NCBI GenBank assembly: GCA_024279035.1
Contig: JAJRSA010000032.1
Coordinates: 1 to 64,000, forward strand
From: Alphaproteobacteria bacterium
GTDB lineage: Bacteria > Pseudomonadota > Alphaproteobacteria > Micavibrionales > Micavibrionaceae
DNA length: 64,000 nucleotides
Direction of reading: 5' to 3'
The translations under genes were made by a program, and so were the position numbers. The notes under the pieces are model-generated. The model ran no database searches, was not told the DNA's origin, and saw only the letters and a program-made list of their open reading frames with translations. This document shows positions 1 to 64,000 of the stretch, piece after piece. Numbering within the stretch: position 1 is the stretch's first letter; each line of letters starts with the position of its first letter.

Positions 1-74
1 GCGTCCTCCCGCAACATTGCGAGAACAGCTGCCGCTTTGAATTTTGGGGGATGGTTTTTTCGTGTTCCAGTCAT
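1..74 (-). CDS. IS3-family transposase OrfA, N-terminal 24 codons (partial)
   Basis: Reading the minus strand from the ATG at 74 gives MTGTRKNHPPKFKAAAVLAM and then LREDA before the window ends. The pattern (M-T-x-T-R-K-x-H-x-P-x-F-K) is the typical start of the helix-turn-helix OrfA of IS3-family transposases, which binds the terminal repeats and is joined to OrfB by frameshifting. A strong Shine-Dalgarno sequence (AGGAGGG) precedes it. Whether the rest of the element is complete lies outside the window. Confidence 0.7.
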   Translation of the reverse strand, partial: MTGTRKNHPPKFKAAAVLAMLRED

Positions 75-136
75 CTTGTTGACCCTCCTATGGTCATAAT
101 ATGGAACTTAGCACCCTGTCCGAATTTTTGGTACCA
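1..136 (-). mobile_element. End of an IS3-family insertion sequence, cut by window edge
   Basis: The first 136 bases, read on the minus strand, look like the left end of an IS3-family element: a possible terminal repeat begins near 136 (TGGTACCAAAAATTCGGACA), followed about 60 bases later by a good ribosome binding site (AGGAGGG, about 80-90) and an orfA start. The exact outer end is my estimate because only one end is in view and no target duplication can be checked. It lies downstream of pstB, where phoU is often found in related operons. Confidence 0.6.
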
Positions 137-313
137 CCTCTTTATGCACTTGCCTGTTGAATCTGCTGCTTCTGATTCTATAGGTTTAATCCTCCTTTGT
201 GAGTGTTTTTTCCATTCCTATGGAATTAGCTCCCCCTTTGGAAATCAACTTAAAAAGTTGCGACTAGCGTGAAGTATATGTTTTCTATTTGCGACAGAAC
301 CGAACAAAGCACT
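137..313. other. Intergenic space downstream of pstB, no gene seen
   Basis: This stretch separates pstB from the IS3-family end. I see no open frame with a convincing start and no strong hairpin terminator. A minus-strand ATG near 216 opens only nine codons. It may be a leftover of the sequence that followed pstB before the element arrived. Confidence 0.4.
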
Positions 314-1129
314 CTAACCGAATTTTCCACCGATATAGTCTTTGGTTTGTTGATGTTTAGGGGTATTGAATATTTTTTCGGTCGACCCTGACTCAACAAT
401 ATGTCCCATGTGGAAGAATGCAGTGTGATTTGAAACGCGTTCTGCTTGTTGCATAGAGTGGGTGATAATCACGATTGTAAATTTTTCTTTGAGCTCTGAA
501 ATTAGCTCTTCTATGCAGGCGGTGGCAATGGGATCAAGAGCCGAGCACGGCTCATCCATGAGGAGAACTTCAGGTTGGGTGGCAATGGCACGTGCGATAC
601 ATAAACGCTGTTGTTGTCCCCCCGAGAGAGAGGTGCCGGGGGCAGATAATCGATCACTGACTTCATCCCACAATCCGACACGTTGGAGAGTCTTTTCAAC
701 AAGGGCATCTAATTCGTCATGGCTTTGTGTTAAATGATGAATTTTAGGACCATAAGCGACGTTCTCATAAATAGATTTCGGAAAAGGGTTTGGCTTTTGA
801 AACACCATCCCTACTTTTTGGCGCAGGAGGATTGTATCAATATTGTCTTTATAAATGTCAAATCCATCTAGCCTGACTTTTCCTGTAACACGGCATCCTT
901 CGACGTAGTCATTCATACGGTTAAGACATCGCATAAAGGTTGATTTTCCACACCCAGAGGGGCCAATAAGAGCGGTAACTTTATTAGAATAAATATCTAA
1001 ACTTAGATCAAAGAGGGCTTGTTGATTATTGTAAAATACACTTAAGTTTTCTGTCTTCATACGCAATTCAGGATCAGAGTCTGTTTTTAACTGTTCAATG
1101 TTTTCTTGTGTTTTCATTATTTTTACCAT
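314..1129 (-). CDS. pstB: Phosphate ABC transporter ATP-binding protein PstB
   Basis: PstB is the cytoplasmic ATPase that drives inorganic phosphate import through PstC/PstA. The 271-residue protein has Walker [10 protein letters not shown] (residues 56-64), a Q-loop (FQKPNPFP), the ABC signature LSGGQQQR, Walker B LLMDEP with the following CSALDP, and the switch histidine in ITHSM. The F-x-K-P-N-P-F-P and C-S-A-L-D-P segments are characteristic of PstB rather than other ABC ATPases. It is the last gene of the pst operon and overlaps the end of pstA by seven bases, implying translational coupling. No phoU follows in the window. A second in-frame ATG four codons later is a possible alternative start. 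Confidence 0.97.
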
Positions 1130-2439
1130 TTTATTTCAAAGCGACGGCGGATATAAACCGCCAACAGATTAATAAGGACCATAAATGTGAGCAAGACCAA
1201 GATCGCGGCGGCCGTTTTCTCTACAAACCCAAGCTCAGGATTATTAGCCCAGAGATAGACTTGAACGGGAAGGGTTGTGGCTGGATCTGAGAAAGTCTTT
1301 GGTACATCCGCAATAAATGCAACCATCCCAATCATCAAGAGAGGCGCTGTTTCTCCAAACGCACGGGCTATACTCAAAATAACGCCCGTCATGATCCCAG
1401 GTAGAGCATAAATCAAAGTGTGGTGAAATACGACTTGCGTTGGCGTTGCCCCTAACGCCGCGGCGGCATTTCGAATAGAAGGAGGGACAGCGCGCAAAGC
1501 GTTACGTGTCGCAATTACAATAACAGGAAGTACCAAGAGGGATAAGACCATGCCTCCAACCAAGGAAGAGGAACGCGGGAGACCAAAGAGATTGAGATAA
1601 ATAGATAAGCCCAGTAACCCAAAAATAATAGAGGGGACAGCGGCCAAGTTATTAATATTTATTTCAATAAAGTCTGTGAACCAGTTTTTGGGTGCAAATT
1701 CTTCTAGATAGATGGCTGTGGCCACGCCCAGAGGAAAAGCCATGGCCACGCATACAAGAATACTGAGCAAAGACCCGATGGTACTCACTAAAATTCCTGC
1801 ATGCTCCGCTTCTCTAGAATCTCCGTTTGTGAAGAAGGAAAAGTTAAATCTAAGGCGCAGTTGTTTGGTTTGAGTAAGCTGTGTAATCCATGCGACTTGT
1901 GTCACCGTGATTTTACCAATTCTCTTCGCATTTTCTGTCAGGCTTTTCTTGTAGAAAATACTGGTAGAGCTTGAGGCGGGCAGCCATATGTCCTGCTGTG
2001 TTCCAAGTAATGTCGGATCTTTTTCGAGAGAGTCCCTAAGGACATGAGGCGCATTACGGCTGATCAGGGCAAAGAGATGTTTTTTGTCTTTTCTGGAGTT
2101 CACCTCTGGAAAAAGATCCAGCAAAGCATTTTGGACTATTTTTCGATAGGCCTTTTTTTCAACAAGGTCAGCTTGAAAGTCTATGGACAATTTTATCTGT
2201 GCCTCTGTAAAGGCGGAGCGCGCCCCTGAAAAAACATTCCAAGCCAAACTGGTTAAAAACAAAGAGGAAATAAGAATGGCTAACATTCCTGCGCGTTTAA
2301 ACCGTCTCTCTTGTGCTTTTCTTTTCCTCAGCCATCTGTGTTTTGGCTTCTTGCTGTAAGATTTATAGATAAAAGGGCTTTTTTTCTTTTTAACGCGTTG
2401 AACAGCAATATTTATGCGTCTTTCAAATAATCTAATCAT
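1123..2439 (-). CDS. pstA: Phosphate ABC transporter permease PstA with long N-terminal extension
   Basis: PstA is one of the two membrane subunits of the high-affinity phosphate importer. At 438 residues it is much longer than the approximately 300-residue enterobacterial protein. The extra N-terminal part (basic residues 1-50, a membrane segment at about 52-70, then a soluble stretch to about 215) matches the DUF3333-type extension common in alphaproteobacterial PstA. The transport domain follows, with several hydrophobic segments and the coupling EAA-type loop containing [20 protein letters not shown]. It overlaps pstC by eight bases upstream and pstB by seven downstream. The extension presumably faces the periplasm; its function is not evident from sequence. 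Confidence 0.95.
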
Positions 2440-3343
2440 AATGCTCCCTATATTTTTTCACAATTATAAGGGCGACAATATTCAAAATCAAAGTCATAAA
2501 GAAGAGAGAAAAGCCAAGCGCAAAAGCAGCAAGTGTTTTTTCACTGTCAAATTCATGGTCACCAACCAGTAATGTTACAATTTGTACGGTGGCTGTTGTA
2601 ACAGATTCCAACGGGTTGATAGTGAGGTTGGCGGCCATGCCTGCGGCCATAACCACGACCATTGTTTCTCCAACACCGCGTGAAATACCCAGAAGGAGCG
2701 CGCTGACAATGCCAGGAAGTGCTGCGGGTAAAATAACTTTTTTAACAGTTTCCGAATGGGTTGCGCCTATCGCCAAAGAGCCAAAGATTAAAGATTTTGG
2801 AACAGAGCTGATCACATCCTCAGACAGAGACATCACATAGGGCGTGATCATAATGCCCATCACGCTTCCTGCCACAAGCGCGCTTTCTGAGGCAATGGAA
2901 AGGCCTATAAATTCTCCTCCTGCGCGCAAAAGAGGGGCAAGGGTGATGACCGCAAAATAGCCATATACGACTGAAGGTACGCCCGCTAATATTTCCAAAA
3001 CAGGCTTGACCCATAATCGGAATCTGGCGCTTGCATAAACAGAGAGATAAATAGCAGCATATAGCCCTAAAGGAGCAGCCACAGCCATGGCAATGAGCGT
3101 GACAAGGAAAGTGCCTAGAAAAATGGGCACAGCTCCAAATGTACCCGAGCTACCCGCTTGATCTTCACGCATTGCTGTTTGAGGACTCCATTCTGTGCCA
3201 AAGAGGAAATCTATAACAGAGACATGGGAAAAAAATCGAACGGTTTCAGAGAAAACAGACGCAATAATTAACACAGTCACCAAAACAGAAAACATTGTAC
3301 AAGCCAATAAACTTGCCTTAATCAATTTCTCAAATTTTGCCAT
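2432..3343 (-). CDS. pstC: Phosphate ABC transporter permease PstC
   Basis: PstC pairs with PstA to form the phosphate channel. The 303-residue protein has a first membrane segment at about 10-30, then five further hydrophobic segments, and the cytoplasmic coupling loop LAIGATHSETVKKVILPAAL. Its size is close to the E. coli protein and shorter than many alphaproteobacterial PstC proteins, so the long extra region sits only in PstA here. It is separated from the upstream porin gene by about 75 bases without a clear terminator, so co-transcription with pstS and the porin is likely. Confidence 0.95.
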   Translation of the reverse strand: MAKFEKLIKASLLACTMFSVLVTVLIIASVFSETVRFFSHVSVIDFLFGTEWSPQTAMREDQAGSSGTFGAVPIFLGTFLVTLIAMAVAAPLGLYAAIYLSVYASARFRLWVKPVLEILAGVPSVVYGYFAVITLAPLLRAGGEFIGLSIASESALVAGSVMGIMITPYVMSLSEDVISSVPKSLIFGSLAIGATHSETVKKVILPAALPGIVSALLLGISRGVGETMVVVMAAGMAANLTINPLESVTTATVQIVTLLVGDHEFDSEKTLAAFALGFSLFFMTLILNIVALIIVKKYREHYD

Positions 3344-3417
3344 TGTGAACCTTAAATATTATCATCTTATGAGTGAAGAGCACCATATCTATTTATGATG
3401 ACTCACACAACACTGTT

Positions 3418-4821
3418 TTAAAAATCCCATTGTCCTCGAAAATTATAAATTGTTGGATCATCGTCTGCCACTACAGCGTTACTATCTGTGTTCACATCCA
3501 CGATATTTGCCATGACACGGACATGATTACTTAAATGCCAGTTGATCCCCAAAGTGGTATTTTTGAGCTCTCCCCCTGTGACCCCTGCATTGACATCATT
3601 TAGATCCGTATTCTCATAATGTGCCACAAGTTCCCATGCACCCCATTGTCCATTTTTTAGGCTAAAGGGATTGGTCGGCTTTATACGTCCAAAGCTGCCT
3701 TTGTATCCCCTATAAGGGCGTGTTTCCCCTGTGATAAACCACCCTATTTGGGCATAGTAACCATCAAGATCAACATCTCTGTTTCCGCCACTTCGATCAA
3801 CATCTACCATAAAATATTCACCTTGAATACTAACGGGTCCAACAGACGTGGCCACTTCCAAGCCATAGAGATTGACAGTATCGACGGAGGCCAGAGCCCC
3901 TGTATCAATAATGTTGTCTCCATCCCCCGCAGGTTTTGCAGCAAACTGAACAGTGCCTGTTGGGCGACGGTGACTGACACCAGCGCCTAAATGAAGAACA
4001 TGTTTTGTTTCTTTGTTCGCCAGACCTAAAATATTTACAGATCCACGGGCATCAAAAGTAATATCTTCATCTTCACCTGTGTCTTCATTTCCTGCATCTT
4101 CATTAAAGACACCTCCTGCCAGAGACCAATTCTCTCCTCCACTTTTAATATTAAGACCAATTTCATGGTCTCGTGTAAAAATATTGGTAGGCGCACTGCG
4201 CTCTATAGTTTGAATGGTGTTAGAACTTGTCTCTTGTTCCATTCCAAACGAAGGCTTAGTATGTCCCACTATAATACTTGCTGTGTCTAGGCCTGTGTAT
4301 GTGAGAGAGACTTCCTTAAGGTTCACCCCTTCTTCTGCAAAATCAAATTCAGATTTATATTTTAAATCTTCTCCAAGTTTTCCCTTGAATCCAAGGCGTG
4401 CTCGACGGAAATTAGCATTGCTCGCATGATCTTTTTTGTCATCATCAAAACCGGTCACATCAAGATGTACGCGTCCAAAAGGCTGAAATGAATAGTGACC
4501 ATCAGCAGATTCAATTTTAGGCGAGGGGTTCATACTGATTTTCACATCATTTTCAGCACTTGCCGCAGGCTGAATCTTTGAAAGAGTCTCAGTAGACACT
4601 CGTTTTTGTATTTCAAGTTCGGTCGCTTGATCCGCGATGACTTTATTTTGTTGGTCAACAACACGTGACAGGGAGTCGACTTGCGCAGATAACATTTGAA
4701 GCTGTGCTTGAATAGCCTCAAGAGACATTTGCTCTGTGGCAAGGGCAGGGCTAGCCTGCAATATTAAGGCAGAGACAGAAATCAGGAGAAAGGTCTTAGA
4801 CACTATGGTTTTTTCTTTCAT
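3418..4821 (-). CDS. OprP/OprO-type phosphate-selective porin
   Basis: The 467-residue protein has a signal peptide ending in SPALA (residues 1-28), a predicted coiled coil at about 30-70 (heptad-like L, V and Q spacing) and a long beta-rich barrel ending in an aromatic residue (QWDF), as expected for a trimeric outer-membrane porin. The barrel start (FQPFGRVHLDVTGFDDD) and motifs such as RRARLGFKGKLG fit the porin O/P family, which takes up phosphate or polyphosphate. The position between pstS and pstC strongly supports a phosphate role: porin, periplasmic binding protein and ABC importer would form one uptake route. Anion selectivity itself is inferred, not shown. Confidence 0.88.
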   Translation of the reverse strand: MKEKTIVSKTFLLISVSALILQASPALATEQMSLEAIQAQLQMLSAQVDSLSRVVDQQNKVIADQATELEIQKRVSTETLSKIQPAASAENDVKISMNPSPKIESADGHYSFQPFGRVHLDVTGFDDDKKDHASNANFRRARLGFKGKLGEDLKYKSEFDFAEEGVNLKEVSLTYTGLDTASIIVGHTKPSFGMEQETSSNTIQTIERSAPTNIFTRDHEIGLNIKSGGENWSLAGGVFNEDAGNEDTGEDEDITFDARGSVNILGLANKETKHVLHLGAGVSHRRPTGTVQFAAKPAGDGDNIIDTGALASVDTVNLYGLEVATSVGPVSIQGEYFMVDVDRSGGNRDVDLDGYYAQIGWFITGETRPYRGYKGSFGRIKPTNPFSLKNGQWGAWELVAHYENTDLNDVNAGVTGGELKNTTLGINWHLSNHVRVMANIVDVNTDSNAVVADDDPTIYNFRGQWDF

Positions 4822-4830
4822 GAGGGTATT

Positions 4831-5847
4831 TTACTGTGTAAGTGTATTGGAGCGCTCTTGCATGGATTTAAGCTCATCTACAGGGAGGGGAATAAGCCCC
4901 TTTTCTCCCAAATATCCATACTCTCCTGCTGCGTCTTCACTGACAAGCATCTCTATAAATTCTCCAAGCCCTGCTGTTTTTCCAATATGAGACTCCTTCA
5001 CATACACGTAAAGTGAGCGCGACACGCTATAAGACCCATCTGAAATATTTTCAAAATTTGGGGCTTTGTTTTCAATCAAGCTCCCTTGAATCGTATCTGT
5101 ATTTTGCTCAAGAAAACTAAAACCAAACAGACCAAGCGCCTTAGGATTGCTCCGTAATTTCTGGACAATCAAATTGTCATTTTCTCCCACTTCAATATAG
5201 CGACCATCTTCGCGCAAGAGGTGACACATCTTTTTACGCGCTTTTTTGTCAGGATAGGCCTCTTTGAATGCGGGAAGGTCTTTACAAGAGGGCTCCATGA
5301 CCAATTCAACAAAAGCATCTCGTGTGCCAGAGGTTGTGGGGGGGCCATAGACTTCAATTTTAATCTCAGGCAAAGAGGGATCAACATCACTCCATTTTTT
5401 ATGTGGATTAACAACCAACTGTCCCTCAACAGGGATTGTTTTGGCCAGAGCGAGAAAGAGGAGGCTTTTGGATAGACTAAAACGCTCTTCTTCTTTAGAA
5501 TTTGCAAGAACAATCCCATCAAAGCCAATTTTAATTTCTGTAATCTTCTCCACGCCATTTTTTGCACACATCTCTGCTTCACTGTGTTTGATCGTGCGGG
5601 AAGCATTCACAACGTCTGGATAGTTTTCTCCAATTCCTGCACAAAAGAGTTTAAAACCTCCCCCTGTTCCTGTCGATTCTACAATGGGTGTTCTGAAATC
5701 TGTAACATTCCCAAATTCTTCCGCCACCACCGTTACAAACGGATAAACCGTCGAAGACCCAACGATTTGAATAGAATCGCCTGTCTGTGCGTGCAGGGGA
5801 AGTGTAAAAGTGGAAAAAGTGGCGAGTGATAAAAAAAATAGTCTCAT
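4831..5847 (-). CDS. pstS: Periplasmic phosphate-binding protein PstS
   Basis: PstS captures phosphate in the periplasm and delivers it to PstC/PstA. The 338-residue protein begins with a signal peptide (cleavage expected after HA at residue 20). Phosphate-binding loops are visible as GSSTVYPF near the mature N-terminus, ESTGTGGGF, and TSGTRDAFVE, all typical of the PBP-like_2 family. It is the first gene of the operon and is only ten bases from the porin start. The upstream 260 bases hold the likely promoter. Confidence 0.94.
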   Translation of the reverse strand: MRLFFLSLATFSTFTLPLHAQTGDSIQIVGSSTVYPFVTVVAEEFGNVTDFRTPIVESTGTGGGFKLFCAGIGENYPDVVNASRTIKHSEAEMCAKNGVEKITEIKIGFDGIVLANSKEEERFSLSKSLLFLALAKTIPVEGQLVVNPHKKWSDVDPSLPEIKIEVYGPPTTSGTRDAFVELVMEPSCKDLPAFKEAYPDKKARKKMCHLLREDGRYIEVGENDNLIVQKLRSNPKALGLFGFSFLEQNTDTIQGSLIENKAPNFENISDGSYSVSRSLYVYVKESHIGKTAGLGEFIEMLVSEDAAGEYGYLGEKGLIPLPVDELKSMQERSNTLTQ

Positions 5848-6034
5848 TATATTTCCCTATAATATTGAGTTGTTTATGGCGTATTACAATAGTTAAAGAG
5901 CGTTCAAACATGCTTCCTGAGAAAGGATTTTAAGCGCTATAAGTGTATCGTGTGAATGCATGCGTCTAGAGCTATAGATATATATTTTAGGAGTCAATAT
6001 TTTTTAAAACTTATAAGTATTTCTGGTGAAATAA
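5848..6034. other. Upstream region of the pst operon
   Basis: This gap between pstS and the groEL terminator must hold the pst promoter. AT-rich blocks suitable for a -10 are present (for example TATTAT close to the pstS start), but I could not find two adjacent CTGTCA-like repeats, so no PhoB box is claimed. Confidence 0.4.
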
Positions 6035-6068
6035 AGAAAGGCCATCTCATTCCTGAGACGGCCTTTCT
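6035..6068 (-). terminator. Hairpin terminator downstream of groEL
   Basis: AGAAAGGCC and GGCCTTTCT, each followed or preceded by TCTCA/TGAGA, form an almost perfect 15-bp stem with a four-base loop and one mismatch. It lies about 45 bases after the groEL stop on the minus strand. A short T-containing stretch follows on that strand, so Rho-independent termination is plausible. Confidence 0.75.
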
Positions 6069-6113
6069 GTTTGTTCTTAGTAGGAAAGAACGGGTTTAGA
6101 GGGAGAGAATGAT

Positions 6114-7793
<1,680 letters not shown>

Positions 7794-8084
7794 TTATGCG
7801 GCGACAATGCCCATAATATCTGATTCTTTCATGATCATAAGATCTTCGCCAGAAATCGTAACTTCTGTGCCGGACCATTTTGTGAAGAGCACTGTGTCTC
7901 CCACTTTAACATCCAATGGACGAACGTCTCCATTGTCATTGATATGACCTTGACCGATGGCGAGAATTTCACCTTCTTGAGGTTTGTCTTCAACTGTGTC
8001 TGGAATAATAATGCCTCCAGCAGTTGTTTTATCTTGTTCTTTACGGCGAACAACGACCCTATCATGTAATGGACGGAATTTCAT
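7794..8084 (-). CDS. groES: Co-chaperonin GroES (10 kDa)
   Basis: GroES caps the GroEL ring. I start it at 8084 ([14 protein letters not shown], 96 residues) because a strong AGGAG lies nine bases upstream and all family members begin here; an in-frame upstream ATG at 8111 would add nine unconserved residues. The mobile loop ([10 protein letters not shown] with variations) and the C-terminal [19 protein letters not shown] segment are conserved. It heads the groES-groEL operon. No CIRCE inverted repeat (TTAGCACTC-N9-GAGTGCTAA) is visible upstream, so heat control by HrcA is not supported here. Confidence 0.97.
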
Positions 8085-8338
8085 AATCTCCATCTCCTCT
8101 TTCTTTTTCAATGGTTAAAATAAGCAAGCCTTAAATTTTCATACCCTTTATACAGCGGTATATTTAAGACTCCTACCACACCACAGACTCTCAACTCATT
8201 TGAGCCAAAAACCTATAGATGCACATTCATATAACAAACTCACCCTCAATTTCAAGGAGAATCTGCCTGTTTATCCCGTTGTTTATGGTTTCTTCACGAT
8301 TTTTCATGTATAATGTAGAGAAGGAAGGGGACTATTAT

Positions 8339-8617
8339 ATGATTAAAATTGACGCAGATCTTGAAAAACAGATTATAGATCAACATCTTTTGACGACCGC
8401 TGAAATTCTCTATCACATGCCCGATCACCCCAATATGCTTCAATCCTATATCTGGCAAGAATACGATTTGTGTCCGAAATTCCCTAAATTAAACAAATTT
8501 CTAGATTTTTGGGCCCATTCTTTGGATGGGTCTCTCCACTCCGTTTATGTGGCGAGCAAGCATATTATCGGCCCATCTGAGTTTGATTTTATGGACTTCG
8601 AGATGACCCTACAATAA
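8339..8617 (+). CDS. Usg family protein (small alphaproteobacterial protein)
   Basis: A 92-residue soluble protein starting MIKIDADLEKQI, with TTAEILYHMPDHPNMLQSY, a Trp-Gln-Glu-Tyr-Asp segment and LHSVYVASKHIIGPSEF. This pattern matches the Usg family (named from genes near trp operons in alphaproteobacteria), whose function is unknown. I chose the ATG at 8339 because an AAGGAAGGGG ribosome binding site precedes it; the open frame extends 40 codons further upstream but that part is not family-like. It is convergent with the ferredoxin gene, with only a few bases between stops. Confidence 0.85.
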   Translation: MIKIDADLEKQIIDQHLLTTAEILYHMPDHPNMLQSYIWQEYDLCPKFPKLNKFLDFWAHSLDGSLHSVYVASKHIIGPSEFDFMDFEMTLQ

Positions 8618-8622
8618 GTATT

Positions 8623-8940
8623 TTAAGGCGCAGCACTTTCACTCAACGTTACACGCAATCCATCCAATGTTTCACTCATAATAAGCTGACAGGAGAGGCG
8701 GGAATTATCTTCCAGATCAGGCGCCTCATCGAGCATATCAATCTCATCGTCTCGGGGGGCAAAGAGTTTCTCTTGCCATTCTTCACTGACATAGATATGA
8801 CACGTTGCACAGCAACACGATCCCCCACACTCTGCTTTAATAGGAAGACCATAATCTTTAATAATCTCCATTACCCGCCACCCTTCAAGGGCATCCAATG
8901 TGTGTTCTGTTCCGTTTTGATCTGTGACAATTATGTGCAT
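8623..8940 (-). CDS. [2Fe-2S] ferredoxin, adrenodoxin/putidaredoxin type
   Basis: A 105-residue electron carrier (start at MHIIVTDQNGTEH). Cluster ligands are seen in AECGGSCCCATCHIYV and the distal Cys of NSRLSCQL, the C-x5-C-x2-C...C arrangement of vertebrate-type ferredoxins, here with one extra adjacent cysteine. Such proteins serve Fe-S cluster assembly or hydroxylases. The gene lies four bases after the stop of a membrane protein gene; no clear Shine-Dalgarno is seen, and starts at 8967 or 8988 are also possible. A ferredoxin-NADP reductase is encoded two genes upstream in the same run, a likely electron donor. Confidence 0.92.
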   Translation of the reverse strand: MHIIVTDQNGTEHTLDALEGWRVMEIIKDYGLPIKAECGGSCCCATCHIYVSEEWQEKLFAPRDDEIDMLDEAPDLEDNSRLSCQLIMSETLDGLRVTLSESAAP

Positions 8941-8944
8941 GGTA

Positions 8945-10865
<1,921 letters not shown>

Positions 10866-10882
10866 TTAAAAAATAAAGGGTT

Positions 10883-11045
10883 TTATTGTGTGGGCTCGTA
10901 CGGTGTTTTCATGCGATAGAAAACACCATCAGCAGGCTCATATTTTTTGAGGATTTTGTGAGTCCGAGGCAAAGGTCGAGGTGAATGAGAGGCAGAGTAT
11001 GAATAGTGTGCCCCAGAGCCCCAATAGGAATGGTTTAAATATCAT
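10883..11045 (-). pseudogene. Tiny secreted-peptide frame, split by a one-base shift at a run of A
   Basis: Directly after the stop of the membrane protein gene at 11048 an ATG at 11045 opens 35 codons that read as a signal peptide (MIFKPFLLGLWGTL, then ILCLSFTSTFA and SDSQNPQKI) and stop at 10938. If one A is removed from the run of six A near 10945, the frame continues as KYEPADGVFYRMKTPYEPTQ and stops at 10883, giving a 53-residue exported peptide. Either the gene is broken by a homopolymer slip, or slippage makes both forms, or it is a sequencing error. No family is recognised. Confidence 0.4.
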
Positions 11046-11047
11046 GT

Positions 11048-11539
11048 CTACATTTTCCGTTCACAGCCTGCATTACTGTATCCAGTATGAATTCTGAAAA
11101 CAAGGTAAATAATAGACGGAAGAAGGGTTGGAAGCCCAACTTTTATCACCAATCCCCAATTGTCTTTGAGAACCTGTTTTAGAGCAGTATTCATGCCCTC
11201 CTCTGAGACTCCCCCCGAAGAAATAATTTGGTCTGTGTAGTCTATAAAGGCGGTTTGATCTGCTTTCAAATATAAAATTGTTCCTGCAATCATAAGGCCA
11301 AACAGTAAAAAGAATGAAAAATTCCAAACAGTTTTAATGACATGGATCGCATGGCTTTTTCCAAAGGGGTCTTTGAAATATTTTATTTTCAAAAGATAAG
11401 CCCAGATCAAAACGACCGTAAACAAAATAAACCCAAAAACCTGAAGAGTATAAAAGGGAACAATCTGACAAATAATGGAAAAAATAAAAAGGCGGTAAAG
11501 ATTTAGAATGTCTTTTTGTTCGTTCATATGTTCAATCAT
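11048..11539 (-). CDS. Small membrane protein of unknown function
   Basis: A 163-residue protein with four predicted membrane segments: about 16-30, 33-50, 72-92 and a C-terminal one near 138-153 (VGLPTLLPSIIYLVFRI). It resembles DUF4870-type small membrane proteins in its layout, but I cannot name a family with confidence. A purine-rich AGGAGA lies upstream of the ATG. It follows the nuclease gene at 11610 on the same strand and precedes the tiny secreted-peptide frame. Confidence 0.65.
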   Translation of the reverse strand: MIEHMNEQKDILNLYRLFIFSIICQIVPFYTLQVFGFILFTVVLIWAYLLKIKYFKDPFGKSHAIHVIKTVWNFSFFLLFGLMIAGTILYLKADQTAFIDYTDQIISSGGVSEEGMNTALKQVLKDNWGLVIKVGLPTLLPSIIYLVFRIHTGYSNAGCERKM

Positions 11540-11609
11540 AGCTTAAAATGTCTCCTGAATAAGGTTTTAGTTTTACAAAGTAGTAGATCTTGTCTATATC
11601 CCTTTTCTA

Positions 11610-12575
11610 TCAGAGCTTTTTCAATGTTTCTAACGTCAAGCTTTTTACCGAATATACTCCATTTAAATTTTGTAAAAATCTATTTTTATTATAAACCTCG
11701 TCAGCAACAAATAGTTTAGTTCCATGATTTAAAATTGTTTTTGCTTTTTCTTCATTTAAATCTAAGCCTAATGTGATTTCAATCATCACATCAATATCAC
11801 TACTGAGGGCCGTTTTAATAAATTGTTTGTACCGTTCTCTGAGTGTTCTCTTTGCTCCTATCCCATAGGTGCGTCCATCTAATTCAAAAAACAAATCAAA
11901 TTCTGTGCTTTTATCATCTTTATCATGTATTTTTTTTATGCTGTTTGCGGCAATACCTATTTTTGTCAAAACACTAAAAATACGTTCTTCATAGTTACTG
12001 CCAGAATCAGAAATAATGGATTGGTTTACACTCTCTGAAAACATAAGCATAAAAATTTGATTTGTTTCTATGCCTATTTTTTTCAAACGAAGAGATTCTT
12101 TTGAAAGACTTTCCATATAATTTTGAGTATCTTTGGATAGTAAGTTTGTATCCCCATTTTCTAATCGTTCAAAAAATACTAAAGACAATAAAGCACCATT
12201 TACCCTTGTTGCATAAGGGCTATATAGAGACTTTTCATCATATTCTAAAGATAATGGATCCATGGTGGACATGGCTTCTATATCAATCAAGTTCTTTAAT
12301 TTTGCCTCGGCTAATAATAAGTCCTTTATCATGTAAAGCTTCAAACTAAATATGAATACATCAATGTCTGTTTGGGTAACAATGTTGGTAATGAGTTTAT
12401 AAAAATGCTCCGATTTTAATTGCCCTTTTATTTCTTGAGAATAGGTGTCCAGTACGGATGGTTGTGCCGATAGTTCCTGATTTGAAAGTAGTTTTGATAA
12501 AAGGACGTTTGCCTGATTATCAGATAAATTAGTTTTAACAAGGTGTTTGAGCCAATAATAAAACATTTTATTCAT
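11610..12575 (-). CDS. Putative type II restriction endonuclease (PD-(D/E)XK-like)
   Basis: A 321-residue protein. The C-terminal half holds EFDLFFELDG (residues 225-234) followed by IGAKRTLRERYKQF (239-252); an acidic strand followed by a Lys and an R-E-R helix is the pattern of EcoRII-C-type and related type II endonucleases (K-x-T-x-x-E-R-W/Y). The candidate catalytic residues are Glu197, Asp227 and Lys242. The N-terminal half is helical and not recognised. It lies 22 bases after an HNH nuclease gene and downstream of a truncated cytosine methyltransferase that resembles the EcoRII/Dcm type, so restriction is the best guess. Base composition of 11600-13660 is visibly more AT-rich than the flanking genes, suggesting transfer. 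Confidence 0.6.
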   Translation of the reverse strand: MNKMFYYWLKHLVKTNLSDNQANVLLSKLLSNQELSAQPSVLDTYSQEIKGQLKSEHFYKLITNIVTQTDIDVFIFSLKLYMIKDLLLAEAKLKNLIDIEAMSTMDPLSLEYDEKSLYSPYATRVNGALLSLVFFERLENGDTNLLSKDTQNYMESLSKESLRLKKIGIETNQIFMLMFSESVNQSIISDSGSNYEERIFSVLTKIGIAANSIKKIHDKDDKSTEFDLFFELDGRTYGIGAKRTLRERYKQFIKTALSSDIDVMIEITLGLDLNEEKAKTILNHGTKLFVADEVYNKNRFLQNLNGVYSVKSLTLETLKKL

Positions 12576-12597
12576 AACTTTCTATGATTCTTCTATT

Positions 12598-13374
12598 TCA
12601 ATTTCTGAAAACATTTTCCCGATGCCATGTTATGCAATCCGTATCCGGCATAAACCGAAAAGGCATATGTAACGTCTGTTTAGAAAACTGTAAAAATATA
12701 ATATCAACAAAGTTGTTGTCCTTATAATTATTAATTTGTGGACTAATGATTATTGAATAATCGTTTTTTAGGGAAAAAAATCCACGATCAAAAGCCTTAT
12801 CATGCAAAGCACACAGGGCAATACCGTTGGTGGGTATAATCCTAAGTTTTTCATCCTCTGCCCATGGAATTATATGAGAAGCAATAAGCATTTCCGGTAT
12901 ATTGATGCTGCAAACAGCACAACTAAAATTGTAACTTGAAATTACGGTTTTTCTAAAAAAACTTTGTAATATTCTTGTCTTGACCATTGACTGCTTTTCC
13001 GTTTTTGGCATATTTTCATAGTCGCATTCAAATGCTACTGCTTCTGGCTCTTGCAAACTGGTATAGTCTCTTCCAAGATCAAGGTTGCTGTATGCCAATT
13101 CAGATTTAAAAATCATAGTCTCGGGAGACTCCAGAAAATCGGACATAATTTTCTTATCCGACTTACTTACTGATTTTAATCCTTTTCCTTCCATTGCGGG
13201 ATCAAGGCTGGCAAAATTACAAAGCTTCATGGACAAAGCGCTGGGCGTTCTATTTATAATATTTGATACCTTGATAATGCGGGGATTGGACGAGTTAAAT
13301 TGCCCAAACGCTAGTTCACAATAAATTTTGAGGGCGATTAAAAGCTCTTCTTCTGTCCAGTATCTTTTAGTCAT
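12598..13374 (-). CDS. HNH endonuclease, restriction-type
   Basis: A 258-residue protein with an N-terminal SANT/HTH-like module ([20 protein letters not shown]) and a C-terminal HNH nuclease: CAVC at about 160, [11 protein letters not shown], then [20 protein letters not shown]. The zinc-binding cysteines and the His of the nuclease core are all present, so it looks active. Its ATG overlaps the stop of the methyltransferase stub (ATGA). HNH proteins of this type commonly accompany cytosine methyltransferases as the cutting partner. Confidence 0.85.
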
Positions 13375-13658
13375 TCATAATTCTCATCTATTTTTGTTAT
13401 ATCACCATAATTAGCAGCGTATGTTTGTTGAGCATATTTATCCCATTCTGAAGAGAAGACACACTCAGCTCCTAACTCGTCGAAAGGTTTTCTGATCCCT
13501 CCTATACCAGCAAACAGATCAATAAATTTATATCCTGATAATGGACAATTTTTTTTTAAATTATCTTGCAAACATTGTGCATGGACAATACTTACTAAAT
13601 CTTCTTGTATTGGTTGATACTTTTTTAAACTGTTATACTTATGTAGGTATGAATTCAT
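13371..13658 (-). pseudogene. DNA cytosine-5 methyltransferase, truncated after motif II
   Basis: Only 95 residues remain. They carry the SAM-binding motif I ([20 protein letters not shown]) and motif II ([19 protein letters not shown]), closely like Dcm/M.EcoRII, then end at ITKIDENYE and stop exactly where the HNH gene begins. The catalytic Pro-Cys motif IV, the target-recognition region and motifs VIII-X are gone, so the protein cannot methylate DNA. The start at 13658 (MNSYLHKYN) follows GGAA at good spacing. The clean ATGA junction suggests an internal deletion that fused the stub to the downstream gene. Confidence 0.82.
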
Positions 13659-13687
13659 ATACACATTTCCTTTTTTCAATCATATCT

Positions 13688-15499
13688 TTAGTGTCTCCCG
13701 AATAGGCTTTCAATTTCGGTTAAGGATAACTCGATATAGGTAGGTCGTCCATGGTTACATTGTCCAGATAATGGGGTTTGTTCCATTTGGCGCAAAAGAG
13801 CGTTCATTTCTTCGATTGTGAGACGTCGCCCTGAACGCACGGATCCATGACACGCCATCGTAGAAAGAACAGCATTAATGCGCTCTTCTAGTCCTGTGAT
13901 ATCTCCATGTTCCTCAATTTCATCCACTAAGTCTTGAATGAGTTTTTGGGGATTGGCTTTTCCGAGGAGGAGCACGGGCATGGCTTGTACGGCAATCGCA
14001 TCTTTTCCAAAAGACTCAATAACAAGCCCTAGTTTTTTGAGATTATCAGCCTGCGCTAAAATCTTTGAGATCACTGTATCCTCAAGGGTGATGATTTCAG
14101 GAGAAAGCAAGCCTTGGCTTTCAATGCAGCCTTTCCCTTCTTCCATCTGCGCTTTGAATTTCTCATAGACGAGGCGCTCATGAGCGGCATGTTGATCAAC
14201 AACAACCATCCCTTTTTCAGTTTGGGCAACGATATAGCATTCATGCAATTGTGCGCGCGCAGCTCCCAAAGGATGCGTGAGATGTTCTTGCTGTTGGTCA
14301 TCAGGCGCATATTCATGGCGGGCAGAGGGCACAGGCTCATAGAAGGCATAGGATTTCTCTGCTAAATTTCCGTAAGACGATCCTCCAGAAGAAGAGCGTG
14401 CCCATGGAAGAGCCGGTGCTTGAGGGCTATTCATTTGTTCTTGTTTATTTTGTTGTAATCTTCCCAATGCATAATGAGAGACCGTTGAAGATGTTTGGTG
14501 TCCTTCTTTTTGGATGGCATGGCGCAACGCGCTGACAATAAGTCCCCGTACAATGGCAGGATCTTTGAAACGGACTTCTGTTTTCGCGGGATGAACATTC
14601 ACATCCACATCTTTTTGCGACAAACTGACAAACAAGACCGCCATCGGATAACGATCTCTAGCAAGAACATCCATATAGCCTGCGCGCATTGCCCCCCCCA
14701 AGAGTTTATCTTTCACAGGACGTCCATTTACAAATAGATATTGATGCTGGGCGTTGCCTCGATGCAATGTTGGAAGCCCTGCAAAACCTGTTAGTTTAAT
14801 GCCTTCTCGCTCTGCCTCAATCATCATCGCATTATCGGCAAAATCTCGTCCTATGATTTGCCCGACACGCTCCAACTGACACTCAAAAAGCGCGACCTCA
14901 GAGGGGGGAAGGGAGATTACATTCTTCCCATTATTCATCAGACGAAACCCAATATGCGGAGAGGCTAAAGCGAGCCTGATCACAGTGTCTTTCACAGCAG
15001 AATATTCAGCTTGGTCACTTTTAAGGAACTTTAGACGCGCGGGGGTTGCAAAGAATAAATCCTTAATGGTTACGGTCGTGCCTTCAGGATGAGAAGTGGG
15101 GAGGGGCTCTGATTTGACTCCTCCCTCAATGGTGATTTCCCATGCGTCATCCCTGTGTTTAGCATGTGTTGAGAGAGACAGACGGCTTATTGCTCCAATC
15201 GAAGGCATGGCTTCACCGCGAAACCCTAAAGTATCAATCGCGAGGAGATCATCATTTAAAAGCTTGGAAGTTGCATGTCGATCCAAACATGCCACAAGAT
15301 CGTCCTTGTCCATGCCTTGTCCATTGTCGCGCACAGAAATTAAACTTTTCCCCCCTTCTCGAATATCAATATCAATCCGTGTCGCGCCTGCATCTATAGA
15401 ATTTTCAACAAGTTCTTTGACGGCCGCCGCAGGGCGTTCAATCACTTCTCCTGCTGCGATTTGGTTGACTAAATGATCTGGTAAATGGCGTATAAACAT
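13688..15499 (-). CDS. mutL: DNA mismatch repair protein MutL (endonuclease type)
   Basis: MutL couples mismatch recognition by MutS to strand removal. The 603-residue protein has the GHKL ATPase motifs ELVENSIDAGAT, DNGQGM and TLGFRGEAMPSI in the first 110 residues, the transducer domain to about 330, a variable linker, and a C-terminal dimerisation domain. That domain contains DQHAAHERLVYE, which fits the DQHA-x2-E-x4-E metal-binding motif of nicking MutL proteins, so a MutH partner is not needed. It follows radA by about 90 bases and precedes the methyltransferase stub. Confidence 0.97.
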   Translation of the reverse strand: MFIRHLPDHLVNQIAAGEVIERPAAAVKELVENSIDAGATRIDIDIREGGKSLISVRDNGQGMDKDDLVACLDRHATSKLLNDDLLAIDTLGFRGEAMPSIGAISRLSLSTHAKHRDDAWEITIEGGVKSEPLPTSHPEGTTVTIKDLFFATPARLKFLKSDQAEYSAVKDTVIRLALASPHIGFRLMNNGKNVISLPPSEVALFECQLERVGQIIGRDFADNAMMIEAEREGIKLTGFAGLPTLHRGNAQHQYLFVNGRPVKDKLLGGAMRAGYMDVLARDRYPMAVLFVSLSQKDVDVNVHPAKTEVRFKDPAIVRGLIVSALRHAIQKEGHQTSSTVSHYALGRLQQNKQEQMNSPQAPALPWARSSSGGSSYGNLAEKSYAFYEPVPSARHEYAPDDQQQEHLTHPLGAARAQLHECYIVAQTEKGMVVVDQHAAHERLVYEKFKAQMEEGKGCIESQGLLSPEIITLEDTVISKILAQADNLKKLGLVIESFGKDAIAVQAMPVLLLGKANPQKLIQDLVDEIEEHGDITGLEERINAVLSTMACHGSVRSGRRLTIEEMNALLRQMEQTPLSGQCNHGRPTYIELSLTEIESLFGRH

Positions 15500-15589
15500 G
15501 GGATATATGCTATCCGAAACACAGGCTTGAAATCAATGAGAGAGAGTACCTTGTCCACGATTATCTATACAGAGAGCGCTTTTATAGAG

Positions 15590-16972
15590 CTAAAACGCCA
15601 CCACTTTCTTTGGCTCCATCTGGAGACGAGAGACAAGATCACTGATATGTTTAATGGGGGCGGCGCCCGCAGGATAGCTCTTTTTCTTAGAGGGGTTGGC
15701 AGGACATATAGCCTCTTTAAACCCTAGCTTTGTGGCTTCTTTTAAGCGCAGATCCATTTGCATCGTGGGACGGATTTCTCCGGCTAAGCCCACCTCTCCG
15801 AAAAAGACAGTCTCAGAGGGAATGACTGCGCCTGTTAAGGCACTGATGAGCGCGGCGGCAATGGCTAAATCTGCGCCTGGTTCTTGTATCCGCAAGCCCC
15901 CTGCAATGTTTAAATAGACATCACTATCTGCAAAATTCATCCCGCATCGGGCTTCCAAGACGGCGAGGATCATCGATAAACGCCCCATGTCCCAACCGAC
16001 CACGGCGCGCCGTGGCGTGGCAAAAGAGGTGCTGGCGACCAAGGCTTGTACCTCCACCAATACAGGGCGTGTCCCTTCAATCGCTGCTAATACAGCGCTT
16101 CCTGACACATCTTCTTGGCGTTGCGCGAGAAAGATTTCGGACGGGTTGGGAACTTCGACAAGGCCTTTTTCGGCCATTTCAAAGACTCCAATTTCATCTG
16201 TTGGGCCAAAGCGGTTTTTGACGGCACGTAAAATACGGAAAGGATGTCCGCGTTCGCCCTCAAAATAGAGCACTGTATCCACCATATGCTCTAACACCCG
16301 AGGCCCTGCGAGTTGCCCTTCTTTGGTTACATGCCCAACAAGCAATACACAGATGCCTCTCTTTTTTCCGATGCGTATCAATTCTTGCGCAGAGGTGCGT
16401 ACTTGCGTCACTGTGCCGGGGGCGCTCTCGATGTTGTCAATATACATGGTCTGAATCGAATCAATGACAACAAGATCCAGCGCCTCTGTCTCCATAGAGG
16501 TAATAATGTCGCGGACATTTCCTGTAGAAGCTAATTGCACAGGGGCTTCGATAAGCTCTAGTCGTTCAGCGCGCATCCGAATTTGATCTTCGGATTCTTC
16601 GCCTGATACATAGGCACACTTCACCCCCTTTTGCGCCAAAGCACACACCGCTTGCAACAAAATAGTAGATTTTCCAATTCCAGGATCTCCTCCAATTAAG
16701 AGCGCCATCCCATCGACCAAGCCCCCGCCTGTCACACGATCAAACTCTGCAATCCCCGTGGTATGACGAGATTTTATATTTTTCGTTTTTGTCTTAAGAT
16801 CCGAAAATATAATCGCACGGCCTTTCTGAGACCTCACCCCTTTCGGAGGTCCACTCTCGACAATCTCTTCAACAATAGAGTTCCATGCGTTACACGCCTC
16901 GCATTTTCCTGCCCATTTAGCACTTACCGCACCACATTCCTGACAGATATAATTTGATTTTGATGTCGCCAT
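15590..16972 (-). CDS. radA: DNA repair protein RadA
   Basis: RadA is a RecA-like branch-migration ATPase acting in recombination repair. The 460-residue protein has the N-terminal zinc finger (CQECGAVSAKWAGKCEAC, residues 10-27), Walker A GGDPGIGKST, the RadA-specific KNRFG motif (VKNRFGPTDEIG) and a Lon-like C-terminal domain. Length is normal. A divergent gene starts on the plus strand about 200 bases away. Confidence 0.97.
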   Translation of the reverse strand: MATSKSNYICQECGAVSAKWAGKCEACNAWNSIVEEIVESGPPKGVRSQKGRAIIFSDLKTKTKNIKSRHTTGIAEFDRVTGGGLVDGMALLIGGDPGIGKSTILLQAVCALAQKGVKCAYVSGEESEDQIRMRAERLELIEAPVQLASTGNVRDIITSMETEALDLVVIDSIQTMYIDNIESAPGTVTQVRTSAQELIRIGKKRGICVLLVGHVTKEGQLAGPRVLEHMVDTVLYFEGERGHPFRILRAVKNRFGPTDEIGVFEMAEKGLVEVPNPSEIFLAQRQEDVSGSAVLAAIEGTRPVLVEVQALVASTSFATPRRAVVGWDMGRLSMILAVLEARCGMNFADSDVYLNIAGGLRIQEPGADLAIAAALISALTGAVIPSETVFFGEVGLAGEIRPTMQMDLRLKEATKLGFKEAICPANPSKKKSYPAGAAPIKHISDLVSRLQMEPKKVVAF

Positions 16973-17121
16973 GATCTTGTCCTTTATCCTAAAGGTCTCA
17001 CTCTATAGAAGATGTCCTAAAAGTCAAAATAGAGCTTTTTTGAATAAAAATCATACACAGGTTCATCAAATTGTAACGGACCATAACAAATGTATTTTAG
17101 ACGAAAGTGGGTTTAATAAGC

Positions 17122-17150
17122 TTGTTGGGCGTTTTGATATTGTTTATACT
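17122..17150 (+). promoter_or_regulatory. Sigma-70-type promoter for the methyltransferase gene
   Basis: TTGTTG (17122-17127) and TATACT (17145-17150) are separated by exactly 17 bases, a near-consensus housekeeping promoter. The predicted transcript start (about 17157) lies just ahead of the ATG at 17184, which argues against the much earlier in-frame start at 16971. Confidence 0.6.
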
Positions 17151-17183
17151 GTGGTGAAAATCTCCCATACTACTTACGAATGG

Positions 17184-18155
17184 ATGAATGAGTTTAATAT
17201 GATAATGAAGCAGTTTCTTTCCCTCCTTGATGATGATAAAGTGTCTCTTTCTGAAGATGGCCAAACTCTGACATTTAAAGGGCATCCTATTCCAGTTCGC
17301 AATGGTGTGCCTCGTTTTACCCCCGATGAATCTTACTCAGACGGGAATTTTGCAAAGCTACGAGAAGAGCATGCTGTCCTTCAGTTTGATAGTAAGAATG
17401 GAACAACAGATCGTGATCAGACGATTTCTGATCGCACGACTTGGCCAAAAGAGTTTTGGGCAGGAAAGACAGTTCTTGAATGTGGATGTGGCGCAGGCCC
17501 TGATACAGAGATCCTAAGAAATTGGGGCGCAAAAGTTATCGCGGTGGATTTGGCTGGGTCTGATATTGCAAAAGAGAGTTTGGACGATGAAGAAAACATT
17601 CAAATTGTGCAAGGCAGTATTTTAGATCTTCCCTTTAAGAAACAAAGCTTTGATATCGTTTTTTGTCATCGTGTGCTCCAACATACGCCTCACCCTCATG
17701 AAACACTTGAGCATATTCTCCAATTTGTAAAGCCCGATGGCGCCGTTTTTGTGCACTCGTACGCGCGTACGTTTATTCAGATGTGTCGCTGGAAATATGC
17801 CCTTTTGCCGTTCACCCGCAAAGTTAAATCCGAAAAGCTTTATAATTTTGTAAAAGGCTATGCCCCTTTTGCCATGAAACTCACGGGGACTTTAAGAAAA
17901 ATACCAGGAGGACGAGGTATAAACCATTTCTTCATCCCCTTCTTGAACTACCGCCATGCCAAACAGTTTGAACCTCTCACAGACGAACGTGTCATGGAAA
18001 TTGGTGTTCATGACACCTTCGATGCGTTGTCTCCGCCCTATGATAATCCTATGAGTGCAAAAGATATGCGTTTAATCGCTGAAAAACATCTCAAGCACCC
18101 ATTTGAAATTGAAGAACGTCCCATGGTGACGTTGTTGAGAACGAAGGTCAGTTAA
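17184..18155 (+). CDS. SAM-dependent methyltransferase (class I, type 11)
   Basis: A soluble protein of about 323 residues. A short N-terminal segment (LTFKGHPIPVRNGVPRF) resembles the Trm112-like module that often precedes these enzymes. The Rossmann core shows motif I VLECGCGAGPDTEIL, the acidic VIAVDLAGSD, and FDIVFCHRVLQHTPHPHETL for motif IV/post-motif. The C-terminal part is basic and aromatic. The substrate is not evident. I place the start at 17184 because of the promoter seen just upstream; starts at 17199 or 17205 are also possible. It ends four bases into the sodN gene on the other strand. Confidence 0.82.
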   Translation: MNEFNMIMKQFLSLLDDDKVSLSEDGQTLTFKGHPIPVRNGVPRFTPDESYSDGNFAKLREEHAVLQFDSKNGTTDRDQTISDRTTWPKEFWAGKTVLECGCGAGPDTEILRNWGAKVIAVDLAGSDIAKESLDDEENIQIVQGSILDLPFKKQSFDIVFCHRVLQHTPHPHETLEHILQFVKPDGAVFVHSYARTFIQMCRWKYALLPFTRKVKSEKLYNFVKGYAPFAMKLTGTLRKIPGGRGINHFFIPFLNYRHAKQFEPLTDERVMEIGVHDTFDALSPPYDNPMSAKDMRLIAEKHLKHPFEIEERPMVTLLRTKVS

Positions 18156-18580
18156 TTTCTATGTTCCTGAGGGGAAAAATAGAGTTTTTCGTAAGATTTA
18201 ATATCTTTTTGTAACGCATTCACATGAGACAGATCCGTGGTTTGTTTGGCTTTCATGGCATGGATTAGAATTTGATGCAAAAGAGCGAGATGCACGGTGT
18301 AATTTTCACGATTTTGGGTGAGGCGTTGTGTTAAAAAATAAGCACTGATGATATCTTGAATTTTCTGGGCGTGTTCTTCTTTATTTATCGTCCAGCGTAT
18401 GATGTCATGGGCATTGTATGATGCGAGAATGCTTTTCATGGATTTTTCAATGGTGGTGATATGCTCTTCTAATTCATCAAACTGACGGGCGTCATCATAA
18501 ATACCACATGGAATTTGGCAGTGTGCCTGAACACTATGAAGTGGAAAAAATAGAATAAATATAAAGAGATATTTAATCAT
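18152..18580 (-). CDS. sodN: Nickel superoxide dismutase with N-terminal signal peptide
   Basis: The 142-residue precursor has a hydrophobic signal peptide (residues 1-19, ending SVQA) directly followed by HCQIPCGIYDD. This is the Ni-hook of NiSOD: free N-terminal His1, Cys2 and Cys6 of the mature enzyme hold the metal; the usual sequence is HCDLPCGVYDP. The remainder is a four-helix-bundle-like stretch of about 110 residues, near the normal mature size of 117. Cleavage after the Ala-type signal would create the needed N-terminal His, so a SodX-type protease may be unnecessary; none is encoded nearby. The ATG overlaps the sdhA stop, coupling it to the succinate dehydrogenase operon, a source of superoxide. 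Confidence 0.88.
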   Translation of the reverse strand: MIKYLFIFILFFPLHSVQAHCQIPCGIYDDARQFDELEEHITTIEKSMKSILASYNAHDIIRWTINKEEHAQKIQDIISAYFLTQRLTQNRENYTVHLALLHQILIHAMKAKQTTDLSHVNALQKDIKSYEKLYFSPQEHRN

Positions 18581-20370
18581 TAATACACCCGTGCTTTCGG
18601 AGGAACGGCCTCTACTTCGTCTGTTAAAGTTGTGAGAATGACAGGGCGTGCGCCTATGGTGGTTTTGCCTTGCGGATCCACTTTAATGGTGGAGTGCTTC
18701 ATCCAGTTTATATCATCTCGGTCGGGATAGTCTTCATGCGCATGCGCACCACGGCTCTCTTTGCGGTTTTCCGCGGAGTGCATTGTGGCCACGGCTTGGG
18801 ACATGAGGTTATCAAGCTCTAAGGTTTCAATGAGGTCTGTATTAAAAATCATGGAGCGATCTTGAAGGCCAAGGCCTTTTTTTTCTGCAAAACATTCGTC
18901 TATTTTAACACAGCCTTCTTTGAGGGTTTCACTAGTACGAAAAACGGCAGCGTGGTCTTGCATCGTTTTTTGCATTTTGAGGCGAAGATCAGAGGTTGAT
19001 GTTGTGCCTTTGGCATGGCGGTAATGATCTAGACGTTCAAGTGCATGTGTTCCCTCATTGCCTTTCAAAGGGGCATGGGGCGTATTCGGTTTGATGAGTA
19101 TTGTGGCTTGTGTTGCGGCAGCCCGTCCAAAGACCACAAGATCAAGCAATGAGTTTGATCCTAAACGGTTTGCACCATGGACAGAGACACATGCAGCTTC
19201 CCCAATCGCCATCAACCCTGAGACAATTTGGTTTGGATTATCAGGCGTAGGATTGAGCACTTCTGTTTTATAATTGGTCGGAATACCGCCCATATTGTAA
19301 TGCACCGTTGGAAGCACTGGGATGGGGTCTTTTGTGACATCAACGCCCGAAAAGACTTTGGCAGTTTCTGCAATCCCTGGGAGACGGGTATGGATAATAT
19401 CAGACTCAAGATGTTCTAAATGCAGGTGAATATAGTCTTTATGCTCTCCAATCCCTCGCCCTTCACGAATTTCAATGGTCATAGAGCGCGAGACCACATC
19501 ACGACTGGCTAGATCTTTGGCAGAAGGCGCATAGCGCTCCATAAAGCGCTCCCCTTCCGAATTTGTAAGATAGCCGCCTTCTCCCCGTACGCCTTCGGTA
19601 ATCAGACATCCTGCGCCATAAATTCCTGTGGGGTGGAACTGAACAAACTCCATATCTTGCAAAGGAAGTCCTGCGCGTAAGATCATCGCATTTCCATCTC
19701 CTGTGCATGTATGCGCAGACGTACAGGAGAAGTACGCACGTCCATATCCGCCGGTTGCCAAAACCGTTTGGTGGGCGCGGAAGCGGTGAATTGTACCATC
19801 ATCTAAATTCCACGCCATCACACCAAGGCATTCCCCCGCCTCACTCATGATAAGATCGAGCACAAAATACTCAATAAAGAATTCAGATTTATGTTTGAGG
19901 GCTTGTTGGTAGAGCGTGTGGAGAATAGCATGCCCCGTCCGATCTGCTGCGGCACATGTGCGTTGCGCCGTGCCTTCTCCATAATGTGTGGTCATACCCC
20001 CAAAGGCCCGTTGATAGATTTTGCCTTCAGGTGTACGACTAAAGGGGACACCCTGATGCTCAAGCTCGATAATCGCAGCAGGGGCTTCTTTGCACATATA
20101 TTCAATCGCATCTTGATCACCAAGCCAGTCAGAGCCTTTAATCGTGTCATACATATGAAAGCGCCAATCATCTTCTCCCATATTCCCAAGGGCTGCTGAA
20201 ATGCCCCCTTGAGCCGCAACCGTATGAGAGCGTGTCGGAAAAACTTTCGAAATACACGCCGTTTTCAAACCCTTCTCAGACATCCCAAATGTCGCACGCA
20301 ATCCTGCACCGCCACCTCCAACAACAATAACATCGTATTCGTGATCTATAATTTCATATGTTTTTTTCAT
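18580..20370 (-). CDS. sdhA: Succinate dehydrogenase flavoprotein subunit SdhA
   Basis: SdhA oxidises succinate to fumarate on the inner face of the membrane. The 596-residue protein has the FAD-binding [14 protein letters not shown] (residues 16-29), the covalent-FAD histidine in [17 protein letters not shown], and the active-site regions [15 protein letters not shown] and RGEGGYL. The C-terminus shows the family REDYPDRDD-like segment and ends in PPKARVY. sdhC and sdhD lie upstream as usual. Downstream, sdhB would be expected, but sodN is found instead, so the iron-sulfur subunit must be encoded elsewhere. Confidence 0.98.
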
Positions 20371-20383
20371 GGGTATGTTAGCC

Positions 20384-20722
20384 TTATACTAATGCAATTT
20401 TTAAAACTGAGACAATACAGACAATACTTGCCCCGAAGAAAAAGAGTTTTTGGATGATGAGTTTAAGTTTTTTTAGACATTTATGATGAACATAATCTTC
20501 CGTGATAACTTGTGCACCAAGGGTCGCATGGTAAAATCCGACCATCACAAATGTAATCATTGCAATCGCATTCAAAGGTTGAGATAACCATGCTGTAAAC
20601 TGTTCATAGTCAGATCCAACAAGATCAACAATAGAATAGACAAGCCATATGACGAGTGGAATAAGAAGAACAGCGGTTATACGTTGTGCTAGCCAATGAT
20701 GCGTAGATTTTTTATTGCTCAT
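20384..20722 (-). CDS. sdhD: Succinate dehydrogenase membrane anchor SdhD
   Basis: A 112-residue membrane subunit with three hydrophobic segments. [20 protein letters not shown] opens the first one, and [17 protein letters not shown] contains the conserved histidine and the Asp-Tyr of the quinone-site region. I use the ATG at 20722 ([10 protein letters not shown]) because AAGGAT stands six bases upstream; the ATG at 20749 would overlap the end of sdhC. It anchors SdhA/SdhB with SdhC and helps bind heme and ubiquinone. Confidence 0.92.
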
Positions 20723-20732
20723 TCTTTTATCC

Positions 20733-21125
20733 TTAAATGTAAAGCGCACAGATCCATGTGCTGAGCGTAAGAATTATTGTCCCCAAGAGGACAATATAGC
20801 CAGCACGATAGGCCTGTTTAATATTTAATAAATACCCCATATCCCAAAAGAGATGGCGTATTCCGTTACACAGATGGAAATAGAGAGAAAAACTCCAGCC
20901 AAAAAGCATAAAGCGTCCCAAGGGTGAACCTGCAAAATTCATAAAAGTGTTATACGCACCTGGCCCTGTTGCTGCGGCACATAAGAGCCACAAAAGCATG
21001 AGAGATCCAATCGCCAACGCCACGCCTGTTGCGCGGTGCGTAATGGATAACACAGATGTCATCTGCGGTTTATAAATCTGCAAATGAGGCGAGAGAGGCC
21101 GTGTATCTTGTGAGGGGTCGCTCAT
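20733..21125 (-). CDS. sdhC: Succinate dehydrogenase cytochrome b556 subunit SdhC
   Basis: A 130-residue subunit with the family start RPLSPHLQIYKPQMTSVLSI and THRATG, followed by three membrane segments. The heme-ligand histidine is in FHLCNGIRHLFWDMG. It begins 32 bases after the transporter gene at 21158, with no terminator visible, so the sdh genes are probably in one transcript with the two genes upstream. Confidence 0.94.
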   Translation of the reverse strand: MSDPSQDTRPLSPHLQIYKPQMTSVLSITHRATGVALAIGSLMLLWLLCAAATGPGAYNTFMNFAGSPLGRFMLFGWSFSLYFHLCNGIRHLFWDMGYLLNIKQAYRAGYIVLLGTIILTLSTWICALYI

Positions 21126-21157
21126 GGTAAAATCCTTTCAGGCATCATAATAGAGAT

Positions 21158-21811
21158 CTAGCCTTTAAAATCAAAGAGCTTTCTTTCGAGAATAATATTT
21201 CTGAATATGTAGACTAACGGAGTGTCGACCATTGCTACAATCCACTTAATTCCCATATTCCCGAGAAGTATTTTGAAGAGAATGTCGTTTGAGACTGTGC
21301 CGTAAAAAGAAATTGTAACGAAGAGGATTGCGCCTATCAAATGGGCGGTAAAGGTTGATATGTTGTTTCTGAGGAAAAGTAGGTTTCTGTCTTTATGTTT
21401 TTCTCTGAAGTAGTGAAAAACGTAGGCATCTATGATGGAGGCCACTAAATAGGCAATTACACCCGCGATTAACATACGAGAGGATGCTCCTAAGATGGTC
21501 GCATAGGCCTCTTGATTGCTCCATGAGTCAATACCATCAATAGAGATGGCAAAGAAAAAGAATCCTGCCACGCACACGCGGGCAATTAATCCCAAAACAG
21601 CGACGAGAATTGCGTATTGCCTGCCCCATATTTCACTCACAATATCTGTGGCAAGAAAAGAAAGACAAAATAAGGGCGTCCCAACAGGGACAATAACATT
21701 TAAGCTCAAAAAGGTCATTTCATAGAGCTTGGAAGACGTAATGTTACTTACAATGAGACACAAGGTGGTCACCATGATACAGGCGGCAAAGGCAACTTCT
21801 TTTCTGGTCAT
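21158..21811 (-). CDS. Queuosine precursor transporter, YhhQ/VUT family
   Basis: A 217-residue inner-membrane protein with about six membrane segments. The pattern VSNITSSKLYE near residue 22, the conserved FLATDIVSEIWGR, and DAYVFHYFREKHKDRNLLFLRNN are typical of the VUT/YhhQ family, which imports queuosine precursors such as preQ0 for tRNA modification. It overlaps the upstream gene by four bases (ATGA). Substrate is inferred from family only. Confidence 0.88.
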   Translation of the reverse strand: MTRKEVAFAACIMVTTLCLIVSNITSSKLYEMTFLSLNVIVPVGTPLFCLSFLATDIVSEIWGRQYAILVAVLGLIARVCVAGFFFFAISIDGIDSWSNQEAYATILGASSRMLIAGVIAYLVASIIDAYVFHYFREKHKDRNLLFLRNNISTFTAHLIGAILFVTISFYGTVSNDILFKILLGNMGIKWIVAMVDTPLVYIFRNIILERKLFDFKG

Positions 21812-22803
21812 GTCTGTGGTTCAACTCCTAATAAATGTTCAGCAATGCGCACAGCATTGTAGGCCACTCCATTTTGGATATTGTCAGTCACAGACCAGAA
21901 AGACAACGCATTTTTCATGGCAGGGTTTTTACGAATACGACTAAGGAAGAGCTGTTGTTCTCCATGGATTTCAGAGGGCGTGACATATTCCATTTCGGAG
22001 TCGAGATCGATAATCTCTATGATGTCACAGTCTCTCCATACTGTTTTAACGTCTTTGATGTCGATGTCTTGTTTGAATTGAACGGTGACCGCCTGAGCAT
22101 GGCCTATAAATGTTGGGACATAGGTACAATGTACGGCAAGTTGAAGGGGGAACTCAAGGAGTGCAAGTGTTTCTTTGGTCATGGCCTCTTCTTCACTTGT
22201 GCTGTGATTATCTTCAAAATCACCCACTTGTGGAAGAACATTGAATGCGATTTGTTTTGAAAAATGTTGAGATTTTGGTTCATGGTTCATATAGATACTG
22301 CGCACCTGATTAAAGAGCTCATCCATGGCTGGTCTGCCAATTTCAGAGACAGAGTGATAGGTGGAGACGGTTACATTCTCTAACACTCCAAGAGTATCCA
22401 GAGGTTTCAAAGCCTGACACAATTGAATAGTGGAGCTACACGGCGCGGCCACAAGTTTTGTCTCTTTAGAAGGGAAGACCTCCAAATCTGGAACGGAGAG
22501 TATTTTTCCTTCTGTTTTGGTCAGATCAATTATTTTTGTGCTGCTTGATGCAAGTTTCTCAATAATTTGAGAGGCTACATGTGCTGTGCCTGTTAAGAAA
22601 ACAAGATCCATATCTGTGAGCGTTAAGGTGTCAACATGCACCATTGTAAGCGTTTTATCTCCAAAACTAATCGGCTTGACTTGATTTTTATCTTCACAGG
22701 CCACATGAATTTTTGAGACAGGAAAGTCTCTCTCATGAAGCTTTGTGAGGATTTCTTGTCCTCCGAGGGACTCCATTCCAATAATGGCAATTTCAAAAGA
22801 CAT
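21808..22803 (-). CDS. Aspartate-semialdehyde dehydrogenase paralogue, USG-1-like
   Basis: A 331-residue protein with the two-domain ASADH fold. The NADP loop is altered to IIGMESLGGQEIL, and where ASADH has P-N-C-S-T this protein has PCSSTIQ (residues 121-127), so the catalytic cysteine is aligned with serine. The substrate-binding R-V-P-V segment reads YVPTFIGHAQAV. The GHAQ and KQIAFNVLPQ patterns resemble the E. coli USG-1 paralogue, which also lacks the active cysteine. It is therefore unlikely to make aspartate semialdehyde unless the shifted Cys122 substitutes. It heads the run leading to sdhCDA-sodN. Confidence 0.75.
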   Translation of the reverse strand: MSFEIAIIGMESLGGQEILTKLHERDFPVSKIHVACEDKNQVKPISFGDKTLTMVHVDTLTLTDMDLVFLTGTAHVASQIIEKLASSSTKIIDLTKTEGKILSVPDLEVFPSKETKLVAAPCSSTIQLCQALKPLDTLGVLENVTVSTYHSVSEIGRPAMDELFNQVRSIYMNHEPKSQHFSKQIAFNVLPQVGDFEDNHSTSEEEAMTKETLALLEFPLQLAVHCTYVPTFIGHAQAVTVQFKQDIDIKDVKTVWRDCDIIEIIDLDSEMEYVTPSEIHGEQQLFLSRIRKNPAMKNALSFWSVTDNIQNGVAYNAVRIAEHLLGVEPQT

Positions 22804-22838
22804 AAGTGCTCCTTAAGGTGTAAATATTATAATCATCA

Positions 22839-22922
22839 GGGACACGACCGTGTCCCCGCCCAAGATTAGGGCGAAGCCTGCGTGGCGTCTGAACGTTAAA
22901 ATGATTTTTTTAAATCATTTTA
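22839..22922 (-). repeat. Composite repeat, left copy, next to the kinase gene
   Basis: Reading leftward from the kinase start: an 11-bp-arm hairpin with a four-T loop (22897-22922), a core (22895 down to 22869) reading CGTTCAGACGCCACGCAGGC, and a GC-rich hairpin GGGACACG-AC-CGTGTCCC (22839-22856). The same three-part layout, pointing the other way, follows the kinase gene at 26233-26302. The AT hairpin can also act as a terminator or 5' structure. Confidence 0.6.
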
Positions 22923-22941
22923 TGTGGAGGAGACTTTAGCT

Positions 22942-24846
22942 GTGATAGCATGTGTTGTCATGCCTAAAAAAGAAAATCATACCCTTGAAGATGCAAAATC
23001 AAATTTTTTGGCAACGATGAGCCATGAAATGCGTACCCCAATGCAATCTGTCTATGGATTATTAGAATTAATTGAATTGGAAGAGACATCGGCGCGCGTG
23101 AGTGAGATGGTGAAGGTTGCAAAAGACTCTGCGAATGCGCTTTTGGACATTCTTGATGATGTGTTGGAGTTTTCCAAGATGGACGCAGGGAAAATGGAGC
23201 TTGATGATTTTGAAGTGCCTTTGCGGACATTGGTACGAGGGGTCTGTGAAGCCTTTTTTGTTAATATTCAAGGAGAAAACACAGCTCTTCTTGATAATTT
23301 TGAAGAGTCTGTCCCCTTTGTTGTGAAAGGAGACCCGAAGAGATTGCGTCAGATTCTTATAAATCTGGTTGGGAATGCTCTTAAATTTACAGAGAAAGGG
23401 CAGGTTTTAATTTCTGTCACAACCTCCTCTGTGTCTCCCTTAAAGATTAGGTTTGAAATTTCTGATACAGGCATTGGTATGAGTGAAGAGACCTGTCGTT
23501 ATTTATTCCAACCCTTTAACCAAGCAGACAATTCAACAGCACGAGAATATGGAGGGACAGGGTTAGGTCTGTCCATTTGTAAAAAGCTTGTTGATTTGAT
23601 GGATGGCGAAATTGGTGTCAAAAGCGTTGAGGGAGAAGGCTCTATTTTTTGGTTTGAAATTCCAACAGAGGTCGTGGATACAAAAATATCTGATCTTGAT
23701 TTGCCTGATTTAGCAGGGTTGATGGTACTCTCTGTTGAAGACCATCCTCAGGGGGCAAAAGAGATTGTAAGCTCTTTGAGTTCAATGGGGGCACATGTTG
23801 AAAATTGTGCAACAATCAAAGAAGCATTTGCTTTGATCAAAACACGTCCATTTGATGTGGGTGTTATTGATCAGGGCTTGCCTGATGGAGAGGGGTTGTC
23901 TCTCATTAGACATATTATAGATGTGTCTCCCTTTATGGGATGTGTGATGTATACAGCGCGCGAGGATATAGGTTTAAAAAACACACTCCATTCTCTTGGT
24001 GTTCAATATATCGCAAAACCAGCGAGTCGGAGAGGACTAGGGGAGGCTGTTTTAGATAGCTCAAATAAAGTCTCTCGAAGTGATGTGAGTCGGTCCTCCA
24101 AACGGCTTTTGATTGCAGATGATACAGAAACTATCCGAGATCTTTTGAAACGTCAGTTGGATGTTTTGAGCATTGAGGCGGATATTGTTAAAAATGGAGC
24201 TGATGTCATGAAAGCGCTCAAGACAAAAGACTATGGGCTCTTGATTACAGATTTGCATATGCCTGATTTTGATGGATATAAAGTCATTGAAACCATTCGC
24301 GAAAATGAAAATAAAACAGAACGCCTTCCTGTGATTGCTCTCACAGCAGATGTTCAAATTGCCGATCGTCAAGTTTATCTTAAATATGGCTTTGATGAAT
24401 GCCTTTTGAAACCTGTGACGCTTGGCCATTTTAGACGATTGCTTATTCGATGGGGTATATTGCACAATGAGGGAGAAATGTTACCGCCTCCTGTGATAAA
24501 GAAAGATAACAATCAGGGGCCTATAGATTTAGAAGCATTAGAGAAACAGCTTGGAACAATTGATGAGGGAGCGGTGGACATGCTTTCTCTGTTCGTAGAA
24601 ATGACCCAACCATTGATTGATAAGCTTCAAAAGGCGGGACAGGAAGAAGAGAGAGACTCTCTTCGTGAACTTGCGCACTCTTTGAAAGGGAGCTCACGGT
24701 CTGTAGGGGCTCTAAAAATGGGAGATATAGCGTCTGAGATTCAGACACAGACTGAAAATAATAGCTGTAATATAACTTTAATCACCAAAATTGTTCAAGA
24801 ATTTGAAGATGTAAAGGCTCATATTAGTGTGTTGGACAAACAATAG
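22942..24846 (+). CDS. Hybrid sensor histidine kinase (HisKA-HATPase-REC-REC-HPt), tail altered by IS256
   Basis: A soluble hybrid kinase of about 634 residues with no membrane or sensing domain. Phospho-acceptor His lies in MSHEMRTPM near residue 28. ATP-binding boxes follow ([24 protein letters not shown]). Two receiver domains come next, with acceptors in VIDQGLPDG and [11 protein letters not shown], and then an HPt domain with HSLKGSS. The layout is BarA/ArcB-like. GTG at 22942 is chosen because GGAGGAGA precedes it; GTG 22924 and ATG 22960 are alternatives. The present stop TAG is completed by the first base of the inserted IS256 element; the uninterrupted gene would end VLDKQYSRLE (stop at 26238-26240), so only five residues are lost. 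The lack of an input domain suggests control by a partner protein or N-terminal loss. Confidence 0.88.
24838..24845. repeat. Target site duplication, left copy (AAACAATA)
   Basis: These eight bases flank the left end of the IS256-family element and are repeated exactly at 26217-26224. Eight-base duplications are usual for this family. Confidence 0.9.
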
Positions 24847-26216
24847 AGGCTGTCAGATAGATTGTGTAAGTAGCAATTAAAACTTAATTCTATCGTTAAA
24901 TAGAATCGCGAATTGGTTCAATGCTTGTGGCCAATTCCTAATAGGCATAGTCCACTTTTTCTTCGCATTTTGCAATGCTAGAAACAGAGATTTTTTTACT
25001 GCGGTATCATTTGGGAAAACTCCTTTGCTCTTGATAATCTTACGTATTTGGCGGTTTACAGCCTCTATTGCGTTTGTGGTGTAGATAGCTTTTTTGATAA
25101 ATTCAGGGAAAGCCAAACAGGGTACAATACCGCTCCAGTTTCGTTGCCAAATATCTGATATAGTTGGGTATTTGTCATCCCACTTGTCACGGAAATTTTG
25201 AAGCTCCAACTTTGCAGCTTCCTCTGATGGGGCGGAATATATGGCTTTCAGGTCGGCGGCAACAGCCTTTTTGTCCTTCCACGGCACAAATCTCATAGAA
25301 TTTCTGACCATATGAACGATGCAGAGCTGGACAATTGTTTGTGGAAAGACGCTGGTTATAGCTTCCTCAAAACCTTTAAGGCCATCAACGCAAGCAATAA
25401 GAATATCTTCCACGCCACGGTTTTTAAGCTCTGTAACCACTTGAAGCCAAAATTTTGCCCCCTCATTTTTGCTGATCCAAATCCCTAAAACCTCCTTTTG
25501 CCCTTCCATATTTACAGCCAGCGCAATATAGACCGCTTTGTTGCAAATCATATGATTATCGCGGGTTTTGATGTGAATGCAGTCCAGATAAACAATAGGA
25601 TAGAGGCTTTCCAAGGGGCGGTTTTGCCACGCATTTACCTCATCAATAACTTTATCTGTGACGTTGGAAATAAGCTCGTGGCTGACTTGTGTGCCATAAA
25701 TTTCGTACAAGTGTTCTTGAATTTCTCGCATGGTCATTCCACGCGCATAGAGCGAAATTACCTTGTCATCAAAACCGTCAAACTGGCGTACTCCCTTGGG
25801 TACAAGGCGTGGCTCAAACGCGCCATCACGATCACGGGGCACAGCGATTTCCAGCGTATCATCGCCAGCAATAACGGTCTTAGAATAATGGCCGTTACGG
25901 CGGTTATCAGCTGGCTTATAAGCCTTATCATGCTTTTGATAGCCAAGATGATGCTCCATCTCACCTTCAAGCATGCCGTTAACCAGCCCGCGCTTAAGCT
26001 GCTGAAAAAAACCTTCGGTGCCAAATAACTCTTGCCCATCAGGGCATGAACGTAAAATTTCATTGATTAATTTAGGTGATAGTGTGTATTTAGATTTTTT
26101 AGTAGTCATAGTATTTCCTTATTCTATGCTTCGCATTGTTCGCAAGTCTAACGACTTGCTCTCAATTGCAAAGCATGATCAACAAACACTACTTACACAA
26201 TCTTCATGACAGACCC
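24846..26216. mobile_element. Complete IS256-family insertion sequence with 8-bp target duplication
   Basis: The 1371-bp element is bounded by imperfect inverted repeats. The left end (24846-24873) and the right end (26189-26216, reversed) share CTGTCA followed by three differing bases and the 15-bp block AGATTGTGTAAGTAG. It contains one transposase gene on the minus strand and nothing else. The flanking AAACAATA copies are identical, which indicates a fairly recent transposition into the last codons of the kinase gene. Confidence 0.93.
24877..26109 (-). CDS. IS256-family transposase
   Basis: A 410-residue mutator-type DDE transposase. The catalytic triad is seen as Asp in YLDCIHIKTRDN, Asp in LIACVDGLKGFEEA, and Glu in TTNAIEAVNRQIRK. 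The N-terminal DNA-binding region (GMLEGEMEHHLGYQKHD, RNGHYSKT) and the central RGMTMREIQEHL motif are standard. Length is full and no frame is broken, so it is probably active. It is transcribed toward the kinase gene. Confidence 0.96.
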   Translation of the reverse strand: MTTKKSKYTLSPKLINEILRSCPDGQELFGTEGFFQQLKRGLVNGMLEGEMEHHLGYQKHDKAYKPADNRRNGHYSKTVIAGDDTLEIAVPRDRDGAFEPRLVPKGVRQFDGFDDKVISLYARGMTMREIQEHLYEIYGTQVSHELISNVTDKVIDEVNAWQNRPLESLYPIVYLDCIHIKTRDNHMICNKAVYIALAVNMEGQKEVLGIWISKNEGAKFWLQVVTELKNRGVEDILIACVDGLKGFEEAITSVFPQTIVQLCIVHMVRNSMRFVPWKDKKAVAADLKAIYSAPSEEAAKLELQNFRDKWDDKYPTISDIWQRNWSGIVPCLAFPEFIKKAIYTTNAIEAVNRQIRKIIKSKGVFPNDTAVKKSLFLALQNAKKKWTMPIRNWPQALNQFAILFNDRIKF

Positions 26217-26224
26217 AAACAATA
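26217..26224. repeat. Target site duplication, right copy (AAACAATA)
   Basis: Exact match to 24838-24845. Joining the two flanks through one copy restores the kinase reading frame to CAA TAT AGT CGT TTA GAA TAA, which supports this as the true insertion point. Confidence 0.9.
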
Positions 26225-26232
26225 TAGTCGTT

Positions 26233-26302
26233 TAGAATAAGAACAAGACATTCTTATTCTAAACCGCGTTCAAGCCACGCAGGCTTTCGGCGGACTCCCG
26301 CC
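26233..26302 (+). repeat. Composite repeat, right copy, downstream of the kinase
   Basis: TAGAATAAGAA-CAAGACA-TTCTTATTCTA (26233-26260) is a perfect 11-bp hairpin overlapping the original kinase stop. Next comes the core beginning at 26267, CGTTCAAGCCACGCAGGCTT, and then GGCGG-ACTC-CCGCC (26289-26302). Except for a two-base gap, the core matches the left copy at 22869-22895 in opposite orientation. The remaining bases to 26366 contain no gene. Confidence 0.6.
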
Positions 26303-26366
26303 GCCTCGCAGTCGCTCGAGTTATCTTCAAAGAATGTATTATTCTTAATGAAAATGGCTATACCAC

Positions 26367-27083
26367 CTAACATCCACTTCCAGAATCCCCGTGCCCTGTT
26401 CCTGTTGTTAGAATCATCCAGAGACGGAAACACCGATTTCCATTAAGGCATTTTCTCACAGCGGCATCTGCAATGATATCTGAAGAAATGTTAACGTCTC
26501 CTCCTGTCGCATCAATGACATCCGCTTCACACTCTGCAAACTTATCATCGAGCTTATCAAGAGCTGTTTCAAGATAAGGATCAGATTTGTCTGTAGAAAT
26601 AAAGAAATAGACTCCGTCCACCCCATTATAATATTCCCACTCTCCAAAGAGATTTGGAGTTGGAGGGAGAAATTTTCCAGAGGACCCTAGAAAAAGGAGT
26701 GCGTGACTTGGGTCAGCATCTCCTGGGTTTCCTGGGCAACGAATCCCAGACACACTATTATCTGCTGCTGACCCAGGTGTTGCTGCTTGAGCAGTAAAAT
26801 ATCCATCAGCAGGGTTAATAGGGTAGGGGCTATTTTTTTGTTCTGTGCTACTTAATCCAGAGTCTTCGGCGGGGTACACGAGAATACATTCTTGGATAGA
26901 AGATTGTATCAGTGAAATTTGGTTATGGAGTTCAGAGATGATTTTTGTACTATTCTGACTTTGTGTCTGTTGACCTGATGAGTCCATAAAACTCACTGTC
27001 AATGTCGCAAGGAGAGCAATCGCAATAAGGATATAAACCAGTGCACTGCCTGATTGAGTGCGTATAAGAGGTGTGTTTTTCAT
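26367..27083 (-). CDS. Pilin-like protein, second of two
   Basis: A 238-residue protein with a short basic leader (MKNTPLIRTQSG) and one long hydrophobic helix (SALVYILIAIALLATLTVSF) at the N-terminus, as in type IV prepilins cleaved after Gly. The glutamate at position 5 of the mature form is missing. The exported part contains six or more cysteines (IQECI, GIRCP, FAECE, VRKCL, NRCFR, SGC), probably paired. It is the last gene of the pilus locus, about 85 bases after a terminator that follows the first pilin-like gene. Confidence 0.75.
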   Translation of the reverse strand: MKNTPLIRTQSGSALVYILIAIALLATLTVSFMDSSGQQTQSQNSTKIISELHNQISLIQSSIQECILVYPAEDSGLSSTEQKNSPYPINPADGYFTAQAATPGSAADNSVSGIRCPGNPGDADPSHALLFLGSSGKFLPPTPNLFGEWEYYNGVDGVYFFISTDKSDPYLETALDKLDDKFAECEADVIDATGGDVNISSDIIADAAVRKCLNGNRCFRLWMILTTGTGHGDSGSGC

Positions 27084-27111
27084 TGAGAGTATTCCTTGTG
27101 TACGCCGATAT

Positions 27112-27142
27112 AAAAAAAGGCGATGTCTTACCGCCTTTTTTT
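27112..27142 (-). terminator. Rho-independent terminator after the first pilin-like gene
   Basis: A7-GGCG, a nine-base loop and CGCC-T7 form a stem of about 11 bp, with a T-run at the 3' side on both strands. It sits 26 bases after the stop at 27168 on the minus strand. Such a hairpin between the two pilin genes could leave the first one more abundant than the second. Confidence 0.8.
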
Positions 27143-27167
27143 TGTGTTATTTATAAGCTAAGAATTT

Positions 27168-27914
27168 TTAGTTTTCACTGAGAGTGTGGTAGTAAACATA
27201 TGTACCAGTGCTGTTTGATTCAAAACATCCAAAGGGCTGTCCATTTAGATTTGCCGTATTTGCAACTCCAGTGTCCCCAATAGTGCCTCCTCCAGCAGTT
27301 GGTGCATCCCCATTTGTTGTATCATCAAGCTGTGTCGTGATATCAAGACCAGCATTCTCATCTGGAATACCTGTAATACCGAGTTCATCATTTATTTTTT
27401 GACAAATTCCAGATGAAATACCAACAAGGAACGCAATAATTTCTCGTGATGCTATACTTGGTGAATCTCCTCCTACTGTTGTGCCAATATCTTGAACTTC
27501 ATTATCTGCATTAAAGACCCATGTTCCAAGAGTGCTTCCAGCCATGACGTTAGAAGGGGCTTGTTGGTAAGACGCAGAGCCACCATTGCTACTAAAGACA
27601 CAACTTGTTGCATCGGATCCAGTCGCAGAACCTGCTATGTCAGTTTCACAATCAGAAATGTCTGAGGGAGGATTAAATTTAATAACATCATCCCCGACAC
27701 CATCTGTAATTGACATTCTTAAAACGGATGTTTTCAAAGAGGCGGGATATTGCGTGAGCGCGGCACTACTGATTAAGCTTGTCTCGTCATCAGCATTCCC
27801 TCCCCCACGTGTTGATTGGGTAACGGCATATGAGAGCGCGGCAAAGAGTGCCACCGCTATCAAAATGAGGAACAGGACATTTCCCTGTTCAGTCTTTCTT
27901 TGCTTATAGTCCAT
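27168..27914 (-). CDS. Pilin-like protein, first of two (probable major subunit)
   Basis: A 248-residue protein with leader MDYKQRKTEQG and hydrophobic helix NVLFLILIAVALFAALSYAV, a pattern seen in a group of alphaproteobacterial prepilin-like proteins. The predicted cleavage is between Gly11 and Asn12; Glu5 is absent. The exported domain is rich in Ser, Gly, Asp and Thr, with cysteines in SDCETD, SCVF, GICQ and GCFE. A terminator directly follows. Assembly into the pilus is inferred from the locus. Confidence 0.75.
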   Translation of the reverse strand: MDYKQRKTEQGNVLFLILIAVALFAALSYAVTQSTRGGGNADDETSLISSAALTQYPASLKTSVLRMSITDGVGDDVIKFNPPSDISDCETDIAGSATGSDATSCVFSSNGGSASYQQAPSNVMAGSTLGTWVFNADNEVQDIGTTVGGDSPSIASREIIAFLVGISSGICQKINDELGITGIPDENAGLDITTQLDDTTNGDAPTAGGGTIGDTGVANTANLNGQPFGCFESNSTGTYVYYHTLSEN

Positions 27915-27952
27915 TGTAGTACTCCTTTTTTGGTTTTTTATCTTATTGTATA

Positions 27953-28477
27953 TTATTCAATTATTACAGTCTTTAGAGATATAGTTGCTGCGAGCTTATT
28001 TGTTTTACAGCCTCCCCCTACGCATAAACTCTCGATCGAGGCTATCCACCCTCTTTTTGCGTTCGCTATATGGCCTATGGCGTCACGAAATTGTGGATAG
28101 GAGGTTTCTAATGATTTTGCAATAATGGTTACTTTATTTTTGTTTACCCTAAACTCTAAACCAGTGTAAACGTGTTTAATGTTTTTCACAAATGATTCAA
28201 GTTCAGTCTTGTTGACATCTTTTTTCTTAATGTGAGGGATGTTTGGTTTTACTGCTTCTTTCTCTGCAATATCCGCTTTGATCTTGGCCAGTTCTGCTGT
28301 TTAAATCATGGTGTAGAGGCCTAATCCAGCGGTACTAGCCCAAGCAATACCTGCCGCTATTAATGCGGCTTTCCCGACATGCTCAGGAACAGATTCTAAA
28401 AATCTGTTTAAATCGTTCCCTGCGCTTGGTTTTAGATATTTAGCAAGCTGGCTAAAATTAAATGCTTGATCACTCAA
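27953..28477 (-). pseudogene. PilO/GspM-like bitopic pilus protein with in-frame TAA
   Basis: From a TTG start at 28477 (after AGGATG) the frame is open for 174 codons except for one TAA at 28301-28303. The part before it encodes a cytoplasmic tail and a membrane segment (AALIAAGIAWASTAGLGLYT). The part after it encodes a coil (AELAKIKADIAEKEAV) and a ferredoxin-like domain (FRVNKNKVTIIAKS, YPQFRDAIGHIANAKRGW) as in PilO/GspM alignment proteins. Frame and protein-like character continue on both sides of the stop, so this is a single nonsense change. A GTG at 28189 could start a fragment without the membrane anchor, of doubtful use. Confidence 0.7.
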
Positions 28478-28598
28478 AGTTTTATCATCCTAATCTTTAT
28501 ACCCATAATTTTTTTTATTAACACAATTATAAGGTGTAAATCCTTAACAAAATTTTAATAAAATTATAAATAATTATCTATCTTTATTGTTGTCTACG
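28478..28598. other. AT-rich spacer inside the pilus locus
   Basis: This gap is the longest within the pilus genes and is very AT-rich (for example AATTATAAATAATTATC). It could hold an internal promoter for the pilin-like genes. No open frame is seen. Confidence 0.35.
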
Positions 28599-29651
28599 TT
28601 ATTTTGTGCCCCGAATTCTTACAAGACCATCTGTACGAGAGGCCTCTTCGACAGGGGTACCTCCCATCGCCTTCCCTTTTGATGTAACATATTCCTGAGG
28701 GATAAAGGCTTCCCACATAACTTTTCCTCTGGAAACTTCATATTTAAAAAGAAATCCGTCAATTTTATGTGTTTCATCCAGAAGTTTCTGCATTCTCATG
28801 CTGTGCATAATAACATCACTGTGCATAACTTTGTAAGAATTTTCTATTAGCTTCCTTGATGTTTCTTTCGTTTCTTTCGTGATAGCTGTTAAATCCCTTT
28901 GTGCAAAGAACAGAGAAAAGCTTTCTATAAGAAGGATTGTAATGAGAATGATGGATATTGCAACACCGGTGAAGAGGAGTGTGCGTATGAGCGCACGCGC
29001 AAGTTTTTCTGTTTTGAGTTGTTGATTTTTCCATCCAATAACATGAGGATTATCTTTCCCAATGGTTACAAAGTTTGTGTCCATACTTTGAATTTTTGGA
29101 ATAATTGTACGGCTTGCTCCAATAAAGAGTTGAATACGCTTTGTTTCTTCATTCCAACGAAGAGCTGCAGTACTTGCATCCTGTTCGTATACATAAACCG
29201 TCTCTTTATCAATAAACTCCGGATTTCCCGGGAGGGCTGCAACGAGTGGGCACCAGCTATCTGGAGCAGAGGCAAGGGATGTGGAGGGGCAAGCCAAATA
29301 AGCTACTTTATCATTCACAAGGTCAACGGCGTATGAAAAGTTAACTTTTTCAGTCGCACAGGCCTGTGCCGCAGCATTCCAAACAGTTTCATATTCCATT
29401 CCAGAGATGTAAGGAACTTCTCCTGCCACTAATTCAACAGGGAGAAAGGGAGAGAGTTCATCTTTGAAATCGCTTATTTCTCCTGCAATGTAATCAGATA
29501 GTCGCGGTGTTTGTTTGTTTTCTGACGGCAGATCTATTTCTTTGTCATTGTTCTCATCTTTTATTTGTTTATTCTGTTCCTTTGAGAAAAGCTTTTTAAG
29601 CTTTTCAAGAAAAGTAAGAGGCAATGTTGTTTGTTTTGAAGCTATAGTCAT
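28599..29651 (-). CDS. Bitopic pilus accessory protein, PilO2-like
   Basis: A 350-residue protein with a large cytoplasmic N-terminal part (about 1-220), one membrane segment near 225-250 (TLLFTGVAISIILITILLIE), a coil (residues 262-285) and a small periplasmic domain. This layout is that of the pilin accessory protein PilO of type IVb and IncI-type pilus systems. The cytoplasmic region has Cys and Trp pairs (ACATEKV, LACPSTS, DSWCPL). Family identity is uncertain; location directly after the platform gene supports an assembly role. Confidence 0.6.
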   Translation of the reverse strand: MTIASKQTTLPLTFLEKLKKLFSKEQNKQIKDENNDKEIDLPSENKQTPRLSDYIAGEISDFKDELSPFLPVELVAGEVPYISGMEYETVWNAAAQACATEKVNFSYAVDLVNDKVAYLACPSTSLASAPDSWCPLVAALPGNPEFIDKETVYVYEQDASTAALRWNEETKRIQLFIGASRTIIPKIQSMDTNFVTIGKDNPHVIGWKNQQLKTEKLARALIRTLLFTGVAISIILITILLIESFSLFFAQRDLTAITKETKETSRKLIENSYKVMHSDVIMHSMRMQKLLDETHKIDGFLFKYEVSRGKVMWEAFIPQEYVTSKGKAMGGTPVEEASRTDGLVRIRGTK

Positions 29652-30872
29652 TTAAATTGCACCATCTAGTAGTCCGCCCATCATACTGTCCATGCTCATA
29701 TTCATAACTGTTAAGGCATAAATAGCACTTCCAAAAGCAAGTGCAAGATAAACTCCAGTTAGAACAAAAGCCAGCCAAACGATGAGTTTGTGTTTTGTCT
29801 TTGAAGATTGCGTCCGCATTTCTGCAATCGCAGTCATAATTGTAGCAACCTGATCCAAATCAGACAAGGTCGCAAGTTCTAATCTTTCTGCTTTTGTTAG
29901 CGGAGGTTTATCAAGAGCTGTTCCTAGGTTGATTCCGAGGGACAGCATTTCTCTCGCATTATCCCAATATTGAGCCACTTCAGGAACGGAGGTGGCATTT
30001 GCAGACTCTTCCAAAGCATCACTAATAGGAACATGCCCTTTAAGCATACGTGCAGCAGCAGACATTGAGTCTGAAAAGCCAAGATCTCTTAAATACCCTC
30101 CAATTAAAGGAATTTTCCTTACAATTCTGGCGGTTGGCCAGTCTGATTTCCCACGATTGAGTATATATGAAACGACAGCCCATGCCATAAATCCCCCCAT
30201 CGCAAAGGCAAAATAGATAAGAACGTCCCATGTTAGCTCTAAATTTCCAACAACACGATTAAAACGTTCAAGTTCTTCAGGGTTTGTTGGTTTGTTCTCT
30301 TGAAAAAAGCCCAAAACCATTCCTTTTCCCCAAAAAAGGGATTGCACGATGGTGATCACGTCAAACCCTAGCCATGCCATTGTGCCCATAATAGCTCTAT
30401 TGTTTGCACGTTTTTGTGTAATAGATTGAATGGCGTGAGGAATCCCCTCAAATAATTTATTAGATCTCTCACTGGCAGAGAGAATAGATAGGGTGCTGTG
30501 ATCAAAGATACGAAGGGCTTTGAGGGCATCAATAATCCCCAACCCACGAGAAAGAGCTTCTCGTGCAGGAGCAAGAATATTTTGTCGACGGGGATTTGTT
30601 TCCGCCTCAATCATTTTCCAGAGAGCCACTCCAGGGGAGGTGGCAAAAGACCTGAATTGAATACCGCGCAAGAGTTGAACTTGCCACCAGCTCGACCGTG
30701 CAAGAATACGTTCTAGGGGTGTTCTTTCATGAGGACGTATATTGAGAACATACCCCCCCATTTTTTGAACAGCCAAACGCACATCATTACGCGTAGGAAG
30801 GTAAAAAGATTCTTCTTGTATCTTAACCCCTCTCCGTGTTTCAAAAGCAATTTCAACGACCCATTGTTGCAT
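29652..30872 (-). CDS. Inner-membrane platform protein, PilC/GspF/BfpE family
   Basis: A 406-residue type II secretion F-domain protein. Two cytoplasmic helical domains (about 60-170 and 265-370) are each followed by hydrophobic segments near 170, 220-250 and 375-400. The second domain begins with RKIPLIGGYLRDLGFSDSMS, a recognisable GspF feature. It organises the ATPase and pulls pilin subunits from the membrane. It starts 24 bases after the ATPase stop. Confidence 0.88.
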   Translation of the reverse strand: MQQWVVEIAFETRRGVKIQEESFYLPTRNDVRLAVQKMGGYVLNIRPHERTPLERILARSSWWQVQLLRGIQFRSFATSPGVALWKMIEAETNPRRQNILAPAREALSRGLGIIDALKALRIFDHSTLSILSASERSNKLFEGIPHAIQSITQKRANNRAIMGTMAWLGFDVITIVQSLFWGKGMVLGFFQENKPTNPEELERFNRVVGNLELTWDVLIYFAFAMGGFMAWAVVSYILNRGKSDWPTARIVRKIPLIGGYLRDLGFSDSMSAAARMLKGHVPISDALEESANATSVPEVAQYWDNAREMLSLGINLGTALDKPPLTKAERLELATLSDLDQVATIMTAIAEMRTQSSKTKHKLIVWLAFVLTGVYLALAFGSAIYALTVMNMSMDSMMGGLLDGAI

Positions 30873-30896
30873 GTGTTATATTGTTTCCTATTTTGT

Positions 30897-32678
30897 CTAT
30901 AGATCTAGATATGAAATCGCTGAAAGGGGGTCAACTTGACCCGTTACGACAAGATCCAACAAGCCTTCTTGTCGTGTGTAACTTCTGACACCATCCATAT
31001 CCACCATCTCATTAACATTACTCATAAGGGCATTGAAAACACGATTTCTTTCAGATGGGCCTAAAGAAATCATAAGAGCATCCAGTAAAAGTGTTCGCCC
31101 AGAAATTCCTGTTCTATTGCATAGCTCGCACCCAGAAGAGTTATGACGTCTGACGAGTGTTTCTGGTGGAATAGAAAAAATAGAGATCTCATTTGGAGAG
31201 AGAATATCGCCAAGACGTTCCCGATGTGCACATGCTTGGCAAAGTGTTTTAACTAGCCGTTGATTCAGAATACATTTTACCTGCTGTGCGAGCGTAAATG
31301 TAGAAGATCTTTCTCTGTCGGATGGGATAAGGGATTTAAGACGTTCAAAGGTTTGGAGTGCTGTATCTGCGTGTACGGTTGAAATCACAGTATGGCCAGA
31401 TTCAGCTGCCTTTAGAGCTGTTTCTACTGTTTCACTATCTCTCAGTTCTCCAATAACGATATAGTCTGGGTCGTGGCGCATAGACGCACGAATAAGATCA
31501 GAGAACGCTCCTCCAGGCATACCAGGGCGTACTTGCCATTGTGTTGCGTAGCGAAGTTCATACTCGATAGGATCTTCAATTGTGAGAACATGTCGTCGTC
31601 TGCGGTCAATTTCTTGAATACAGGCATACATCGTGGTTGTTTTTCCTGATCCTGTTGGACCAGAGAGCATAATTAATCCGCCACCCCCTTTGATTTCGGG
31701 GGAAAGGAGCTTTTGAAGGGTTCCTCCCACATCTTCGTGGCGTTTAAAAAGCTCACTAAACCCTCGAAGCGCTGCTCTATCAAGAAGACGCATCGTGATC
31801 TTTTCTCCATCTTGGGCTTGAGATCCTGCGGCGACACGGACATCAATCGTCCGTCCCTGCCATGTGAAACTGAAACGTCCATCTTTAGGCGTAATTCTAT
31901 CTCCAAAGTTCATTCCTGCATCTCGCTTAAGAAGCGTTGTAAGTCGTGCCATTGCATCATTGGGCAAGATATGCATGGGAATAAGATCTCCGTCTACTCT
32001 GTAACGAATCCAGTTTGGGGCGTCTGGGTTGTTGTCTTGAATAAGGTGAATATCAGAAACGCGCATTTGAAGTGATTCTGCGAGCATGTCGCGCAAAAAT
32101 TGGTTGAGAAGTAATCCATTATCAATATCTGAGAGCCACTCTGCCAGAGTTTTTTCACAGTGATCTGTTGAGAGGTCGTGGACGGTTTGTAGAGTTCTTA
32201 ATAAGTCCTGGCGATCCCAAACTTCTATCTCAAGTTGTTCCACATAAAATCCGCTTCTGTTTGCCGCGGAGGATAAAAGATCTTTTTGTTTTCTATTTAA
32301 TTCATTTAAAGGTGCAATTTTTAAAACACCGTCTGAGAGTCCAATAAGGTGAATATTGAGAGGTAACCAATATTGAACAGGAAGGCTTGATCGAAGAGCG
32401 TCTCCCGTGGCGGTATATTTTGTTCCTTCCTGATCATCTACTTTAGCTGGAGCAACGGCTCCGGCTAAATCTAAAAGATGTTCAGTTGAGAGAGACTGCC
32501 CTTGACCTAAAAAAAGATTGCGTTCTTTTTGAACCATGTCCAGATAACGCTCACGCGTGTCGTGAGCGATTAAGCGACGATCAGGTTCTTGCCGACGATC
32601 AGCTCCTGCTGAAGAGCCCAAATCTATTTTCCGACGATCAGATTTTTGACGCGTATCGTGTTCTGAATCATTGTTCAT
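30897..32678 (-). CDS. Pilus assembly ATPase, PilB/GspE family
   Basis: A 593-residue hexameric secretion ATPase. Walker A GPTGSGKTT lies near residue 340, followed by the Asp box (TIEDPIEYEL), Walker B (DYIVIGELRDSETVETA) and the His box (SGHTVISTVHADTA). Two CxxC pairs (CQAC, CELC) near the C-terminus form the usual metal-binding knob. The N-terminus has repeated D-R-R-x motifs (SDRRK, ADRRQ, PDRR), a charged tail of unknown use. It overlaps the Ig-repeat protein by four bases. Confidence 0.93.
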   Translation of the reverse strand: MNNDSEHDTRQKSDRRKIDLGSSAGADRRQEPDRRLIAHDTRERYLDMVQKERNLFLGQGQSLSTEHLLDLAGAVAPAKVDDQEGTKYTATGDALRSSLPVQYWLPLNIHLIGLSDGVLKIAPLNELNRKQKDLLSSAANRSGFYVEQLEIEVWDRQDLLRTLQTVHDLSTDHCEKTLAEWLSDIDNGLLLNQFLRDMLAESLQMRVSDIHLIQDNNPDAPNWIRYRVDGDLIPMHILPNDAMARLTTLLKRDAGMNFGDRITPKDGRFSFTWQGRTIDVRVAAGSQAQDGEKITMRLLDRAALRGFSELFKRHEDVGGTLQKLLSPEIKGGGGLIMLSGPTGSGKTTTMYACIQEIDRRRRHVLTIEDPIEYELRYATQWQVRPGMPGGAFSDLIRASMRHDPDYIVIGELRDSETVETALKAAESGHTVISTVHADTALQTFERLKSLIPSDRERSSTFTLAQQVKCILNQRLVKTLCQACAHRERLGDILSPNEISIFSIPPETLVRRHNSSGCELCNRTGISGRTLLLDALMISLGPSERNRVFNALMSNVNEMVDMDGVRSYTRQEGLLDLVVTGQVDPLSAISYLDL

Positions 32679-34213
32679 TGGGAATCACTGGAGCTTGTTG
32701 AAGATGATCTAGATGAAGAAGTTGAAGATGATCCAGATGAAGAAAGAGATCTATCGAAGAGTAAACTAACTTTATCGGTTCCATTTTTAAATTCAATACC
32801 TGTGCGTTTTAGAGTGATGTTCCATTCAACACCACCTATAACGACAGGGATATTATGCTTGATAATACGACTTCCACCAGGGCCTGAAATAATAGCTTTT
32901 TTTATAGAGTGGGACGTAATAATAAATCCAGCCAAGGCGTCCGTTTTTTTATAGATGCGTTGTACAATACCCGCGTGCTCAACAATTGCTTGAGACTCTT
33001 TACTGACTCCTTTTGTTGCATTCCCTCGTACAGGGACAACCAAAATCCCTCTGGCTCCATCATGTTCGATTTGAAGATCATCAAGAATAGATCCTTCTCG
33101 TACAGGAACCCATCTTAGAGTTAAGGGGCATGCCTCTATGGGCCTCAGGATAGTCCCTTCTTTACAGCCTTTACCTAGAATAGACATGCCATTATCCGTT
33201 CCTGAAAGAGAGAGAGAGTTAAGCTTAAGGTCGGAATCTCCGACATTGACGAGGGAGACAGAGATAGAGGCTTCATTTTCAATTCCTGATGCAAAATCTA
33301 TGGCTTCTTGTGAAGAGACAAGAAGCCCTCTTCCTGGAACAACATTAGGAAAAATTGTTGCGACAGTTGCTGTATCTGGTGTAAATTTACCCATGAGCGG
33401 AATGCTGGCAATCTTTGAAGATCCTGTATGCTCAACAATAATGACACCGTCTGATTGCCCAGCTTGTTGTGGCGCCCAAGTGATTGTCGCAAGGCATGCT
33501 TGGCTTGGTTGAAGCTCTTCACAATCATGATCTAGCCTATAGCCTGATTGTGAAGAAGATTTTATTTTTACGGCCTTAATAGTAAGGGGTGTGGCCGTCA
33601 CATTCCTTAGAATAATAGATTTGATCAGAGGTTGACTTGAAGAAAGACTTCCAAAATCCACCTTATCAGGAATAGATTCAACATCACTTAATACATTTTG
33701 ACCAGTAGAGTCTCCTGCGTCGACATCTCCCTTAAGTGTTGCTTTTGTAAGTTGAGAACGCCCATCGTGTTGGATAAGCATTTCAACACGCCACGCGCCA
33801 TCCTGTAGACCTTTAATGCTCACAACAATAGGACATTCTGCCCCTCCAGGGAGCGGGATGCCAGAGCATTCATTGAGGCTAATTGAGGCAGAAACAGTTG
33901 AAGAAGGATAGAGCTTTATTCCTTTTATATTGACGGGACGTCCCCCTTCATTGCGAAAAAGCGTTAAGGCCTGACCTGTCGATCCAAGGGCAATTGTTCC
34001 CCCATCAAATTCATCTTCTGTTGGGGACAATCCTCCGAGGACACTCCCTCCTTTTCCAGAAGACTGTTTTCCAGGAGCAAAGAAGCCAGAAGACGATGCC
34101 AGTGTTTGAAATGATATTAAGATGCAAATGCACGCACAAGATGCAATAAACAAAAGAGGGGTCTTTGCCCCAAATCTTTTGTTCTTATTGTGATATCTAT
34201 TTATATTTATCAT
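32675..34213 (-). CDS. Periplasmic Ig-repeat protein with PilP/GspC-like C-terminal domain
   Basis: About 512 residues: a membrane or signal segment (LLFIASCACICILISF), then three repeats of about 95 residues. Each looks like an Ig-like ASPM-SPD-2-Hydin domain (VDFGSLSSSQPLIKSI and HDG or EHTG near the ends) and carries one cysteine pair (NEC-EC, HDC-AC, KGC-AC). The end (AIISGPGGSRIIKHNIPVVI, then GGVEWNITLKRTGIEF) resembles the HR domain of GspC/PilP, which links inner membrane and secretin. A Ser/Thr-rich tail follows. Start at 34213 preferred over GTG 34261. Position between secretin and ATPase fits a connector role; this is inference. Confidence 0.65.
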   Translation of the reverse strand: MININRYHNKNKRFGAKTPLLFIASCACICILISFQTLASSSGFFAPGKQSSGKGGSVLGGLSPTEDEFDGGTIALGSTGQALTLFRNEGGRPVNIKGIKLYPSSTVSASISLNECSGIPLPGGAECPIVVSIKGLQDGAWRVEMLIQHDGRSQLTKATLKGDVDAGDSTGQNVLSDVESIPDKVDFGSLSSSQPLIKSIILRNVTATPLTIKAVKIKSSSQSGYRLDHDCEELQPSQACLATITWAPQQAGQSDGVIIVEHTGSSKIASIPLMGKFTPDTATVATIFPNVVPGRGLLVSSQEAIDFASGIENEASISVSLVNVGDSDLKLNSLSLSGTDNGMSILGKGCKEGTILRPIEACPLTLRWVPVREGSILDDLQIEHDGARGILVVPVRGNATKGVSKESQAIVEHAGIVQRIYKKTDALAGFIITSHSIKKAIISGPGGSRIIKHNIPVVIGGVEWNITLKRTGIEFKNGTDKVSLLFDRSLSSSGSSSTSSSRSSSTSSSDSQ

Positions 34214-34279
34214 TTGTATCCATGCCGTCTGTTCATGTTTTTTCTGTTTATAAAATATCACCCATTTGTTACCAATTTA

Positions 34280-35932
34280 TCAATTTTTAAAAATAGGCTG
34301 AAGAGGAATGTAATTAGATTTTTTTGAAACCTCTAAACTTTCTTCTTCTTTTACCTCTTCTGAGTCTTGAATGGTAACTGGGTCAAATACAGGTGCTGGA
34401 GGTGTAATCTCTATGGGTGATTTTTGTTCCATATTAATTTTTTTGATAAAGTTTTGAGCGGACTCTTGAAGATCTTTTTGTGATTCTTCTTGTAGTTTCT
34501 TAAATTCCTCATCTGTAGGATTCACGTAAACAACAACACGCGGACGAAGCAAGAAAACAAGTTCTACATTGCTTGTCTGGGCAACCCTACTCGATGGAAA
34601 AATGGGCTCTTGTATGCCAGGGCCTTCCTTAGAAAAATTATCAATTTCACGTACTAGTCCCGCAATAAGAAGGGAATCTCCAGGACGAATTCTGACTTGT
34701 GTTGAAAGTTCACGTTCTGTTGTTTGTGGAAGCTGTACAATAGCATCTGGATTATCATCAAAAGTATCAATGCTTCTGACCTCCTGAAGCAAGATATCAA
34801 TATCACCATAAACTGTTGCATTATCCCAGTTCGAGGCAATATCAAATGTAAACCCTGTGTCAACTGAATCAGTTGTTGTGGACACGCTGATTGTTCCTGT
34901 TGTCCCCGAAACAGATCGTGTAATTTCAGACACATAGTTTTGGGTATCAGCAACACGGAATCTTGCACTTGAACCAGATAAAACAGTAACTTGAGGCTGT
35001 GAAATTGTTTTTACGGCCCCATATTCAGAAATAAATTGAAAGACTTTATCCCCATCGATGGCGCCTCCATCCAAGGTTGGCAATCCAATACTCACAGGTG
35101 TTCCCAGCGATGGGTTGGTGACACCTGCCAAGTCAACCCCCACGTTGAATTTCCCGAAAGTTTCAATACTATTCCAGTCAATTCCTGTGGAGTTCCCCGA
35201 ATTGAGAGAAACTTCCCAGATGTATGTTTCAAAGATAATTAATGCTGTGTTCGCTCTCAGGCGTTGAAAATAACTTTCTGCGACTTCTGCTGTTCTATGT
35301 GATGCGCGGTAAACAATTGTTCGTGTTGAGTTATCTGTGATGGTGGGACTTCCAACGATTTCTTCGATAGCCCCGGAAACATTTGTCAGAAAAGTATCAG
35401 AGTCCCCAACGGGAGGAATTGTTATCGTAAATAATTGTGTTTCCTTAACAATTAAAATCCCATTTTCATAGGAACAATATAGATCAGCAAGGCTACAGAC
35501 ACGAGTGACGACTGTACCTATTTCTCCCTTTAAGTTTGTAATTGTAATAGGGCGATCTAAACCTTGGGTTGCTTCAAAGGCAATTGGCATATCTGTACCA
35601 TCTAAAATAAGCTGAAGCGCACCTCCCAAAGTTTCTCCGCGAAGCTCAAATGGACCTACAATTTTCTTTGGAAGAGGTGAAGACGCATGTGCTTCTGGAG
35701 TGAGAACATCTTTTCCCAATGGAAGGTATGAAATAGCATCTGGGCGTTCATTAATGGCTTGTTTTCGTTCCTGTGCAAATTGGGGAGAAGGGATATTAAC
35801 ATTTCTTGTGTCTGGTCCGGTGATTTGCGCGCAAGAGCTAATAAAAAGAGCGCTCACTACAGCAAAAGACACCCAAGATTTGCGGAGGGGATATTGACGT
35901 GCCAGTGGATTTTTTATTAGGTGGTGAATCAT
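34280..35932 (-). CDS. Lipoprotein secretin, PilN/BfpB type
   Basis: A 550-residue outer-membrane channel. The N-terminus has a lipobox (FISSC, Cys34), then an STN-like domain (FEATQGLDRPITITNLKGEI) with a cysteine pair (VCSLADLYC), and a C-terminal secretin domain (TVLSGSSARFRVADTQNYVS; VRIRPGDSLLIAGLVRE; VELVFLLRPRVV). Lipidation of the secretin itself is a type IVb pilus feature. The last 70 residues are charged and variable. It follows the response regulator by about 40 bases. Confidence 0.88.
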   Translation of the reverse strand: MIHHLIKNPLARQYPLRKSWVSFAVVSALFISSCAQITGPDTRNVNIPSPQFAQERKQAINERPDAISYLPLGKDVLTPEAHASSPLPKKIVGPFELRGETLGGALQLILDGTDMPIAFEATQGLDRPITITNLKGEIGTVVTRVCSLADLYCSYENGILIVKETQLFTITIPPVGDSDTFLTNVSGAIEEIVGSPTITDNSTRTIVYRASHRTAEVAESYFQRLRANTALIIFETYIWEVSLNSGNSTGIDWNSIETFGKFNVGVDLAGVTNPSLGTPVSIGLPTLDGGAIDGDKVFQFISEYGAVKTISQPQVTVLSGSSARFRVADTQNYVSEITRSVSGTTGTISVSTTTDSVDTGFTFDIASNWDNATVYGDIDILLQEVRSIDTFDDNPDAIVQLPQTTERELSTQVRIRPGDSLLIAGLVREIDNFSKEGPGIQEPIFPSSRVAQTSNVELVFLLRPRVVVYVNPTDEEFKKLQEESQKDLQESAQNFIKKINMEQKSPIEITPPAPVFDPVTIQDSEEVKEEESLEVSKKSNYIPLQPIFKN

Positions 35933-35973
35933 TTGTATAAGAATTTCTTTGTTATTTATTGTCCCGTATTATT

Positions 35974-36348
35974 TTAGGTTTGCCTAGAGAGCGATCGAGC
36001 AACCATCTTAAGGAGCCTCTCTTTTTCAACAGGCTTCATCAGTGTTGCTTTAACGCCAAGCTGACTTGCTTCGCTCAGGAGGTTTGGACTTTGGTCTCCT
36101 GTGATAAAAATGACAGGTATAGCGTTGTTTTTGGCACGGAGCGATTTTGTAAACTCAAGGCCATCTACTGGCTCCATACGAATGTCAATAATGGCAAGCT
36201 CTATATCATCCGTTACAAGATTGAGGGCTGTTAGGCCATCGGAAGCCTCTATAACTTCGTAATGAGCGCTTGTTAAAAAGCGTGCAATCTGCATTCTTAC
36301 AAAGTCGTTGTCTTCTGCAAGAAGTATTTTTGGTGTATGTGTATTCAA
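35974..36348 (-). CDS. Single-domain response regulator (CheY-like)
   Basis: A 124-residue receiver domain with acidic pair AEDND, phospho-acceptor Asp in AIIDIRMEPVDG, the Thr of FITGD and the Lys of LMKPVEK. There is no output domain, so it acts through protein contacts. It is the first gene of the pilus locus, which suggests phospho-relay control of pilus assembly; the hybrid kinase at 22942 with its HPt domain is one possible partner, though this is inference. Confidence 0.9.
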   Translation of the reverse strand: MNTHTPKILLAEDNDFVRMQIARFLTSAHYEVIEASDGLTALNLVTDDIELAIIDIRMEPVDGLEFTKSLRAKNNAIPVIFITGDQSPNLLSEASQLGVKATLMKPVEKERLLKMVARSLSRQT

Positions 36349-36534
36349 TGTATTTTAAACCTGAAAGGTAAGAATTTCGGGGCACTCAGTTATAATATAT
36401 AGCGGTATAATGGCTAACGAATCACAAAAATACCGCCCCCATCGTACACCGAATACTAAATATGTGTAAATACATATTTTCACCTGTTTTTAAGGGCTTG
36501 ATCTCTTTTGCAGAACAGAATAGCGTCTGTAGTC
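36349..36534. promoter_or_regulatory. Divergent control region between pilus locus and prepilin peptidase
   Basis: The gap separates two divergent pilus gene groups. It holds TATAAT-like boxes (36391-36396, 36405-36410) and an 8-bp perfect inverted repeat AAATATGT-GTAAAT-ACATATTT (36458-36479), a possible operator. No regulator is identified. Confidence 0.45.
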
Positions 36535-37056
36535 ATGGATTTTGTTCTTTTAATGATTGCTTTTTTCTCGTTTTTGATTGCTTTGGTTCTATTGGCCACT
36601 TTGGTGGTTATTGATTTTAAGACGATGTTGCTCCCCAATAGATATGTATTTCCCTTTGCGGCGCTTGGAATTATTTTTCATGCAAGTCTCCAGTTTTCTG
36701 TGCTTGATCCCCTCTCTATTCTGCTTGGCGGCCTCTTTGGATATGGAATTTTGTGGATTATTCGTTTTTTTGGAAACATGTACTATAAGACAGAGTCCTT
36801 AGGGCTTGGAGATGTGAAATTGTTAGGCGCGGCAGGTCTTTGGCTTGGGATGGCAGATGTCACAGTCGCAATGACGGTGGGCGCAATGGCAGGGTTAGTA
36901 CACGGGCTTATTGTAGCGTATCTCCACTTCAAGAAAACAGGAGAATTTAATATTCACCGTTTAAAAATCCCAGCAGGGCCGGGGTTTATTATTGGGATTG
37001 TTTTGGTGATGTTCGCCCAACTTTTCCCTGTGTTTTTGAGGTATAATCTGTCATGA
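36535..37056 (+). CDS. Prepilin peptidase, single-domain A24 family
   Basis: A 173-residue membrane protease with about six membrane segments. The two catalytic aspartates are in VVIDFKTMLLPN and LGLGDVKLLG. There is no N-terminal methylation domain with paired cysteines, as in TadV/CpaA-type and some type IVb enzymes. It would remove the leaders of the two pilin-like proteins. The ATG at 36535 is preferred; TTG at 36508 is an alternative. Its stop overlaps the pyrB start by four bases. Confidence 0.88.
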   Translation: MDFVLLMIAFFSFLIALVLLATLVVIDFKTMLLPNRYVFPFAALGIIFHASLQFSVLDPLSILLGGLFGYGILWIIRFFGNMYYKTESLGLGDVKLLGAAGLWLGMADVTVAMTVGAMAGLVHGLIVAYLHFKKTGEFNIHRLKIPAGPGFIIGIVLVMFAQLFPVFLRYNLS

Positions 37057-37964
37057 AAAATTTATTGGATATTGAAGCTATGAGCATTGAGGAGATAGAG
37101 ACAGTCCTTGAAAAAGCTGATTTCTATAAAAAAGCCCTCCAAGATAAAAAAGTACCTCAAATTTTGTCGGACAAAATTATTCTCAATATGTTTTTTGAGC
37201 ATTCAACGCGGACATTGACATCCTTTCAAATGGCAGCCTATCGTTTGGGGGCAAAAGTTGTAAATTGGGAGCCATCTTCTAGCTCACTGTCAAAGGGAGA
37301 AACATTTTCAGACACTATTCGATGTGTTTCAGGATACGACCCTGACGCTATAGTGATGCGCCATAGTGAGTTTAAAGCACCTTATACAGTTCAAAGACTT
37401 GTTGAATGTCCTGTGATCAATGCTGGAGATGGGTGGCGGGCGCATCCCTCCCAAGCTTTGCTGGATGCTTACACAATTAATGCCCTGAAAGGGCAAGTGA
37501 GCGGTCTTCGCGTGGCTATTTGTGGAGATGTTGCCCATAGTCGGACAGCAAACTCTAATATAGTGTTGCTTGGTAAGATGGGCGCAGAAATACATATCAT
37601 AGCCCCCCCTGCCTTTTTACCCGATATATCCAAATATAATCATGTGAAAACATTTGATACATGGGAAGAAGGGCTTAATGGGTGTGATGTTGTCATGACG
37701 CTCCGTAATCAAAAAGAACGCTTGGAGTTAGCTGATATTCCAGATGACGTAGAATTTTTTCATACGTATGGTTTAACACAAGAAAGATTGAGCTACGCAA
37801 AAGAAAATGCCATTGTAATGGATCCTGGGCCATTCGTTCGGAATGTACAAATCGCCGATGATGTTGTGGATGACCCTGTAAAGTCAAAAATATTTGAGCA
37901 AATGGCCAATGGCCTCCCTGTGCGAATGGCTATTTTTGATCTTATTTCCTCTGGAGGCATATAA
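37053..37964 (+). CDS. pyrB: Aspartate carbamoyltransferase catalytic subunit
   Basis: PyrB joins carbamoyl phosphate and aspartate in pyrimidine synthesis. The 303-residue protein has the carbamoyl-phosphate loop FEHSTRTLTSF, the SLSKGETFSDT loop with the active Lys, HPSQALLDAYT, and the aspartate loop region LRNQKERL. The usual H-P-G-P near the C-terminus is DPGPFVRNVQI here. Downstream pyrC, common in this order, is absent. It shares an ATGA overlap with the peptidase gene. Confidence 0.95.
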   Translation: MKNLLDIEAMSIEEIETVLEKADFYKKALQDKKVPQILSDKIILNMFFEHSTRTLTSFQMAAYRLGAKVVNWEPSSSSLSKGETFSDTIRCVSGYDPDAIVMRHSEFKAPYTVQRLVECPVINAGDGWRAHPSQALLDAYTINALKGQVSGLRVAICGDVAHSRTANSNIVLLGKMGAEIHIIAPPAFLPDISKYNHVKTFDTWEEGLNGCDVVMTLRNQKERLELADIPDDVEFFHTYGLTQERLSYAKENAIVMDPGPFVRNVQIADDVVDDPVKSKIFEQMANGLPVRMAIFDLISSGGI

Positions 37965-37967
37965 TTA

Positions 37968-38561
37968 ATGGAATTTCTGTGGTCTTTATGTGCGGGATAT
38001 CTACTAGGATCCATTCCGTTTGGATTGTTGCTCTGTTTTCTCTGTGGGCTAGGTGACATCCGAAAAATTGGATCTGGTAATATTGGGGCAACCAATGTTT
38101 TACGCACAGGCAATAAGCTATTAGCGCTCGCAACCCTTATTCTTGATAGCGGAAAGGGTGCAATCGCAGTGCTTTTGGCACTCTATGTGTTTCAAATATT
38201 TGAGGCAGGGGCTGTGGCGATTGGCGCTGTACTTGGGCATGTTTTTCCTGTTTGGCTTAGATTTAAAGGGGGAAAAGGTGTTGCAACGACATTAGGCACG
38301 CTTTTAGCGCTCTCACCTCTCGTTGGGGTGGCGGTGTGTTTGACATGGTTTGTCTCTGCGCTATTATTTCGAATTTCTTCTTTGTCGGCTTTGATTGCTC
38401 TGGCCTCTGCGCCACTATTTTCAATGGTTTTAGACGAGTCTCACTATATATTTTTTATTGGATTTTTGGCACTTCTTGTCTTTGTGCTCCATCATGAGAA
38501 TATCAGACGTATTTTAAAGGGGGAGGAGTCGAAAATTAAGTTCGGACGGAAATCCTCATGA
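37968..38561 (+). CDS. plsY: Glycerol-3-phosphate acyltransferase PlsY
   Basis: PlsY acylates glycerol-3-phosphate with acyl phosphate at the inner membrane. The 197-residue protein shows the three conserved loops: GSIPFGLLL, GSGNIGATNVLR, and LRFKGGKGVATTLG, plus HHENIRRILKG near the end. It begins three bases after pyrB and its stop overlaps dprA. Confidence 0.96.
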   Translation: MEFLWSLCAGYLLGSIPFGLLLCFLCGLGDIRKIGSGNIGATNVLRTGNKLLALATLILDSGKGAIAVLLALYVFQIFEAGAVAIGAVLGHVFPVWLRFKGGKGVATTLGTLLALSPLVGVAVCLTWFVSALLFRISSLSALIALASAPLFSMVLDESHYIFFIGFLALLVFVLHHENIRRILKGEESKIKFGRKSS

Positions 38562-39679
38562 CAGTGTCTCAAAAAGAACGTTTGGCATGGTTAAGACTCT
38601 ATCGCAGTGAGACAGTTGGTCCAATCACTTTCCGTCGTTTAATTGCGCGCTATAAAACCGCTGAAAAATCTCTAGACGCCCTCCCAGAGTTAAGCTCGAG
38701 AGGTGGACGAAAAGAGGGCGTTCGTCTTTGTTCAGAGTCTGAGGCACACAAAGAAATTGAAGCGATTCAAAAGTTGGGGGGACGTTTTTGTTTATCGTGT
38801 GATGAAGATTATCCCTCTGATTTAGCTGCTATCGAAGATGCTCCAGCCGTTTTAACCTGTGTAGGGCAAGGAAACATTCAACAAGACAAACCCATTATAG
38901 GCATTGTTGGGGCACGAAATGCCTCACTCAATGGACGTCGTTTTACTGAAAAACTAGCCAAAGAATTAAGTGCCCATGAGATCATAATTGTCTCAGGCCT
39001 AGCCCGTGGGATCGATACGGCCGCGCATAAAGGAAGTTTAAAGGCAGGCACATGGGCTGTTGTGGCAGGAGGCGTAGATGTCATCTATCCACAAGAAAAT
39101 GCAAAGCTTTATGAAGAAATTAAAGAACAAGGTCTGATTCTCTCTGAAAATAAAATTGGAACACAGCCCACAGCGCGCCATTTTCCACGACGTAATCGTA
39201 TTGTTTCAGGACTGTCAAAAGGGCTTGCTGTTGTGGAAGCAAGTATGCGCTCTGGCTCATTAATTACAGCGCGCCTTGCCGCAGAGCAGGGGCGAGATGT
39301 TTTTGCCGTTCCTGGATTTCCTGGAGATCCTCGCGCATCAGGCGTGAATAAGCTTTTAAAAGATGGAGCTATCCTTCTTGAAAACGCACAAGACATTCTA
39401 GATCAATTGGCGCATCCAAGGCTTATTGAGCCATGCCTCTTTGATCAATTAGGCGCGCAAGAAGAGTTTGAACCAGAGGAAAGTAAGGTGCTTGAAATTG
39501 ATCATGAAAAAGTGATTTCTTTCTTATCTCATGTGCCAACGCCTATTGACGAACTCGTCAGAGCATGTCATGTGAGCGTGTCGGGCGTGCAATCTGTCCT
39601 TTTGGATTTGGAGATTGCAGGGCGTCTACAGAGATTACCGGGAAACCGTGTCGGATTAGTCAATAAAGGGGAGTCATAG
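38558..39679 (+). CDS. dprA: DNA-processing protein DprA
   Basis: DprA protects incoming single-stranded DNA and loads RecA in transformation. The 373-residue protein has an N-terminal helical module, the Rossmann-like core (IIGIVGARNASLNGRRF, IVSGLARGIDTAAHKGSL, HFPRRNRIVSGLS) and a C-terminal winged helix (SFLSHVPTPIDELVRACHVS). Length is normal. A type IV-like pilus locus is present in the same window, but no comEC is seen. Confidence 0.96.
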   Translation: MTVSQKERLAWLRLYRSETVGPITFRRLIARYKTAEKSLDALPELSSRGGRKEGVRLCSESEAHKEIEAIQKLGGRFCLSCDEDYPSDLAAIEDAPAVLTCVGQGNIQQDKPIIGIVGARNASLNGRRFTEKLAKELSAHEIIIVSGLARGIDTAAHKGSLKAGTWAVVAGGVDVIYPQENAKLYEEIKEQGLILSENKIGTQPTARHFPRRNRIVSGLSKGLAVVEASMRSGSLITARLAAEQGRDVFAVPGFPGDPRASGVNKLLKDGAILLENAQDILDQLAHPRLIEPCLFDQLGAQEEFEPEESKVLEIDHEKVISFLSHVPTPIDELVRACHVSVSGVQSVLLDLEIAGRLQRLPGNRVGLVNKGES

Positions 39680-39682
39680 ACT

Positions 39683-42109
39683 GTGAGTGCATCAAATGTA
39701 GTGATTGTTGAATCACCAGCGAAAGCCAAAACCATCAATAAATACCTAGGAAAAGACTATATTGTCTTGGCTTCTATGGGACATGTGAGGGATCTCCCGT
39801 CTAAAAATGGATCTGTTGACCCTGAGCATGAATTTGAGATGAAGTGGGAAGTTAGCGCGCGTGGTAAAAAAACCATGAAAGAAATCTCAGATGCCGTCAA
39901 GGGCGCGCAAACCCTTTATCTCGCAATGGACCCTGATAGAGAAGGAGAGGCCATTGCATGGCATATTCAAGAGCTTTTGGAGAAGAAAAAGCTCTTGAAA
40001 GACAAGAAGGTTCAACGTGTGGCCTTTAATCAGATTACAAAAACAGCGGTCAATGAAGCCTTTGCGCAAGCGCGTCAAGTCGATATTCCTCTTGTTGAGG
40101 CCTATTTGGCACGTCGGGCTTTGGATTATCTGGTGGGATTTAATCTCTCCCCTGTCTTATGGCGTAAATTGCCAGGGTCAAAATCAGCAGGACGTGTTCA
40201 ATCTGTGGCATTACGCCTGATTTGTGAGCGTGAATCCGAGATAGAAAAATTCATTGAAGATGAATATTGGTCGATTGAAGTGCAGTTGCAAACCTCAGCA
40301 GGCGCACCTTTCATGGCACGTTTAACCTATTTAGCAGGGAATAAGCTTGGAAAGCTTGATATTGGAACAGAAGTGGATGCGAAAGCGGCGGTTGAGCGTA
40401 TTTTAAACAAAGACCTCTGTGTGCAGTCTGTGATAAAAAAGCAGGTTCAGAGAAAACCATATGCACCTTTTATCACCTCAACGCTCCAACAAGAAGCCTC
40501 TCGGAAGCTAAGATTCTCTGCCAGTCAGACCATGCGTGTCGCACAACAACTCTATGAAGGGTTTAATCTTGGAGGGGAAACAGTCGGTCTCATTACCTAT
40601 ATGAGAACAGACGGAATCACCCTCGCTGGGGAAGCAATTGCTCAAGCGCGTGACGTGATTCAAAAAGATTTTGGCGACAAATACCTCCCGAGCTCTCCGC
40701 GCGCCTACAAGAGTAAAGCCAAAAATGCCCAAGAGGCGCATGAAGCAATCCGTCCAACGGATATGAATAAATCGCCAAAGTCTGTGCGTCAGTATCTCGA
40801 TGAGAACCAATTTAAACTCTATGATTTGATTTGGAAGCGAACGATTGCATGCCAGATGGAAAATGCCGTCATGGATCAAGTGAGTGCAGATATGTCGGAC
40901 GGGACAGATGATGTGGTTCTGCGCGCGACAGTATCTGTTGTTGCCTTTGATGGCTTTCTAACGCTTTACAAAGAAGATAGTGATGATGGGAAAAGCGAGA
41001 GTGACGCAGATCGTCGTCTCCCTCCTTTGATCGAAAAAGACCCTTTAAAAACCCTTTCTGTGACCCCAAACCAACATTTCACGCAAGCGCCCCCTCGGTA
41101 TACTGAGGCGTCATTGGTGAAGATTATGGAGGAGAAGGGTATTGGCCGTCCTTCGACTTACGCGTCAATTTTACAAGTCCTGCGAGACAGAAATTATGTA
41201 AAAATGGATGCGCGTCGTTTTTTCCCTGAAGATCGAGGACGCATTGTAACAGAATTTTTAAAACGCTTTTTTGAGAAATATGTCGATTATGATTTCACGG
41301 CCAATATGGAAGAGCAACTTGATGCTATTACAGAAGGTCAGGTGCAATGGAAAGACACCTTGAGTTTATTTTGGGTTGATTTCAAGAAAGCAGTGGATGA
41401 AACCAAGGAGCTCCGTATTACAGAGGTGATCGACCATTTGAATGAAGCGCTTGCTGCTCATTTCTTTCCTGTCACAAAAGAGAGCCCTAAGCCTCGAAAA
41501 TGCCCCTCCTGTGACACGGGAAAGCTTTCTTTAAAGCTCTCAAAAAATGGGGCTTTCATCGGATGTGAGAATTATCCAGAGTGTAAAGAGGCACGTCCTT
41601 TGGCTATTCAAGATGGAACAGAGCCTGTGCGTGTGGAACCTGCTGATCTTGGGTTTCACCCAGATACAAAACGTGCTGTATTTCTGAAATTAGGACCGTA
41701 TGGGCCTTACGTTGAGATGGTGCCAGAGGAGGGAGGCAAGGATAAACCAAAGCGCCAAGGCCTTCCCAAAGGCATGGAGATGGATGACGTGACCTTAGAT
41801 GAAGCCGTATCGCTTCTCTCACTCCCGCGTGACGTAGGCATTCATCCTGAAACACAAAAAATGATCCAAGCGGGGGTTGGGCGTTTTGGCCCATTTGTTA
41901 AGCATAATAATGTGTTTGTCTCTATTCCGAAAGCAGAGGGTGATATTGTGTTGACCATTGGTGTGAACCGCGCCGTTGACCTGATTGCAGCGCACGCCGA
42001 GAAAAAAGCGGCGAAGGAAGCTGCGGGTGGAGGGGCTAAAAAAACAGCCCCTAAAAAGAAGGCCGCAAAGAAGAAAACACGTAAAACACCTGTAAAGAAA
42101 AAAGTATAA
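39683..42109 (+). CDS. topA: DNA topoisomerase I
   Basis: Type IA topoisomerase that relaxes negative supercoils. GTG start at 39683, three bases after dprA. Toprim motifs VIVESPAKAKTINKYLG and MDPDREGEAIAWHI are followed by the active tyrosine in GLITYMRTDG (near residue 310). A single four-Cys zinc ribbon (CPSCDTGKLSLKL to CENYPEC) lies near 600, then C-terminal repeats and a Lys-rich tail. At 808 residues it is of ordinary alphaproteobacterial size. Confidence 0.97.
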   Translation: MSASNVVIVESPAKAKTINKYLGKDYIVLASMGHVRDLPSKNGSVDPEHEFEMKWEVSARGKKTMKEISDAVKGAQTLYLAMDPDREGEAIAWHIQELLEKKKLLKDKKVQRVAFNQITKTAVNEAFAQARQVDIPLVEAYLARRALDYLVGFNLSPVLWRKLPGSKSAGRVQSVALRLICERESEIEKFIEDEYWSIEVQLQTSAGAPFMARLTYLAGNKLGKLDIGTEVDAKAAVERILNKDLCVQSVIKKQVQRKPYAPFITSTLQQEASRKLRFSASQTMRVAQQLYEGFNLGGETVGLITYMRTDGITLAGEAIAQARDVIQKDFGDKYLPSSPRAYKSKAKNAQEAHEAIRPTDMNKSPKSVRQYLDENQFKLYDLIWKRTIACQMENAVMDQVSADMSDGTDDVVLRATVSVVAFDGFLTLYKEDSDDGKSESDADRRLPPLIEKDPLKTLSVTPNQHFTQAPPRYTEASLVKIMEEKGIGRPSTYASILQVLRDRNYVKMDARRFFPEDRGRIVTEFLKRFFEKYVDYDFTANMEEQLDAITEGQVQWKDTLSLFWVDFKKAVDETKELRITEVIDHLNEALAAHFFPVTKESPKPRKCPSCDTGKLSLKLSKNGAFIGCENYPECKEARPLAIQDGTEPVRVEPADLGFHPDTKRAVFLKLGPYGPYVEMVPEEGGKDKPKRQGLPKGMEMDDVTLDEAVSLLSLPRDVGIHPETQKMIQAGVGRFGPFVKHNNVFVSIPKAEGDIVLTIGVNRAVDLIAAHAEKKAAKEAAGGGAKKTAPKKKAAKKKTRKTPVKKKV

Positions 42110-44358
42110 TGGAGAGATTGCCCTCTCGCGAAGAGCTTCTTGAGTATATCAAAGCCATCAAAGACCCTGTGTCTAAGCGTGAACTTGTCAAAGCATTTGG
42201 GGTCAAGGGGGACGATCGCCGTTCGTTCAAATCCTTGTTATCTCAGCTTGAAAAAGCGGGTCAAGTTGTGCGTCAACCGGGACAAATTTATAGCATTCCA
42301 GAGGGCCTTCCGCCCGTTACACTCATTGAAGTCACACACATAACATCAGATGGAGATGTTATGGCACGCCTTACACAAGAAGAAGGTGACGAGAAGGATG
42401 CTGAGGGACACCACATAGAAGTCTTCCATGACCCTAAAAAGGGGAAATCGTTGGCTGTTGGAGATCGTGCGCTTGTCCGCCTCACAAAAGAGGGAGAGGG
42501 AGGATATACAGCGCGTATTATTAAGAAAATTGACAAAACTTCTTCGAGGCAAGTCATGGGGCTTGTTGTACGACAGGCCAAAAATTGTATCCTTCGTCCG
42601 ACCAGCAAAAAATCCCGTTATGATTTTGATATTCATCAAACAGATTTAAACGGGGCAAAAGATGGAGATCTGGTGACCGCGGATGTTCTCCCTTCACGAG
42701 GCTTAAAGAATAAGCGCGTTAAGGTTTCTAAAATTATTGGTCATGAGAATGACCCTCACTCTATTTCCCTGATTTCTCTCTATGAGAAAGATCTCCGTGT
42801 TGATTTCTCAGAAGAAGTTTTGTTGGAAGCAGATGGGTTAAAAGTTCCACCTTTGAAAGATCGGGAAGACCTTCGCGCCTTGCCCCTTGTGACCATAGAC
42901 GGGGCAGATGCCCGTGACTTTGATGACGCGGTGTTCGCTGAGTCTGATGGGCAAGGAGGTTTTCACCTGATTGTAGCCATTGCCGATGTGGCACACTATG
43001 TGCGTTTTGGAAGTGCCTTAGACAAAGAGGCCTGGACTCGTGGGAACTCAACGTACTTCCCTGACCGTGTTTTGCCGATGTTGCCTGAGGCCATCTCCAA
43101 TAATCTTTGCTCTCTCATGCCTCAGGTAGAGCGCGCCTGTTTAGCGGTTCACATGTGGGTGGATGCACACGGGCTCTTACAGCGTCAAAAATTTGTACGG
43201 GCTCTTATGAAGTCTAAGGCACGTCTTACTTACGAGCAAGTTCAAGCGGCACAGGAAGGGCAGAGAGACGATGTAACCGATACTTTAATGGAGGATGTTA
43301 TTGATCCTTTGTACGATGTCTATAAAATTTTGAGCAAAGCGCGTCAAAAAAGAGGAGCCCTTGACCTCGATATGCCTGAGCGTCAAATTTTAATTGATGA
43401 GAAAGGCGTCATGACAGGCGTGATCCCGCGTACACGGTTGGACAGTCACAAATTAATTGAAGAATTCATGGTTTTGGCCAATGTTGCGGCGGCCTCTGCC
43501 TTAGAAGCCAAGAATGCGCCGTGTCTTTATCGCGTGCATGATTGCCCCTCTGCGGAGCGTCTGGACGGTGCACGAAGCTTTTTGGACAGCTTTGGTTTTA
43601 CCTTGCCCAGTGGTGTGGCAAAACCTGCACAGCTCAATCATCTCCTGACCAAGGCGAAGGGGCATGAATATTCACATTTGATCAGTGAAACTATTTTGAG
43701 GACGCAGTCCCAAGCTATTTACCACCCAGAAAATATTGGACATTTTGGGTTGGCACTTGAAAAATATGCTCATTTTACCTCCCCCATACGTCGGTATGCA
43801 GATTTAATTGTGCATAGAAGTTTGATTAAAGCCTATCATTTGGGAGAAGGGGGACTTGAAGATGGAGATGTTGCGCGCATTGCAGAAACATCCGAGCATA
43901 TCTCGACCACAGAACGTACCTCTTCAGACGCAGAAAGAAGCTCTATGGATCGCTTTACGGCCTCTTACCTTGAAAGTAAAATAGGGGCACAATTTACAGG
44001 TACAATCAGTGGTGTTGCAAAATTTGGACTCTTTGTACGATTGAGTGAAACAGGTGCAGATGGCCTTATTCCTGTGAGGACACTTCCCAATGATTTTTAT
44101 GTTCATGATGAAGAGGAACACGCATTAATTGGACGTAAACGTAGGGCTGTTTTCCGTTTGGGAGCGCCTGTCACAGTCTCTGTGCGTGAAGCAAATATGA
44201 TGACAGGAGGTACAATTTTTGAACTGATTGGCCACGAAAAAGGCGCAGATATCCCTGGGTTTAAAAGCAAAAAGAAACGCTCTTCTTCGTCTTCCAAAAA
44301 GAAAACAAAGGGCGATAAAAAATTCTCCTACAAGAAAAAGCCAAAAAGAAGGCATTAG
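42109..44358 (+). CDS. rnr: Ribonuclease R
   Basis: A 749-residue processive 3'-5' exoribonuclease. An N-terminal winged helix is followed by OB cold-shock domains, the RNB catalytic domain (TIDGADARDFDDAVFAE with the metal-binding aspartates; YAHFTSPIRRYADLIVHR) and an S1 domain (FTGTISGVAKFGLFVRLSETG). The tail is Lys/Ser-rich. Its ATG overlaps the topA stop by one base. rpmG follows, a conserved order in alphaproteobacteria. Confidence 0.97.
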   Translation: MERLPSREELLEYIKAIKDPVSKRELVKAFGVKGDDRRSFKSLLSQLEKAGQVVRQPGQIYSIPEGLPPVTLIEVTHITSDGDVMARLTQEEGDEKDAEGHHIEVFHDPKKGKSLAVGDRALVRLTKEGEGGYTARIIKKIDKTSSRQVMGLVVRQAKNCILRPTSKKSRYDFDIHQTDLNGAKDGDLVTADVLPSRGLKNKRVKVSKIIGHENDPHSISLISLYEKDLRVDFSEEVLLEADGLKVPPLKDREDLRALPLVTIDGADARDFDDAVFAESDGQGGFHLIVAIADVAHYVRFGSALDKEAWTRGNSTYFPDRVLPMLPEAISNNLCSLMPQVERACLAVHMWVDAHGLLQRQKFVRALMKSKARLTYEQVQAAQEGQRDDVTDTLMEDVIDPLYDVYKILSKARQKRGALDLDMPERQILIDEKGVMTGVIPRTRLDSHKLIEEFMVLANVAAASALEAKNAPCLYRVHDCPSAERLDGARSFLDSFGFTLPSGVAKPAQLNHLLTKAKGHEYSHLISETILRTQSQAIYHPENIGHFGLALEKYAHFTSPIRRYADLIVHRSLIKAYHLGEGGLEDGDVARIAETSEHISTTERTSSDAERSSMDRFTASYLESKIGAQFTGTISGVAKFGLFVRLSETGADGLIPVRTLPNDFYVHDEEEHALIGRKRRAVFRLGAPVTVSVREANMMTGGTIFELIGHEKGADIPGFKSKKKRSSSSSKKKTKGDKKFSYKKKPKRRH

Positions 44359-44373
44359 ATGCCACTCTTTCCC

Positions 44374-44401
44374 TTGACATTGCCTCAAAAAAAGGTATTT
44401 T
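44374..44401 (+). promoter_or_regulatory. Promoter for rpmG
   Basis: A perfect -35 TTGACA (44374-44379) and TATTTT (44396-44401) are spaced by 16 bases. The predicted transcript starts about 40 bases ahead of the rpmG ATG, so the ribosomal gene can be expressed apart from rnr. Confidence 0.65.
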
Positions 44402-44447
44402 CTGGCTTTCATTCTTCAAGAATATATTAGAATAAAGGGTTAGAGCC

Positions 44448-44675
44448 ATGGCTAAAAAAGGTCCAGTTACAAAAATTCGTCTCGTGAGTACAGGTTTAAA
44501 TGCCAAAGGTGCTCCAACAGGATACACATATTATGTGTCTAAAAACCCACGAAATATCACAGAAAAAATGAAATTCAGCAAGTATGATCCGCGTGCGATT
44601 AATCCTGAAACAAAAAAATTAGGGTGCCACGTTCTTTTCGAAGAAAAGAAAATGCCTCCGCATAAGAAAAACTAG
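44448..44675 (+). CDS. rpmG: 50S ribosomal protein L33, enlarged
   Basis: The 75-residue basic protein keeps the L33 pattern (KIRLVSTG, YYVSKNPRNITEKMKFSKYDP) but is about 20 residues longer than the usual 55. Extra residues sit after LVSTG (LNAKGAPTG) and after YDP (RAINPETKKLGCH), and the C-terminus is extended (EEKKMPPHKKN). The CxxC zinc pairs of zinc-binding L33 are absent; one cysteine is present. It is flanked by its own promoter and terminator. Confidence 0.9.
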   Translation: MAKKGPVTKIRLVSTGLNAKGAPTGYTYYVSKNPRNITEKMKFSKYDPRAINPETKKLGCHVLFEEKKMPPHKKN

Positions 44676-44703
44676 ACTCTCTCTATTTAAAGAGATGAAG
44701 AAA

Positions 44704-44727
44704 AGCCTCCAGATTGGAGGTTTTTTT
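44704..44727 (+). terminator. Rho-independent terminator after rpmG
   Basis: CCTCC-AGATT-GGAGG followed by seven T, about 30 bases after the rpmG stop. Short but with a clear T-run. Confidence 0.8.
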
Positions 44728-44818
44728 ATGTTTATTATAATGTACATAGATTTTTAACTAAATATGTGTATCCTTAATGAGAATGATGCGTTTCTGAAAA
44801 TAAAAAAGGGAAATATTG

Positions 44819-45238
44819 ATGGAACTATTTGAATTATTACTGATACCTAGTATCCTATGCGCTCTGACAGCTTTTGCGTTTGGATTTGTGTGGTATCACC
44901 CAAAAGTTATGGGGGATAAATGGTGTGAATCACGTCAAAAAGATGCAGGAGAGAGACGGCGCCATACGTCCACCATTCCTTTTTCTTTAAGTTTTATGCT
45001 ATGGTTAATCGCAGGCTTTTTTTATTCTTTCATTGCCATGACCTTTGACATAGGGCTATTCCATGATTTGATTGCACTTTCTTGTTTGTTATGGGTTGGA
45101 TTTGCAATGCCACCTATTCTTATGGGATCTTTTTATACAGGATACCCCTTTCGTGCAGCTGCTATAGATAGTGCGTATCAGTTAGCAGGATATTACTTGT
45201 TTGCTGTTATGTATTTTATATCTGTTAGCGTATTTTAA
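44819..45238 (+). CDS. DUF1761-type membrane protein
   Basis: A 139-residue protein with four membrane segments. The first ends in FGFVWYHPKVMGDKW, the pattern of the DUF1761 family, whose role is unknown. Later segments include WVGFAMPPILMGSFYTG. It stands alone between rpmG and the amidase gene; start at the ATG after an AGGGA motif. Confidence 0.7.
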   Translation: MELFELLLIPSILCALTAFAFGFVWYHPKVMGDKWCESRQKDAGERRRHTSTIPFSLSFMLWLIAGFFYSFIAMTFDIGLFHDLIALSCLLWVGFAMPPILMGSFYTGYPFRAAAIDSAYQLAGYYLFAVMYFISVSVF

Positions 45239-45335
45239 ATTGTGTTTATTCTTTGAGTCTAGCTTGGATGTAATATTTTTGTATACATTTCCCCTACATT
45301 TTTCTTGTCGTCAGCTCTAGTCAGTATGAAGTGAT

Positions 45336-46040
45336 ATGGATATTATTAAGACATTATCACCCCATTATAACCTGCGTGATAAGGGGGTTGATCCTTGTAT
45401 TATAGTTCTCCATTACACGGGGACTCTTGCCGCCAAAGAGGCTGCGGATACTTATCTAGATGTGACGTCTAACCTCAGTCCGCACTATATGGTTGATGTG
45501 GGAGGACAAGTTGTACAGTTTGTAGAGGAAAAACATAGAGCGTGGCATGCAGGGCACTCCTATTGGCGAGGGAGCGAGGATGTTAATTCTTTATCTATCG
45601 GTATTGAAATTGTAAATGGAGGGCATGATCAAGATCTTCCTTCTTTTCCTACTCTTCAAATAGACGCTGTTATAAAGCTATGTCATGAAATCATGGGTCG
45701 ATATCAGATAGATCCTTTAAATGTAGTCGGACATTCCGACGTTGCGCCAGGTCGAAAGCTTGATCCTGGCGAATTATTTCCATGGGAACTGCTGTCCAAA
45801 AAAGGTGTTGGGTTTTGGCCTGTACCTTTGCCAGAAGATTTTGCGTGTAATTTGGGAGTTAGAACGGGTCTTTTACAGCTGGGATACACGCAAACCTGTG
45901 AAGACATTGTGTTGGTTAGAGAATTCCAACGCCATTTTGAGCCAGAATTATTTGAAAAAAACAAGCAAGGGCAAGTTTCTGAGCGCACTCATGCCTTAAT
46001 TGCATGTCTGTTGCGAGAAAAGAATAGAAAAACTGTTTAA
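45336..46040 (+). CDS. N-acetylmuramoyl-L-alanine amidase, AmpD/AmiD type
   Basis: A 234-residue zinc amidase that cuts the bond between muramic acid and L-alanine. Zinc and catalytic positions are visible: His in VLHYTGT, HAGHSYWRG, IGIEIVNGG, and VGHSDVAPGRKLDPGELFPW. The C-terminal 75 residues look like a peptidoglycan-binding helical domain (VREFQRHFEPELF). No signal peptide is seen, so it probably recycles anhydro-muropeptides in the cytoplasm as AmpD does. Confidence 0.9.
   Translation: MDIIKTLSPHYNLRDKGVDPCIIVLHYTGTLAAKEAADTYLDVTSNLSPHYMVDVGGQVVQFVEEKHRAWHAGHSYWRGSEDVNSLSIGIEIVNGGHDQDLPSFPTLQIDAVIKLCHEIMGRYQIDPLNVVGHSDVAPGRKLDPGELFPWELLSKKGVGFWPVPLPEDFACNLGVRTGLLQLGYTQTCEDIVLVREFQRHFEPELFEKNKQGQVSERTHALIACLLREKNRKTV
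46011..46039 (+). promoter_or_regulatory. Possible promoter for the RNase P RNA gene
   Basis: TTGCGA (46011-46016) and TGTTTA (46034-46039) with a 17-base spacer end about 20 bases before the RNA. The -10 is weak. It overlaps the last codons of the amidase gene. Confidence 0.35.
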
Positions 46041-46060
46041 ATTTTGCCATAGTACGTCTA

Positions 46061-46397
<337 letters not shown>

Positions 46398-46468
46398 TAC
46401 TTTTTTACTGAGGGTATATATGTTTTCTGTGAATGAAAACGTATAAAGAGCCTAATGTGAATTGACGT

Positions 46469-46493
46469 CCCATGCTTTCCCATGATATCCCAT
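46469..46493 (-). promoter_or_regulatory. MraZ operator: three ATGGG boxes at 10-bp spacing
   Basis: CCCAT occurs at 46469, 46479 and 46489, exactly ten bases apart; on the minus strand these are ATGGG-N5-ATGGG-N5-ATGGG. MraZ proteins bind direct (T/G)GGG boxes with five-base spacers upstream of their own operon. TTGACG (46462-46467) with an extended TGA-TATCCC (46483-46491) would place the boxes over the promoter. The mraZ ATG follows about 70 bases later. Confidence 0.75.
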
Positions 46494-46560
46494 ATATATC
46501 CACTGTGCTTTTTGTGCACTGGTTTCTTGTGTTTTACTCTGTCATTTTGGGAAGATTTCA

Positions 46561-47010
46561 ATGTCGCTGTTTTTGTCAACAACGATCAATAAAATTGATA
46601 AAAAGGGACGTGTGTCGATCCCTTCAGGATTTCGCACCTCCTTGACGCAGGGGGCAGTGGTTCTTTTTCGCTCTCCTATCCATGACTGTTTGGAGGGGTT
46701 TGATGTCTCTTTTATGGATGAAATGAGCGCCCGTCTGGATCATTTTGATTTATTCTCTGAGGTGCAAGATGATTTGGCGTTGTCTATCTTTGGAAACTCT
46801 GTGTCTTTGACTCTTGATGAGACGGGGCGTGTGGTGGTACCCACAGCGCTTCTTGGGTTTGCGGGTCTTACGGATCAAGTGGCTTTCGTTGGAATGGGGC
46901 GTAAGTTTCAAGTGTGGGCTCCAGAGGCGCTAGAGAGCAGGAAAATTGAGGCGCGTTCTAATGTGCACGCTCAAAAGCTGACTATCCCTAAGGGGGCTGG
47001 ACATGAATAA
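46561..47010 (+). CDS. mraZ: Transcriptional regulator MraZ
   Basis: A 149-residue protein with two SpoVT/AbrB-like MraZ repeats: TTINKIDKKGRVSIPSGFR and VSLTLDETGRVVVPTALLG. It forms rings that bind repeats ahead of the dcw operon and controls division and wall genes, usually by repression. The matching boxes are at 46469-46493. Its end overlaps rsmH by eight bases. Confidence 0.96.
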   Translation: MSLFLSTTINKIDKKGRVSIPSGFRTSLTQGAVVLFRSPIHDCLEGFDVSFMDEMSARLDHFDLFSEVQDDLALSIFGNSVSLTLDETGRVVVPTALLGFAGLTDQVAFVGMGRKFQVWAPEALESRKIEARSNVHAQKLTIPKGAGHE

Positions 47011-47938
47011 AAGCGCGCCCCATATTCCTGTGATGCTTAAAGAAGTTTGTGCGTATATGAACCCTCGAAAGGGAGGGGTGTATGTTGACGGGACTTTTGG
47101 TGCTGGAGGATATACGCGCGCTTTATTGGATCAGGCTGAGTGTAGGGTCATTGCAATTGATCGAGATCAAACAGCGCTTGATACCGCCCAAAAATGGGCC
47201 AGTGAATATGGTGAACGGCTAAATTTGGTGCATGGAACCTTTGGTGATATCAAAACACATCTTGACGCACTAGGAGTGTCTCACGTGGATGGACTTGTTG
47301 TCGATATTGGGGTGTCTTCAATGCAGATAGATCAGGCTGAGAGGGGTTTTTCATTTCGTTTTGAAGGGGCTCTTGATATGCGCATGGATAGGTCACAGGG
47401 AGAAACAGCCGCTGATGTTGTCAATACACGCAATCAAGAGACATTAGCCAATATTATCTATCAATATGGAGAAGAGCGCCTCTCTCGGCGTATTGCCAAG
47501 GCTATTATTAATAACCGTCCTTTTGAAACAACCCTTCAGTTGGCCAATATTGTGCGCTCTGTTGTTCCTCGCTCTAAAAAAGATGGGATTGATCCTGCGA
47601 CGCGTACATTTCAAGCTCTTCGCATCGCCGTGAATGATGAGTTGGGACAGCTTGAACAGATGTTGCAGGCCTCGCCTGATATATTAAAAGAGGAGGGGCG
47701 TCTTTTGGTGGTCTCTTTCCATTCTCTTGAAGATAAAATTGTGAAGCATTTTATGCGAGGAGAAAAAGTGCAAGTATCCCGTCATGACCCTCTGCCTGAG
47801 GGGTATAAAGATCAAGATCATATACCCCCTTTTACAATACTCTCTAAAAAGGCTATTCGATCGTCTGAAGAAGAAAAGAAAAATAATCCTCGTGCACGCT
47901 CTGCACGTCTTAGAATTGCAGAAAGGAGAGTATTTTAA
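47003..47938 (+). CDS. rsmH: 16S rRNA m4C1402 methyltransferase RsmH (MraW)
   Basis: A 311-residue SAM enzyme that methylates 16S rRNA C1402. SAM motif VDGTFGAGGYTRALL, then AIDRDQTAL, GLVVDIGVSSMQIDQAERGFSF and FHSLEDKIVKHFMRG are all conserved. The C-terminus ends in NPRARSARLRIAER, typical for the family. It sits between mraZ and ftsL as usual. Confidence 0.97.
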   Translation: MNKSAPHIPVMLKEVCAYMNPRKGGVYVDGTFGAGGYTRALLDQAECRVIAIDRDQTALDTAQKWASEYGERLNLVHGTFGDIKTHLDALGVSHVDGLVVDIGVSSMQIDQAERGFSFRFEGALDMRMDRSQGETAADVVNTRNQETLANIIYQYGEERLSRRIAKAIINNRPFETTLQLANIVRSVVPRSKKDGIDPATRTFQALRIAVNDELGQLEQMLQASPDILKEEGRLLVVSFHSLEDKIVKHFMRGEKVQVSRHDPLPEGYKDQDHIPPFTILSKKAIRSSEEEKKNNPRARSARLRIAERRVF

Positions 47939-47939
47939 T

Positions 47940-48371
47940 ATGAAGACGAACCAACTCGTTTTTTGCTTTGCCCTCTTGTTTTCAGTGTTAACTGGGTTTC
48001 TTCTCTTTGTTGTCTCTCAGAGGGTGCAGTCTATAGAGCGGGATATACGTACTGTGGATAAACTTGTGGATAATGAAAAAGAGTCCTTACGTGTGTTGAC
48101 GGCAGAGTGGTATTATTTGAACCGCCCAGACCGCCTTGAGAAAGTCATTTTGGATGCACAAGAGTCCCTTAAAATGAGCAAAGTACGTCCTCTTGATGGG
48201 TCTATTTTTATGTCAGAGAATGTTTTGGATAATAGGGTGATTCCGCACCCTCAAATGAAACCTCTCTATGTCACGCACAAGAAAAAAGAGACTCCTGTTT
48301 TTCAGTATAATAAGAAAGAAAAAAGCTTTGGAGATCTTTTAAATGGTTTGGAGATGGGCAATGGCGAGTAG
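47940..48371 (+). CDS. ftsL: Cell division protein FtsL
   Basis: A 143-residue bitopic protein: one membrane segment (LVFCFALLFSVLTGFLLFVV, about 6-25), then a coiled region (QSIERDIRTVDKLVDNEKES) and the short motif YYLNRPDRLEKV found in alphaproteobacterial FtsL. It acts with FtsB and FtsQ to activate FtsWI. Start at 47940, two bases after rsmH. Sequence conservation of FtsL is low; position gives most of the support. Confidence 0.85.
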   Translation: MKTNQLVFCFALLFSVLTGFLLFVVSQRVQSIERDIRTVDKLVDNEKESLRVLTAEWYYLNRPDRLEKVILDAQESLKMSKVRPLDGSIFMSENVLDNRVIPHPQMKPLYVTHKKKETPVFQYNKKEKSFGDLLNGLEMGNGE

Positions 48372-50091
48372 TCGTTCTCTCAATCGTTTGTCTGTAACTA
48401 TTAAGGGAGGCCATGGGGGGTCCTTGGAGGTTGCGCGTGCGCGTATCTTGATGATGCGAGCTTTGTTTTTGGCGCTTTACTGTGTTGTGGCGGTACGTTT
48501 GTTTGATCTTATGATTATACAAAATATTGATTTAGGAGAGGGAGGAGAGCATATAAATGTCTCTCACTTTATTGATCCAGAGCAGGATCTTAAGGTAAGG
48601 CGTGCGGACATTGTGGATCGGAATGGGGTCTTGCTTGCTACCTCTCTTAAAGCAGCGTCTTTATATGTGGATCCTAAATATATTTTGACACCAGAGAGGA
48701 CGGCGAGAGCTCTTTCTGAGATGTTTCCTGATTTGTCTTATGATGTCCTATTGAAAAAATTTCAAAAATCAGGGCGCTTTGTATGGTTGAAGCGAGGGAT
48801 AACGCCTGAGGATCAAGCCAATATTTTAAAAATTGGCGACCCTGGGTTAGGATTTAGGGATGAATATAAGCGTCTGTATCCCCAAGGAACACTTGCGGCG
48901 CATGTTGTTGGGTATAGTAATATTGATGGGCAGGGGTTTATGGGTGTAGAGCGTAGCTTTCAAGCGATGCTCGAAAAAGGCTCTGATCTGACTTTACGCA
49001 CCAGTTTGGACATTCGTTTTCAGCACGCCTTGCATGCTGAAATTGCACAGACAATGCAGAAATTTAGTGCAAAAGCAGGGGCTGGGATTGTTTTGGATGT
49101 TCAGACAGGAGATGTTTTGGGGATGGTATCTCTGCCTGATTTTGACCCTCATGCACCGACATCATCTCCAAAAAATACACAATTCAATCGCGTGACACAG
49201 GGGGTCTATGAGCTTGGATCCGTCTTTAAGATTTTTTCAACAGCCGCGTTTTTAGAAACACAAAAAAATGCATTATCTGTAACTTTTGACGCACGAGAGC
49301 CATTGAAGCGAGGACGTTACACGATTAGAGATTACCATCCAGAGAAGCGTGTGCTGAGTATACCAGAGATCTTTATGGTGTCGTCCAACATCGGTACGGC
49401 TTTGATGGGGGAGACGATTGGAGCTGAAGGCATTCAGAGCTTTTACAAAAAATTGGGATTAATGGATAAGCCTGATATAGCTTTTTCAGAAGTCGGAAAA
49501 CCGCTCTATCCAAGACCATGGAGGGATATTAACACGTTAACGGCCTCTTACGGCCATGGAATTGCGGTGAGCCCGATACAGCTTGTCCGTGCGGTGGCAA
49601 CAATTGTGAATGGAGGCTATAAAGTGACCCCTCGCTTTGTGCTTCCTGAGTCTGAAGAGAGAGGACAGGGGACAAAGACGCGCCTTGTGTCGCAAGAAAC
49701 TTCTGATGTTATGCGCTCTCTCATGCGTTTGGTGGTCACAGATGGTACGGCAAAACAGGCTAATATTGAAGGGTACGATATTGGAGGAAAAACAGGGACA
49801 GCTGAAAAACCTGGAAAAAAAGGCTATGATCGGAAGAAACTAATCTCTTCTTTTGTAGGTGTATTTCCTATGAATGATCCTCAATATGTCATTTTTGTGA
49901 TGCTTGATGAACCAAAGGGTATTCCAGAGACCCATGGATATGCCACAGCAGGCTGGACAGCCGTCCCTACTTTTGCCAGAATTGTAAAACGAATAATATC
50001 ATTTCAGGCGATTAAGCCACAAATCTTACATAACAATGATTTTTCTCAAAAACAATCTGTATCGAATATTGTGTATGGAGGGCAAGAATGA
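48361..50091 (+). CDS. ftsI: Septal peptidoglycan transpeptidase FtsI (PBP3)
   Basis: A 576-residue class B penicillin-binding protein. One membrane segment at about 30-50, a pedestal region (ADIVDRNGVLLATSL), then the transpeptidase domain with catalytic Ser in ELGSVFKIFSTA (SxxK), SSN in MVSSNIGTALM, and KTGT in DIGGKTGTAEKPG. The start at 48361 (MASSRSLN) has GGAG seven bases upstream; an ATG six codons earlier is also in frame. It overlaps ftsL and murE by a few bases. Confidence 0.96.
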   Translation: MASSRSLNRLSVTIKGGHGGSLEVARARILMMRALFLALYCVVAVRLFDLMIIQNIDLGEGGEHINVSHFIDPEQDLKVRRADIVDRNGVLLATSLKAASLYVDPKYILTPERTARALSEMFPDLSYDVLLKKFQKSGRFVWLKRGITPEDQANILKIGDPGLGFRDEYKRLYPQGTLAAHVVGYSNIDGQGFMGVERSFQAMLEKGSDLTLRTSLDIRFQHALHAEIAQTMQKFSAKAGAGIVLDVQTGDVLGMVSLPDFDPHAPTSSPKNTQFNRVTQGVYELGSVFKIFSTAAFLETQKNALSVTFDAREPLKRGRYTIRDYHPEKRVLSIPEIFMVSSNIGTALMGETIGAEGIQSFYKKLGLMDKPDIAFSEVGKPLYPRPWRDINTLTASYGHGIAVSPIQLVRAVATIVNGGYKVTPRFVLPESEERGQGTKTRLVSQETSDVMRSLMRLVVTDGTAKQANIEGYDIGGKTGTAEKPGKKGYDRKKLISSFVGVFPMNDPQYVIFVMLDEPKGIPETHGYATAGWTAVPTFARIVKRIISFQAIKPQILHNNDFSQKQSVSNIVYGGQE

Positions 50092-51587
50092 AGCTCCTTT
50101 CTGATCTTATGTCTTATAAGGTGCCTTGTGATGTTGAAATTCATGATGTGTCATCACACAGTAATGATATCTCACACGGGTCTCTCTTTGTTGCAGTCTC
50201 TGGTCATGTTCAAGAGGGCGTCAATTACATTCCAGAGGCGATTGAGCGAGGCGCTGTTGCGATTGTCGCAGAAGAAAATAAGAAAGACAAAGTTAAAAAA
50301 ATAATGGAAGGGGATACGACTCCCGTCATATGGGTAGAAAACGCACGTAAAGCGCTCTCTCATATAGCCTCTAAGTTTTATGAAAGACAGCCAGAGCATT
50401 GTGTGGCCGTTACAGGGACGAGCGGAAAAAGCTCGGTTGTGTGGTTTGTCCGTCAAATATTGGAAGGGTTAGGGTGTAATGCCGCCAGTCTTGGGACGAT
50501 TGGCGTGCATGCGCAAGGGTTTTTTGAAAAATCAAGTCTGACAACAGCCGATCCCGTCGCGCTCCATAAGAGCTTAAGGGATCTTTCCAAGCGGGGTGTT
50601 GAATATCTGGCGATGGAGGCCTCCAGTATTGGGATTGAGCAATGTCGTTTGGATGGTGTAAAATTGAAGGCTGCGGCCTTTACAAATTTATCGCATGAGC
50701 ATCTGGATTATCATGACAATATGGGGGCGTATTTTAAAGCAAAACAGCGTCTTTTTACGCAGTGTTTGGATCACAATGGATGTGCCATTTTGAATGCAGA
50801 TATTCCTGAATTTAAGCCTCTTTTGGATATTTGTACACACCATAATATAAAAACGATCCCTTACGGAATTCATGCAAAGGCAGAAAATGCAGTTATCCTT
50901 GTTAACCGTTCCGTGACAGAGAATGGGCAGGATTTAATTCTTTCTATAGGGGAAAAAACTCTAAAATTTAGCCTTCCATTAGTAGGTTCATTTCAGGTTC
51001 AAAACATTCTTTGTGCGGTTGCAATTGCATCTGCTTTGCGAGAAGAAGAATTAGATCTAAGCGCGTTACCAGAGATATTATCAACAATAAAACCTGTCCC
51101 TGGACGGTTAGAAAGAATTGAAGGGCATCCTCAAAAAGCAAAAATTTATGTGGATTATGCACATAAGCCTGCCGCTTTAGAGGCTGTCCTCACTGCTGTT
51201 GCTCCTCATACACAAGGTAAGCTCTGGCTTGTTTTTGGGTGTGGGGGAGACAGGGATCGTGCTAAACGGTCGAAAATGGCTCAAATCGCTTTTAATTTGG
51301 CCGATGAGGTTATTGTCACAGATGATAATCCTCGTACTGAAAATCCAGTCGATATTCGCACCGAGATCACTGCTGGATTCCCTTCCTTCCAAAATATCGG
51401 TGATCGTCGTGCAGCAATCGATTGTGCGATATCTTCCCTCCAAATGGGTGACTCCCTGATTATTGCCGGTAAAGGCCATGAGTCAGGGCAGACAATCAAC
51501 ACCCAAACCCTCCTCTTTGACGACCGTGATGAAACACGCCACTCCATTCAATCTCTTGATAAGACTTACTATAAGGATAGACCATGA
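50088..51587 (+). CDS. murE: UDP-MurNAc-tripeptide synthetase MurE (meso-DAP adding)
   Basis: A 499-residue cytoplasmic ligase. ATP loop VAVTGTSGKSSVVW, the carbamylated-Lys region, YVDYAHKPAALEAVL, and DDNPRTENP are seen; D-N-P-R marks the enzymes that add meso-diaminopimelate rather than lysine. It overlaps ftsI and murF by four bases each. Confidence 0.97.
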   Translation: MKLLSDLMSYKVPCDVEIHDVSSHSNDISHGSLFVAVSGHVQEGVNYIPEAIERGAVAIVAEENKKDKVKKIMEGDTTPVIWVENARKALSHIASKFYERQPEHCVAVTGTSGKSSVVWFVRQILEGLGCNAASLGTIGVHAQGFFEKSSLTTADPVALHKSLRDLSKRGVEYLAMEASSIGIEQCRLDGVKLKAAAFTNLSHEHLDYHDNMGAYFKAKQRLFTQCLDHNGCAILNADIPEFKPLLDICTHHNIKTIPYGIHAKAENAVILVNRSVTENGQDLILSIGEKTLKFSLPLVGSFQVQNILCAVAIASALREEELDLSALPEILSTIKPVPGRLERIEGHPQKAKIYVDYAHKPAALEAVLTAVAPHTQGKLWLVFGCGGDRDRAKRSKMAQIAFNLADEVIVTDDNPRTENPVDIRTEITAGFPSFQNIGDRRAAIDCAISSLQMGDSLIIAGKGHESGQTINTQTLLFDDRDETRHSIQSLDKTYYKDRP

Positions 51588-53050
51588 TACAAAAGAAACG
51601 CGCATCGTCAGATGTGATCTGGACAGCGATAGATGCTGTAAAAATAACAGAGGGCCATATGATTTCTCAAGACAAGTGTGACTGGAACGCTTTTGGGATC
51701 TCTATTGATAGTCGCACCGTTGAGGCCGGAGATCTCTTTATTGCACTTAAAGGGGAGGAAAACGGTCATGATTATGTGATGGAGGCTCTCCAAAAAGGAG
51801 CGGTGGCTGCACTTGTTAGTGAAATGCCAAAAGGGGTGGGCAGAGACATGCCTTTATTAATGGTGAAAGATACATTTGAGGCTCTAGAAGCTTTGGGGCA
51901 AGGGGCGCGTTATAGAAGTAGTGCCAAAATTATTGCTGTGACAGGGAGTGTGGGTAAAACAGGCACGAAGGAATTATTGTCTGCGGGACTTGGCTGTCAG
52001 GGGCAAACACATGCGGCGCAAAAGAGTTTTAATAATCACATTGGTGTGCCACTAACATTGGCCTCTATGCATGCAGGATGTGACTATGGCGTGTTTGAAA
52101 TTGGGATGAATCATCCCGGCGAGATCACCCCTTTGTCGGTGCAAGTGAAGCCAGATATCTCTATTATTACGACAGTTGCCCCTGTGCATTTAGAGCATTT
52201 TGAAGACGGCATTGAGGGGATTGCGAACGCAAAGGCTGAAATTTTCACAGGGATGAGTAGTGGCTCTTACGCGGTTGTAAATCATGAAATCGATACGTTT
52301 GCTATTTTGAAATCACAGGCAGATTTAGATAATATTGAAGTTATTACATTTGGTCGAGATGGATCAGATTCGGTTCTTTTGGAGTGTCTTGTGGCCTCAA
52401 ATGGAACCCGTGTGAAGGCGTCAATTCTAGGAGAAGAAATTAGCTATATGTTGCATTGGAGTGGGGCGCATATTGCCATGAATTCTGTGGCTGTTTTAAC
52501 AGCAATTAAGCTTGCAGGGGGAGACATACATAAGGCGTCTCACTCTATGGGGCAATTAGAAGCACCCGCAGGACGAGGCGCACAAGAGTATATTGATCTT
52601 GATGGATCGGATAATCCAGTGACTTTGATTGATGAGAGTTACAATGCCTCTCCCATATCGATGCACGCCGCATTTAAAGTCTTAGCCCTCATTGATCCGG
52701 GGCGAGGAGGGCGACGCATTGCCGTTTTAGGAAATATGTTAGAGTTAGGGCAGACATCTCCTCAAAAGCATAGTGACTTGGCCTTGCCTCTTAGAGCTGC
52801 CAATATTGATTTGGTTTACACATGTGGGTCGTTGATGAAGAATCTGCACACGGCGTTGCCCAACGATAATAAAGGTGCACATTGTGAGACAAGTCATGAA
52901 TTGTCAGAGATTGTCACAGATGTCCTTGTTCCGGGGGATGTGGTCATGGTAAAAGGATCGTTCGGCAGTAAAATGAATGTGGTAGTTGAGGCTTTGCGCG
53001 CTTTGCCTCCCAAAATGAAGACTAAAACGAAAGAACGCAATGCTTTATAA
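51584..53050 (+). CDS. murF: UDP-MurNAc-tripeptide D-Ala-D-Ala ligase MurF
   Basis: A 488-residue ligase that adds D-Ala-D-Ala. ATP loop [15 protein letters not shown], then [24 protein letters not shown] and [13 protein letters not shown] are conserved in MurF. It overlaps murE by four bases and mraY by eleven, so the cluster is tightly coupled. Confidence 0.97.
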
Positions 53051-54125
53051 TCTCCTCTCTCCTTTTGCAGACGACATTCAAATTTTTAATTTGTTCCGTT
53101 ATCTTACATTTCGAACGGGTGGAGCTATTATAACGGCTCTTTTGATTTCATTTCTCATTGGTCCAAAAATAATTAAATGGCTCAAATCAAAACAAAAAGA
53201 AGGGCAGCCAATCCGTAAAAATGGCCCAGAGACTCATTTTAAGAAGGCAGGGACGCCGACAATGGGAGGGCTGATGATTTTATTTTCTGTGTCACTCTCA
53301 ACGCTTTTATGGGCAGATTTAAGTAACGCCTTTGTATGGTACGCATTGGCGGTGATGATTGGGTTTGGCTTAATTGGATTTGCGGATGACTATGCGAAAC
53401 TAACACGTCGATCAACGGATGGGGTCTCTGCTAAAGTACGCCTTACCGCTCAGATCGTTATTGCGGCTTTAGTAACAATTGGGGTCAATCAAGTTCTGCC
53501 TGCTGACATCAATAGTCATGTCGCCCTCCCTTTCTTTAAAGATTTTTTGATTGATATAGGATGGTTTTTTGGTGTATGGGCCTTGATTGTTGTGATTGGA
53601 TCCGCCAATGCAGTGAACTTAACGGATGGTCTCGATGGTTTGGCGATTGTTCCAATTGCAATTGCGTGCGCCTGTTTTGGGATCATTAGTTATTTGGTTG
53701 GAAATGCCGTTTTTTCTGAGTACCTCCATGTTCCATACGTTGTAGGAACGGGAGAACTTGCTATTATTTGCGGAGCGGTTGTCGGCGCGGCCATGGGCTT
53801 TTTATGGTTCAATGCCCCTCCTGCGCAAGTTTTTATGGGAGATACAGGTTCTTTGGCGATGGGAGGTCTGTTGGGCATGATTGCGATCATCACAAAACAT
53901 GAGATTGTTCTCGCGATTATCGGAGGTCTTTTTGTGGTGGAAGCGTTATCCGTAATTATTCAAGTAGGGTCTTTCAAACTCACAGGAAAACGTGTCTTTC
54001 GAATGGCACCTATTCATCACCATTTCGAGAAAAAAGGGTGGTCAGAACCAACCATCGTGATCCGTTTTTGGATTATTGCTATGGTTTTGGCTTTGATTGG
54101 GTTGGCCACATTGAAATTGAGGTAA
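53040..54125 (+). CDS. mraY: Phospho-MurNAc-pentapeptide transferase MraY
   Basis: A 361-residue inner-membrane enzyme with about ten membrane segments that makes lipid I. Catalytic motifs [26 protein letters not shown] and [12 protein letters not shown], and the histidine cluster [12 protein letters not shown] are present. murD normally follows, but ftsW begins two bases after the stop. Confidence 0.98.
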
Positions 54126-54126
54126 A

Positions 54127-55266
54127 ATGAGTTTTTTATCACGGACAGATAAGAATGTGCTGAGTACTTGGTTTTGGACTGTGGATCGTACCATGCTTGT
54201 CTTTGTGAGTATTCTTATGGCGTATGGTGTCATGCTTGTAGCTGCGGCGAGTCCTGCGGTGGCGGTGCGGATTGGACTTCATGAGAATCACTTTCTGGTG
54301 CGTCATGTTGTTGTTTTATTGATTGCAGTCGTGGGAATGATCTTTACCTCTTTTCTTTCTCCGAAAGGTTTATGGCGTTTGGCCACGCTTATTCTTGGGG
54401 CGGGATTGTTTGCAATGATTCTTATTCCTTTTGTCGGAATGGATATTAAAGGCGCGCAAAGATGGATTCATCTTCTGGGATTGTCTCTTCAGCCCAGTGA
54501 GCTTGTAAAACCTGCCTTTGCGATTGTGGCAGCGCGTCTGATGGCGATGCAAAAGGAAAAAGAACATTTCCCTGGAGAGCTGTATGCGGCAGGGTTATTT
54601 GCCATTATTGTTCTGTTATTGATGATGCAACCTGATTTTGGAATGAGTTTCGTAATAACAAGCATGATCATTGCTCAAATTTTTCTGGCGGGATGTCGCT
54701 TTAAATATCTTATTTCTGTTGGTGTACTCGGCATTGTAGCTCTTTTAATTGTGTATAGTAGCTTTGATCATGTGCGTAGCAGGATTGATCGTTTTTTAGA
54801 TCCCTCAACGGGGAGTACGTATCAAGTGGATAAATCCTTAGAATCCTTCAGGCAAGGTGGGTTTATGGGGGCAGGGCCAGGGCAAGGGACGGTGAAGCTT
54901 CATCTTCCTGATGCGCATGCCGATTTTATTTTTGCGGTGTCTGGAGAAGAGCTTGGGTTTGTTTTTACCCTTCTTTTGGCCGGTATTTATCTTTTGATTG
55001 TGATCCATGGATTGCGAAAGATGGAAGAGTCAGAAGATATGTTTTCTATCTTGGCGTGTGGGGGGATTCTCACAATGATTGGCTTGCAAGCCTTGATTCA
55101 TATGGGGTCATCGCTCCATATTCTCCCTGCCAAAGGGATGACTTTGCCTTTTATCAGCTATGGAGGTACATCGCTTCTCTCGATTGGATTTGCGATGGGG
55201 GCGGTCTTATCCCTGACACGGCATAAAAAGCGGGCGAGGATTGTCAGCAGGCGCGTTTCTCGATAG
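54127..55266 (+). CDS. ftsW: Septal peptidoglycan polymerase FtsW
   Basis: A 379-residue SEDS glycosyltransferase with ten membrane segments. Signature regions are GAQRWIHLLGLSLQPSEL, QPDFGMSFVI, GPGQGTVKLHLPDAHADFIF with AVSGEELGF, and GMTLPFISYGGTSLL. It works with FtsI. It starts directly after mraY; murG follows about ten bases later. Confidence 0.97.
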   Translation: MSFLSRTDKNVLSTWFWTVDRTMLVFVSILMAYGVMLVAAASPAVAVRIGLHENHFLVRHVVVLLIAVVGMIFTSFLSPKGLWRLATLILGAGLFAMILIPFVGMDIKGAQRWIHLLGLSLQPSELVKPAFAIVAARLMAMQKEKEHFPGELYAAGLFAIIVLLLMMQPDFGMSFVITSMIIAQIFLAGCRFKYLISVGVLGIVALLIVYSSFDHVRSRIDRFLDPSTGSTYQVDKSLESFRQGGFMGAGPGQGTVKLHLPDAHADFIFAVSGEELGFVFTLLLAGIYLLIVIHGLRKMEESEDMFSILACGGILTMIGLQALIHMGSSLHILPAKGMTLPFISYGGTSLLSIGFAMGAVLSLTRHKKRARIVSRRVSR

Positions 55267-55276
55267 AGTGTTGTGT

Positions 55277-56383
55277 ATGACACACGATCAACCTATAAAG
55301 ATTCTTTTAAGCAGTGGAGGCACAGGAGGCCATGTCTTTCCAGCCATTGCTTTGGCGCATGATTTAGTCTCTCGGGGCTATGATATTCATTTCGCCACCG
55401 ATCCTCGAGGCGAAAAATATATTAAAGGACAGTTTGACTACACTCTTGTCGCTGCAGGCACGTTACCGTCTGGAGTGAAGGGAAAAATACTAGGAATTTT
55501 GAATATGGGAAAAGGGTATCTGAAAGCCCGCTCTCTTATTAAGAAATATGCCCCTCAAACTGTTGTTGGATTTGGTGGGTATCCCTGTGTTCCTGCGGTT
55601 TTAGCGGCACAGCATAAAAATATTCCAACAATTTTGCATGAGCAAAATGCAATTGTTGGAAAGGCAAATCTCTATCTTGCTCCCAAAGCCGCGCGTATCG
55701 CGCTGTCTTTAGAGGGAGGGGAAGAGCTTGAGAACGTAGATAAAGTCCGCTCTGTTGTGACAGGAAACCCTGTGAGGCCAGAAATATCGGCCCTTTTTAC
55801 ACAGCCCTATCCCACACTTCATGGAGATGCGCTCTTAAACATTCTTGTGTTTGGAGGCTCTCAAGGGGCAACGATTTTGAGTGATGTGATTCCAAAGGCA
55901 ATAGAGGCTTTATCAGAGACGTACCGTGCCCGTCTGAATATTGTTCAGCAATGTTCGACAGAGACAGAAGTCAAAGACACAGCGGCTTTTTATAAAACGC
56001 TAGGTGTGCCTGCAGAATGTGCCCTCTTTTTTGACGATATGCCCGCGCGTCTTTTGAATACACACTTGGTAATTTCAAGGTCAGGGGCAAGTACTGTGGC
56101 TGAAGTGAGTACTGCAGGACGTCCTGCGATCTTTGTCCCTTACCCGCACCATGCCGACCAACAACAACTCAAAAATGCCGAGACAATTGCGGATCATGGA
56201 GGGGCATGGGTCATGCCTGAAACAGGGTTTACCGTTGATGCGCTCCAAACCCAAATAGAAATGTTCCTCCAAACCCCAGAACTCCTCTTTAAAGCCGCCG
56301 AATCCGCTCGTGCGTGCGCACACCCCGACGCGGCAAGAAAGCTTGGGAACTTAGTAACGGCGGTGGCGCTTGGGTGGGAGTGA
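55277..56383 (+). CDS. murG: UDP-GlcNAc transferase MurG
   Basis: A 368-residue peripheral membrane glycosyltransferase that makes lipid II. The N-terminal glycine loop LLSSGGTGGHVFPAIALA, HEQNAIVGKANL, FGGSQGA and the C-terminal SRSGASTVAEVSTAGRPAIF with PYPHHADQQQL are conserved. Start at 55277 (MTHDQPIKI). In most alphaproteobacteria murC, murB and ftsQAZ follow; here the next frame is a permease stub. Confidence 0.97.
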   Translation: MTHDQPIKILLSSGGTGGHVFPAIALAHDLVSRGYDIHFATDPRGEKYIKGQFDYTLVAAGTLPSGVKGKILGILNMGKGYLKARSLIKKYAPQTVVGFGGYPCVPAVLAAQHKNIPTILHEQNAIVGKANLYLAPKAARIALSLEGGEELENVDKVRSVVTGNPVRPEISALFTQPYPTLHGDALLNILVFGGSQGATILSDVIPKAIEALSETYRARLNIVQQCSTETEVKDTAAFYKTLGVPAECALFFDDMPARLLNTHLVISRSGASTVAEVSTAGRPAIFVPYPHHADQQQLKNAETIADHGGAWVMPETGFTVDALQTQIEMFLQTPELLFKAAESARACAHPDAARKLGNLVTAVALGWE

Positions 56384-56472
56384 TGTTCGATCCTATTCTC
56401 ATTTTCATTATAGCGTGCTTATCTTGGTTTTTAGGAACCTTATCGGCAGGCGGCGCTGGTTTAATTTTTTGA
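56383..56472 (+). pseudogene. TauE/SafE-type permease, 29-codon stub cut by an IS3 remnant
   Basis: The ATG overlaps the murG stop (TGATG). The frame reads MFDPILIFIIACLSWFLGTL then SAGGAGLIF and a stop. This is the usual first helix and glycine motif of TauE/SafE sulfite-exporter-type permeases. The stop arises at 56470, where an IS3-like end begins. No continuation is found on the far side of the remnant, so the rest of the gene was lost. Confidence 0.7.
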
Positions 56473-56680
56473 GCTGGTCTCACTAAATTGAACAGTCTGT
56501 TAAGGTGTATCCGCAACAAGATCGGACACCAAGACCATGACCAAAAGACGTAAATTTTTTATCTCCTTCAAAAAGAAAGTCGCACTAGCCGTGCTACGTG
56601 GTGACAAAACCATTCAAGAATTGGAGGCACATCATCGCCTTCATACCCATGAATATACTCTTTTCCCTATTTCTAATTGA
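56470..56680 (+). mobile_element. IS3-family remnant at the end of the dcw cluster
   Basis: TGAGCTGGTCTCACTAAATT at 56470 resembles an IS3-family terminal repeat, followed by about 65 bases of leader and the start of orfA. Recognisable similarity ends near 56660. orfB and the right end are missing. It is a different element from the one at 1-136, as the orfA starts differ. Confidence 0.65.
56537..56680 (+). pseudogene. IS3-family OrfA, truncated after about 40 residues
   Basis: The frame starts MTKRRKFFISFKKKVALAVL and continues RGDKTIQELEAHHRLHTHE, matching the N-terminal helix-turn-helix of IS3-family OrfA proteins (R-G-x-K-T-I-Q-E-L). It then runs into unrelated residues and stops at 56680. 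It cannot encode a working transposase. Confidence 0.8.
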
Positions 56681-56710
56681 CCTTTGTTTACCATAGACAT
56701 TGATATTCTG

Positions 56711-57793
56711 TCAATTTAAATAAGAAATACTCTGCATCTCACTCAAACGACTTATTGTACGATCAAACTCTAGGGCGTGGTCGTGGCCTGTATAGAGGGT
56801 GGAGGGGTCTGTTTCGGCGGTTATGATGAGGAGCGTATGGGCGTCATAGAGAATATCTATTAGGGTGATAAAGCGTTTCGCTTCATTTCGTTTTTCTGTG
56901 GTGAGCTTTGGAATATCTTTGAGCACAATAATTTTGAACGTTTTTGCAATCTCTAAATAATCTTCTGCACCCAAAGGGGTCTCACACAGATCATGGAAGG
57001 TGAAAAGGGCGACATCGCCGTAACTCTCTTTCACTTCAATGTCTCTGTTTTTGATTGTTAAAGTACAGGAGTGCTTTTCCTTACCATGGGTTAATACATC
57101 AAGAGTGTCTTGTAACGCATGATCTGTTGCCTCCCCTAGAGGAAAGAAATAGACAGGTCTTCCTTTGAGGGTTTGTCTTCGATAATCAATTGCACCATCA
57201 AACTCGACAACATTCATCTTTGTCTTGATCAGAGCAATGAAGGGTACAAAGCGGTCGCGTTGTAATCCGTCTTTATAGAGATGATCAGGATGCCAATTGC
57301 TGGTCATGACAATATGCACGCCTTTGTTAAATAACGCTGTGAAGAGACGAGAGAGGATCATGGCATCCACAACATCTGTCACATGAAACTCATCAAAACA
57401 GAGGATTTTTGTACGACGCGCAATGGTCTTTGCGAATTTGGGGAGAGCTTTGTCAACGCCGTTTTTCGTGGTTTTTTGGCGCTCAACATGGAGAAAATCA
57501 TGGACATCCCTCATAAAGGCATGAAAATGGACACGGTCTTTGGGGTATGTCTCGGGGAGGGCCTCATAGAACATGTCCATGAGCATGGTTTTCCCGCGCC
57601 CGACATCGCCGTGGAGGTAAACACCTTGTTTGGGCTTTGATTTTTTAAAACCACCAAGAGACCAAGACACCAAGCTTTTTCTTTTTTGAATGTGGGTACG
57701 GAGACTGTTAAGGACATGAAGCGCGTTTGTTTGCCCCATATCTAAAATAATATCTTCCTTCACACTCTGTGCTCCGCTCTCTTTTGTGTCCAT
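56711..57793 (-). CDS. zapE: Cell division ATPase ZapE (AFG1 family)
   Basis: A 360-residue AAA-like ATPase. Walker [20 protein letters not shown], Walker [18 protein letters not shown], the sensor [19 protein letters not shown] and the C-terminal [11 protein letters not shown] are family features. ZapE acts at constricting Z-rings; the mitochondrial homologue handles misfolded membrane proteins. Its start overlaps the end of tatC. In many alphaproteobacteria this gene lies elsewhere, which supports a rearrangement at 56470-56700. Confidence 0.93.
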
Positions 57794-58548
57794 CGGACGA
57801 GAATGATTGAAATTTCGTATAAGATGAGCATGGGAATAGCCAGACAGACTTGGCTTATCACATCAGGAGGCGTAATAAAGGCCGCAACAAGAAAAGAGAT
57901 GATAATCACGTAGCGCCGTTTTGACGCCAATCCTTTGGCGGTTACAATTCCGACACGCCCTAACAATGTTAGTAGGACGGGGAGTTGGAAACAAACTCCA
58001 AAGGCAAAGATTAAAATCATAATCAAATCAAGATATTCAGACACACGAGCTTCGAGTTGAATGGGCAAAACTGTATCCATTGCCGAGCTTTGAAAGCTCA
58101 AGAAAAAGGGCATGGCGAGTGGCAAAAGGCCGTAATACACCGTTGCTCCCCCACAAAAAAACAAGATCGGGATGGCGAGGAGAAAGGGCCCAAACGCATG
58201 TTTTTCTCCTTTATACAAACCCGGCGCTAAAAACAGCCACATTTGCACGGCGAAAATGGGAAAGGTCACAAAGAATCCTGTAAAGAACGCCACTTTTAGG
58301 TAAGTGAAAAAGGCTTCTGTCAGTCCTGTATAGATCAAACGTCCTGTTCCGTTGTCTCCCATGGCCTCTGCTAAAGGGGTGACAAAAAATCCATAGATAG
58401 GTTCGACATAGATATAGGCGAGTGCCATGCCAAAAAACATGGCAGAGAATGTCCATAAGAGGCGCGCGCGGAGCTCTATAAAATGAGTGAAGATGGGTTG
58501 TTCTTCGGCTTTGTTATCGGGATCTGGGACAGCGATATTGAGCGCCAT
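57760..58548 (-). CDS. tatC: Twin-arginine translocase subunit TatC
   Basis: A 262-residue protein with six membrane segments that receives twin-arginine signal peptides. [13 protein letters not shown] near the start and the conserved Glu/Pro regions [21 protein letters not shown] and [19 protein letters not shown] are typical. It follows tatB by two bases and overlaps zapE by 34. Confidence 0.97.
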
Positions 58549-58550
58549 AC

Positions 58551-58961
58551 TTATCGTTCCTCTTCTCTTAAATTACGCAGAAAACTGAGCTCTTCTTCTA
58601 CATAGCCTTCATCTTCTTCCCTGTCAGGATCGTAAGACTCTTCCTCACTCACTTGCTCACTCACTTGGTGAAAAGGGGCTTTTTCGAAAGGAGACATTTC
58701 ATCGTCGAGCGCATAGATAGGCGCAGGCTTTTCATAGTCTTCTGGGGTGGTTAGAAGTTGCTCCGTTTGAGGGGCTGTGTCTTGTAACTCGGCCTGTTGC
58801 ATAAAATCATCAAACTGGTTAGAGAGCGCAAAGCGCATATATTGCAGGCGTCTCACAAGTTTCCCGATTTGATACAAAATCGTAGGGAGTTCCTTTGGTC
58901 CTAACACCAAAACCCCTATAATCACGATCATTAAAAACTCTATCCAGCTAAAATCGAGCAT
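58551..58961 (-). CDS. tatB: Twin-arginine translocase subunit TatB
   Basis: A 136-residue protein: one membrane helix ([23 protein letters not shown]), an amphipathic helix ([20 protein letters not shown]) and a long acidic tail. The G-P-K-E-L-P hinge distinguishes it from TatA. It forms the substrate-binding complex with TatC. Confidence 0.95.
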
Positions 58962-58967
58962 GTTTTT

Positions 58968-59138
58968 TTAGTCTTTCTCAGAGGGAGGTTTCTGAGCCCC
59001 TCCTTCATCCTTCATGCCCTTTTTAAAGCTTTTTATGCCTTCTGCCAAGTCCCCCATGATGCGTGGCAACTTCCCTGCCCCAAACAGCAACAATACCAAA
59101 ACAACAACAATACCAATTTGCCAGATACTTGGAGACAT
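58968..59138 (-). CDS. tatA: Twin-arginine translocase subunit TatA
   Basis: A 56-residue protein found by reading the minus strand from 59138: [20 protein letters not shown], then [20 protein letters not shown] and [16 protein letters not shown]. The short helix, the F-G-x-G-K-L-P hinge and the amphipathic Lys-rich helix are exactly TatA; it polymerises to form the translocation pore. It lies three bases after scpB and six bases before tatB. Confidence 0.96.
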
Positions 59139-59141
59139 ATT

Positions 59142-59753
59142 TTACCCTTCTTCTCTCATCAGATCGTCCTCGACTATATCATCTTCTTGCGCAGGATCAA
59201 AGAGGTCTGGGATTGTTTCTATTGCAGGACGACGATCGAGGAGGCCAGAGGCTTTTAACTCATCCAATCCGGGAAGATCTGTCAACGCGTCCAATCCAAA
59301 ATGATCTAAAAATCCGTTAGTTGTTACCCATGTGAGGGGGCGCCCTGGGCTCTCACGGCGTTTTCCCGGTTTGATCCATGTTTGTTCTAGCAAAATATCC
59401 AACGTCCCTTTATTCGTCGACACACCCCTGATATTTTCAATTTCTGCGCGAGTCACAGGCTGGTGATACGCAATGATAGAAAGGGTCTCCAAGGTCGCTT
59501 TTGACAATTTCTTCTCTTCATGACGCTCAAGGATAATATGCTCCCCTAAATCTTCAGCGGTTCGAAACGCCCATGCCCCACCTATTTCACACAGATTAAT
59601 CCCTCTCTCCTCATAATCTACCTTCAACTCAGAAATCAAAGCCCCCAAATCGACAGTCTCCGACAGTCGTTCTCGGATCATTGCAGGGGTCACAGGTTCT
59701 ATAGAGGAGAAGAGTAAAGCCTCCAAAAGTCTTTTTTGTGTTTTATGATCCAT
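59142..59753 (-). CDS. scpB: Segregation and condensation protein ScpB
   Basis: A 203-residue kite protein of the SMC-ScpAB condensin. Two winged-helix domains are visible: RLLEALLFSSIEPVTPAMI at the start and LSKATLETLSIIAYHQPVTR, ENIRGVSTNKGTLDILLEQ in the middle. The acidic C-terminal tail is variable. It overlaps scpA by one base. Confidence 0.95.
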   Translation of the reverse strand: MDHKTQKRLLEALLFSSIEPVTPAMIRERLSETVDLGALISELKVDYEERGINLCEIGGAWAFRTAEDLGEHIILERHEEKKLSKATLETLSIIAYHQPVTRAEIENIRGVSTNKGTLDILLEQTWIKPGKRRESPGRPLTWVTTNGFLDHFGLDALTDLPGLDELKASGLLDRRPAIETIPDLFDPAQEDDIVEDDLMREEG

Positions 59754-60595
59754 TACTGCACCTCTTTGCGGTGGGTTGAGCGCACGTAGACGGGACGGAA
59801 CAAGCCATCTTGGCGGATATCGGCTTGACCCTGTTTGACCATTTCAAGTCCTGCGGTCAGAATTGAGGCAAAGCTAGAGCGTCCGTACAGAGGATTTCTC
59901 ATATGCTCTGGGAGGAAGCTTTCAAGCGTTGCCCAGACACTTTGTGATTTTTCTGTGCCACTACGGGGGAGATTGCCGAGCATCTTTCTCAAACGCTCTG
60001 TGGCTTCATCCACAGACATGAGATCTAAAGGGACGGGAACATATTCACTAAACTCTTTCCGACGCTGTATTTTTCCGTAGGCATTGAGCAGATCAAACAA
60101 GCTGACCGTATAGTGTGTTGTGGAACTGATAGGGAGATCTTCGGGCATCCCTCGCGCAAAAACTGTTTGACCCAGAATATTGCCTTCTAAAAGAGTCTCT
60201 CCCGCTTTTTGCATCGCGCCGAGACGTTGGAGTTGGAATTGCAGGGCTTCTGCCATCTCATCACCAGAAAGCTCATCCTCTTCACTTTCTTCATTGGGCA
60301 AAAGGAGTTTGGATTTAAGATAGGTGAGCCATGCAGCCATCACGAGATATTCAGCGGCTAAGGACAGTTTCAACGCTTTGGCACGCTCAATAAAATCGAG
60401 ATATTGACGCACGAGTTGGAGGATAGAAACATGGCGAAGATCTACTTTTTGAGTCCGTGCCAAGTCTAATAAGACTTCAATAGGCCCTTCATAGCCATCA
60501 ATTTTGAGCAAGAGCATATCTGCCTCATCCCGAGACTCTAACGCGTCACGAGGGGGATCTTCTTGAAAGTTTTCGTTAGATATTATTTTTTTCAT
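59753..60595 (-). CDS. scpA: Segregation and condensation protein ScpA
   Basis: A 280-residue kleisin linking the SMC heads. The N-terminal YEGPIEVLLDLARTQKVDLR and LVRQYLDFIERAKALKLSL and the following LVMAAWLTYLKSKLLLPNEE are diagnostic. The C-terminal winged helix is less conserved. It overlaps nagZ by four bases. Confidence 0.95.
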   Translation of the reverse strand: MKKIISNENFQEDPPRDALESRDEADMLLLKIDGYEGPIEVLLDLARTQKVDLRHVSILQLVRQYLDFIERAKALKLSLAAEYLVMAAWLTYLKSKLLLPNEESEEDELSGDEMAEALQFQLQRLGAMQKAGETLLEGNILGQTVFARGMPEDLPISSTTHYTVSLFDLLNAYGKIQRRKEFSEYVPVPLDLMSVDEATERLRKMLGNLPRSGTEKSQSVWATLESFLPEHMRNPLYGRSSFASILTAGLEMVKQGQADIRQDGLFRPVYVRSTHRKEVQ

Positions 60596-61512
60596 GTTCT
60601 CCCTAACCGTTTTAAAGCACCCTCGGACAAAGAAGGCAAGCTTTGGGCTAACTGTTCCATTTCTTCATATAGCCCTGCACAGTATAAAATACAATCACAC
60701 CCTGCGTCCAGCGCCAACTGGGCGCGCTCCACCACGGATCCAAAAGGGGTGAGTGCGCCCATACTTATATCATCACTCACGAGAAACCCACAAAACTCTA
60801 TTTTTTGGCGGATAACATCCTCTAGAACTCTAGGAGAAAGCGTTGCGGGGAGGTTGGAATCAATCTCTTTATACAGCACATGCGCGACCATCCCCCATAT
60901 TTGCGCACCATATTTTTGGGATATTGCCTGACAGGGGAGAAAATCATGGGCGGACAAGTCTAACACACTCTCTTCAATACAGGGTAATGCGTCATGAGAG
61001 TCACATTGCGCCCGTCCTTGTCCGGGGAGATGCTTAATCACGGGCACAATATTGTGCGCTAAAAAGCAATCGATAACGGTTGAAGAAGAGTCAATGATCT
61101 CCTCTATATTTGATCCATAGGCACGATCTCCGATAGAGTCATGTGTTGCCTCCCCTTGCACATCCAAAACAGGCGCACAATTCACGTTAAAGCCAACATC
61201 GACAAGCTCTTGTGAGAGGGCACTCATATCTTTTACAAGTGTGTTTTGATCCCCCTGATAACTCAATGCAGGGGGAAAATTTGTCCAATGAGGGGCACGC
61301 AGACGTTGTACACGTCCTCCTTCTTGGTCAATGAGAATAGGGCAGTCTCGTCCTACGCAGGATTTCAGGTCAGAAATAAGAGATTTCAGTTGCGTAGGAT
61401 CTTCAATATTGCGCCCAAAGAGAATAAATCCGCAGGGATTAGAGTTTTGAAAAAGCACACGCTCTTTCTCAGATAGCCCTACCCCCTCTACTGAAAAAAT
61501 GGAGGCGAGCAT
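60592..61512 (-). CDS. nagZ: Beta-N-acetylhexosaminidase NagZ
   Basis: A 306-residue GH3 enzyme that removes GlcNAc from anhydro-muropeptides in the cytoplasm, working together with an AmpD-type amidase such as that at 45336. CGFILFGRNI, DQEGGRVQRLR and the nucleophile Asp in VSDDISMGAL are present. The usual K-H-F-P-G-H-G reads KHLPGQG with DSH following, so one conserved His is Gln. Length is short but normal for alphaproteobacteria. Confidence 0.94.
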   Translation of the reverse strand: MLASIFSVEGVGLSEKERVLFQNSNPCGFILFGRNIEDPTQLKSLISDLKSCVGRDCPILIDQEGGRVQRLRAPHWTNFPPALSYQGDQNTLVKDMSALSQELVDVGFNVNCAPVLDVQGEATHDSIGDRAYGSNIEEIIDSSSTVIDCFLAHNIVPVIKHLPGQGRAQCDSHDALPCIEESVLDLSAHDFLPCQAISQKYGAQIWGMVAHVLYKEIDSNLPATLSPRVLEDVIRQKIEFCGFLVSDDISMGALTPFGSVVERAQLALDAGCDCILYCAGLYEEMEQLAQSLPSLSEGALKRLGRT

Positions 61513-62465
61513 TATGGCTTAACAACAAGACATCCACCAGAGCGCTTGGCATTCACACTTTTACAAATTGCTTTGGCTTTATTTTCTGCAATTTTTCCAG
61601 CTTGCATACGGTAATAGATCCCTTTTGCGCCAAGATCGGCACGCTGTACACGTAAACTTAACCCATCAAAGACTCCAGAAAATTCTTTCTTCATCTTTGT
61701 CCATTGATCCTGCGCCGCATCTTGAGATTTAAAGCTTCCGAGTTGTACATAGCGACTTGGCCCAGACGATGTCTTTGGAATGTCTGCTGTTGTCGCAACA
61801 GCTTTTGGCTTTGCTTTCACAGGCGCTTTTTTCTTCACAGGAGTAACAACAGCCTCCTCAACAGGGTGAATTGTTTTTACATCCTTACGATCCAACACAG
61901 ACCGTACATACTCTAGTGTTTCTTCTGGGGTTGTATCTTGAGAAGAGTCAGGGAATTCTCCACGGGTTGGAAGGTTGTCTTTCCCCTCTTCTTTGTCTTT
62001 AAGGGCTTGAACATGCTCTTCTGCTTTTCGTAACATGGCCTCTCGCACGGCATCGGGATCATCAAGGTCAATAGGATCCTCCATCAGAATCATTTCCCGA
62101 TCCACAGGCTCTGCCCCTTTCCCTGCCAAAAGATTTTCAATTTGAGGAATCGAAGGCGCCTCTTCATGCAAGGCATTAAAAATCGTACTGTCTCTGTTTT
62201 GAATATCTAGTCCACCTGGATTTTCAGGCGCTGTGCGTACATTGTGTGTGTTGGCACGCACCATTGGCAATTGATCCTCAGAAAATGGCTCTGGCGCCCC
62301 AATATAGCTCAACCAAATCACAGAGATCAGGACAAGAATCGCTACTGTCATCAAGATTGAACCCCAAAAAGAGCGTCGTGACCAGAATTGCGATTGATTA
62401 CTTGATCCGCTCAAGACACGATCAAAGAAACTGTTTGGATCATCAAAATTACTCTGGTTAGACAT
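61512..62465 (-). CDS. SPOR-domain membrane protein
   Basis: A 317-residue bitopic protein: membrane helix near 33-52 (SILMTVAILVLISVIWLSYI), a long charged periplasmic linker with a Lys/Ala/Pro-rich stretch (VKKKAPVKAKPKA), and a C-terminal SPOR domain (SRYVQLGSFKSQDAAQDQW; YRMQAGKI) that binds denuded septal glycan. Its place between dgt and nagZ is conserved in alphaproteobacteria, but argS, which normally precedes it, is absent. Confidence 0.9.
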   Translation of the reverse strand: MSNQSNFDDPNSFFDRVLSGSSNQSQFWSRRSFWGSILMTVAILVLISVIWLSYIGAPEPFSEDQLPMVRANTHNVRTAPENPGGLDIQNRDSTIFNALHEEAPSIPQIENLLAGKGAEPVDREMILMEDPIDLDDPDAVREAMLRKAEEHVQALKDKEEGKDNLPTRGEFPDSSQDTTPEETLEYVRSVLDRKDVKTIHPVEEAVVTPVKKKAPVKAKPKAVATTADIPKTSSGPSRYVQLGSFKSQDAAQDQWTKMKKEFSGVFDGLSLRVQRADLGAKGIYYRMQAGKIAENKAKAICKSVNAKRSGGCLVVKP

Positions 62466-62531
62466 GGTGTGCTCCTTGGTTTATCGTCAGATACGCACAC
62501 ATTAGAAAGAAACCAAATAAAAAGCAATCCT

Positions 62532-63785
62532 CTACTTTATATCCCACTGTAAATCATACAGCTGCCCGTGTTCTCGAATAGCGTACCGATCTGTCATACC
62601 TGCGATGTAATCTTTGATAATGCGCGCACGGACTTTATCATCTTTTTTGCCCCCTGCCTCTTCAACTTTCACTTGCCATGAGTGTGGTAATGTCTCTGGA
62701 CGGGTCATAAAAGCTTTGAACAGCCCTTTAATAATCTGATCAACCTTATATCCAATACGGTTGAGGCGATGATGATGGTACATATTGGTAAAGAGAAATT
62801 CTCGAAGCTCATCCACATCTTTTTTCATTTTTTCCGAGAAAGCGACACAAGGATTTTTTGCCATCCTAACATTTTCAGCAGAATTTATATTCATATCTCT
62901 TAGACGCATACATGTCTCATCATACACATCAGAGACCATTTCCCCCACAACGTTTCGTACAAGCTCTGCAATAACCAGCCTCTCTGATAAACCCGGGTAT
63001 TCGTCTCTGACATGTTTGAGTTGTCGTCCCAAAATGGGCACATGTCCAATATCTTTGAGTGTGAACATTTTGGCACGCAGACCATCTTTCACATCATGGT
63101 TATTATAGGCAATATCATCTGACAGCGCTGCAATCTGTGCCTCAATAGAGGCATAGCTATTCAAGCGTAAATCTATTTGGTTTTGAATATCGCAGAGTGT
63201 TTCCGAGAGGTTGGCTTTGCGCCACCCTGCGCTCATTTTATCCGCGTTTTTGCTAATAATCGGGCCGTTATGCTTGACGACACCTTCAAGTGTTTCCCAC
63301 GTTAAATTCAAACCTATCCAGCGCGGGTATTTATGTTCAAGATGCGTTAAAACACGTATAGATTGATCATTATGGTCAAATCCACCATATAATTTCATGC
63401 ACTCTTTTAAGGCTTCTTCTCCAAGATGCGCGAAAGGAGTGTGCCCTAAATCATGAGCTAAAGCAATAGCTTCTGCCAAATCCTCGTTTGCAAAGAGAGA
63501 GCGCGCTAACGTTCGTCCAATCTGTGCCACCTCTAAAGAATGTGTTAAACGCGTTCTGTAATGATCCCCCTCATGATACACAAAGACTTGCGTTTTATAT
63601 TTCAAGCGTCGAAAAGAGCTTGCATGGATAATACGATCACGGTCTCTTTGAAAGCATGTCCGAGTCTCACTTTCTGGCTCTTCATAGATACGCCCCAGAG
63701 AGATATCTGGACGACTTGCATAGTTTGCAAGAGGGAGCGCGCAGTAATTATAGGATTGCTGTTTATCGAGTTCAGGGAATTCCAT
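62532..63785 (-). CDS. dgt: Deoxyguanosinetriphosphate triphosphohydrolase-like protein
   Basis: A 417-residue HD-domain phosphohydrolase that splits dNTPs into nucleoside and triphosphate. Metal ligands are visible in YRTRLTHSLEVAQIGR, AIALAHDLGHTPFAHLGEEAL (HD) and ALSDDIAYNNHDVKDGL. It is the dGTPase-like group common in alphaproteobacteria. It is divergent from the Fe-S carrier gene at 63835, which is also usual. Confidence 0.94.
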   Translation of the reverse strand: MEFPELDKQQSYNYCALPLANYASRPDISLGRIYEEPESETRTCFQRDRDRIIHASSFRRLKYKTQVFVYHEGDHYRTRLTHSLEVAQIGRTLARSLFANEDLAEAIALAHDLGHTPFAHLGEEALKECMKLYGGFDHNDQSIRVLTHLEHKYPRWIGLNLTWETLEGVVKHNGPIISKNADKMSAGWRKANLSETLCDIQNQIDLRLNSYASIEAQIAALSDDIAYNNHDVKDGLRAKMFTLKDIGHVPILGRQLKHVRDEYPGLSERLVIAELVRNVVGEMVSDVYDETCMRLRDMNINSAENVRMAKNPCVAFSEKMKKDVDELREFLFTNMYHHHRLNRIGYKVDQIIKGLFKAFMTRPETLPHSWQVKVEEAGGKKDDKVRARIIKDYIAGMTDRYAIREHGQLYDLQWDIK

Positions 63786-63834
63786 CTCTTTTTTTCCTTT
63801 TAAAATAGTCTATATCCATTTATAGATAAAATCC

Positions 63835-64000
63835 ATGGAGAATATAGACACCTCAGACCCTGTAGACCTTATTATTTCAGAGCGCGCCCTCACGCGCATT
63901 GCACAGATAAGAGAGACAAAGAAACAACCCGACCTTAATCTAAGAATTATAGTTGAAGGGGGTGGATGCTCTGGTTTTCAATATAACCTTGAATGGGATG
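63835..64000 (+). CDS. Fe-S cluster carrier, ErpA/IscA (HesB) family, N-terminal part
   Basis: From the ATG at 63835 the frame reads MENIDTSDPVDLIISERALT, then RIAQIRETKKQPDLNLRI and VEGGGCSGFQYNLEWD up to the window end. The first conserved cysteine is in GGGCSGFQY. The C-terminal C-G-C motif lies outside. ErpA-type genes beside dgt are common in alphaproteobacteria. About 50 bases separate it from dgt, holding both promoters. Confidence 0.88.
   Translation, partial: MENIDTSDPVDLIISERALTRIAQIRETKKQPDLNLRIIVEGGGCSGFQYNLEWD

Follow-up and report, generated by a model that had tools for sequence, protein, structure and literature searches.

The window, i.e., the whole 64-kb stretch of DNA analyzed in this work, carries on its minus strand a putative nickel superoxide dismutase (NiSOD) gene, sodN, which follows three succinate dehydrogenase genes in the order sdhC, sdhD, sdhA, sodN. 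The features of this locus are as follows.

18152–18580, minus strand: sodN open reading frame, ATG start, 142 aa
18524–18580, minus strand: predicted Sec-type signal peptide (leader) of SodN, 19 aa, from the translation and from hydropathy and -3/-1 counts compared with relatives
18152–18523, minus strand: mature NiSOD, 123 aa plus stop, starting at His1 (PF09055, AlphaFold2 model, ranking of solved structures)
18497–18523, minus strand: Ni-hook HCQIPCGIY, mature residues 1–9, with ligands invariant in the aligned mature sequences
18580–20370, minus strand: sdhA, directly upstream of sodN (PF00890 and PF02910)
20384–20749, minus strand: sdhD-like gene for a succinate dehydrogenase membrane subunit, same operon (PF01127, 65.9 bits; presumed to be D from gene order)
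20733–21125, minus strand: sdhC-like gene for a succinate dehydrogenase membrane subunit, same operon (PF01127, 114.9 bits; presumed to be C from gene order)

According to the preliminary description of this DNA, signal-like residues 1–19 directly precede HCQIPCGIYDD; the translation agrees with this, residue 20 of the precursor being His1. The protein belongs to the Pfam family Sod_Ni (PF09055; 93.5 bits at a cut-off of 25), and the six solved chains matched by its sequence are all Ni SODs (best E 1e-4). With the NCBIfam sodN equivalog TIGR02753 it scored 39.8 bits, below the curated cut-off of 90. In its own genome (G000, listed as 99.94% complete) the gene is the sole Sod_Ni match.

An AlphaFold2 model built from 81 aligned mature sequences (mean pLDDT 92.6, pTM 0.86) predicts the NiSOD four-helix bundle; its least certain part is the hook, with an average pLDDT of about 60 over the first ten residues. 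When solved structures were ranked against the model, NiSOD chains occupied places 1–16 in Foldseek (E 0.0022–0.027, none under 0.001) and reached Z 15.0–15.4 in VIA-align vs 12.5 for the next family, FliS, on a scale where chance alone can give a helical bundle 13 or 14. The model shares with the NiSOD of Streptomyces coelicolor (SodN; PDB 1q0d) the hook ligands and motif and the four-helix bundle (Z 15.4, 116 residues aligned; sequence match at E 1e-4), while identity in the structural alignment is 15% and the window protein has Gln3 for Asp3 and His for Arg47. The Streptomyces enzyme is cytosolic and is processed by the protease SodX.

In whole-genome profile searches, the genomes with Sod_Ni numbered 14 of 385 in the class, two of 99 in the family and six of 398 in the phylum, two of these six (G000 and G042) being already counted in the class set. 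Two types of protein were found. The cytosolic type, with the motif HCD(I/V)PC and a polar leader, was represented by 11 proteins in the class and three more in the phylum. The exported type, with the motif HC(Q/E)IPCGIY and a hydrophobic leader, includes the window protein and those of G448 (same genus), G091, G112 and G743. The profile search gave no Sod_Ni match in a second genome of the same genus, G481 (86% complete). With TIGR02753, five other exported-type proteins scored 38.7–45.4 bits.

To collect more relatives, genome contigs were scanned with three aligned exported-type proteins as the query; 247 were obtained and the best 80 were analyzed. These 80 bear 12 phylum names (three relatives have none): Thermodesulfobacteriota (28), Myxococcota (11, all titled Deltaproteobacteria), Kiritimatiellota (9), Bacteroidota (9), Acidobacteriota (5), Pseudomonadota (4) and six others. 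In all of them HC(E/Q)(I/V)PCG is immediately preceded by a hydrophobic leader; this set cannot serve to count exceptions, because the scan patterns were of the exported type and one spanned the residues before His1. One match, annotated as superoxide dismutase [Ni] and 42% identical, was found among plasmid records (Ilyobacter polytropus), and none among phage records.

A tree calculated from 98 rows, with 126 columns kept, placed 83 exported-type and 15 cytosolic-type sequences on opposite sides of a single branch (SH-aLRT 99); the tree was made by a quick method, is unrooted and contains a partial, very long Streptomyces row, and the program warned of long branches. The window protein grouped with those of G448, L022 and L059 (support 83). 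Two exported-type copies (L060 and L074) were present in Candidatus Aminicenantes G412; no other genome in this set of 52 gave multiple Sod_Ni matches. At one cytosolic-type locus (L010:967–1950), the NiSOD forms the end of a single open frame of 327 codons whose permease-like start presumably represents a nickel permease of the HupE/UreJ type.

The hook is strongly conserved. Residues H1, C2, P5, C6 and G7 were invariant in all 81 aligned mature sequences and Tyr9 was kept in 79 of them; the mature window protein has no cysteines other than Cys2 and Cys6. Position 3 was Asp in 15/15 cytosolic-type rows and Glu (60) or Gln (23) in 83/83 exported-type rows, so that, in the alignment, it marks the two types. 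The preliminary description had listed two changes in the classical hook: Gln3 stands as such a mark, while Ile8 is not unusual, since Ile occupies this position in 13 of the 15 cytosolic-type rows. The column of Arg47 holds His in the window protein and all 83 exported-type rows, and also in six of 15 cytosolic-type rows. Tyr62 was paired with Tyr62 of the window protein by MAFFT through a placed gap, and not by the ungapped phmmer alignment. Glu17 was rejected as a fixed partner of His1: 14 of 15 cytosolic-type rows have a residue other than Glu in its column, and only seven of 83 exported-type rows have Glu there.

The leader of the window protein contains Lys3, a hydrophobic core and a V-Q-A end (Val at -3, Ala at -1) directly before His1. 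Scripted scoring revealed in it the early charge, the hydrophobic core and the small residues at -3 and -1 expected of a signal peptidase I substrate, and the lack of such a site, which the preliminary description named as a finding that would speak against it, is therefore not the case here. Arginine, needed for a Tat reading, is absent from the leader. Its best 11-residue mean hydropathy is 2.61; the range was 1.55–3.64 in 84 exported-type leaders vs 0.23–1.20 in 10 cytosolic-type leaders. Leader starts were chosen by rule (the nearest start giving at least 18 residues, with K or R early). The 84 exported-type rows correspond to 82 distinct loci (L013 = L022, L014 = L059), and the ten cytosolic-type leaders are from the 11 of the class, L008 having no start within the leader limits; L183–L185 and the Streptomyces row were excluded.

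All exported-type leaders (84/84 rows) end in A (75), S (8) or G (1) directly before HC, with A (47), V (24), S (4), I (3), T (3) or L (3) at -3. Across the 80 scanned loci, identity to the mature window protein is 45–58%, and the preservation of the leader/His1 junction in every row despite this divergence argues that it is not due to chance. Cytosolic-type leaders likewise have A at -1 in 10/10 and V or A at -3 in 10/10 measured cases. Judging from the leader sequences, the cut motif is common to both types, and what distinguishes them is the hydrophobic core.

NiSOD is generally regarded as dependent on a dedicated protease for the release of His1. No match to TIGR02754, the profile of sodX, was found in the window genome at E<=0.01; a sodX gene in this genome, with a conserved processing site, was another finding named in the preliminary description as unfavorable to its reading. 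We further surveyed 63 genomes at E<=0.001, 11 of the cytosolic and 52 of the exported type; this and the surveys of other superoxide dismutases described below included 49 of the 80 scanned loci, L022 and L059 being entered as G091 and G112. A TIGR02754 match lay 86–241 bp from the Sod_Ni match in 11/11 cytosolic-type genomes of the class, exceeding the curated cut-off in only one of them, and no match was found in the three exported-type alphaproteobacterial genomes searched (G000, G091 and G112). Thus sodX adjoins sodN in 11/11 cytosolic-type vs 0/3 exported-type genomes (the calculation by genome also counted G448 as a fourth exported-type genome without a sodX search of its own), or, by genus, in 8/8 vs 0/3 (p 0.006).

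TIGR02754 matched somewhere in 21 of the 52 exported-type genomes, all 21 being among the 49 searched besides G000, G091 and G112, and 20 of them having matches only below the cut-off; in none of the 52 was the match beside the exported-type NiSOD gene. The single match over the cut-off (G411:C177:38392–38658, 76.1 bits; locus L096) is in a genome where the sole NiSOD, of the exported type, is encoded on a different contig. A motif scan of the flanks detected an S26-type open reading frame at nine of 14 cytosolic-type vs none of 83 exported-type loci, with flanks of differing length; its presence at only nine of 14 cytosolic-type loci indicates that the motif is not fully sensitive. We take SodX to be a member or relative of the signal peptidase family, and the weak TIGR02754 matches found in the Escherichia coli and Bacillus subtilis controls fit this membership. 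In general, the sodX-linked alphaproteobacterial NiSODs (TIGR02753; e.g., L002 and L007) resemble the window protein in belonging to Sod_Ni and in the small residue before His1, and differ from it in the polar leader, in Asp3, in the adjacent sodX and in their TIGR02753 scores (155.5 and 181.2 bits in the two tested vs 39.8).

Taken together, these data make it probable that the window gene encodes a periplasmic NiSOD exported by the Sec route, whose N-terminus is made by signal peptidase I and not by SodX. The preliminary description had suggested just such an enzyme, and the leader site, the missing sodX match and the conservation throughout the exported type support it; they also support widening the suggestion from one gene to the whole type. 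The precursor would be translocated by Sec, and signal peptidase I would cut after V-Q-A, removing the leader and freeing the amino group of His1 in one step. The freed hook would then bind a metal, most likely nickel, in the periplasm, and the enzyme, presumably a hexamer, would remove superoxide there. Export would thus replace the dedicated cytosolic protease.

Several features of the protein weigh against this reading. The TIGR02753 cut-off was missed, the predicted second sphere is altered (Gln3, His at the Arg47 position), and Cys2 and Cys6 could form a disulphide in the oxidising periplasm. The low confidence of the modelled hook, the Foldseek E values above 0.001 and the sodX match over the cut-off in G411 count on the same side. 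The missed cut-off and the altered second sphere would also suit an exported metal-binding protein that is not a dismutase, such as a periplasmic Ni or Cu carrier or sensor using His1 and the two cysteines on a NiSOD scaffold, and other exported proteins with N-terminal His are described as binding Ni or Cu as carriers in the part of PMC12537917 consulted. We consider this explanation unlikely: H1, C2, P5, C6 and G7 are invariant and Tyr9 nearly so, the modelled fold is that of NiSOD, and a superoxide reductase gene adjoins some of the exported-type loci (see below).

Two further explanations concern the fate of the leader. It might remain as an uncleaved membrane anchor, leaving His1 blocked and the protein inactive or with another role; in favor of this, the window leader is short (19 aa) and has one Lys. 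An anchor would have no need of a small residue at -1 or of ending at His1, and both hold in every one of the 84 rows, which makes it very improbable. Alternatively, the protein might stay in the cytosol and, like the classical type, have its leader removed there by a protease, whether SodX or a different one. The V-x-A or A-x-A ending of all ten measured cytosolic-type leaders agrees with this, and because of it the cut motif alone cannot separate the types. The hydropathy ranges of the two types do not overlap, the tree sets them apart and the window genome is without a sodX match, so that a cytosolic enzyme is hardly credible.

If the preferred reading, an exported NiSOD matured by signal peptidase I, is correct, a genome without sodX could still make active NiSOD, as ordinary secretion would free His1. 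Such bacteria would have a periplasmic superoxide dismutase needing neither copper nor cytosolic nickel, and the loading and reduced upkeep of a dithiolate nickel site in the periplasm would become testable. It is conceivable, although we rate it somewhat short of probable, that NiSOD maturation comprises two anciently separated lineages, one using SodX in the cytosol and the other, spread over many phyla, using signal peptidase I during export, with the metal loaded outside the cytoplasm, and providing the periplasmic superoxide dismutase of bacteria without CuZn SOD. As small residues immediately precede His1 at both cut sites, SodX might have arisen from a signal peptidase that was recruited to the cytosol along with a NiSOD whose hydrophobic core had been lost, or evolution might have run in the opposite direction.

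An exported precursor has already appeared in print, since the signal peptide and His of the Roseiconus lacunae NiSOD (WP_230780104.1) were used as a search probe that retrieved many NiSODs (PMC12537917, 2025). As in the window protein, the printed signal peptide ends directly before His. The likeness concerns the signal peptide alone: NiSOD has the role of a probe in that paper, and the part consulted contained no statement on maturation, class or activity. Another route to a free hook that does not involve SodX was proposed for algal ubiquitin-NiSOD fusions (PMC4460010; see also PMC6332867, both consulted in part), which differ from the window protein in having ubiquitin in place of the signal peptide and in their eukaryotic hosts. 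Nothing on exported NiSOD was found in the consulted parts of PMC8346466, PMC10783094, PMC5745492, PMC10959288, PMC11636452 and PMC2667541, and no account of an exported class or of SodX-free maturation was recognised among the papers listed by full-text searches, which covered few subscription journals.

We also analyzed the distribution of other superoxide-handling enzymes. The window genome contains a leaderless Fe/Mn SOD and gave no CuZn SOD match. Among alphaproteobacterial genomes, Fe/Mn SOD was present in 4/4 of the exported type (two of one genus) vs 2/11 of the cytosolic type (p 0.011 by genome and 0.024 by genus, in a small sample); among the 49 other exported-type genomes it was found in 25, and 24 had no match. 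A CuZn SOD match was detected in two of 64 genomes examined, both of the exported type, and in four of 14 control genomes without NiSOD. None of the 11 cytosolic-type genomes had one either, so the absence of CuZn SOD does not separate the types. It is suggestive, though not shown, that the cytosolic type replaces cytosolic Fe/Mn SOD and the exported type covers the periplasm.

The periplasmic superoxide dismutase SodC, a CuZn enzyme, belongs to another family and uses other metals, and its job and compartment are the same as those proposed here for the exported NiSOD. The exported NiSOD would stand next to a cytosolic Fe/Mn SOD, in the role that elsewhere belongs to periplasmic CuZn SOD. A superoxide reductase gene (PF01880) was located directly upstream of the NiSOD gene in five of the 68 exported-type loci (out of 82) included in the neighbor analysis, namely L028, L037, L057, L060 and L074, two of them with a PF06397 domain; these five loci represent four genomes, because L060 and L074 are from one isolate.

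In the window, sdhA and sodN overlap by a single base, the last of the sdhA stop codon and the first of the sodN start codon (TAATG). In G448, sodN (64% identical to that of the window) starts three bases past sdhA. In both genomes sdhB is on another contig than sdhC-sdhD-sdhA (in the window genome at G000:C9:27615–28289). Within the family, sdhB directly follows sdhA in G136, is about 1 to 4 kb from it in G237, G434, G436, G438 and G453, and is on a different contig in G435; since this distance varies so widely, the gap behind sdhA is not a peculiarity of sodN. Candidates for a promoter or terminator of sodN's own were rejected, their numbers being equal to chance (8 vs 8.7 and 4 vs 3.8 expected, respectively). 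In the genus of the window strain, co-production with the succinate dehydrogenase subunits may tie the amount of NiSOD to respiratory capacity.

A link to sdh for the whole exported type was rejected: no sdh genes were seen by eye among the open reading frames surrounding L022 and L059, and, among the neighbor clusters shown, only the window and L127 had an sdhA-like neighbor. The presence of Sod_Ni in two of 99 genomes of the family and the lower G+C content of sodN (36% vs 48% in sdhA) hint that the gene was acquired by transfer.

It should be added that a Mutator-family transposase gene (PF00872, 403 bits) lies at 24877–26109, about 4 kb from the sdh-sodN genes. The region 29652–35932 contains type II secretion-like genes (T2SSF, T2SSE and secretin) and, between them, a gene for a 528-aa protein with a HYDIN-like Ig domain. 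No tRNA genes were found in the window, and an RNase P RNA was revealed at 46061–46401 (RF00010, 315.5 bits).
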